A stretch of 32,541 nt of DNA, from positions 1 to 32,541 of the forward strand of contig QBYJ01000016.1 in NCBI GenBank assembly GCA_003282885.1, written 5' to 3'. This DNA is from SAR116 cluster bacterium AG-325-F22 (lineage in GTDB: Bacteria > Pseudomonadota > Alphaproteobacteria > Puniceispirillales > Marisalimonadaceae). Numbering within the stretch: the stretch's first letter is position 1; each line of letters opens with the position of its first letter. The notes beneath the pieces were generated by a model. That model had not been told where the DNA came from. It made no database searches and saw only the letters and a program-made list of their open reading frames with translations. Shown here in pieces: positions 1 through 32,541 of this stretch. A program made the translations under genes and the position numbers.

Positions 1-187
1 AGAAGACTCCTCTGCTGAAACAGATGGAAATTTTGTCATGACTGCGAATAATGGTATTGTTGAAATTCAAACTACTGCAGAAGAAAAACCTTTCAATAAA
101 GAACAATTCCACAACTTATTAGAACTAGCTGAGCATGGTACAAAGCGTATTTTTAAAATTCAAAGACGTGCTCTTAATTTGGATTAA
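1..187 (+). CDS. rph: Ribonuclease PH, C-terminal fragment
   Basis: Only the last 61 codons are present; the reading frame is open from base 2 to the TAA at 185-187. The visible protein includes VEIQTTAEEKPFNKEQ and ends in KIQRRALNLD, matching the C-terminal end of RNase PH (a VEIQGTAE-type strand, then a helix ending in a LQxxAL-type tail). RNase PH is a phosphorolytic 3'-5' exoribonuclease that trims tRNA 3' ends. The next gene, rdgB, starts 4 nt after the stop; rph-rdgB-hemW is a common alphaproteobacterial order and supports the call. The catalytic half is outside the window, so nothing can be said about its integrity. Confidence 0.85.
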   Translation, partial: EDSSAETDGNFVMTANNGIVEIQTTAEEKPFNKEQFHNLLELAEHGTKRIFKIQRRALNLD

Positions 188-191
188 TTTA

Positions 192-809
192 ATGAAGGGA
201 CGAATTTTTAAGGATAAAAAATTAGTTATAGCTAGCCATAATAAAGGAAAAATAATTGAGATTAAAGATTTATTAACACCATTGAATATTGACATTCTAT
301 CTGCTTATGATTTTAATATTGAGGAACCAGAAGAAAATGGGGCAACATTTGAAGAAAATGCCCGAATTAAATCTTCTTTTGTAACTCAAAAAACAGGATT
401 GCCAAGCATATCAGATGATAGCGGAATATGTTTCTCTGACCTTAATGATGATCCTGGTATTTACTCTGCAAGATGGGCTGGATTAAACAAGGACTTTTAT
501 TTAGCAATGTCTAAAATTAATACTGCCATTAAACAAGTAAAACAGCCTAACTACGATTGTTATTTTACTTGTTCTTTATCAATTTCTTGGCCTGATAAAT
601 TCAATGTTACAGTTTCTGGAAAAGTACATGGAAAATTCTCATGGCCTCCTAAAGGGGATAAAGGCTTCGGTTATGATCCTATTTTTAAACCATTAGGGTA
701 TGACAAAACTTTTGCTGAAATGGACTCAAATTTTAAACATAAAATAAGTCATAGATCTATTGCTTTTAATAAATTAATAGATCTATGTTTTCCTAATTTA
801 AAGTGTTGA
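192..809 (+). CDS. rdgB: dITP/XTP pyrophosphatase (RdgB/HAM1 family)
   Basis: A 205-aa protein that hydrolyses non-canonical purine nucleotides (dITP, XTP) to monophosphates, keeping them out of DNA and RNA. Residues 15-20 read SHNKGK, the family's N-terminal nucleotide-binding motif; SDDSG follows near residue 75 and supplies the catalytic/metal acidic residues; KGFGYDPIF lies in the C-terminal half. The frame stays open upstream to an ATG at 135, but that would overlap rph by 53 nt and add 19 residues before the family's N-terminus. The ATG at 192 lies 4 nt after the rph stop and places the SHNKGK motif at the usual position. No clear Shine-Dalgarno is seen; translation is probably coupled to rph. 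The 3' end overlaps hemW. Confidence 0.95.
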   Translation: MKGRIFKDKKLVIASHNKGKIIEIKDLLTPLNIDILSAYDFNIEEPEENGATFEENARIKSSFVTQKTGLPSISDDSGICFSDLNDDPGIYSARWAGLNKDFYLAMSKINTAIKQVKQPNYDCYFTCSLSISWPDKFNVTVSGKVHGKFSWPPKGDKGFGYDPIFKPLGYDKTFAEMDSNFKHKISHRSIAFNKLIDLCFPNLKC

Positions 810-1975
810 TTAAGGCTAAAAGTAAATTATTAAGCCTTTATATTCACTGGCCTTATTGTGAATCAAAATGTCCTTATTGTGATTTTAATTCTCACGTAAA
901 TGAAGCCTTTGATCCTAAACAATGGATAAAATGCTATACGAATCAACTATTTGAAATGAGAGAACAACTATTAAATCACAATGTGAATTTAAATAATTTA
1001 AATGCTATTTTTTTTGGAGGTGGAACACCTTCACTAATGCCTTTAGAAATAATAGATAGTATTTTGAGAACTGCTTCAAATTTGTTTGGGTTTGCAGAAA
1101 ATGTAGAAATTTCTCTTGAAGCTAATCCTAGTTCATATGAGAAAGATAAATTTTATGATTTAAAAGAAATAGGCATTAATAGATTATCTATAGGAGTACA
1201 GTCATTAAATAATACAAATTTAAAACTTTTAGGTAGACTTCATAATACTGAAGATGCACAAGTAGCGGTGGAACATGCAAATAAAACCTTTAATAATATA
1301 TCTGTGGATTTGATATATGCTTTTCATGGCCAAAAGATTATAGATTGGACAAACGAATTAAAAACTTTTCTTAGAAAAAATAATTTACAACATATATCGC
1401 TTTACCAATTAACTATTGAAGAAGGCACAAAGTTTTTTACAAATTATAAAAAAGGGTTATTTAATATAATTGATAATGACAAAGCTGCTGATTTCTATGA
1501 AATTTCCAATGAAATATTGAATGATCAAAACTTTATAAAATATGAAATATCAAATCATGCCAAACGTGGTTTTCAATGTAAACATAATTTAAACTACTGG
1601 AATTCACAAAACTGGATGGGAATTGGTCCAGGCGCATATGGAAGATTATGGTCTTCAAAATCAAATAATCGCGTTGAATACCAAAACTTTAAAAATCCAA
1701 AAACTTGGTTATCTAAAAATATTTATAAATCAGAATTTGAAAAAACTAATTTTTTTAATAATGCTACTTCTGATATTGACACTCTGACTATGGGACTTAG
1801 ATTAAGTGAAGGAATAGAAACTTCAAAATTATATGATGAATCTATCATAAAAAGCGATGCTTTTAAAAAATTAGAAGAAGAGAAAATAATAACAATTAAA
1901 GACGGTATTTTAAAAGTTAGCGAAAATAATATGATTAAATTGAATAGTATTATTGATTTATTAATTAATTCTTAA
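803..1975 (+). CDS. hemW: Radical SAM heme chaperone HemW (HemN-like)
   Basis: A 390-aa radical SAM protein. Cysteines at 19, 23 and 26 form the CxxxCxxC iron-sulfur motif in the CPYCDFNSH context typical of HemW rather than true coproporphyrinogen dehydrogenase HemN. GGGTPSL near residue 72 is the SAM-binding glycine stretch. HemW binds heme and inserts it into acceptor proteins; older annotations call it oxygen-independent coproporphyrinogen III oxidase-like. The start is GTG (803), or possibly the adjacent TTG (806). Either overlaps the end of rdgB by a few bases, implying coupled translation. The last 11 bases overlap the convergent lipoprotein gene, so no terminator fits between them. 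Confidence 0.93.
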   Translation: MLIKAKSKLLSLYIHWPYCESKCPYCDFNSHVNEAFDPKQWIKCYTNQLFEMREQLLNHNVNLNNLNAIFFGGGTPSLMPLEIIDSILRTASNLFGFAENVEISLEANPSSYEKDKFYDLKEIGINRLSIGVQSLNNTNLKLLGRLHNTEDAQVAVEHANKTFNNISVDLIYAFHGQKIIDWTNELKTFLRKNNLQHISLYQLTIEEGTKFFTNYKKGLFNIIDNDKAADFYEISNEILNDQNFIKYEISNHAKRGFQCKHNLNYWNSQNWMGIGPGAYGRLWSSKSNNRVEYQNFKNPKTWLSKNIYKSEFEKTNFFNNATSDIDTLTMGLRLSEGIETSKLYDESIIKSDAFKKLEEEKIITIKDGILKVSENNMIKLNSIIDLLINS

Positions 1976-3449
1976 AATTATTACATTTTTTCATGTTAGT
2001 TAATTTGCCTAAATTTTCTATTTGCATGACATGAATAGGTTTTTTTACATAGCCACCATTTTGGAAAGATGAACCTGTTATAGGGCCCAAAATATTCTTT
2101 AAAGTCCTTAAGGCATCTTTTTCTATATTAGTATAGTTTATACCAATAATACCTGAGTCAAAGCCTGCGCTTGAGAAATAATTAACGTCATCACCCCATG
2201 TTTCTTGCCAAAAAAGTTTAAAACCCTTATCATTTTTACTTAAAATAACAGGAAACCAAGCCTTTTCTAACGAGGGTTCATTTCTTATTTCTTTAAGATT
2301 AAACTTTTCAGTACCTAAAATCTTTACATACCTTGAATCTACATTAAAGAATGCTAACAACGGGGCTATCTCTAAAATAAATTCTCTACTGCCACCTATA
2401 AGAATTGAGTCAAACCTTGTATGTTCCGTTTGATTTTCATTATATTTTAAAAACCGTTTTAATATGGAAAATAACTTTGGTTTGTTGTTTATTTGATCAT
2501 TAGAAAGTAGAATTTTATCATATTTATTTTTTCTAGAGCCACTTATTAGATCTATTGATGCCTTAGTTATAATTCTGCCATATAGATTATCCGGTGCTAC
2601 TAAACCAAAATTTTGAAACCCATTGCTTAGAGCACATGAAATAACACTCTCTACTTGTTCTTCCGGAGAAAATCCTAATGACCAAACATTATTTTCTCTC
2701 AAAGATATATCATTTGAAAATGTAAGTATCGGTATAGATTTAGATTTAGCTATAGGTTTAATACTTAATAAAATTTCCCTTCTAAAGGGTCCAATAATAA
2801 AATTAGGACTTATATTGTCAAATAATTTTTTTAAAACCTTTTTATTAATGTTTTTGCCCGTATCGAAGTAAATTATTTTAATTTGATTGTTACCATAATA
2901 TAAGACACTAAGGTCTAAAGCTTTTCTTGTTTTAATACCATATTTAGAATAAGGCCCAGTCAAGGGAAGAAAGGCTAATATATTTTTGTAAATCAATCCA
3001 TCTTGATTTACATAAAAGTATTTATTTTCCAGTGAAATTTTGTCGCCACTTTTCAAGTTTAAGCTATCATTCTCTGAACTTATATTTTGTTTTAACATTT
3101 TAAAGACTGCTGATAACGCTTTTTTAGCTTTTTCTCTTTCTATTAATTTAGACTTGTCTCTGCCTTGAAGTAATCTTTCATTTCTGAATTCAAAAATTAC
3201 ATCATTATCTTTTTGTTTTGATGAGTTTTCTTTACTACTTATAATAATTTCACTTTTTTCTAAAATTTTATTTTTTAGAAATTTTTCATTTCTCAAAATT
3301 AACTTATCTTTTTTTGAAAGTTTTGTTGAAATTTTATTTTCTACAATCAATTTCTCTGTAGTATTTTGACATCCACTAATCATTAATAATATACAAAAAT
3401 ATATGATAAGATTATATTTAAAAATTAAACTAAACATGAAAATACACAT
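1965..3449 (-). CDS. LpoA-like lipoprotein (penicillin-binding protein activator, periplasmic-binding fold)
   Basis: A 494-aa predicted outer-membrane lipoprotein. A hydrophobic N-terminus ends in the lipobox ISGC with Cys27 as the lipidated residue (Cys23 if the Met at residue 5 is the start). A Lys/Glu/Ser-rich linker follows to about residue 150. Then LAFLPLTGPYSKYG opens a type I periplasmic-binding (LivK/LpoA-like) fold to the C-terminus. The family is annotated as penicillin-binding protein activator, stimulating peptidoglycan synthases from the outer membrane. It lies back to back with rsmI, the same divergent pairing as lpoA-rsmI in E. coli, which supports the call. The N-terminal TPR domain of enterobacterial LpoA is not recognisable, so function is inferred from fold and context. 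Confidence 0.78.
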   Translation of the reverse strand: MCIFMFSLIFKYNLIIYFCILLMISGCQNTTEKLIVENKISTKLSKKDKLILRNEKFLKNKILEKSEIIISSKENSSKQKDNDVIFEFRNERLLQGRDKSKLIEREKAKKALSAVFKMLKQNISSENDSLNLKSGDKISLENKYFYVNQDGLIYKNILAFLPLTGPYSKYGIKTRKALDLSVLYYGNNQIKIIYFDTGKNINKKVLKKLFDNISPNFIIGPFRREILLSIKPIAKSKSIPILTFSNDISLRENNVWSLGFSPEEQVESVISCALSNGFQNFGLVAPDNLYGRIITKASIDLISGSRKNKYDKILLSNDQINNKPKLFSILKRFLKYNENQTEHTRFDSILIGGSREFILEIAPLLAFFNVDSRYVKILGTEKFNLKEIRNEPSLEKAWFPVILSKNDKGFKLFWQETWGDDVNYFSSAGFDSGIIGINYTNIEKDALRTLKNILGPITGSSFQNGGYVKKPIHVMQIENLGKLTNMKKCNNFKN

Positions 3450-3480
3450 AACATTTTATTATCACGATTAAGGTAATCTA

Positions 3481-4401
3481 TTGAAAAAGTTAAGTAAAGA
3501 ATATACCAAAAATTCAGATGACTATGAAATAAAAGATCAAAAAGGATGTCTTTATATAATAGCCACACCAATTGGAAATTTTAATGATATTAGTTTGAGA
3601 GCAATTCAACTTTTAAATTTTGTGGATATATTATTATGTGAGGATACAAGAAAGACTAAAAAATTACTTGGGCACCTCAAAATTAATCGCAAAAATATGA
3701 TGTCTTATAATGATAATAATGCTGCAACAAAAAGACCATATGTGTTAAAACAACTTCTTTTGAATAAAACTATAGGTTTAGTAAGCGATGCAGGGACACC
3801 ATTAATATCAGATCCTGGATACAAACTTGTTCAAGAATGCTATTTAAATAATGTGAAAATTACTCACGCTCCAGGTCCATCGTCTTTAATAAATGGATTA
3901 ATATTATCTGGGATTCCAACAAATCAATTTTATTTTGGAGGTTTTGTTTCACCAAAGAAGAATGGTAAAATAAAACAGTTTACCACAACTAAATCTTATT
4001 CAATGACAGGAGTATGGTTTGATACTTGTTTAAGATTGATAAATACTCTTGAAATAATGCTTAGGATTTATGGAAACAGAAAAATTACTATTGCAAGAGA
4101 GCTAACAAAAATTCACGAAGACATTGTTTTTGGTAACTTAAAAAATATTCAACGTTTAATTGAAGAAAGACAAATGAACAATATACCTTTAAAAGGAGAA
4201 ATTGTAATTATAATTGATGGCTTTGATAAAAAAAGTGAATTGAATATTAAAACTTTAAGGGTTAATATTAAAAAGAAACTTCAAAAATTTTCTCTTCGTG
4301 ATACAGTTATGATGACAGTTGATGAAACTAATTTTCCAAAAAAATTAGTTTACAATGAAGCAGTTAAAATTAAAGAATTGATGACCAAAAAAAAACAATG
4401 A
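3481..4401 (+). CDS. rsmI: 16S rRNA (cytidine1402-2'-O)-methyltransferase RsmI
   Basis: A 306-aa tetrapyrrole-methylase-fold enzyme that 2'-O-methylates C1402 of 16S rRNA in the decoding centre. Characteristic blocks in order: LYIIATPIGNFNDISLRA, LCEDTRKTKKLL, GLVSDAGTPLISDPGY and APGPSS. The start is TTG at 3481. AAGG lies about 9 nt upstream and no ATG occurs in the first 30 codons, so a TTG start is well supported. The spacer to the divergent LpoA-like gene is only 31 nt and must hold both promoters. A yraN-type gene, often directly downstream of rsmI in proteobacteria, is absent; a BON lipoprotein follows instead. Confidence 0.96.
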   Translation: MKKLSKEYTKNSDDYEIKDQKGCLYIIATPIGNFNDISLRAIQLLNFVDILLCEDTRKTKKLLGHLKINRKNMMSYNDNNAATKRPYVLKQLLLNKTIGLVSDAGTPLISDPGYKLVQECYLNNVKITHAPGPSSLINGLILSGIPTNQFYFGGFVSPKKNGKIKQFTTTKSYSMTGVWFDTCLRLINTLEIMLRIYGNRKITIARELTKIHEDIVFGNLKNIQRLIEERQMNNIPLKGEIVIIIDGFDKKSELNIKTLRVNIKKKLQKFSLRDTVMMTVDETNFPKKLVYNEAVKIKELMTKKKQ

Positions 4402-4431
4402 AATTAACTTAATTAGACAGGGGTGTTAAAT

Positions 4432-5007
4432 ATGAAAAATTTATTGTTTATATCAATTATTACTTTTTTTCTGCAATCATGTGGTCCATTTATAGGTACT
4501 GTAGGCATGGTATCACTTGGGGCTGCAGCAAAAGAAAAAGGTTTGGCTACATCAATAAATGACAATCTTATAAAAACTAAAATATCAAATTTAATTTTTA
4601 AACTAGATAAAAATTTAATAAGTAATACTAGAATTTTTGTTAATAACGGTTCCGTGTTGATAACTGGTAAAGTAAAAAATCCAAACGACAAAATTGAATT
4701 TACTAAAGTGGCTTGGACTGTAAGAGGAGTTAATGAGGTAAATAATGAGATACAAATAACTGACACCTCATTGATAAAAAATGTTGCTAGAGATGTTGCT
4801 TCAATGGGAGAGATAAGAGCACGAATAATGCAAGATAAAGGAATTAATAGTCTAAACTATTCAATAGATGTAGTGAACGACAAAGTCTATTTAAGTGGAG
4901 TTGCAAGCAGTAAAGAAGAAATGCTCCTCGTGAAAAACCATGCATCAAGTGCACGATTTGTAAAGGAAGTGTACAATTACATTATTTTAAATGATGATGA
5001 AAGATGA
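4432..5007 (+). CDS. BON-domain lipoprotein (OsmY/DolP-like)
   Basis: A 191-aa predicted lipoprotein. A hydrophobic signal ends in the lipobox LQSC (Cys17), followed by a Gly/Ala-rich segment and two BON domains, roughly residues 40-105 and 112-185; the second contains the typical VYLSGVASSKEE strand-turn. DolP (YraP) of E. coli, the best-known dual-BON lipoprotein, maintains outer-membrane integrity and lies in the same rsmI neighbourhood. An in-frame GTG at 4423 overlaps the strong AGGGG Shine-Dalgarno (4419-4423), which sits 8 nt before the ATG at 4432, so ATG is chosen. The stop overlaps the gshB start as ATGA. The specific function here is inferred. Confidence 0.85.
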   Translation: MKNLLFISIITFFLQSCGPFIGTVGMVSLGAAAKEKGLATSINDNLIKTKISNLIFKLDKNLISNTRIFVNNGSVLITGKVKNPNDKIEFTKVAWTVRGVNEVNNEIQITDTSLIKNVARDVASMGEIRARIMQDKGINSLNYSIDVVNDKVYLSGVASSKEEMLLVKNHASSARFVKEVYNYIILNDDER

Positions 5008-5957
5008 AACGCAATTTAAAAATTGCGTTTCTTATGGACCCTTTTGAAGAACTTGACCTTAATGGTGATACCACATTTGCCCTTGCTCTTGAAGCTCAGT
5101 GTAGAAAACACGACATAAGTTTTTTTAAACCAGACGACCTTTTTTTTAAATCAGGACAAGTTTTTGCAAATATTTGTAAAATAGAGTTATCTTCTTTAAA
5201 TAAAAATCATGACTATAAATATCATGATAAGGTAATCTCACCATTAATTCATTATGATGTAATTTTGATGAGACAAGATCCACCTTTTAATATGTCTTAT
5301 ATTACAGCAACACACATCCTAGAAAAAATATCAAGTTCAGTTTTAATTGTTAATAATCCTTATGAAGTCAGAAATGCGCCAGAGAAGATATTTGTTACGA
5401 ATTTTTCTCATTTAATGCCAAAAACTTTAATATCTAGAAATCCAAAAATTATTCGTGACTTTAGAGACGAGTATAAAGACATTATAATTAAACCACTATA
5501 TGGGAATGGTGGACAAGGTGTCTTTCATGTCCTTCCTAAAGATGAAAATTTTCATTCTATTTTGGAAATGTTTTTTACTAAAAATAGCGAGCCTCTTATG
5601 ATACAGGAATATCTAAGTGATGTTAGAAATGGAGACAAAAGAATTATTTTAGTCAACGGTATGGTCGTGGGTGCTATTAATAGAATTCCTAAAAAAGGAG
5701 AAAGTAGATCTAACATGCATGTTGGAGGAAAGCCAGAAAAAACAACTTTAACAAGCAGAGATAAGTATATTTGTAATGAAATTTCACAATCTTTAAAAGA
5801 TAAAGGATTATATTTTGTAGGAATAGATATTATTGGTAACTATATAACTGAAATCAATGTAACTTCACCAACTGGTATTAGAGAAATAAAGGCTCATAAC
5901 TCAATAGCAATTGAAGAAATTTTTTGGGACTTTATAGAAAAAAAATTAAGTTTATAG
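5004..5957 (+). CDS. gshB: Glutathione synthetase
   Basis: A 317-aa ATP-grasp ligase joining gamma-glutamylcysteine and glycine to make glutathione. The N-terminal FLMDPFEELDLNGDTTFAL block is family-diagnostic. IKPLYGNGGQGVF is the ATP-grasp glycine loop, and EINVTSPTGIREI near the C-terminus holds the Mg-binding Glu and Asn. Length is normal. The start ATG shares bases with the upstream TGA (ATGA overlap), so translation is probably coupled to the BON gene. Immediately after the start codon lies an 11-bp inverted repeat (5007-5030, separate entry). The 3' end overlaps the convergent hinT gene by 6 bp. gshA is not in the window. Confidence 0.97.
   Translation: MKRNLKIAFLMDPFEELDLNGDTTFALALEAQCRKHDISFFKPDDLFFKSGQVFANICKIELSSLNKNHDYKYHDKVISPLIHYDVILMRQDPPFNMSYITATHILEKISSSVLIVNNPYEVRNAPEKIFVTNFSHLMPKTLISRNPKIIRDFRDEYKDIIIKPLYGNGGQGVFHVLPKDENFHSILEMFFTKNSEPLMIQEYLSDVRNGDKRIILVNGMVVGAINRIPKKGESRSNMHVGGKPEKTTLTSRDKYICNEISQSLKDKGLYFVGIDIIGNYITEINVTSPTGIREIKAHNSIAIEEIFWDFIEKKLSL
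5007..5030 (+). repeat. Perfect 11-bp inverted repeat at the gshB start codon
   Basis: AAACGCAATTT (5007-5017) and its exact reverse complement (5020-5030) are separated by AA. In mRNA this gives about 10 bp with a 4-nt loop beginning at the base after the gshB ATG. It occupies codons 2-9 of gshB and lies at the ATGA overlap, where it could limit initiation unless ribosomes arriving from the upstream gene open it. Function is inferred; the repeat itself is read directly. Confidence 0.6.
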
Positions 5958-6317
5958 GTTCATCATTCTACCCAAATTTTTGCCCCCTAGTAAATGAACA
6001 TGAAAATGAGGTACATCTTGATTACCATCATCTCCAGAGTTTGAAATAATACGAAAACCTTTTTTTGAGATCTTTTTTAACTTAATTACCTCACTTACTA
6101 ATTTCCATAGTAATTCTATTTCTTTAATTGAAGCATTTTGCGTGAAATCATGAAAGTTTAGGTAAGCTTTTTTAGGTATAATTAGAATATGGATTGGTGA
6201 TTGTGGATTAATGTCAGAAAAAGCTAAAGCATGATCATTTTCAAGTACCTTTTGACAAGGTATCTCTGATCTTAAAATTTTAGCAAAAATATTATTTTTG
6301 TCATAACTTTTGTTCAT
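5952..6317 (-). CDS. hinT: HIT-family nucleotide hydrolase (HinT-like)
   Basis: A 121-aa histidine-triad protein. His104, His106 and His108 in HFHVHLLGG form the HxHxH catalytic motif, and the N-terminal FAKILRSEIPCQKV block is typical of HinT-type purine phosphoramidases (AMP-lysine/AMP-NH2 hydrolysis). It is the last gene of the his run, 3 nt after hisE. An HIT gene directly downstream of hisE is a recurring alphaproteobacterial arrangement. It overlaps the convergent gshB 3' end by 6 bp. The physiological substrate is unknown. The family call is firm; the symbol is by similarity. Confidence 0.93.
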   Translation of the reverse strand: MNKSYDKNNIFAKILRSEIPCQKVLENDHALAFSDINPQSPIHILIIPKKAYLNFHDFTQNASIKEIELLWKLVSEVIKLKKISKKGFRIISNSGDDGNQDVPHFHVHLLGGKNLGRMMNL

Positions 6318-6320
6318 TTT

Positions 6321-6635
6321 TTAACACCTGCTATTTTTTTCTTCGAAACCAGATTTTAGCCTTCTATTGGATAGTTCTTTCCAAATATCTTGAGGGTCTA
6401 CACCAACTGAAATCCATAAAACAATTAAGTGATACATTAAATCTGCAGATTCATTCACAATTCCTTTTTTGTCTTTTTTTATGAGGTCAATTATTAATTC
6501 TGAGGATTCTTCTCCAATTTTTTTTGCTAATAATTCAGGATTATTTATTAAATAAGCTGTATAGGATTTATTTTTATTAATACTTTTTCTTTTTTTTAAA
6601 TTATCAAACATTTCTTTAATAAATTGATCGTTCAT
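6321..6635 (-). CDS. hisE: Phosphoribosyl-ATP pyrophosphatase
   Basis: A 104-aa single-domain MazG-superfamily enzyme that removes pyrophosphate from phosphoribosyl-ATP, the second step of histidine biosynthesis. The acidic helices KIGEESSELIIDLIKKD and ESADLMYHLIVLW carry the EExxE and ExxD metal-binding pattern. It starts 1 nt after the hisF stop and precedes hinT by 3 nt, clearly in the same transcript. It is the monofunctional form; the HisI cyclohydrolase partner is not fused and not in the window. Confidence 0.95.
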   Translation of the reverse strand: MNDQFIKEMFDNLKKRKSINKNKSYTAYLINNPELLAKKIGEESSELIIDLIKKDKKGIVNESADLMYHLIVLWISVGVDPQDIWKELSNRRLKSGFEEKNSRC

Positions 6636-6636
6636 T

Positions 6637-7410
6637 TTAATTTTCGCAGCCTCTTACTTGAATACCATTTTTGAACATTTCTTTTTTTACTGAAAATATT
6701 GAATGAATCCCAAAGTGAAAAATTGACGCAGCTAAAACTGCTGAAGCACCAGATTTAAGCACTACATCTACCATATCTTTAGGATTACCTGCTCCCCCTG
6801 AGGCTATTACAGGAACAGATACATTCTCGGAAATTAACTTAGTTAGTTGAAGATTATATCCTGTTTTCATTCCGTCCGCGTTCATTGATGTTAATAAAAT
6901 TTCACCTGCACCATTTCTAACTCCCTGTATTGCCCAATTTAAAACATCAAGATTTGTATTTTTTCTTCCTCCATGCGTGGTAACCTCATATCCAGAAGGC
7001 ATTGCTTTATTCTCGATAGCATCAATTGCTAATACTACACATTGATTCCCAAATTTATCAGAAGATTCTCTAATTATTTTTGGATTGTATACTGCTGATG
7101 AATTCACGGATACTTTGTCTGCTCCACAATTTAACAATTCACAAAAATTATCCAAATTGTTTACACCACCACCTACGGTAAGAGGAACAAAGCAAGTTTT
7201 TGCTGTCTTTGAAATTACATCCAACATTGTTTTTCTTTTTTCATATGTAGCAGAAATATCTAAAAAACAAATTTCATCAGCACCTGTTTTACTATATAAA
7301 TTAGCCTGTTCAACTGGGTCACCGGCATCTTTTAGGTCAACAAAATTAATACCTTTAACTGTTCTTCCACCGTGCACATCTAGACAAGCAATGACCCTTG
7401 TTGATAACAT
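6637..7410 (-). CDS. hisF: Imidazole glycerol phosphate synthase, cyclase subunit
   Basis: A 257-aa (beta/alpha)8 barrel. With HisH it converts PRFAR and ammonia to imidazole glycerol phosphate and AICAR. The catalytic aspartates are at 11 (ACLDV) and 130 (LAIDA), the family's canonical positions. LTVGGGV and VIASGGAG are the phosphate-binding loops, and TSMNADGMKTGY is the conserved beta-6 region. Its ATG overlaps the hisA stop by one base (TAATG), so translation is coupled. The channel partner HisH is encoded upstream in the same run, with GNAT and hisA between. Confidence 0.97.
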   Translation of the reverse strand: MLSTRVIACLDVHGGRTVKGINFVDLKDAGDPVEQANLYSKTGADEICFLDISATYEKRKTMLDVISKTAKTCFVPLTVGGGVNNLDNFCELLNCGADKVSVNSSAVYNPKIIRESSDKFGNQCVVLAIDAIENKAMPSGYEVTTHGGRKNTNLDVLNWAIQGVRNGAGEILLTSMNADGMKTGYNLQLTKLISENVSVPVIASGGAGNPKDMVDVVLKSGASAVLAASIFHFGIHSIFSVKKEMFKNGIQVRGCEN

Positions 7411-8165
7411 TAAATTTTTGCCTTTTTTATTATTTGTAAAGCATCAGCAAATTTAAATTTTTTGTCGTATAGTGCTCTGCCAATTATAACACCTTCAATT
7501 CCATTTGAAAATTCATCTCTAAGCTTTATAATATCATTTAAAGAAGAAACTCCTCCAGAAGCAATAACCGGATGAGGAATAGATTTAGCAAAATTAGTAG
7601 TCTGCTCAAGACTAACACCTTGCAAACTACCGTCTCTTGATATGTCCGTATATATAATAGCACTAATTATAGAAGGGTTGAATTTTTTAACTAAATCAAG
7701 GGCTCGGATATTAGATTGACTCTTCCAACCATGTGACGCAATCATACCATCCCTTACATCAGTGCCAATTACAATTTTCTTATAATATTTATATTCTAAT
7801 TTTTTGACAAAATTTGGATTTTCAAAAGCTAATGTACCTAAAATTAATCTTTCGACAGAATTTTGCAACCAAAAATCAATATTTTCTAGGCTTCTAATAC
7901 CACCACCTAATTGGATGTTTACTTTATTTTGAAAGGTTTTTAAAAGCTTTTGTATTATACTTTTATTAACAGTTTTTCCTTCAACAGCACCATCTAGATC
8001 TACAATATGCAACCATTTTGCACCTTGATCTATAAACCACATAGCTTGATCTATTGGATTATTATTGTAAATCGTTTCCTTTTTCATATCTCCAAATAAC
8101 AGCCTAACACATTTGCCATCTTTGATATCTATGGCTGGATATAAAGTGAAATTTTCTTCTATCAT
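7410..8165 (-). CDS. hisA: Phosphoribosylformimino-AICAR ribotide isomerase (ProFAR isomerase)
   Basis: A 251-aa (beta/alpha)8 barrel catalysing the Amadori rearrangement of ProFAR to PRFAR, the substrate of HisF/HisH. AIDIKDGKCVRL contains the catalytic base Asp13; QLGGGIRS and VIASGGVSS are the two phosphate-binding loops; a second conserved Asp lies in the GTDVRDG strand. It overlaps hisF by one base and begins 1 nt after the upstream acetyltransferase stop. Length and motifs are ordinary. Confidence 0.97.
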   Translation of the reverse strand: MIEENFTLYPAIDIKDGKCVRLLFGDMKKETIYNNNPIDQAMWFIDQGAKWLHIVDLDGAVEGKTVNKSIIQKLLKTFQNKVNIQLGGGIRSLENIDFWLQNSVERLILGTLAFENPNFVKKLEYKYYKKIVIGTDVRDGMIASHGWKSQSNIRALDLVKKFNPSIISAIIYTDISRDGSLQGVSLEQTTNFAKSIPHPVIASGGVSSLNDIIKLRDEFSNGIEGVIIGRALYDKKFKFADALQIIKKAKI

Positions 8166-8166
8166 T

Positions 8167-8700
8167 TCATAATTCTTTATAATAGTAAAAACCAGTTATA
8201 TATTTTCCGTTTATAAAAACTGATTTTGGATTAACTCCAGACTTAATAAAGCCTGCTTGTTCATATAATTGTATAGCTCTAGATTGAGTCTCTCTGACTT
8301 CAAGATTCATTACTTTAAATCCATCCTGTTTTGCTTTTGTTTCTGCTTTACGAAAAACTTCTTTTGCTAAACCAAAACCTCTTGCCCAAGGAGCAAAGAA
8401 AAAAGTACTTAATATACAAGAATGAGATTGAGCTTCATTGTTTTTAGCAGGTTTTATTAATTGTACCGAACCAGCTATTACATTATCAAGCTTACCTACA
8501 ATCAGCACCCTTTCAGGTATTAGTAAGACCCCTTTCCAATAATTCTGTAATGTTTTAAAAGATGGTGGAGATATCCAACCAAAGCCTCCTCCTCCTATAA
8601 TAGCCTCTTCGGTTGCATCACAGAGTTCTTGCAAATCAACTTTATCTAAGTTTTTGCAGATCTCAGCATTTATATTGTATTTCTTAGTAAGTTTTTGCAT
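8167..8700 (-). CDS. GNAT-family N-acetyltransferase inside the his run
   Basis: A 177-aa single-domain GNAT protein. RGFGLA (107-112) fits the acetyl-CoA pyrophosphate loop R/QxxGxG/A. ILSTFFFAPWARG is the preceding beta-4 strand, and LYEQAGFIKSG the beta-5/alpha-4 region common to the superfamily. The N-terminal ATEEAIIGGGGFGWISPP segment is unusual and probably shapes the acceptor site. It lies between hisH (15 nt upstream) and hisA (1 nt downstream), so it is co-expressed with histidine enzymes. No step of the standard pathway needs an acetyltransferase. Its substrate cannot be told from sequence: a metabolite such as an amino acid or amine, or a protein N-terminus, are all possible. Confidence 0.9.
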   Translation of the reverse strand: MQKLTKKYNINAEICKNLDKVDLQELCDATEEAIIGGGGFGWISPPSFKTLQNYWKGVLLIPERVLIVGKLDNVIAGSVQLIKPAKNNEAQSHSCILSTFFFAPWARGFGLAKEVFRKAETKAKQDGFKVMNLEVRETQSRAIQLYEQAGFIKSGVNPKSVFINGKYITGFYYYKEL

Positions 8701-8715
8701 TAATTTTCTTTTTAA

Positions 8716-9375
8716 TTAAAGTTTCCATTTTAGCCAGTTTGAAATTAATTTTTGACCTGACAAGCTGCTTTTTTCTGGATGAAACTGAACTCCTAAATAA
8801 TTTTCTTGGCCAACAATTGCAGGGATTTGATGACAATAATTGGTACTAGCTATTAATTGACTTGTTTCACTGGTTTTCAGATAGTAAGAATGTACAAAAT
8901 AATATTGGTCTTTTTCACTTATATTTTCAAGTATTGGATGACAAATATATTTTAGATTAAGACTATTCCATCCCATGTGAGGTACTTTATAGTTTCTTCC
9001 AAGATAATCTTTACCAACTGCTTTTATTTTACTAAAATTACCACTCAACCAGCCAAACCCAGGAGTCCTCATTTTTTCTAAACTATAATCAAACATCAAT
9101 TGCATTCCAACACAAATACCAAGAAACTTTTTCTTTTTATGAATAACTTGTTCAGATAAAACATCAATCAATCCCTTAGTGTTTTGTAGGCCTTTTTTAC
9201 AATCAGGATAAGAACCAACGCCGGGTAAAACCAAATAATCTGCATTAGAGATTGTGTGAAGATTATTTGTTACTTCAATGTTACACTTTAAATTATTATC
9301 AGTAATTGAATTTAGGAAAGCATTTTCGACAGACCTAAGATTGCCAGACCCATAGTCTATTATTATTAACTTCAT
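8716..9375 (-). CDS. hisH: Imidazole glycerol phosphate synthase, glutamine amidotransferase subunit
   Basis: A 219-aa class I glutaminase that feeds ammonia to HisF. The nucleophile Cys88 sits in LGICVGMQLMF; His199 and Glu201 in GVQFHPEKS complete the triad. The N-terminus IIDYGSGNLRSV and PGVGSYPDC (oxyanion strand) are family-typical. The ATG is 1 nt after the hisB stop, consistent with one operon. Nothing is missing relative to the family. Confidence 0.97.
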   Translation of the reverse strand: MKLIIIDYGSGNLRSVENAFLNSITDNNLKCNIEVTNNLHTISNADYLVLPGVGSYPDCKKGLQNTKGLIDVLSEQVIHKKKKFLGICVGMQLMFDYSLEKMRTPGFGWLSGNFSKIKAVGKDYLGRNYKVPHMGWNSLNLKYICHPILENISEKDQYYFVHSYYLKTSETSQLIASTNYCHQIPAIVGQENYLGVQFHPEKSSLSGQKLISNWLKWKL

Positions 9376-9376
9376 G

Positions 9377-9988
9377 CTAACTGTTTCCTAATAATGTTCC
9401 TTTAGTCGATGGTATATTATCTAAGTTATCTAAATCAAAATTTATAGCATTTCTTAAACTTATTGCTAATGCTTTAAAACAAGACTCAATAATATGATGA
9501 GTGTTTGTGCCATAAAGGTTTTCAATATGTAAGGTAAATCCGCCAGATTGTGAAAATGCTTGGAAAAACTCTCTGAATATTTCTGTTTCAATATTTTTAA
9601 TTAATACATTTGGTAAAAAAACATTCCAAATAAGCCATGGACGACCTGATATATCAATGCAACATCTCGTAAGGCATTCGTCCATAGGTAAATAATTAAA
9701 ACTGTACCTCTTTATGCCCCTTTTGTCTCCTAATGCTTCTTTAATAGCGTTGCCTAGGGCCCAACCACAATCTTCTATAGTATGGTGGGCATCCACTTTC
9801 AAATCACCAATACATTCCAATTCTAAATCGATTAAACTGTGCTTCGACAATTGTTCAAGCATGTGGTCAAAAAAAGGCAAGCCTGTAGAAATGGAATTAA
9901 TACCTTTTCCATCTAAGTTAACTTTGATGTTAATTTTCGTTTCGTTAGTGTTTCTAATGACTGTTGAGACTCTATTTGAATGTTTCAT
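9377..9988 (-). CDS. hisB: Imidazoleglycerol-phosphate dehydratase
   Basis: A 203-aa monofunctional dehydratase converting imidazole glycerol phosphate to imidazole acetol phosphate. The duplicated metal-binding signature is visible: DHMLEQLSKH and DAHHTIED (66-73) in the first half, and THHIIESCFKALA in the second. No histidinol-phosphatase domain is fused, as expected in alphaproteobacteria. It starts 14 nt after the smr gene stop, so smr and timA may be transcribed with the his genes. hisG, hisD, hisC, hisI and a histidinol phosphatase are not in the window. Confidence 0.97.
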   Translation of the reverse strand: MKHSNRVSTVIRNTNETKINIKVNLDGKGINSISTGLPFFDHMLEQLSKHSLIDLELECIGDLKVDAHHTIEDCGWALGNAIKEALGDKRGIKRYSFNYLPMDECLTRCCIDISGRPWLIWNVFLPNVLIKNIETEIFREFFQAFSQSGGFTLHIENLYGTNTHHIIESCFKALAISLRNAINFDLDNLDNIPSTKGTLLGNS

Positions 9989-10002
9989 AAATTATCCAAA
10001 AA

Positions 10003-10473
10003 CTATATAAATCTATGTTTGTGTTTATGTTTATTTTTAATTCTAACCAATATTGCACCTTCACCACCAAGTCTTTTTGTAGCTGTTTCAAAGTTGACCA
10101 AAAATTTTATTAGTGTTTTTTCATTTAACCATAAAGGGACTTCTTTTTTTAAAAGGCCATTATTATTATGTCCTTTACCAGTTATAATCAATATATTTCT
10201 TATATTCTTTTCGTAAGCGTTTAATATGTATTTTTGTAGAGTTATTTTAGCAGCATGCAATCTATAACCATGAAGATCTATAAATCCGTCTGGCTCTAAC
10301 TTCCCTTGTTTAATCTGCTTAAAGTGACTTGGCGATAAAGTTTTTCTGGATTTTATATATTTTGATCTTAATGTATGGCTTTTTTTATTAATCTGGAAAT
10401 TTATCCTTACATTATTTAAATTAGTAATATAATTTTCCCATGTTCTCTTATCGTCTTTTGAAATAGAGGACAT
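10003..10473 (-). CDS. Smr/MutS2 C-terminal domain protein
   Basis: A 156-aa protein with a basic N-terminal half and an Smr domain (about residues 75-150) marked by DLHGYRLHAA and IITGKGHNN, the DLHG and TGKG motifs of the family. Stand-alone Smr proteins are linked to nuclease activity and, more recently, ribosome-collision rescue; which applies here is unknown. The C-terminus is a His/Lys-rich tail (KNKHKHKH). It lies 3 nt downstream of the Tim44-like gene. In many alphaproteobacteria an mltA murein transglycosylase gene separates the two, and that gene is absent here. Confidence 0.88.
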   Translation of the reverse strand: MSSISKDDKRTWENYITNLNNVRINFQINKKSHTLRSKYIKSRKTLSPSHFKQIKQGKLEPDGFIDLHGYRLHAAKITLQKYILNAYEKNIRNILIITGKGHNNNGLLKKEVPLWLNEKTLIKFLVNFETATKRLGGEGAILVRIKNKHKHKHRFI

Positions 10474-10476
10474 TTT

Positions 10477-11106
10477 TTAAAAACTTTTTGTTTCAATTAA
10501 AGTCCAATTATTATTTTGATCATTTATTTTCTTTTCAAAAACCCATTCATCTTTGACAAGAATTTCTTTATCCGTATCTCCATCAATAATTTTGTCATTT
10601 TTATCCATTAATGCTGTAATTTGCAACGTTTCAAAGATAACGTTAATTTTTATTGAAGTTTTAGTTATAATTGAGGATACAATCTTGTTTTTTTCAATAG
10701 ATATTAAATCAATGATTAATGTTTCATCTTCTTTATTTCTATCATCAATTGCTACTTTAAAACTTTTTAAAACTGATGGTTTTATATAATCTTTTACCCT
10801 GTCTAAATTGCCACTTACGAAACCTTTAAGAACCATCTCAAAAAATGTTTTTGAGCCATTTAAAAAATTAACCATATCAAAATTAGAATCTACTTTTGTA
10901 ATTTTATCAATTTCTGTATTAATTGAGATATTTTTGTTAGATTTTAATGGAAGCACATTTGAATGTTGCTTAGTTTGTCTTTTTTCATTCAAACCATTTT
11001 CTTCAAAATCAGTCTTTGTACCTAATATATTTTTTAATCTAAAAATTAAAAAAATTGCTATAACTCCAAAAATCAATATATCTAAGTATGGAATTCCATT
11101 TTGCAT
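10477..11106 (-). CDS. timA: Tim44/TimA-like membrane-anchored protein
   Basis: A 209-aa protein with one N-terminal membrane segment (about residues 8-28), a charged Lys/Asn-rich linker to about 75, and a C-terminal Tim44-like domain including FFEMVLKGFVSGNLDRVKDY and the closing WVFEKKINDQNNNWTLIET strand. Alphaproteobacterial TimA is the proposed ancestor of mitochondrial Tim44. It conventionally lies beside secB near the origin, exactly as here. Its role is poorly defined, possibly an inner-membrane adaptor. It is divergent from secB across a 126-nt spacer. The usual fxsA gene between secB and timA is missing. Confidence 0.82.
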   Translation of the reverse strand: MQNGIPYLDILIFGVIAIFLIFRLKNILGTKTDFEENGLNEKRQTKQHSNVLPLKSNKNISINTEIDKITKVDSNFDMVNFLNGSKTFFEMVLKGFVSGNLDRVKDYIKPSVLKSFKVAIDDRNKEDETLIIDLISIEKNKIVSSIITKTSIKINVIFETLQITALMDKNDKIIDGDTDKEILVKDEWVFEKKINDQNNNWTLIETKSF

Positions 11107-11122
11107 GTTTACGACACCATTG

Positions 11123-11152
11123 TTGTTGTTAGTTTAATTTAATTGTTATAAT
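11123..11152 (+). promoter_or_regulatory. Candidate sigma-70 promoter for secB
   Basis: The 126-nt spacer between divergent timA and secB contains TTGTTG (11123-11128) and a consensus TATAAT (11147-11152) 18 bp apart on the plus strand, about 80 nt upstream of the secB ATG. In sequence this AT-rich such matches occur by chance, so this is a candidate only. The rest of the spacer shows no hairpin or small gene. Confidence 0.3.
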
Positions 11153-11232
11153 ATAAAAACAATTTTAAAAATTAATGTTTATTAAAACTGATTTAATTTA
11201 TATTAATTAAAATAAGTAATTTAGTGTGTTTG

Positions 11233-11661
11233 ATGATTAAAGTAAATGAAAATAAGAAGCCTAGTGTAAAATTAATTAAACATTATATCAAGGATCTATC
11301 GTTTGAAAATCCCCAGTCTATTAATGAAAATAATCTAGAAAATAATAATAATAATAATTTGTCTCAAAATATGAGTTTTATTCACTCGTCTTATGAAAAC
11401 AGTTTTTTTAGTGTAGTTATAAAATTTGCTTGCGAATGTTCATCTAAACAAAATGGCAATAAACTTTTTGTTTTAGAGTTAGATTATTTTGGTTTTTTTA
11501 AAATTATTGATGACAACACACATAGCCAAACTGAATTGGCAAAAAAAGGCGTTAAATTAATTCTTCCTTTCGTACAGTCAGTAATTAAAGATGTTACTAA
11601 TAAAGGTGGAAGCACACCTATTTCTATAGAAGAAGTTAATTTAGATCTAATAAAAGACTAA
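11233..11661 (+). CDS. secB: Protein-export chaperone SecB
   Basis: A 142-aa chaperone that keeps preproteins unfolded and passes them to SecA. HYIKDLSFENPQ is the conserved first strand, LFVLELDYFGFFKI the second-strand block, and LPFVQSVIKDVTNKGG the C-terminal helix. An in-frame GTG at 11224 could extend it by three residues; the ATG at 11233 is preferred because it matches the usual family N-terminus. The loop after the first strand is a low-complexity Asn stretch encoded by about six AAT repeats (around 11342-11360), where the family normally has a more complex segment. The 3' end overlaps convergent dnaQ by 4 bp. Confidence 0.92.
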   Translation: MIKVNENKKPSVKLIKHYIKDLSFENPQSINENNLENNNNNNLSQNMSFIHSSYENSFFSVVIKFACECSSKQNGNKLFVLELDYFGFFKIIDDNTHSQTELAKKGVKLILPFVQSVIKDVTNKGGSTPISIEEVNLDLIKD

Positions 11662-12368
11662 AACTTTAATTCCTTCCAAATACTATTTGGTATATCTTTT
11701 ATACTCTTCTTGTGTAATTCGTTGTCATAAGTATTGAGAGAAATATTTTTTTGAGCTCTTTTTTCATTATTCTTGTATAAGCTTTCGATATTTATAGGTG
11801 TGTTTTCAAAATCTAAATCCGAAGTATTATCTTGGTCATTAAAGTTCAGTTTTGTTTGTTTTCCTCCAATAAGTTCTAAATAGACTTGTGCTAACAATTT
11901 AGCGTCCTTAATTGCACCATGTATTTCACGATGAGAAATATCTAAATTAAATTTTCTACATAAAGAGTCTAGACTTACAGATTGACCAACAAATTTTTTT
12001 TTTGCTAACAATAATGTATCAATTACAGAATGCTCACATAGTTCCGTTTTATTACATTTCCTTAGCTCTGAATTAATAAACCCAACATCAAAAGAGGCAT
12101 TATGTATAATAATTTTACTATCTGAAATAAAGTTAACAAATTGATCTACAATTTCAGCAAATTTAGGCTTGTCCTTTAAAAATTCCGCGGTTAGCCCATG
12201 AATTTTTAGTGCTTGAAAGTTAGATTCCTTTTCAGGATTTAGATAATAATGAAAACAGTTACCCGTTTGAACATGATTTTCTAATTCTACAATACCAATC
12301 TCAATTATTCGATCTCCATTGTTGACATCTAACCCTGTTGTTTCAGTATCTAGAACTATTTCCCTCAT
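11658..12368 (-). CDS. dnaQ: DNA polymerase III epsilon subunit (proofreading exonuclease)
   Basis: A 236-aa DEDDh 3'-5' exonuclease. Exo I is DTET (7-10), Exo II is HNASFDVGF, and Exo III is HGAIKDAKL with the catalytic His and Asp. After the nuclease domain QTKLNF resembles the QxxLxF clamp-binding motif found at the same place in E. coli epsilon. A polar linker then leads to a C-terminal helix ending IWKEL, the probable contact with the polymerase alpha subunit. Its ATG overlaps the coaE stop by 4 nt, so the two are translationally coupled. Position next to the origin matches other alphaproteobacteria. Confidence 0.96.
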   Translation of the reverse strand: MREIVLDTETTGLDVNNGDRIIEIGIVELENHVQTGNCFHYYLNPEKESNFQALKIHGLTAEFLKDKPKFAEIVDQFVNFISDSKIIIHNASFDVGFINSELRKCNKTELCEHSVIDTLLLAKKKFVGQSVSLDSLCRKFNLDISHREIHGAIKDAKLLAQVYLELIGGKQTKLNFNDQDNTSDLDFENTPINIESLYKNNEKRAQKNISLNTYDNELHKKSIKDIPNSIWKELKF

Positions 12369-12979
12369 AGATGTAAAATTCTCCTTTTAAAAATTATCGT
12401 TAGTAAATATCCAATAATTATAATAAAGCTTATAACTTTTCCATAAGATGTTGTCACTAAATATGGATTTTTTTTTCTTTTCTTCTCAGTACTCCATTGA
12501 GCCTTTTTAATAAGATTTAATTTTTCTTCGGTCATGCCAGACCTTCCTAAAACTCTTTTTTTTTGTGTTTCTTCATTTGTATAAGCTAAAAATATATCAT
12601 CACAAAACTTATCACCTCCCGTTTCGTATAACAATGGTACATCAAGGGCTACTATGAATGATTTTCTTACATTTTTAAAAAATAGATTTCTTCGCTCTTT
12701 AACACGTGGGTGTATAATTTTTTCAAGTATTCTTCTATTTTTTTTGTTAGTAAAAATTTTTTCACTTAATAAATGTTTACTTATTTTTTGTTTGCTTTTT
12801 TGAGTTTGTACAACTTCTGGCCAAATATCACATATTTGTTTTTGAACTATACTATGGTTTTGCAATAGATATTTAACTTCTCTATCTGAGTCAAACACAG
12901 GTATATTTAAACGCATCAACATTTTAGCAATTGTTGACTTCCCCATTCCTATGGAACCTGTAATACCTATTATAATCAT
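12365..12979 (-). CDS. coaE: Dephospho-CoA kinase
   Basis: A 204-aa P-loop kinase that phosphorylates dephospho-CoA, the last step of coenzyme A synthesis. GSIGMGKS (8-15) is the Walker A motif, FDSDREVK the substrate-binding DxD-like region, and IHPRVKERR and ALDVPLLYETGGD the conserved middle blocks. The C-terminus is more hydrophobic and basic than usual (a run of Ile/Leu, then FKRR) and could be a membrane-associating tail, but this is uncertain. It is the first minus-strand gene left of the origin spacer. The aroE and maf genes that commonly separate coaE from the alphaproteobacterial origin are absent. Confidence 0.95.
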   Translation of the reverse strand: MIIIGITGSIGMGKSTIAKMLMRLNIPVFDSDREVKYLLQNHSIVQKQICDIWPEVVQTQKSKQKISKHLLSEKIFTNKKNRRILEKIIHPRVKERRNLFFKNVRKSFIVALDVPLLYETGGDKFCDDIFLAYTNEETQKKRVLGRSGMTEEKLNLIKKAQWSTEKKRKKNPYLVTTSYGKVISFIIIIGYLLTIIFKRRILHL

Positions 12980-13253
12980 CAGTGTTTTTTTGTCTGTTAA
13001 TAAACTGTTGATAGTAATTTCTTATTTTTTAATAATTTAATAAACAAGAATATATTATGCATTTATTATTATTTTAACAACATCTGAATAAATAGAAAAA
13101 TTTTAATATAAATTGTTAATAAACTTAATTTTTTATTATATGTAAACAAACTATGTTATAAAAACCTGTGGATAGTTGATTTATTAATTTTTTTCCACAC
13201 AATTATACATGCTACTACTACAAAGTTAAAATAATTTAAAAAAGTTCACAATT
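12980..13253. other. Probable chromosomal replication origin (oriC)
   Basis: A 274-bp spacer between divergent coaE and hemE, extremely AT-rich. Near-consensus DnaA boxes: CTATCCACA on the minus strand (13167-13175) and TTTTCCACA on the plus strand (13191-13199), each one mismatch from TTATCCACA and facing each other across 15 bp. Two weaker TTATTAACA boxes on the minus strand (12995-13003, 13114-13122) lie in an exact 12-bp direct repeat. AT-only stretches between them could serve as unwinding elements. hemE beside the origin is the Caulobacter-type arrangement, and genes nearby on both sides mostly read outward. No TTAA-N7-TTAA CtrA site was found by eye. The hemE and coaE promoters must also lie here. 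Confidence 0.75.
12995..13125 (+). repeat. 12-bp direct repeat in the origin spacer
   Basis: TGTTAATAAACT occurs exactly at 12995-13006 and 13114-13125. Each copy contains TGTTAATAA, the reverse complement of the weak DnaA box TTATTAACA. The copies are 119 bp apart and lie on the coaE side of the two stronger boxes. Two exact copies of a 12-mer in AT-rich DNA may be chance, but the location suggests origin function. Confidence 0.5.
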
Positions 13254-14279
13254 ATGAATGACACACTAACAGATTTTTTTAAAGATAGGAACGAGAAAAC
13301 TCCTGTTTGGTTTCTTAGACAAGCTGGAAGGCACATACCTGAGTATTTTAAAATAAGAGAACAGGCTAACAATTTTATTGACTTTTGTTTGAATTCAAAA
13401 TTAGTTGTTCAGAGTACTAAGTTACCTTTAAAATACTATGATCTAGATGCGGCAATCGTTTTTTCAGACATACTAATGATTCCTTGGGCTATGGACAGGA
13501 ATGTAAGATTTATTAAAGGTATTGGTCCACAATTAGAGCCTATGATACCTAATGAGACCAAAATCTTAAAAAACATTAATATTTCAAATAAACTTGAACC
13601 CTTAAAAAACTCCATATTGACCTTAAAAAAGGAATTACCAAAATCCAAAAGTTTAATTGGTTTTGCTGGTGCCCCTTGGACGTTAGCTTGTTATATGATT
13701 GAGGGTCAAAGCAGTAAAGACTTTATCAATACAAGAAAGGCTCTTTGGAATTCAAATAAATGGTTTATGGAATTGCTAGACACGCTATGTATTCATGTTG
13801 CTAATAAATTAGAAATACAAGCTAATGCAGGTGCAGATATATTAATGTTATTTGATTCCTGGTCTCACATGATACCAAATAACTTTTTTCAAGAATGTGC
13901 AATAAATCCTACAGCCAGAATTATTAATATATTAAAATCAAAATATATCCATAAACCCATAATTGGATTACCTTTCAAAGCAGGTGCTTCTCTCATAAAT
14001 TATTCATATGAAAGTAATGTTGATTGTATAGCTCTAGACTGGACTGTAAATTTAAATTGGGCAAAGAAGAATCTTAATCCTTCAGTTGCTATTCAAGGAA
14101 ATCTTGATCCAATTTCACTTATATCATTAAAAACAGATCACTTGGAAAAAAATGTTCTTTCCATTTTGGATATCATGAAAGACAATAAATTTATTTTTAG
14201 TGTGGGTCACGGATTAACTCCAGATTGTAAAATAAAAAATGTCAGAAAGGTCATTGACATTGTTAGAAATTATCAATGA
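13254..14279 (+). CDS. hemE: Uroporphyrinogen III decarboxylase
   Basis: A 341-aa cytosolic enzyme that decarboxylates the four acetate chains of uroporphyrinogen III to give coproporphyrinogen III in heme synthesis. PVWFLRQAGRHIPEY (17-31) holds the substrate-binding Arg residues; AAIVFSDIL carries the catalytic Asp; GFAGAPWTLACYMIEG and the C-terminal VGHGLTPDCKI block are conserved. It is the first gene right of the origin spacer and heads a long plus-strand run. No strong Shine-Dalgarno is seen. The next gene, hemJ, acts later in the same pathway. Confidence 0.97.
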   Translation: MNDTLTDFFKDRNEKTPVWFLRQAGRHIPEYFKIREQANNFIDFCLNSKLVVQSTKLPLKYYDLDAAIVFSDILMIPWAMDRNVRFIKGIGPQLEPMIPNETKILKNINISNKLEPLKNSILTLKKELPKSKSLIGFAGAPWTLACYMIEGQSSKDFINTRKALWNSNKWFMELLDTLCIHVANKLEIQANAGADILMLFDSWSHMIPNNFFQECAINPTARIINILKSKYIHKPIIGLPFKAGASLINYSYESNVDCIALDWTVNLNWAKKNLNPSVAIQGNLDPISLISLKTDHLEKNVLSILDIMKDNKFIFSVGHGLTPDCKIKNVRKVIDIVRNYQ

Positions 14280-14290
14280 AAAAAAAATAA

Positions 14291-14731
14291 TTGTATTATG
14301 ATATTATAAAATCTTTACACGTGGTTGCAGTTATATCTTGGATGGTAGGTTTATTATATTTACCTAGGCTTTATGTATATCATAATGATAAAAAGTATTT
14401 GAGCGACTCTGATACTACTTTTCTTCTAATGGAATACCGTCTATTAAAATATATAATGCATCCGGCCTTAATATTAACGTATGTTTTGGGCTTAGTTCTG
14501 ACTTATGAAAACAGTTATCTTTTATCCGAAAAATATTTTTTATTAAAATTAACATTGGTTTTTATTCTTTCATTATTTCACATATATTTATCTATTCTTT
14601 ACAAAGATTTTAAAAAAGGTTATAGATATAAAAAAACTAAGTTTTATAGAATAATTAACGAAATACCGACTTTATTAATGATAGCTATTGTCATACTAAT
14701 TACGGTAAAACCAGATCTCCAAATTACTTAG
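14291..14731 (+). CDS. hemJ: Protoporphyrinogen IX oxidase HemJ
   Basis: A 146-aa integral membrane protein with about four transmembrane helices. LHVVAVISWMVGLLYLPRLYVYH at the N-terminus contains the conserved His10 and the GLLYLPRLxVYH signature of HemJ, the oxygen-linked protoporphyrinogen oxidase used by bacteria without HemG/HemY. The start is TTG at 14291: the TTG-initiated N-terminus aligns with the usual MxYY..IKSLH beginning, and the nearby ATG at 14298 is out of frame. It is 11 nt downstream of hemE and serves the same pathway; hemH is not found here. Confidence 0.93.
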   Translation: MYYDIIKSLHVVAVISWMVGLLYLPRLYVYHNDKKYLSDSDTTFLLMEYRLLKYIMHPALILTYVLGLVLTYENSYLLSEKYFLLKLTLVFILSLFHIYLSILYKDFKKGYRYKKTKFYRIINEIPTLLMIAIVILITVKPDLQIT

Positions 14732-14754
14732 CAACCCCCCTGTACGAGAATTAA

Positions 14755-16014
14755 ATGCACTTAAAAGACTTAAAAGCTAAAACTCCCTCTGATTTATTAA
14801 TATATGCAGAAAGTTTAGATATAGAGAATGCTAGCACTTTAAGAAAACAAGATATGATGTTTGCTTGTTTAAAAAAGCTAGCCTCAAATGATATTGCAAT
14901 ATATGGAGATGGAGTTTTAGAAGTATTGTCAGATGGTTTTGGTTTTCTACGATCACCTGAATCCAACTATTTAGCTGGTCCAGATGACATATATATCTCA
15001 CCTAATCAAGTAAGGAAGTTTGGTTTAAGAACTGGAGATACTGTAGAAGGTCAGATAAGAGCTCCAAAAGATGGAGAAAGATATTTTGCTTTATTAAAAG
15101 TTGAAACTATAAATTTTGAATCACCAGAGTCTGTTAGGCATAGAATTAATTTTGACAATTTAACACCTCTTTATCCTCAACATAAGATTAATTTTGAAAC
15201 TGAGTTTGATCCCAATAATAAGGATATAACAACAAGAGTTGTTGAAATGGTTGCCCCTATGGGAAAAGGACAACGGGGACTGATTGTTGCTCCACCTAGA
15301 ACTGGAAAGACAATGATGCTTCAATCTGTAGCACAAGCAATATCAAAGAATCATCCAGAAATTTACTTAATTGTACTATTAATTGATGAGAGACCAGAAG
15401 AAGTAACTGACATGCAAAGGTCAGTAAATGGAGAAGTAATTAGTTCTACATTTGACGAACCGGCATCAAGACATGTTCAAGTAACCGACATGGTTATTGA
15501 AAAAGCAAAAAGATTAGTTGAACATAAACGTGATGTTGTAATACTGTTAGATTCAATTACTAGGCTTGCAAGAGCGTACAATACTGTTATACCTTCAAGT
15601 GGAAAGGTTTTAACAGGAGGTGTTGATGCTAACGCACTTCAAAGACCAAAACGATTTTTTGGTGCAGCTAGAAACATTGAAGATGGGGGATCTCTTACAA
15701 TAATTGCTACAGCATTAGTAGAAACCGGCTCTAGAATGGACGAAGTAATTTTTGAAGAGTTTAAAGGCACTGGTAATAGCGAAGTTATACTAGACAGAAA
15801 ACTTTCTGATAAGCGCACTTTTCCTGCAATTGATGTAACTAAATCTGGGACAAGAAAAGAGGAACTTTTGGTTGAAAAAGATACTTTATCAAGAATGTGG
15901 GTTTTGAGAAGAATTTTGATGCAGATGGGACCTGTTGAAGCAATGGATTTCTTATCTGATAAGTTAAAACAAAGTAAATCCAACGAAGATTTTTTTCGAG
16001 CAATGAATAAATAG
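14755..16014 (+). CDS. rho: Transcription termination factor Rho
   Basis: A 419-aa hexameric RNA helicase. An N-terminal helical region starts with [13 protein letters not shown]; a cold-shock-like RNA-binding domain spans about 51-115 ([20 protein letters not shown]); the P-loop is APPRTGKTM (179-187), followed by [13 protein letters not shown] and the [13 protein letters not shown] Walker B region, and the [22 protein letters not shown]-loop region. Length matches the compact form without inserts. The ATG lies 23 nt after hemJ. That short spacer includes six consecutive C residues (14735-14740), rare in this sequence. A parS site follows directly after the stop. Confidence 0.98.
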
Positions 16015-16020
16015 TTAGAG

Positions 16021-16036
16021 TGTTTCACGTGAAACA
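16021..16036. promoter_or_regulatory. parS site 1 (ParB-binding centromere)
   Basis: TGTTTCACGTGAAACA is a perfect 16-bp palindrome identical to the bacterial chromosomal parS consensus. It lies in the 45-nt spacer between the rho stop and the mnmE start, about 2.8 kb from the origin spacer and 4.6 kb from parB. ParB would load here as a CTP-dependent sliding clamp and be moved by ParA. It also forms an 8-bp hairpin arm but has no following T-run. Confidence 0.95.
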
Positions 16037-16059
16037 TATCAGAATAAAGATTATGTAAA

Positions 16060-17358
16060 TTGGATACTATTTTTTCATCAGCAACAACTGCTCAAAAAAG
16101 TGCAATAAAAATAATAAGAATTTCTGGAAAAGAAGCGCTCAAAACGCCAGAAATATTTTCATTTAAACCAACAAAGCCAAGGGTAGCAACTTTTAGGAGG
16201 CTATACGATTCAAATAAGGATATTATTGATGATGCAATGGTGATTTCTTTACCTGGACCAGCATCGGTTACGGGAGAAAATGTTTTTGAAATACATATTC
16301 ATGGAAGTATTGTCGTTGAAAAAAAAATATATGAACATTTAGCAAAAAGAAGAGGATTTAGAATAGCTAATAGAGGGGAGTTTACAAAGAGAGCTTTTTT
16401 AAATGGTAAAATTGATTTAACCCAAGCAGAAGGAATCAATGACTTAATAAATGCAGAAACAGAAAACCAATTCAAATCATCTATTTTACAATATGAGGGT
16501 GCCTTATACGAAAAACTAAAACTTTGGCGAAATGATATAATATTTCTTCGTTCGAAGATAGAAGCATTGATTGATTTTTCGGATGAAGAGTTACCTGAAG
16601 AGATCGAAACAGAATTCAAAAAAAAATTATTATGCTTACTTAAAGATATGAAAAGTTCTATAAAATCTAGTAATTATGGTGAAAGAATCAGAAATGGTTT
16701 TATTATTACTATATTAGGGAAGCCTAACGTTGGTAAAAGTTCTTTAATCAACTACTTGTCAAATAAGAATGTCGCCATTGTAACAGAAGAAGAAGGAACC
16801 ACAAGAGACATTTTAGAAGTCTTTTTAGACTTTGGTGGTTTTCCAATAATATTAAACGATACTGCGGGGTTAAGAAAGACCAGTTCAAATGTTGAGAAAA
16901 TTGGAATAAATAGGGCATTAAATAGGGCAGAAAAATCAGATTTAATTTTAATTTTATCAGACAATGGGGATTATCATATTCCAGATTTAAAAGTAGCAAC
17001 AAAAAAAATTTTAGTTCACACAAAATCAGATTTAAATAAAGAGTGTAATGGAAAGGGTTATAAAATTTCTGTAAAAAATCATGAAGGTATAAAAGAACTA
17101 CTTGAAGTTATTGTAGATCATTTAAAAAAGTTAGCGCCCCGAGAAAGCGTGTTATTAACCAGAAAAAGACATGTTCAAGGTATAAAAAAAGCTTCTTCTG
17201 CGTTAAAAAAAAGCTTAACAACAAACTTCGGTATTAATCCTGAGCTGGTCGCAGAGGATTTAAGAATTGCTGCTACAGAAATTGGAAACATAACTAATAT
17301 TATTGACGTTGAGGAGATTTTAGACGATATATTCAATAATTTCTGTATAGGAAAGTGA
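16060..17358 (+). CDS. mnmE: tRNA modification GTPase MnmE
   Basis: A 432-aa GTPase that with MnmG installs the (carboxymethyl)aminomethyl group on wobble U34 of certain tRNAs. The N-terminal formyl-THF-binding domain starts DTIFSSAT and includes HIHGS (78-82); a helical domain follows. In the G domain, G1 is GKPNVGKS (220-227), G2 is TTRD (247-250), G3 is DTAG (267-270) and G4 is TKSD. The C-terminal CIGK carries the catalytic Cys. The start is TTG at 16060, which puts the family's DTIFA-type N-terminus at residue 2; the ATG just upstream is followed by a stop. mnmG follows after 13 nt, so both subunits are co-expressed. Confidence 0.97.
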   Translation: MDTIFSSATTAQKSAIKIIRISGKEALKTPEIFSFKPTKPRVATFRRLYDSNKDIIDDAMVISLPGPASVTGENVFEIHIHGSIVVEKKIYEHLAKRRGFRIANRGEFTKRAFLNGKIDLTQAEGINDLINAETENQFKSSILQYEGALYEKLKLWRNDIIFLRSKIEALIDFSDEELPEEIETEFKKKLLCLLKDMKSSIKSSNYGERIRNGFIITILGKPNVGKSSLINYLSNKNVAIVTEEEGTTRDILEVFLDFGGFPIILNDTAGLRKTSSNVEKIGINRALNRAEKSDLILILSDNGDYHIPDLKVATKKILVHTKSDLNKECNGKGYKISVKNHEGIKELLEVIVDHLKKLAPRESVLLTRKRHVQGIKKASSALKKSLTTNFGINPELVAEDLRIAATEIGNITNIIDVEEILDDIFNNFCIGK

Positions 17359-17371
17359 ATTTAGGTGAGAC

Positions 17372-19246
17372 ATGAGATCTTTTGATGTTATTGTTATAGG
17401 AGGAGGCCATGCAGGCATAGAAGCGGCATCATCTTCTTCTAGAATGGGTGCTAATACAGCGCTTATTACGATGAATATAGAAAAAATTGGGGAAATGTCG
17501 TGTAATCCTGCAATAGGGGGGCTAGGTAAAGGTCATTTAGTCCGTGAAATAGACGCTCTAGACGGGCTTATGGCAAAGGCTATAGATTCTTCAGGTATCC
17601 AGTTTAGAATGTTAAATCGTTCAAGAGGTCCTGCCGTCCATGGCCCAAGATCTCAGGCCGATAGGAATCTTTATAAAAGCTCTATAACAGAACTTCTAAA
17701 GTCTTATGTCAATTTATCTATAATTGAAGGTGTTATTAGAGACATTAAAGTTGAGAATGGTAAAATTAATGGTGTTATATTAGAGGATAGTACAATTTAT
17801 AACTCTAAGTCTGTGGTTTTAACTACAGGCACTTTTTTAGGTGGAATAATCCATATAGGGAATGAGAAATTTTCTGCTGGCAGAATTGGAGATAGATCAT
17901 CTGACATTTTATCGCAAAAAATCAGACAATTTAAATTACCTATTGGGAGGTTAAAAACAGGAACTCCTCCAAGAATTAAAAAAAATAGTATTAATTGGGA
18001 AAAAGTAGAAATGCAATGCGCTGATCTTGAACCAATACCTTTTTCTTATATGAATGATAAAATAAAGGTTCAACAAATTCAATGTGGTATAACAAGAACT
18101 AATAATTACACACATAATATAATATCCAATAATATCAAATTATCGCCAGTTTTTTCAGGATCAATTCAGGGTTTAGGACCTAGATATTGCCCAAGTATTG
18201 AAGATAAAGTTTACAGGTTTAATGAAAAGAATTCGCATCAAATTTTTCTTGAACCAGAAGGTTTGGACAGCCCATTAGTTTATCCTAATGGTATTTCTAC
18301 AAGCTTACCAAAAAAAGTTCAGGATGAATTTTTAAAAACGATTAATGGATTAGAGAATGCCGTTATTGAACAATATGGTTATGCAATTGAGTACGATTAC
18401 ATGGACCCAAGGGCTTTAAAAAACACTCTTGAAGTAAAATCAATAAAAGGATTGTTTTTTGCTGGTCAGATAAACGGAACAACTGGTTATGAAGAAGCAG
18501 CGGCGCAAGGTTTGATAGCAGGTATAAATGCTTCAATTAACTTGAACAATAATCCTCAATGGTTTTCTCTAGATCGATCTGAAGCGTATATAGGTGTCAT
18601 GATTGATGATTTAATTACAAGAGGAGCGCCAGAACCATACAGAATATTTACCTCCAGAGCCGAATACAGATTGCTTTTACGATCTGATAATGCGGATCAG
18701 CGTCTTACAAGTAAAGGAATTAAATTTGGAGTTGTTGGCCTTGAAAGAGAAAAATTTTGGCTAAGAAAAAAGGAAGAGCTTGAAAAAGCAAACAAAATGA
18801 TGGACAAACTAATTTCTAAACCTAGTGAATTAAAAAAATATAATTTGCCCTCACCTAGAACGGGAAAACCTAAAACGCCAAAAGATATTCTTTCATCAGG
18901 AAGCTTTTTGATAAAAGATTTATTTAGTATTTGGCCAGAACTAAAAAAAATACCGACTCAATTGCATGCTCAGCTTGAGACAGACTCAATATACAATGTT
19001 TATTTGAAAAGACAATTAGAAGATATTAAAGCATATAAAAAGGAAACAAAGATAAAAATTCCAACAAATTTTGACTTTAATCAAATTAAGGGGTTATCCA
19101 ATGAAACAAAGGACATTTTGAACAATGTCAGACCAACCAGCATTTCTCAAGTATCAAATTTACCAGGATTCACCCCTGCTGCAACATTATTACTTCTCAG
19201 GCATTTAAAAAAAGTAACCACGTTAAAAGCTGTTAATGAAAATTAA
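17372..19246 (+). CDS. mnmG: tRNA uridine-5-carboxymethylaminomethyl modification enzyme MnmG (GidA)
   Basis: A 624-aa FAD-dependent partner of MnmE. The dinucleotide-binding GGGHAG (10-15) is followed by [24 protein letters not shown], a family hallmark. [11 protein letters not shown] contains the conserved Cys-region neighbour, and [18 protein letters not shown] and the C-terminal helical GFTPAA region are intact. The ATG has a good Shine-Dalgarno (AGGTGA, about 4 nt before). The last 11 bases overlap rsmG. The mnmE-mnmG-rsmG-parA-parB order is conserved near the origin of many bacteria. Confidence 0.97.
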
Positions 19247-19883
19247 TTCTTATAATGATTTTTGTTTGTTTCAAGATGTTTCACGTGAAACATTTGAAAA
19301 ATTTTCTGTTTACTATCAAACTCTAATAAAATGGCAAAATTCTATTAATTTAATTAGTAAAAATACTATAGAGAGAATTTGGGAGAGACATTTTCTAGAT
19401 TCAGCACAACTATATAACATTACAAAAGAGATTGATGGAAATATCATTGATTTTGGTTCAGGCGCAGGTTTTCCTGGTTTGATTTTAGCGATGATGGGTA
19501 ACAAAAAGATACATTTAGTTGAATCAGACCAAAAAAAATGTACATTTTTGCGAGAGGTTTCTATGCTTTCTGAAACAAATGTTACAGTTCATCACAATAG
19601 AATTGAAGACCTAGAATATTTTGATGTTGAACTTATTACTGCTAGAGCTTTAGCTCCGTTAAATAAATTGATAGATTATGCTGAAGCTTTTACAAAGAAT
19701 TCTTCAACCAATCAAAAGCTTCCTAAACTACTGTTTTTGAAGGGTAAATCATATAAGAAAGAAATTTCAGAGCTAGGTAAAAGGAAAAGCCTCTCTATTG
19801 AAGAATTTGATTCAATTACAGATAAATTTGGTAAAATTTTATATATTAATAAAATAAATATGTTAAATATTAAAGATGAATAA
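19236..19883 (+). CDS. rsmG: 16S rRNA (guanine527-N7)-methyltransferase RsmG
   Basis: A 215-aa SAM-dependent enzyme methylating G527 of 16S r[16 protein letters not shown] (70-82) is the SAM-binding motif [10 protein letters not shown] (51-59) is the conserved helix before it, and [12 protein letters not shown] the catalytic-domain block. Residues 14-19 read DVSRET, and the DNA encoding them is a perfect parS palindrome (separate entry), a dual-use codon arrangement known from several bacteria. It overlaps mnmG by 11 nt and parA by 8 nt. Confidence 0.97.
19277..19292. promoter_or_regulatory. parS site 2 inside the rsmG coding sequence
   Basis: A second exact TGTTTCACGTGAAACA lies in frame within rsmG and encodes part of DVSRET. 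It is about 3.3 kb from parS site 1 and 0.6 kb upstream of parA. Two identical 16-bp palindromes within 3.3 kb of the parAB genes make chance implausible. Confidence 0.95.
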
Positions 19884-20655
19884 AAATTGTGGTCAAATAA
19901 TTGCAGTTGCCAACCAAAAAGGTGGTGTAGGAAAAACTACAACTGTTGTTAATTTAGCTACTGCTATGGCTGCTTGTGATAAGAAAACCCTCATTATTGA
20001 TTCGGATCCACAAGGCAATGCCAGCACTGGATTTGGTGTTAGCTATAATGATCGAGATAAAGATTTATACTCTGTAATCTGTGGAAAAACAAATATTAAC
20101 AAAGCAATAAAATCTACTATGATCCCGAGGCTTGACATAATTCCCACATCGCCTGATTTGTCTGTACTTGAACAGGAATTAGTTGATGTGCAGAATAGGG
20201 AGTATAAAATTAAAAGTCTATTAAAAGAGATAAAAATAAATTATGATTATATCTTTATTGATTGTCCCCCATCTTTAGGACTGCTTACATTAAATGCTTT
20301 ATGTGCTGCTAAAAGTCTCATAATTCCATTACAAACAGAATACTATGCATTAGAAGGGCTATCACAGCTTATCAAAACATTAGAATCCGTTAAAGGTAAT
20401 TTTAATAAAGATATTGCATTAAAGGGTATATTGTTGACTATGTATGATAAAAGAAACAAAATTTGTGAAATGGTATCAAATGATGTTAAAAATCATTTTA
20501 GTAACAAGGTTTTTAAAACTGTTATTCCGAGAAATGTAAGAGTTTCTGAAGCTCCAAGCTATGGTCAACCAGTTTTGATGTATGATATATCTTGCCCTGG
20601 ATCACAAGCATATGCATCTCTTGCGGGTGAAATCATAAATCAAGAGAAAGACTAA
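19876..20655 (+). CDS. parA: Chromosome-partitioning ATPase ParA (Soj)
   Basis: A 259-aa deviant Walker ATPase that moves origin regions apart by cycling on and off the nucleoid. KGGVGKT (15-21) with the signature first Lys, DSDPQGNAS (Walker A' region), DYIFIDCPPSLGLL (Walker B) and the C-terminal VIPRNVRVSEAPSYGQP are all present. The short N-terminus without a helix-turn-helix marks the chromosomal Soj-type form rather than a plasmid ParA. It overlaps rsmG by 8 nt and is 1 nt upstream of parB. Confidence 0.97.
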   Translation: MNKNCGQIIAVANQKGGVGKTTTVVNLATAMAACDKKTLIIDSDPQGNASTGFGVSYNDRDKDLYSVICGKTNINKAIKSTMIPRLDIIPTSPDLSVLEQELVDVQNREYKIKSLLKEIKINYDYIFIDCPPSLGLLTLNALCAAKSLIIPLQTEYYALEGLSQLIKTLESVKGNFNKDIALKGILLTMYDKRNKICEMVSNDVKNHFSNKVFKTVIPRNVRVSEAPSYGQPVLMYDISCPGSQAYASLAGEIINQEKD

Positions 20656-20656
20656 A

Positions 20657-21538
20657 ATGAAAAAAAATAAAAATACAAAAATTAGTGGATTAGGAAGTGG
20701 TCTATCAAGTTTATTAGGAAGTGAATTTGAAAAAAAATCAATACTAAGAGAGGAAAATAATAATGAAGGATATAAAATGGTTCCAATTGAATTTATTCAA
20801 CCTGGATCATGGCAACCAAGAAAAAAATTTGATAAAAAGGAATTAGAATCTTTAACAAAATCAATTAAAAATCAAGGTGTTATTCAACCTATAATCCTAA
20901 AAACGAGAGAAGACAAACAAAATCATTATCATTTGATTGCTGGTGAAAGAAGATGGAGAGCCTGTCAAATGGCTAAAATACATGAAATACCATCAATTAT
21001 AAGAGATGATATAGAGAATAACAAAATCGCAGAATTGTCTTTAGTAGAAAACATTCAAAGATCGGAATTAAATCCAATAGAAGAGTCTGAGGGTTATCAA
21101 TCTTTAATTGAAAATTATAATTATACACAGGAAGAAATTTCAAAAGCTGTAGGTAAATCTCGATCTTATATTGCCAATATTTTAAGGTTAAAGTCATTAT
21201 CAGAATTAGCTAAAGAATTTCTAGTACAAGAAAAGTTAACTGTCGGTCAAATAAGACCTCTTATTGGACACAATAATATCGATCACTTGCTTGAATTGAT
21301 AAATAAAAATAATTTAACGTCAAGACAAGTCGAAAAACTAGTAAAGAAACAAAGTAAAAAGGCACCTTTTTCAAAAAATAAAGATTTAGATATTTTAGAA
21401 TTAGAAAAGGAGATTTTAGAAATTACAGGTATTAGAGTGAAGATTAATTTTAATAATATAAAAGAAACAGGAAATATAACATTTGAATGTAAGAACTTAA
21501 CCGAATTTGACTATGTGTTGAAAAAAATTAAGTCTTAA
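20657..21538 (+). CDS. parB: Chromosome-partitioning protein ParB (Spo0J)
   Basis: A 293-aa parS-binding CTPase clamp. The N-terminal GLGSGLSSLLG (11-21) is the ParA-stimulating motif. The CTP-binding domain contains GERRWRA (96-102) and ENIQRSELNPIEE (131-143). The helix-turn-helix (about 157-178, TQEEISKAVGKSRSYIANIL) contacts parS. The C-terminal dimerisation domain starts about residue 245. Two parS sites lie 1.4 and 4.6 kb upstream. The 3' end overlaps convergent holA by 11 bp. Confidence 0.97.
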   Translation: MKKNKNTKISGLGSGLSSLLGSEFEKKSILREENNNEGYKMVPIEFIQPGSWQPRKKFDKKELESLTKSIKNQGVIQPIILKTREDKQNHYHLIAGERRWRACQMAKIHEIPSIIRDDIENNKIAELSLVENIQRSELNPIEESEGYQSLIENYNYTQEEISKAVGKSRSYIANILRLKSLSELAKEFLVQEKLTVGQIRPLIGHNNIDHLLELINKNNLTSRQVEKLVKKQSKKAPFSKNKDLDILELEKEILEITGIRVKINFNNIKETGNITFECKNLTEFDYVLKKIKS

Positions 21539-22571
21539 CTCTTTTTTTAGCCAGTATAGAAGTTGACAATATAAATTGGGATATGAGAGTTTTTTCTGGA
21601 TATAGGCCTGTTTTAGTCTTTAATTCAAGATCAATTAGTCTCTTTTGAATTAAATTTATTTTTTTAAAAGACCACAAATTACATTGAGACAGAAAAAAAG
21701 GCTTATCTTTGAAAAAAACAGGTGGTTTTAAACAGTCTACAGCTTCAGAAAAACTGCTTCCAAGTTGACTTGATATAAGAATTTTCTCAACAGTCTTAAA
21801 ATGTTTCCCAAACATTCTTACAAGAATAATATTACTATTTGATTTATCATAAATTTTTTCTAAGTAATTTAAAGATTCTTTTGCATCACCCATTGAACAT
21901 GACTTCACAACTTTATTCAAGTTTATGTCCTCGTTATTCATTAGAAATTTAAAAAGTACGTCTTCAGTAACAGTTTTGTTGTTTTTTAAAAAACTATCTA
22001 ATTTATCTAATTCCATTTTATTAGATAAAGAGTCTGAATTAAAAGTGGAACTGAACTTTGAAATAAATTCATTAGAAAAAAAAATCTTATGCTTAATAAG
22101 TATATTATTTATATTATTTTTTATTTTATTAGTTTTTTCTTCATAACATACGGTTAAAATACTTTTATTTGAATTTTTGAAATATTTAACTAGTTGATTT
22201 TGCTCGCCTATGTTTCCTGCTTTTATAATAAGTAAATAATTAATATCTTCCTCAACTACTGAGTTTAAAATAATATTTTCAATATTTTTGTTAATCCTTA
22301 TGTGTGATAAATCCAATAAGATAATTTTCCTTTCTGAAAAAATATTTAACGTGTTTATATTATCTTCAAGAATTAAAGGGTTTTCGCTAAATTCGGAACC
22401 ATCAATCTTAGAAACATTAAAAGGATTATTTACATCAATATTTAATAATGTAATAGATTTATTGTATAATAAATCTATTAAACCCAAATTAGATCCATAA
22501 AAAAAAATTATTTTGGTGTTTTTGCAATTTCTTTGAATATATTCTTCAAAATTGTCAGATTTAATTTTCAA
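21528..22571 (-). CDS. holA: DNA polymerase III delta subunit
   Basis: A 347-aa clamp-loader delta subunit, called from the fold pattern and context. IIFFYGSNLGLID near residue 21 is the degenerate P-loop region of HolA, followed by an ATPase-like domain, a linker, and a C-terminal helical collar with KHFKTVEKIL and PPVFFKDKPFF, blocks typical of alphaproteobacterial HolA. It overlaps the lptE stop by 11 nt and follows leuS-lptE, the standard proteobacterial order. Divergence is high, as usual for this subunit. Confidence 0.88.
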   Translation of the reverse strand: MKIKSDNFEEYIQRNCKNTKIIFFYGSNLGLIDLLYNKSITLLNIDVNNPFNVSKIDGSEFSENPLILEDNINTLNIFSERKIILLDLSHIRINKNIENIILNSVVEEDINYLLIIKAGNIGEQNQLVKYFKNSNKSILTVCYEEKTNKIKNNINNILIKHKIFFSNEFISKFSSTFNSDSLSNKMELDKLDSFLKNNKTVTEDVLFKFLMNNEDINLNKVVKSCSMGDAKESLNYLEKIYDKSNSNIILVRMFGKHFKTVEKILISSQLGSSFSEAVDCLKPPVFFKDKPFFLSQCNLWSFKKINLIQKRLIDLELKTKTGLYPEKTLISQFILSTSILAKKRVKT

Positions 22572-23049
22572 TTAGTTTTCTTAAAGTTATATGAGTTATT
22601 ATATAAAGTTTATTAGCTGAGTTTTGACTCAATCTTTCTTTTATATGATCTAAACTTATTTCATTGCTATATAGTGAATTTGATGAAAAACCTAGTGCAG
22701 GAAAAGTTTTTATTGAACCAGATTTAACCAAAAGATTTGAATTATTATCTATTAATGTGTATTTAGTAACACCCGAAGTTGTATTGACTGCCTTTGAATT
22801 ACCTAGTGATAATGTATCATTGGAAGTAAAAGAAATATCAGCCTTTAGAACAAAGTCAGCTTGAAGCTCTTTTTCATTATTGAATTTTCTTTTTAAATAT
22901 TCTTTTAGAAGGATATTATATTTATTGTTTGGTGTTTCAATTGCAATAGACTTGTCATTAACAGTGTTAATTTTGACAATGTTCTCAGTTGAACAACCAA
23001 AAATAGTTATGAGAAGTAAAAATGTTACAATTTTCTTAATGAAAAACAT
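22561..23049 (-). CDS. lptE: LPS-assembly lipoprotein LptE
   Basis: A 162-aa lipoprotein: a hydrophobic signal ends TIFGC with Cys19 as the lipidation site. The rest has LptE-like features, including DFVLKADISF, YTLIDNNSNLLVKSGSIKTFPAL and a C-terminal helix. LptE plugs the LptD barrel and helps insert LPS in the outer membrane. Similarity is weak, as is typical for the family; the leuS-lptE-holA position is the main support. The gap to leuS is 13 nt. Confidence 0.83.
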   Translation of the reverse strand: MFFIKKIVTFLLLITIFGCSTENIVKINTVNDKSIAIETPNNKYNILLKEYLKRKFNNEKELQADFVLKADISFTSNDTLSLGNSKAVNTTSGVTKYTLIDNNSNLLVKSGSIKTFPALGFSSNSLYSNEISLDHIKERLSQNSANKLYIITHITLRKLIEN

Positions 23050-23062
23050 GCGTAACTCTATT

Positions 23063-25585
23063 TTAAATTACAAAGTTTACAATACGATTTGGAATTACTA
23101 TAACTTTTTTTGGAGTTACGTTCAAAAACTTTAAAACATTTTTTTCTTTCAAGGCTATTTTTTCTAAGTCATCTTTATTTATATCTTTTTGAACTTCAAT
23201 AATTGCTCTCATTTTGCCATTAATTTGTATCGGTATTTTTATTTTATTTTTTTCTTCAATAGTATTATCGAAAGTAGGCCAACTTTCGATAGCTATCATA
23301 TTTTTTTCTTTTAACTTTTGCCATAAAGCTTCAGCAATATGAGGTACCATAGGATTTATTAGAATCAACAATTTTTTTGTACTATATAAAATTACACTTT
23401 TATCGTTGCTATCTAATATTTTATAAGATGAAAGGGTGTTAAACAAACTTCTAATTGACGCTACAGCTATATTGAAATGAAAATCATCGATAGATTTTGT
23501 AACTTCATTGATAGTCTTATTTAACTCTGAAAGTAATTCTTTGTGTGATTTTGAGAGGTTTCTGGGAAGTTTATTGTCTACTTTTTCTATTTCTAAGTTA
23601 TTAACAAAGTTCCACAACTTATTTAAAAAACGCCAGGATCCTTCTATACCTGAATCTGACCATTCCATATCCCTATTAGGCGGAGAATCAGAAAGCATAA
23701 AAAATCTAGCAGTATCTGCACCATAATTCTGAATTATTTGTTGAGGATCAATAACATTTTTTTTGGATTTACTCATTTTTTCTATTCTTCCAGGAATAAC
23801 TTCTTCTTTTGTAACTGCGTGGAAAAATTTGTTATTTTCTTTTATTACTTGGTTTGGGAAAAGCCATTTTTCTTTTTTAGTTTTAAAAGTTTGATGGCAA
23901 ATCATACCCTGTGTTTGAAGAGAATTAAAAGGTTCTTCTAGATCAATTGACTTTACGGATTTTAAAGCTCTCATAAAAAACCTTGAATATAGGAGATGCA
24001 TTACTGCATGTTCAACTCCACCTATATATTGATCAACAGGCATCCAGTATTTGAATGCTTCTTCTGTAAATGCCTTCGAGGGGTTTAAATCTGTAAATCT
24101 GGCAAAATACCAACTTGATTCAAAAAAAGTATCAAAGGTGTCAGTTTCTCTTAAAGCATTATTATTACATTTTGGACATTTTGTATTTTTCCAGGTAGGG
24201 TGTGAAACTAGCGGATTCCCTTTAAAATCAAAATTTATATCTTCTGGAAGGCAGATAGGAAGTTGTTTTTCTGGAACAGGGACTTCACCGCAACTATCAC
24301 AAAAAACTATAGGTATGGGACAGCCCCAATATCTTTGACGAGACACTCCCCAATCACGAATCCTATATGTTGTAGATTCTTGTCCAACTCCTAATTCTTG
24401 TAATTTTTTAATACTTAAATCTATAGCTTCTTGGGTGTTTAAACCATTTAAAAATTCAGAATTGACGTGTGGGCCATCTCCTGTATATGGAAGATTGTTG
24501 TCATTTTCAACTACCGATATAACTTCTAAAGAGTATTTTTTAGCAAAGTCATAATCTCTTTGATCATGAGCAGGGCAGCCAAAAACAGCCCCAGTCCCAT
24601 AATCCATTAGTATAAAATTTGCAATATATATCTTTAAATTTACCCCTATTTTAAATGGATGTGAAACGGTAAGACCAGTTTCATAACCAAATTTATCAGC
24701 TTTTTCAAGATCTGCTTCTTTATTAGATTGTTTGTCACAAAATTTTAAAAAATCTTTGGCTTTATTGTCATTTTTTGCAATTTGTAAGGATAATTGATGT
24801 TGTGGAGAAATTGCAATAAATGTGGCCCCAAAAATAGTATCTGGTCTTGTGGTAAAAATTTTAATTGTCTCTTTTGAGTTGTTTATTGAGAAATTTATAG
24901 TGGCGCCATTGCTTTTGCCAATCCAATTCTTTTGCATAATTTTAACTCTGTCAGGCCATTCTTTTAAGTTATCAATTTCATTAAGCAAGTCTTCGGCAAA
25001 ATCAGAAATTTTAAGAAACCATCCTTTCATTTTCTTTTTCTCTACTTCTACGCCTGAACGCCATCCACGACCATCAACAACCTGCTCATTAGCTAAGACT
25101 GTTTGCTCAACTGGATCCCAATTAACAACAGTTTCCTTTTTATAAGCAATGCCTGCCTTGTAGAAATCTAGAAACATTTTTTGCTCAAACTTATAATAAT
25201 CTGGGCTGCAAGTTGCAAATTCCCTTTCCCAGTCATAGGATAAGCCCATTTGTTTTAATTGACTTTTCATAACTTCAATATTTGAGTAAGTCCATTTAGA
25301 TGGAAGGGTATTATTTTCAATAGCTGCATTTTCTGCGGGTAGACCAAAAGCATCCCAACCCATTGGATGTAGAACATTAAAGCCTTGTGCTTTTTTATAT
25401 CTAGCAATAAGATCACCTAAAGTATAATTACGAACATGTCCCATATGAATTGCACCTGAGGGATATGGAAACATTTCCAAAACATAATATTTAGGTCTGT
25501 TATAATCAATCTTGGCTTTAAAAATGCCGAAATCATTCCATTTTTTTTGCCATTCTTTCTCTATTAGTGAAGGGTTATATTTCAT
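23063..25585 (-). CDS. leuS: Leucyl-tRNA synthetase
   Basis: An 840-aa class I synthetase. The HIGH signature is HMGH (47-50) in YPSGAIHMGHVRNY; KMSKS is at 603-607. The CP1 editing domain (about 220-420) includes TTRPDTIFGATF and YGTGAVFGCPAHDQRD with the editing Asp. A zinc-ribbon insert has CDSCGEVPVP and CPKC. The C-terminal domain closes with the NGKMRAIIEV block. Length and order match bacterial LeuRS. The DUF3576 lipoprotein gene ends 2 nt upstream and lptE follows downstream. Confidence 0.98.
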   Translation of the reverse strand: MKYNPSLIEKEWQKKWNDFGIFKAKIDYNRPKYYVLEMFPYPSGAIHMGHVRNYTLGDLIARYKKAQGFNVLHPMGWDAFGLPAENAAIENNTLPSKWTYSNIEVMKSQLKQMGLSYDWEREFATCSPDYYKFEQKMFLDFYKAGIAYKKETVVNWDPVEQTVLANEQVVDGRGWRSGVEVEKKKMKGWFLKISDFAEDLLNEIDNLKEWPDRVKIMQKNWIGKSNGATINFSINNSKETIKIFTTRPDTIFGATFIAISPQHQLSLQIAKNDNKAKDFLKFCDKQSNKEADLEKADKFGYETGLTVSHPFKIGVNLKIYIANFILMDYGTGAVFGCPAHDQRDYDFAKKYSLEVISVVENDNNLPYTGDGPHVNSEFLNGLNTQEAIDLSIKKLQELGVGQESTTYRIRDWGVSRQRYWGCPIPIVFCDSCGEVPVPEKQLPICLPEDINFDFKGNPLVSHPTWKNTKCPKCNNNALRETDTFDTFFESSWYFARFTDLNPSKAFTEEAFKYWMPVDQYIGGVEHAVMHLLYSRFFMRALKSVKSIDLEEPFNSLQTQGMICHQTFKTKKEKWLFPNQVIKENNKFFHAVTKEEVIPGRIEKMSKSKKNVIDPQQIIQNYGADTARFFMLSDSPPNRDMEWSDSGIEGSWRFLNKLWNFVNNLEIEKVDNKLPRNLSKSHKELLSELNKTINEVTKSIDDFHFNIAVASIRSLFNTLSSYKILDSNDKSVILYSTKKLLILINPMVPHIAEALWQKLKEKNMIAIESWPTFDNTIEEKNKIKIPIQINGKMRAIIEVQKDINKDDLEKIALKEKNVLKFLNVTPKKVIVIPNRIVNFVI

Positions 25586-25587
25586 AA

Positions 25588-26106
25588 TTATTTATTTAAA
25601 GAATTAGTTCTATAATTTCGTGCTTCGTTTAAAATGTTACTTTCAATTTGAGAGGCTAGTTTGTCATCAGTATATGTGTTTTTCCAAACCCCATCCTCTA
25701 AATTTTGAACATGCACTTTAACGCTTATACCGTCTGATCTTAATTCACTAGTCTTTATATATGCCATAATTTTTATTCTTTTATTCTTTATATTTTTATT
25801 AACATACCAGTCAGTTATTATTGTACCACCTAATGCATCAGTAGAAATTAAAGGTGCAATTGATAAAATATCTAAAGAGGCTCGCCATAAATAACCATTT
25901 ACGTTTACACCGGTTTCAGAGGATTGAGGATCAAGAAGATCACTCAAAGATATTCCTTTTTTGGAGTCTTTCGAGAAGATTCCTGGGGTTTTCTTTTCTC
26001 CTGTGATTGGATTGCTAAATATAGTATTATCACTAGAACATCCAAATAAAATAATAAAATTAAACAGTAGTATTAAATTTTTGATCATTAAGGTAAACCT
26101 TTTCAT
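25588..26106 (-). CDS. DUF3576-family lipoprotein
   Basis: A 172-aa predicted lipoprotein of unknown function. The signal peptide ends in the lipobox LFGC (Cys23). The segment VNGYLWRASLDILSIAPLISTDALGGTIITDWY is the hallmark of DUF3576, an alphaproteobacterial family usually placed directly upstream of leuS, as here. A second ATG at 26088 (residue 7) has AAGG about 9 nt upstream on the minus strand and may be the true start; either gives a functional signal peptide. It probably resides at the outer membrane. Context with lptE suggests an envelope role, but that is inference. Confidence 0.85.
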   Translation of the reverse strand: MKRFTLMIKNLILLFNFIILFGCSSDNTIFSNPITGEKKTPGIFSKDSKKGISLSDLLDPQSSETGVNVNGYLWRASLDILSIAPLISTDALGGTIITDWYVNKNIKNKRIKIMAYIKTSELRSDGISVKVHVQNLEDGVWKNTYTDDKLASQIESNILNEARNYRTNSLNK

Positions 26107-26169
26107 ATATGAATTAAATATTTTATCAGTATTTAAGAATATTTTAAATAATTAATAACAGAAAGACAT

Positions 26170-26196
26170 AAAAAAAGGCGGCCAAAGCCGCCTTTT
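26170..26196 (-). terminator. Rho-independent terminator of the porin gene
   Basis: A perfect 10-bp stem AAAAGGCGGC/GCCGCCTTTT (26173-26182 and 26187-26196) with a 4-nt loop, 22 nt beyond the porin stop. On the minus strand the GC-rich core is followed by a T-run of seven. The plus-strand T-run is only four, so it mainly serves the porin and insulates the downstream DUF3576-leuS operon. Confidence 0.88.
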
Positions 26197-26217
26197 AAAT
26201 ATTTTATATTAAAGCAA

Positions 26218-27201
26218 TTAGAATGTTGCTTGAATTGTCAACTGTGTCATTGTACCATTGTCAGCAGTTGGTGTGCCTTCATGGTTGCCTGCAGTAACTT
26301 TATAGTCATAATCGTCTATATTGACCATCGCTTTTAATCCTGAGGCTATTGTGTATTGAACTTCAGCACCAGTTCTTGTGAACTCTTCACCTACATCTAA
26401 ATCATCTGTTGATTTAAATGTGTAAGCACCTAATACCATACCGTTAGGCATTGCAAAAGAAACTCCAACACCAGTGTTGTCTCTGTCTTCGTCACTTCCC
26501 TCATATTTACCTGTTGCAAGGATCATAGAGATGTCACCAGATACAATTTTCAAACCCAAGTTTGTTTCATCTGTATCTACAGCTGTGCCTTCTGTACTTG
26601 AAGCTCTATAACCAATAGATACATCCGCACCGCCTGCTGATAAAGAATATTTTAAACCATAAGCTGTTTTGTCGCTACCGCCTGCAGCACCACTATCAGC
26701 AAATGAAATACCAGAAGTAAGACCGCCCATTGCAGGAAGGTGGTAAGCAATTTTCATTGCGTCAGATGAAGCAATACTTGAACTTTGTCCAATAGTAGCA
26801 GAAGCATGTGAAGATGTTGGCTCTTCAGCGACTATGTCCATTTCGTCAATTCCATAAGCGTCAGAAGCATCGTCATCTGTACCTAAAACGATTTTACCAA
26901 AACCACCTGAGATTGACAAAGACGCTTCGTCACCGAGCAAAGCTTGGTCACTTGTTGTAACAGCCCCAATATCATATCTGAAATTAAGATCTAAGCCAGA
27001 ATCAGTTTTGTTGGAAAAGTTAACAATCATCTCAGTATCGCCATGATTCATAGTAGTTCCGTCAAGTGAGGTTATTAAAGAACCTCTTGACAAATACTTA
27101 AACTCATAACTACCAGAGATAGAAACGTCTGCTAAAGCAGCGTTTGTTGAAAGAGTAGCAGCTGCAGCAAGTGCAGTTGTACCTAAAAGTAATTTACGCA
27201 T
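26218..27201 (-). CDS. Outer-membrane porin, 16-stranded type
   Basis: A 327-aa beta-barrel porin. A Sec signal peptide cleaves after ALA24 (n-region RK, Ala-rich core). The mature protein is very acidic (Asp/Glu/Ser/Gly-rich, few Lys), shows alternating hydrophobic strands such as VSISGSYEFKYLS, and ends TQLTIQATF with the terminal Phe of the BamA recognition signal. It resembles gram-negative general porins (Porin_4 superfamily). Signs of high expression: a strong AAGGGG Shine-Dalgarno about 8 nt upstream, a structured leader, its own terminator, and GC-richer codons than neighbours. It is monocistronic. Substrate selectivity cannot be told. Confidence 0.9.
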   Translation of the reverse strand: MRKLLLGTTALAAAATLSTNAALADVSISGSYEFKYLSRGSLITSLDGTTMNHGDTEMIVNFSNKTDSGLDLNFRYDIGAVTTSDQALLGDEASLSISGGFGKIVLGTDDDASDAYGIDEMDIVAEEPTSSHASATIGQSSSIASSDAMKIAYHLPAMGGLTSGISFADSGAAGGSDKTAYGLKYSLSAGGADVSIGYRASSTEGTAVDTDETNLGLKIVSGDISMILATGKYEGSDEDRDNTGVGVSFAMPNGMVLGAYTFKSTDDLDVGEEFTRTGAEVQYTIASGLKAMVNIDDYDYKVTAGNHEGTPTADNGTMTQLTIQATF

Positions 27202-27222
27202 TGCGTATCCCCTTTATATTGA

Positions 27223-27271
27223 GTTTTCTGATTAAGAAAACAGTTAATTACAACTCCACCTCAGAGTTGTA
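27223..27271 (-). promoter_or_regulatory. Tandem stem-loops in the porin 5' leader
   Basis: Two perfect inverted repeats lie upstream of the porin ATG: GTTTTCT/AGAAAAC (27223-27229, 27235-27241; 5-nt loop) and TACAACTC/GAGTTGTA (27249-27256, 27264-27271; 7-nt loop). On the minus-strand transcript the distal loop reads TGAGGTG, itself Shine-Dalgarno-like. They may protect the mRNA 5' end, as in ompA-type leaders, or be a regulatory target. AT-only DNA upstream (27271-27310) probably holds the promoter. Confidence 0.5.
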
Positions 27272-27343
27272 TTTTATATAAATAATATATATTATTAAAA
27301 AAAACTATTAATAATGATAAATATATCACTTTTTTAATTCTTT

Positions 27344-27361
27344 TGTTGCATTAATACAACA
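27344..27361. promoter_or_regulatory. Imperfect 18-bp palindrome, possible operator
   Basis: TGTTGCATTAATACAACA has dyad symmetry at 16 of 18 positions (centre TTAA; one mismatched pair, C27349/A27356). It sits in the 220-nt spacer between divergent porin and yggS genes, upstream of both, where a repressor or activator dimer could bind. Such a site is plausible but unproven. The remainder of the spacer is AT-rich, with a TATAAT at 27381-27386. Confidence 0.35.
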
Positions 27362-27421
27362 CTTAAAAAGTTTAAAGTTATATAATTTTTTGTAAATGTA
27401 TAAAATTTAGGATGGATAGCT

Positions 27422-28093
27422 TTGGAAAGTATTAAACATAATATGAATTCTGTATTACAAGAAATCAAAAAAGCACATAAAAATAGTAATTTTTCATCAC
27501 TACCTTATCCAAATTTAATAGCGGTTTCAAAAAAACAATCAGAAGAAAAAATAGATTTAGCTATAAATTGTGGTCAAAAATGTTTTGGAGAAAACAGAGT
27601 TCAAGAGGCTCAACAAAGATGGTCAAAAAGATTAGAAATGAATAAAAATATAGAATTAAGACTAATCGGCCCACTTCAGTCAAATAAAGTTAGGCAAGCA
27701 TTAAATCTATTTGATATAATTGAAACAATTGACAGGGAAAAATTAGCAAATGAAATTGCTAAAAATTTAAATAATCAGTCAAAGACAAAAAGTTTTTATA
27801 TTCAAATAAATACTGGTTCTGAAGCTCAAAAGAGTGGCTTAAATCCATTAGAAGCTGACACTTTTATTGAATACTGCATAAGAGATTTAAAATTACCAGT
27901 TGTTGGATTGATGTGTATTCCTCCTCAGTATGAAGAACCCTCAATGCATTTTGCATTTTTAAAAAAGATTGCAGACAAAAACAACCTAATTGAGTTGTCA
28001 ATGGGGATGAGCAATGATTTTACAGAAGCAATAAAATTTGGTGCAACTTCTGTCAGAATAGGTTCTTTATTTTTCGGAGCCAGAGAAATTTAA
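27422..28093 (+). CDS. yggS: Pyridoxal phosphate homeostasis protein (YggS/PLPBP)
   Basis: A 223-aa PLP-binding protein controlling vitamin B6 homeostasis. Lys37 in LIAVSKKQ is the PLP-lysine; CFGENRVQEA, IGPLQSNKVRQ, QINTGSEAQKSG and LSMGMSNDFTEAIKFGATSVRIG are the conserved blocks, the last binding the phosphate. The start is TTG at 27422 with AGGATGG about 7 nt upstream; a later in-frame ATG (27443) would shorten the first helix. It is convergent with ribA: the two stops are adjacent with no spacer. Confidence 0.95.
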   Translation: MESIKHNMNSVLQEIKKAHKNSNFSSLPYPNLIAVSKKQSEEKIDLAINCGQKCFGENRVQEAQQRWSKRLEMNKNIELRLIGPLQSNKVRQALNLFDIIETIDREKLANEIAKNLNNQSKTKSFYIQINTGSEAQKSGLNPLEADTFIEYCIRDLKLPVVGLMCIPPQYEEPSMHFAFLKKIADKNNLIELSMGMSNDFTEAIKFGATSVRIGSLFFGAREI

Positions 28094-29221
28094 TTATAGA
28101 ATATGCCCTGATTTCTTTGACTTAGTCTCAAGATATCTTTTATTATACTTATTAGGATTAATTTTAATAGGTATGCGTTGAGTCACATTTATACCTAATT
28201 TTATTAAATGTTCCATTTTTTTTGGATTGTTAGTAATTAATTTAACTTTATTAATTTTTAACTGCGAGAGCATTTGTTTAGCTGGATAATATAGTCTTTC
28301 ATCATCATTAAACCCTAAATCTTCATTCGCTTCGACTGTATCCATCCCATTTTCTTGCAAAGAATAAGCCCTAAGTTTATTCAATAAACCAATATCACGA
28401 CCCTCCTGAGCAAGATAAATTAAAACACCTTCATCTGCCTTTGCCATAATTTTAATAGATTGCTTTAATTGTTGTCCGCAGTCACATTTTAGGCTGTCAA
28501 GAACGTCACCAGTGATGCATTGACTATGCACTCTAACTAAAGTCTCTTTTCTTAAATCCTCATGAATTTCTCTTGTTTTTCCAAAAACTAAACAAAAATG
28601 TTCGTCTCCACCTTCTGAAGGTCTAAAAATTATAACCTCACAGTTATCAGTTTCAGCAATTGGCACTTTAGCTCTTACAGCAATGGTTAGAGTTTCTGCC
28701 CTATGTTGTTCGTAGTATTTTATGTCATTTACATCAACATGTATGAAATTATTCTTAAATGCCCATTGATTTATTTTTTCTGGTGCAATGTTAGATATAA
28801 TAGACATTAAACCAGCGGGAAGCAGTCTGGATTGTCTTAAAATTAATAAAGAGTAGGATATAATACTCTTACTGCTTTCCGCCACCACCCCATTTATAGT
28901 AGGAATTTTATGTCCTGTTAATGGCATACATAATGATAATATGTCATTCATAGTCCATTTTTTATCAATCAAAATTGAACATGGTTGATCAGCAATTTGT
29001 AAACCTATTGCATTACAACGGTTATTAGACAAAATAATGTTGGGTCTTGATAGTGCAAATTCAGATAGCTTTGTCACAGTCTCTTTGTCTATCAATTCAG
29101 CTGCAACTAGTAATACGGAAGTTCCAGAGTTAGGGTCAGAGATTACTACTTTTCCCCCTCTTCTGAGCTCTGATATTGCTCTTTCTATTTTTAATGTTAA
29201 GGTTATATTTTTCATAATCAT
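28094..29221 (-). CDS. ribA: GTP cyclohydrolase II with a degenerate RibB-like N-terminal domain
   Basis: A 375-aa protein. Residues about 190-375 are RibA: VRVHSQCITGDVLDSLKCDCG supplies the zinc cysteines 235, 246 and 248, and LAQEGRDIGL the catalytic region. It opens GTP to the first riboflavin intermediate. The N-terminal about 180 residues resemble DHBP synthase (RibB) in fold pattern, but the acidic active-site stretch (normally DxEDRENEGD-like) is replaced by SDPNSGTSVLLVA, so DHBP synthesis is unlikely here and ribB should be elsewhere. Such fusions are known in alphaproteobacteria. Start at Met1 or Met3. Divergent from the regulator gene across 45 nt. Confidence 0.93.
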   Translation of the reverse strand: MIMKNITLTLKIERAISELRRGGKVVISDPNSGTSVLLVAAELIDKETVTKLSEFALSRPNIILSNNRCNAIGLQIADQPCSILIDKKWTMNDILSLCMPLTGHKIPTINGVVAESSKSIISYSLLILRQSRLLPAGLMSIISNIAPEKINQWAFKNNFIHVDVNDIKYYEQHRAETLTIAVRAKVPIAETDNCEVIIFRPSEGGDEHFCLVFGKTREIHEDLRKETLVRVHSQCITGDVLDSLKCDCGQQLKQSIKIMAKADEGVLIYLAQEGRDIGLLNKLRAYSLQENGMDTVEANEDLGFNDDERLYYPAKQMLSQLKINKVKLITNNPKKMEHLIKLGINVTQRIPIKINPNKYNKRYLETKSKKSGHIL

Positions 29222-29266
29222 GTTTTTAAAATTTTATATTCACAATTTCCACTATGGACCACTTTA

Positions 29267-29950
29267 ATGGATAAAAATATTAGTATATTAATATATGAAA
29301 AAGACAAACATTTAAATTCAATTTTGTATAACCAAATTTCAGATGTAATTGAATATGAAACTTATGCAGTAAATGATGAATTTAATGTGTTGGAATTGGT
29401 AAATGAAAAAAAATTTGATGTATGTATTTTGAATATTGAAGACATAAACCCTATATCTAAAAAATTCTTTGACAATCTTTTAGACAAAAATCATCATGTA
29501 GATATTGTTGGCTATTGTAACAAATTAGTTAATAATAGTATTATTAATAACTTGAACATTATAGTAATAGAAAAACCCTTTAGGCTAAGAACTTTATTTG
29601 AAAAATTAGAATATTTAAAATTAACTAGAAGTAAAAGAAATAAAATAATTTTAATAAAACATATAGAATTTTTACCTAATAAAAAGACTTTATTCAATTC
29701 GAGAACAAAGGTTACGGTACATTTGACTGAAAAAGAAAATTATCTTTTACACTATCTATATGACAAGAGAAATGAAGAGTTAACTAAGAATGACTTATTA
29801 ATTAATATTTGGGGTATAACAGAGGAAATTAATACACACACTTTAGAAACACATATATATAGATTAAAACAAAAATTATTTAAATTAGAGCCTAATTTAT
29901 CTTTTTCGTTAATAAATAATAATGGTTTATATAGTATAACTAAATTTTAG
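29267..29950 (+). CDS. OmpR/PhoB-type regulator with a pseudo-receiver domain
   Basis: A 227-aa protein with a two-component response-regulator layout. The N-terminal receiver-like domain (1-115) is degenerate: the acidic pair position reads EKD (11-13), the phosphoacceptor Asp position is Asn56 (CILNIED), and the switch Thr/Ser is replaced; only Lys103 in IEKPF is kept. The C-terminal winged helix (about 135-227), with LTEKENYLLHYL and NTHTLETHIYRLKQKL, is intact and should bind DNA. No histidine kinase is adjacent. The cupin gene follows with a 7- or 10-nt spacer and is probably in the same operon. Phosphorylation-independent control is inferred; targets are unknown. Confidence 0.88.
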   Translation: MDKNISILIYEKDKHLNSILYNQISDVIEYETYAVNDEFNVLELVNEKKFDVCILNIEDINPISKKFFDNLLDKNHHVDIVGYCNKLVNNSIINNLNIIVIEKPFRLRTLFEKLEYLKLTRSKRNKIILIKHIEFLPNKKTLFNSRTKVTVHLTEKENYLLHYLYDKRNEELTKNDLLINIWGITEEINTHTLETHIYRLKQKLFKLEPNLSFSLINNNGLYSITKF

Positions 29951-29960
29951 GGAGAAGTTG

Positions 29961-31121
29961 TTGAAACAAGACATTTTTAAAGAAAATTTTCCTAATGAAT
30001 TCTTTTCGGATCATTTTGGCAAGAAGTACTTATTTAAAGAAAATTTTATAAACCAAATAGAAAGTATAATGAACGTCGAAATTCTGGAAAATTTACTTTC
30101 AAAGACAAATATCTGGAATAACAAAAATTTTATCATGATGCTTGATCAAAAGCAGCTAAATTATGTTGATTATTCTTCTTTAAATTTAGATATTACAGGA
30201 GATAACTACAGACCAAATGTAGATAAAGTTCAAAAATTAGTGTCTAAGGGTGCTTCTATTATTTTGAATGATATTGAAAAACACAATCAAGGGCTTCTCA
30301 AAATAGCAAAAAAATTGCAAGAATTAACCAAAGGAAGGTGTCAAGGTAATTTATACTTTTCAATGGCAAGTCATAAAGCTTTTGGGCCTCATTTTGATAT
30401 GCATGACGTTTTTGCAATACACTTCGAAGGAGAAAAAATCTGGAATATTTATGAAAATGTAGAAAAAGATCCAATCAATCATAATTTTTTTAATTTTAGC
30501 CCAGAAGAAAGAATTAAAAGAGCTGGTAAGCTAATTGATCAAGTAACTTTAAAACCGGGGGATCTTTTATATATTCCTAGGGGACAATTTCATGATGCTT
30601 TAGCTTCAAAAAATGGCGCTATACATATTGCATTTGGTTTGACGTATTTTAAACCTATAGATTTTATGTCAAGTTTGTGGGAAAAACTCATTTTAAATGA
30701 CTTTATGAGAAGCGATGTTGATATAAGTTATAATAGAAAAGATTTAAAAAACTTGTTAATCAAATTTTCAAAAGAAATAGATACTATTTTAAATCGAGAG
30801 GAAACTTTAACAGACTTGAATAATAATATTCAAAATTGGCCGTATGAAATTAAAGAATATTCAATAAAAAATATTGTTTCTGAGGGCATTAAATATGACT
30901 TAGATAAGAATGTTACATTTGATAAAACAGGAGATAAACCGTACTTAATAAATGGCAAAAATAAAGTTCTGATTCCAGAAAAATTTTTAAAATTAATAGA
31001 ATATATTTTTAACAAAAAATCTATTAATTATAAATCCCTTTCCAATGCATTTAATGATATATCCCCTGATGTTATTAATGAATGTATAGAAAATTTAAAA
31101 AATATGAAAGTTTTACATTAG
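29961..31121 (+). CDS. JmjC/cupin-type oxygenase, RoxA/YcfD-like
   Basis: A 386-aa protein with a cupin (Cupin_4/JmjC) fold. GPHFDMHDVF gives His144 and Asp146 and PRGQFHDAL gives His211, together the HxD...H iron triad of 2-oxoglutarate oxygenases. LKPGDLLYIPRGQFHDA is the YcfD-like strand-turn, and a C-terminal winged-helix-like segment (about 330-386) also fits that family. YcfD/RoxA hydroxylates an arginine of ribosomal protein L16 in E. coli; the substrate here is unknown. Two TTG codons are possible starts (29958, 29961). AGGGAG at 29949-29954 is spaced better for 29961. No ATG is near. It is paired with the pseudo-receiver regulator. Confidence 0.85.
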   Translation: MKQDIFKENFPNEFFSDHFGKKYLFKENFINQIESIMNVEILENLLSKTNIWNNKNFIMMLDQKQLNYVDYSSLNLDITGDNYRPNVDKVQKLVSKGASIILNDIEKHNQGLLKIAKKLQELTKGRCQGNLYFSMASHKAFGPHFDMHDVFAIHFEGEKIWNIYENVEKDPINHNFFNFSPEERIKRAGKLIDQVTLKPGDLLYIPRGQFHDALASKNGAIHIAFGLTYFKPIDFMSSLWEKLILNDFMRSDVDISYNRKDLKNLLIKFSKEIDTILNREETLTDLNNNIQNWPYEIKEYSIKNIVSEGIKYDLDKNVTFDKTGDKPYLINGKNKVLIPEKFLKLIEYIFNKKSINYKSLSNAFNDISPDVINECIENLKNMKVLH

Positions 31122-31238
31122 TTTAAGATAACATAATTTTCTCATGAGAAACTTTTATAGGATTGAGAATAACTTAATTAGATTTAGCTTTTTAGAAGCA
31201 ACGAAGAACTTATTCGAAAAATCAATGGCTTGTATGTA

Positions 31239-31313
31239 TGGCTGGGGCGGTAGGATTCGAACCTACGGTACACGAGATCAAAACCCGATGCCTTACCACT
31301 TGGCTACACCCCA
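31239..31313 (-). tRNA. tRNA-Gln (anticodon TTG), CCA encoded
   Basis: On the minus strand the 75-nt sequence folds as a cloverleaf. The acceptor is TGGGGTG/CGCCCCA with discriminator G and genomic CCA, the D-arm is GCCAAGTGGTAAGGC, the anticodon loop TTTTGAT (TTG), and the T-arm GTAGG-TTCGAAT-CCTAC. The weak acceptor start U1-A72 is typical of tRNA-Gln. The anticodon stem has a U27-U43 mismatch and a G30-U40 wobble, a minor oddity. The gene lies between the cupin gene and ispE. Confidence 0.97.
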
Positions 31314-31336
31314 ATTCATTTATTGAATTACATTAT

Positions 31337-32233
31337 TTAAAATTTATTTTCAAGCATTTTAGAAAAACGAACCCTATTCACACTGTAATCTTTTTTTTTC
31401 CCATACCAAATAAAGTATTTATTCTTAAAATAATTAGAAATAGGTAAAATGGTTTTGGTTTCTTTGAATATGCCAAAACATGTTGAACCACTTCCAGACA
31501 TACCATATGCAACTATATCTGGAATGTTTTTTAAAATCGATAAAATATCATTAATTTGTGGAGCTAAACTAACAGCTGATGAAAGAAGAGAATTATAAAC
31601 ACTTATATTTTCAAAAATTATTTTCTTATCAACTTTTTGTTCATTGGAAGAACAACTGAAGTGTGAAAAAACTTTTTTAGTTGATAATTTAATATTGGGA
31701 TTAATTAATAAATAGTAATAATTATTAGATAGTACATTTCTTCTAATCTTATTTCCATGACCACTCATTTTTAAACTTTTACTTTCCAAACATGCTGGTA
31801 CATCAGATCCAAGTTTGTTGGCAATTTCATACAAATAAGAAATAGATATTTTTCTTGACTTTCTTTCATTATTAAATAGCTTTCTTAATAATATTAATGT
31901 AGCGGCAGCATCAGCAGAGCCCCCGCCTAGTCCCGCACCAATTGGAATATTTTTATCTAAATAAATTTTAAATTTCTTATTCCATCCTGTTAGATTTCTA
32001 AAGATGTACAAAGATTCTAAAATTAAATTTATTTTAGAATTAATTAATAATGATTTATTAGTATTCGTTTGAAGGAAAGTATCATTTTCACTAAATTCAA
32101 AATAAATTTTATCTGCCAACTCCAAAAAACAAACGTCACTATTTAATAAATGTAAACCCTTATTATCTTTACCCTGAACTAATAGATTTAGATTAAGTTT
32201 AGCTGGAGCAGTTATGGAATAATAATTATTCAT
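31337..32233 (-). CDS. ispE: 4-diphosphocytidyl-2-C-methyl-D-erythritol kinase
   Basis: A 298-aa GHMP kinase of the non-mevalonate isoprenoid pathway. PAKLNLNL near residue 10 carries the catalytic Lys12; IPIGAGLGGGSADAAA (97-111) is the ATP-binding glycine loop; LGSDVPACLES holds the catalytic Asp; AYGMSGSGSTCFG is the third GHMP motif. The usual GYHxL motif reads GLHLL here. The start overlaps the upstream TPR gene stop by 8 nt. Downstream the tRNA-Gln gene is only 23 nt away on the same strand. Confidence 0.95.
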   Translation of the reverse strand: MNNYYSITAPAKLNLNLLVQGKDNKGLHLLNSDVCFLELADKIYFEFSENDTFLQTNTNKSLLINSKINLILESLYIFRNLTGWNKKFKIYLDKNIPIGAGLGGGSADAAATLILLRKLFNNERKSRKISISYLYEIANKLGSDVPACLESKSLKMSGHGNKIRRNVLSNNYYYLLINPNIKLSTKKVFSHFSCSSNEQKVDKKIIFENISVYNSLLSSAVSLAPQINDILSILKNIPDIVAYGMSGSGSTCFGIFKETKTILPISNYFKNKYFIWYGKKKDYSVNRVRFSKMLENKF

Positions 32234-32541
32234 ATTTACTTAGTTTTTCTTGAATAATTTTAATTGTATATTTATCCTTTTCATATTTTATTGCTTTTTT
32301 CCATTCAAATATTGCTTCATTTTTTCTGCCTAGCATTAGATAGCTATCACCGAGATGATCTAAAACTTCTGAGCTTTTAGGCAAAATTGAAATTGACTTT
32401 TCAAGATAAAAAGTTGCTTTGTTATAGTTCTTTCTTTTAAATTCCACCCAACCAATGGTATCGAGAAAATAACCATTATCTGGATCTAATTTCAAAGCTT
32501 TTTTAATTAAACTTAAAGCAAAGTCTAAATCTTGATTTTTT
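32226..32541 (-). CDS. Tetratricopeptide-repeat protein, C-terminal fragment
   Basis: The frame is open to the window edge, so the N-terminal part is missing; about 104 residues remain. At least two TPR units are readable: LDPDNGYFLDTIGWVEFKRKNYNKA and LPKSSEVLDHLGDSYLMLGRKNEA, each with the W/L-G-Y/F-A-P spacing of the repeat. The apparent TTG start at 32495 is an internal Leu codon. A TPR protein directly upstream of ispE is a common alphaproteobacterial arrangement. Such proteins scaffold complexes, often at the envelope; the function is unknown. Confidence 0.85.
   Translation of the reverse strand, partial: KNQDLDFALSLIKKALKLDPDNGYFLDTIGWVEFKRKNYNKATFYLEKSISILPKSSEVLDHLGDSYLMLGRKNEAIFEWKKAIKYEKDKYTIKIIQEKLSKYE

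Follow-up and report, generated by a model that had tools for sequence, protein, structure and literature searches.

The AT-rich spacer between the divergent coaE and hemE genes of this SAR116 contig is almost certainly a chromosomal replication origin, and on comparative evidence its sequence is best explained, with good probability, as a hemE-type oriC whose basal unwinding system (BUS) is a G-anchored variant. The window, meaning the whole stretch of 32,541 nucleotides analysed, corresponds to one entire contig (G000:C16) of a 1.6-Mb MAG, 63% complete, from a low-GC member of the SAR116 group (Alphaproteobacteria); the hemE of SAR116-cluster AG-893-L10, among its closest named relatives, is 90% identical to the hemE of the window. 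How DnaA recognizes the opened strand is a current question, and the published rule is that a central adenine is read by Asn187. The origin family described here forms a natural series of deviant trios at one homologous site, some of them adenine-free beside perfect boxes, together with a candidate DnaA residue. If the G-anchored reading is true, searches requiring adenine would miss such elements.

The limits of the spacer given in the preliminary description are exact (12980..13253, 274 bp), with coaE ending at 12979 on the minus strand and hemE starting at 13254 on the plus strand. Its GC content is 17.2%, and only 0.08% of the 274-bp segments of the contig are lower. On the left, coaE (12365..12979, minus strand) adjoins the spacer directly, as had been proposed, and is followed by dnaQ, the epsilon subunit of Pol III (11658..12368, minus strand). 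On the right lies hemE (13254..14279, plus strand; uroporphyrinogen decarboxylase), the conserved right flank of alphaproteobacterial origins (PMC1914354), and further downstream parA (19876..20655, plus strand) and parB (20657..21538, plus strand; TIGR00180). Profile searches confirmed dnaQ, coaE, hemE, hemJ, rho, mnmE, mnmG, rsmG and parB, while parA was assigned from ParA-superfamily matches and gene order, none of the models shown reaching its curated cut-off. The strand switch described at the spacer is real; the left-reading run is nevertheless interrupted by secB (11224-11661), which reads right. An Rfam scan of the window retrieved a tRNA-Gln as its sole match. Two minus-strand genes between parB and leuS (21528-22571 and 22561-23049) had no Pfam matches and, from their position, might be divergent holA and lptE.

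The comparison of the spacer across related genomes, an alignment of 29 spacers including that of the window, shows six DnaA box-like sites kept in place, five on the minus strand and one on the plus strand (13191). The weaker minus-strand sites are a1 (TTATTAACA, 12995..13003; mean major-base frequency 0.84, against a background of 0.62), a2 (CTATCAACA, 13006..13014; 0.89; TTATCAACA in 12 of the 29 spacers), b (TTATTCAGA, 13083..13091; 0.82; TTATTAACA and related forms in relatives) and c (TTATTAACA, 13114..13122; 0.92; TTATTCACA in 10 relatives). The strong box d (CTATCCACA, 13167..13175, minus strand; 0.90; TTATCCACA in 12 relatives) is faced by the strong box e (TTTTCCACA, 13191..13199, plus strand; 0.82), which points at the trio array discussed below. 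The preliminary description had recognized this near-consensus facing pair, as well as two weaker boxes in a 12-bp direct repeat, and both are indeed present: the repeat, TGTTAATAAACT, occupies 12995-13006 and 13114-13125, its copies, which hold a1 and c, both beginning with TGTTAATAA. It had overlooked the box-like sites at 13006 and 13083, the trio array and two perfect parS sites. In Markov shuffles of the spacer, the two matches with at most one mismatch compare with 0.09 expected (P=0.002), and the seven with at most two mismatches with 1.4 expected, a number equalled in none of 3000 shuffles. Taken together, boxes and trio array have a mean major-base frequency of 0.846 against 0.62 elsewhere, reached by none of 273 circular shifts. 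Boxes d and e face each other at a separation of 14-17 bp in relatives; in four of them (L006, L010, L023 and L094), perfect TTATCCACA boxes stand face-to-face at this site with 16-17 bp between them, while box e in L019 and the trio array in L028 are degraded. All these genomes are related by descent, and counts across them are not independent events.

Located 12 bp beyond box e, CTACTACTA constitutes a canonical DnaA-trio array with three 3'-GAT-5' units (13212..13223, minus strand; top strand CTACTACTACAA, bottom strand 3'-GAT GAT GAT GTT-5'). The AT-rich stretch that runs from the trios to hemE (13224..13253) is presumed, from its position and composition, to be the start of the DNA unwinding element (DUE). 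According to the BUS survey, this system comprises a DnaA box with at most two mismatches, a spacer of at most 16 bp, usually 10-13 bp, and three or more trios with a central adenine (PMC8287927); box e has one mismatch, its spacer is 12 bp and three such trios follow. A BUS-like opening from box e is, judging from sequence, the likely mode of unwinding. The likeness to the DnaA-trio/BUS of Bacillus subtilis extends to the box, the 12-bp spacer, the strand of the period-3 array and the three 3'-GAT-5' units, whereas the central adenine is unconserved in most congeners and in many Alphaproteobacteria, and DnaA has Tyr in place of Asn187.

The period of the array is conserved far beyond its central base. 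At this site, runs of four or more C spaced at period 3 were found in 26 of the 28 genomes of the genus (0.57 expected from dinucleotide shuffles), in 9 of 12 from other genera of the same family, f1 (0.06 expected), and in 14 of 21 from families f2 and f4 (2.1 expected), the remaining seven of these origins having no run of this length. Across the class, runs of at least five were recovered in 30 of 50 Alphaproteobacteria (4.1 expected), compared with 8/50 in an upstream stretch taken as control and 4/50 when G was used instead of C. Since the run is defined by its first position, the constancy of that position is by construction, and what is informative is that such runs exceed the shuffled expectation and that the central base is free to vary. 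Read on the trio strand, this central base is T in 69 and A in 40 units of the genus; in the class sample it is G in 59, T in 56, A in 47 and C in 13. C is also frequent at the top-strand central position of the class sample, and the signal may partly reflect composition or misplacement.

These counts bear on a more conservative reading, namely that this is an ordinary hemE-type oriC with standard central-adenine trios, whose CAA and CAT arrays in relatives are merely degraded while the adenine rule stays functionally intact. The window by itself agrees with it, displaying every published sequence feature of the BUS (a one-mismatch box, a 12-bp spacer and three 3'-GAT-5'). However, three or more consecutive central-adenine trios, in any register, occur in only 8 of the 28 genomes of the genus, despite a period-3 array in 26, and two of them (L023 and L094) have pure CAA arrays of four units each beside perfect boxes. 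Degradation would not keep both the G and the spacing, and we regard this reading as unlikely.

In the structure of the B. subtilis protein, Asn187, a residue that is not universal in DnaA, contacts the central adenine, and replacement of this base by T or G impairs opening (PMC10721633). The DnaA of the window's own genome has Tyr at the position equivalent to 187, keeps I190, I193 and E228, and has Lys in place of R202. Of 51 sequences examined in the order, 48 have Tyr at residue 187, and the 25 sequences of the class that aligned comprise 21 Tyr, 3 Phe and 1 His. As the arrays of relatives retain G at every third base while their central base varies, we propose that alphaproteobacterial DnaA recognizes this G together with the spacing, and not a central adenine, owing to the Tyr (in some cases Phe) that occupies the Asn187 position. 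The generalization that hemE-type origins of Alphaproteobacteria use a G-anchored trio (3'-G[A/T/G]N-5') linked to the change from Asn187 to Tyr/Phe is put forward tentatively, with the odds somewhat against it. The association between Tyr187 and a variant central base is a correlation at the class level and not within the genus: residue 187 was rejected as an explanation of the trio type among congeners, as all 20 checked have Tyr, CTA-rich and CAA arrays alike. As a separate observation, six DnaA sequences (L003, L247, L248, L245, L249 and L246) read IRQKDT at the positions of B. subtilis residues 193-198, which include a trio-contacting residue, where other members of the genus mostly read IRLKET or IRLKDT. 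This sub-clade holds the window and has CTA-rich trio arrays, and, being a single clade, is confounded by ancestry.

Deviant trios lacking adenine have been suspected before, by Pelliciari et al. (2021; PMC8287927), among the 15% of origins in which no trio was found. A literature search pairing the DnaA-trio with Alphaproteobacteria retrieved one unrelated paper and nothing on the present question.

The DUE of the Escherichia coli oriC contains TT[A/G]T(T) motifs, and a further alternative, which we hold to be improbable, is that the array is a single-strand DUE of this type (5'-TT[A/G]T(T)-3'), read from the boxes via DNA bending, with 5'-TTGTTGTTG-3' holding TTGT by chance. The top-strand CAA repeats give 5'-TTGTTG-3' on the trio strand, so that CAA-type arrays contain TTGT and fit the E. 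coli motif, and both the strand of the array and its side relative to the box are equal to those of E. coli. In contrast to that element, the SAR116 array has a strict period of 3 and a short fixed spacer, lying 11-14 nt from the box in most genomes of the genus, and CTACTACTA of the window has neither a TTGT nor a TTAT repeat. The BUS score of E. coli itself is weak (PMC8287927), and the E. coli-type DUE and DnaA-trio models may overlap.

Under the preferred G-anchored BUS, DnaA would bind the left-pointing sites, weakly at a1, a2, b and c and strongly at d, together with the strong facing box e. Box e would then guide DnaA over the 12-nt spacer onto the bottom-strand array 3'-GAT GAT GAT GTT-5', which DnaA would capture as a single strand, melting the AT-rich stretch before hemE, where the helicase would be loaded. 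ParB would act at the two parS sites in origin segregation.

The location of the origin can be assessed independently of its mode of opening. A GC-skew minimum had been anticipated at about 13.1 kb, and the cumulative skew of the contig reaches its minimum at 13270; this is weak evidence alone, as the skew of this genome is readable over 32.5 kb only and the genes change strand at that point. Relatives provide a longer view. In G058, a complete single-contig relative sampled every 135 kb, the skew switches at hemE, with 10 of 10 samples positive in the right arm and 9 of 10 negative in the left, the exceptional left-arm sample lying beside the expected terminus. Similarly, in a 728-kb contig of a congener (G012) the skew is -3660 to the left of hemE and +4235 to the right, with its minimum 34 kb away from hemE, and the density of TTATNCACA in this contig peaks at the coaE/hemE spacer. 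In the window, perfect parS sites (TGTTTCACGTGAAACA) are present between rho and mnmE (16021..16036) and at the start of rsmG (19277..19292), 2.8 and 6 kb from the spacer. An origin at dnaA, which would have spoken against the spacer if accompanied by dense boxes, was rejected in view of the distance between dnaA and hemE (about 63 kb within the genus, 76-125 kb among single-contig relatives) and of the dnaA leader of G012, the relative that could be examined, in whose roughly 480 bp every box-like match has more than one mismatch; TTATCCACA and TTATACACA do occur near dnaA, inside an upstream gene that we read as mutM. That the spacer is a mere divergent coaE/hemE promoter region, with the origin elsewhere, is very hard to sustain: it parts divergent genes and so must carry promoters, yet such a reading runs against the skew switch, the parS sites, the box cluster, the trio array and the lack of a box cluster at the congener's dnaA. 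The assignment of oriC to this spacer in the preliminary description is thus upheld by the conserved boxes, the skew of relatives, the parS sites and that same lack.

The region before dnaA has a peculiarity of its own. In about a dozen related assemblies (L003:1-78; L231-L235, L237, L244-L246 and L249), the contig breaks off no more than about 200 bp before the start of dnaA, much more often than expected by chance; in the window's own MAG, the dnaA contig begins 78 bp before the ATG. The AT-rich dnaA leader contains a conserved block, AAAAATCAATA followed by a T-rich segment and CTTGCGA. Repeats were rejected as the cause of these breaks, as the G012 leader gives only weak partial matches elsewhere in its contig, and the RNA folding of the leader was not stronger than that of the control.

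The closest described counterpart of this locus is the Cori of Caulobacter crescentus, or hemE-COG1806 type, with which it shares the hemE flank and the position on the hemE side, an AT-rich spacer, DnaA boxes of mixed strength and nearby par genes. The origins of Caulobacter and Rickettsia are bounded by hemE on one side and by COG1806/DUF299, now named PPPase, on the other (PMC1914354). In contrast, the window contains neither PPPase nor maf at this place, and coaE adjoins the spacer instead. The left flank reads PPPase-maf-coaE in an f2 genome, PPPase-coaE in an f3 genome and coaE alone in the own family f1, with hemE on the other flank in every relative that has both genes on the contig. 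PPPase (COG1806, PF03618) was found in none of 58 f1 genomes and adjoins hemE in families f2, f3 and f4. Genomes of f2 and f4 mostly have two Maf genes, one of them beside hemE, while no more than a single Maf gene, away from hemE, is present in those of f1 and f3, so that the origin-linked Maf paralogue is missing in both. PPPase plus maf thus make up the lost block, and the loss apparently proceeded in steps. The earlier idea that an aroE-maf block is missing holds for the origin-linked maf in f1 and fails for aroE: aroE-like genes are present elsewhere in the genome and do not stand beside the origin in single-contig relatives, and the other loss is that of PPPase.

A second difference from Cori concerns CtrA. 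As the preliminary description stated, the spacer of the window contains no TTAA-N7-TTAA; matches in relatives are scattered and unconserved, and those at block b of some relatives coincide with TGTTAATAA-type boxes and were rejected as CtrA sites in favour of DnaA-type boxes. Searches with a Caulobacter CtrA sequence recovered matches of 48-52% identity (228-249 bits) in most f2 genomes and 41-43% identity (185-203 bits) in most f4 genomes. No ctrA ortholog was found among 37 genomes of the genus, two of which are 99-100% complete; their best match (110 bits, 35%) is at the level of the other OmpR-type regulators that f2 genomes carry besides CtrA. The absence of CtrA sites from the spacer is expected from that of the gene, and the CtrA-independent control suggested earlier is now more strongly supported: initiation in this genus would not be gated by CtrA, while GcrA is kept in most of its genomes. 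A literature search linking SAR116 with CtrA found none. The locus is a clean example of a Caulobacter-type origin without its usual left neighbours and without ctrA, useful for tracing CtrA-free control of initiation. Outside the genus, three nearly complete genomes of other SAR116 families (G064, G076 and G078) had no strong CtrA match, so that ctrA may have been lost repeatedly within the order. The window itself encodes a 227-aa protein (29267-29950) whose sole domain match in Pfam searches is an OmpR-type DNA-binding domain at the C terminus, with no receiver domain found; its gene adjoins that of a JmjC-type oxygenase.
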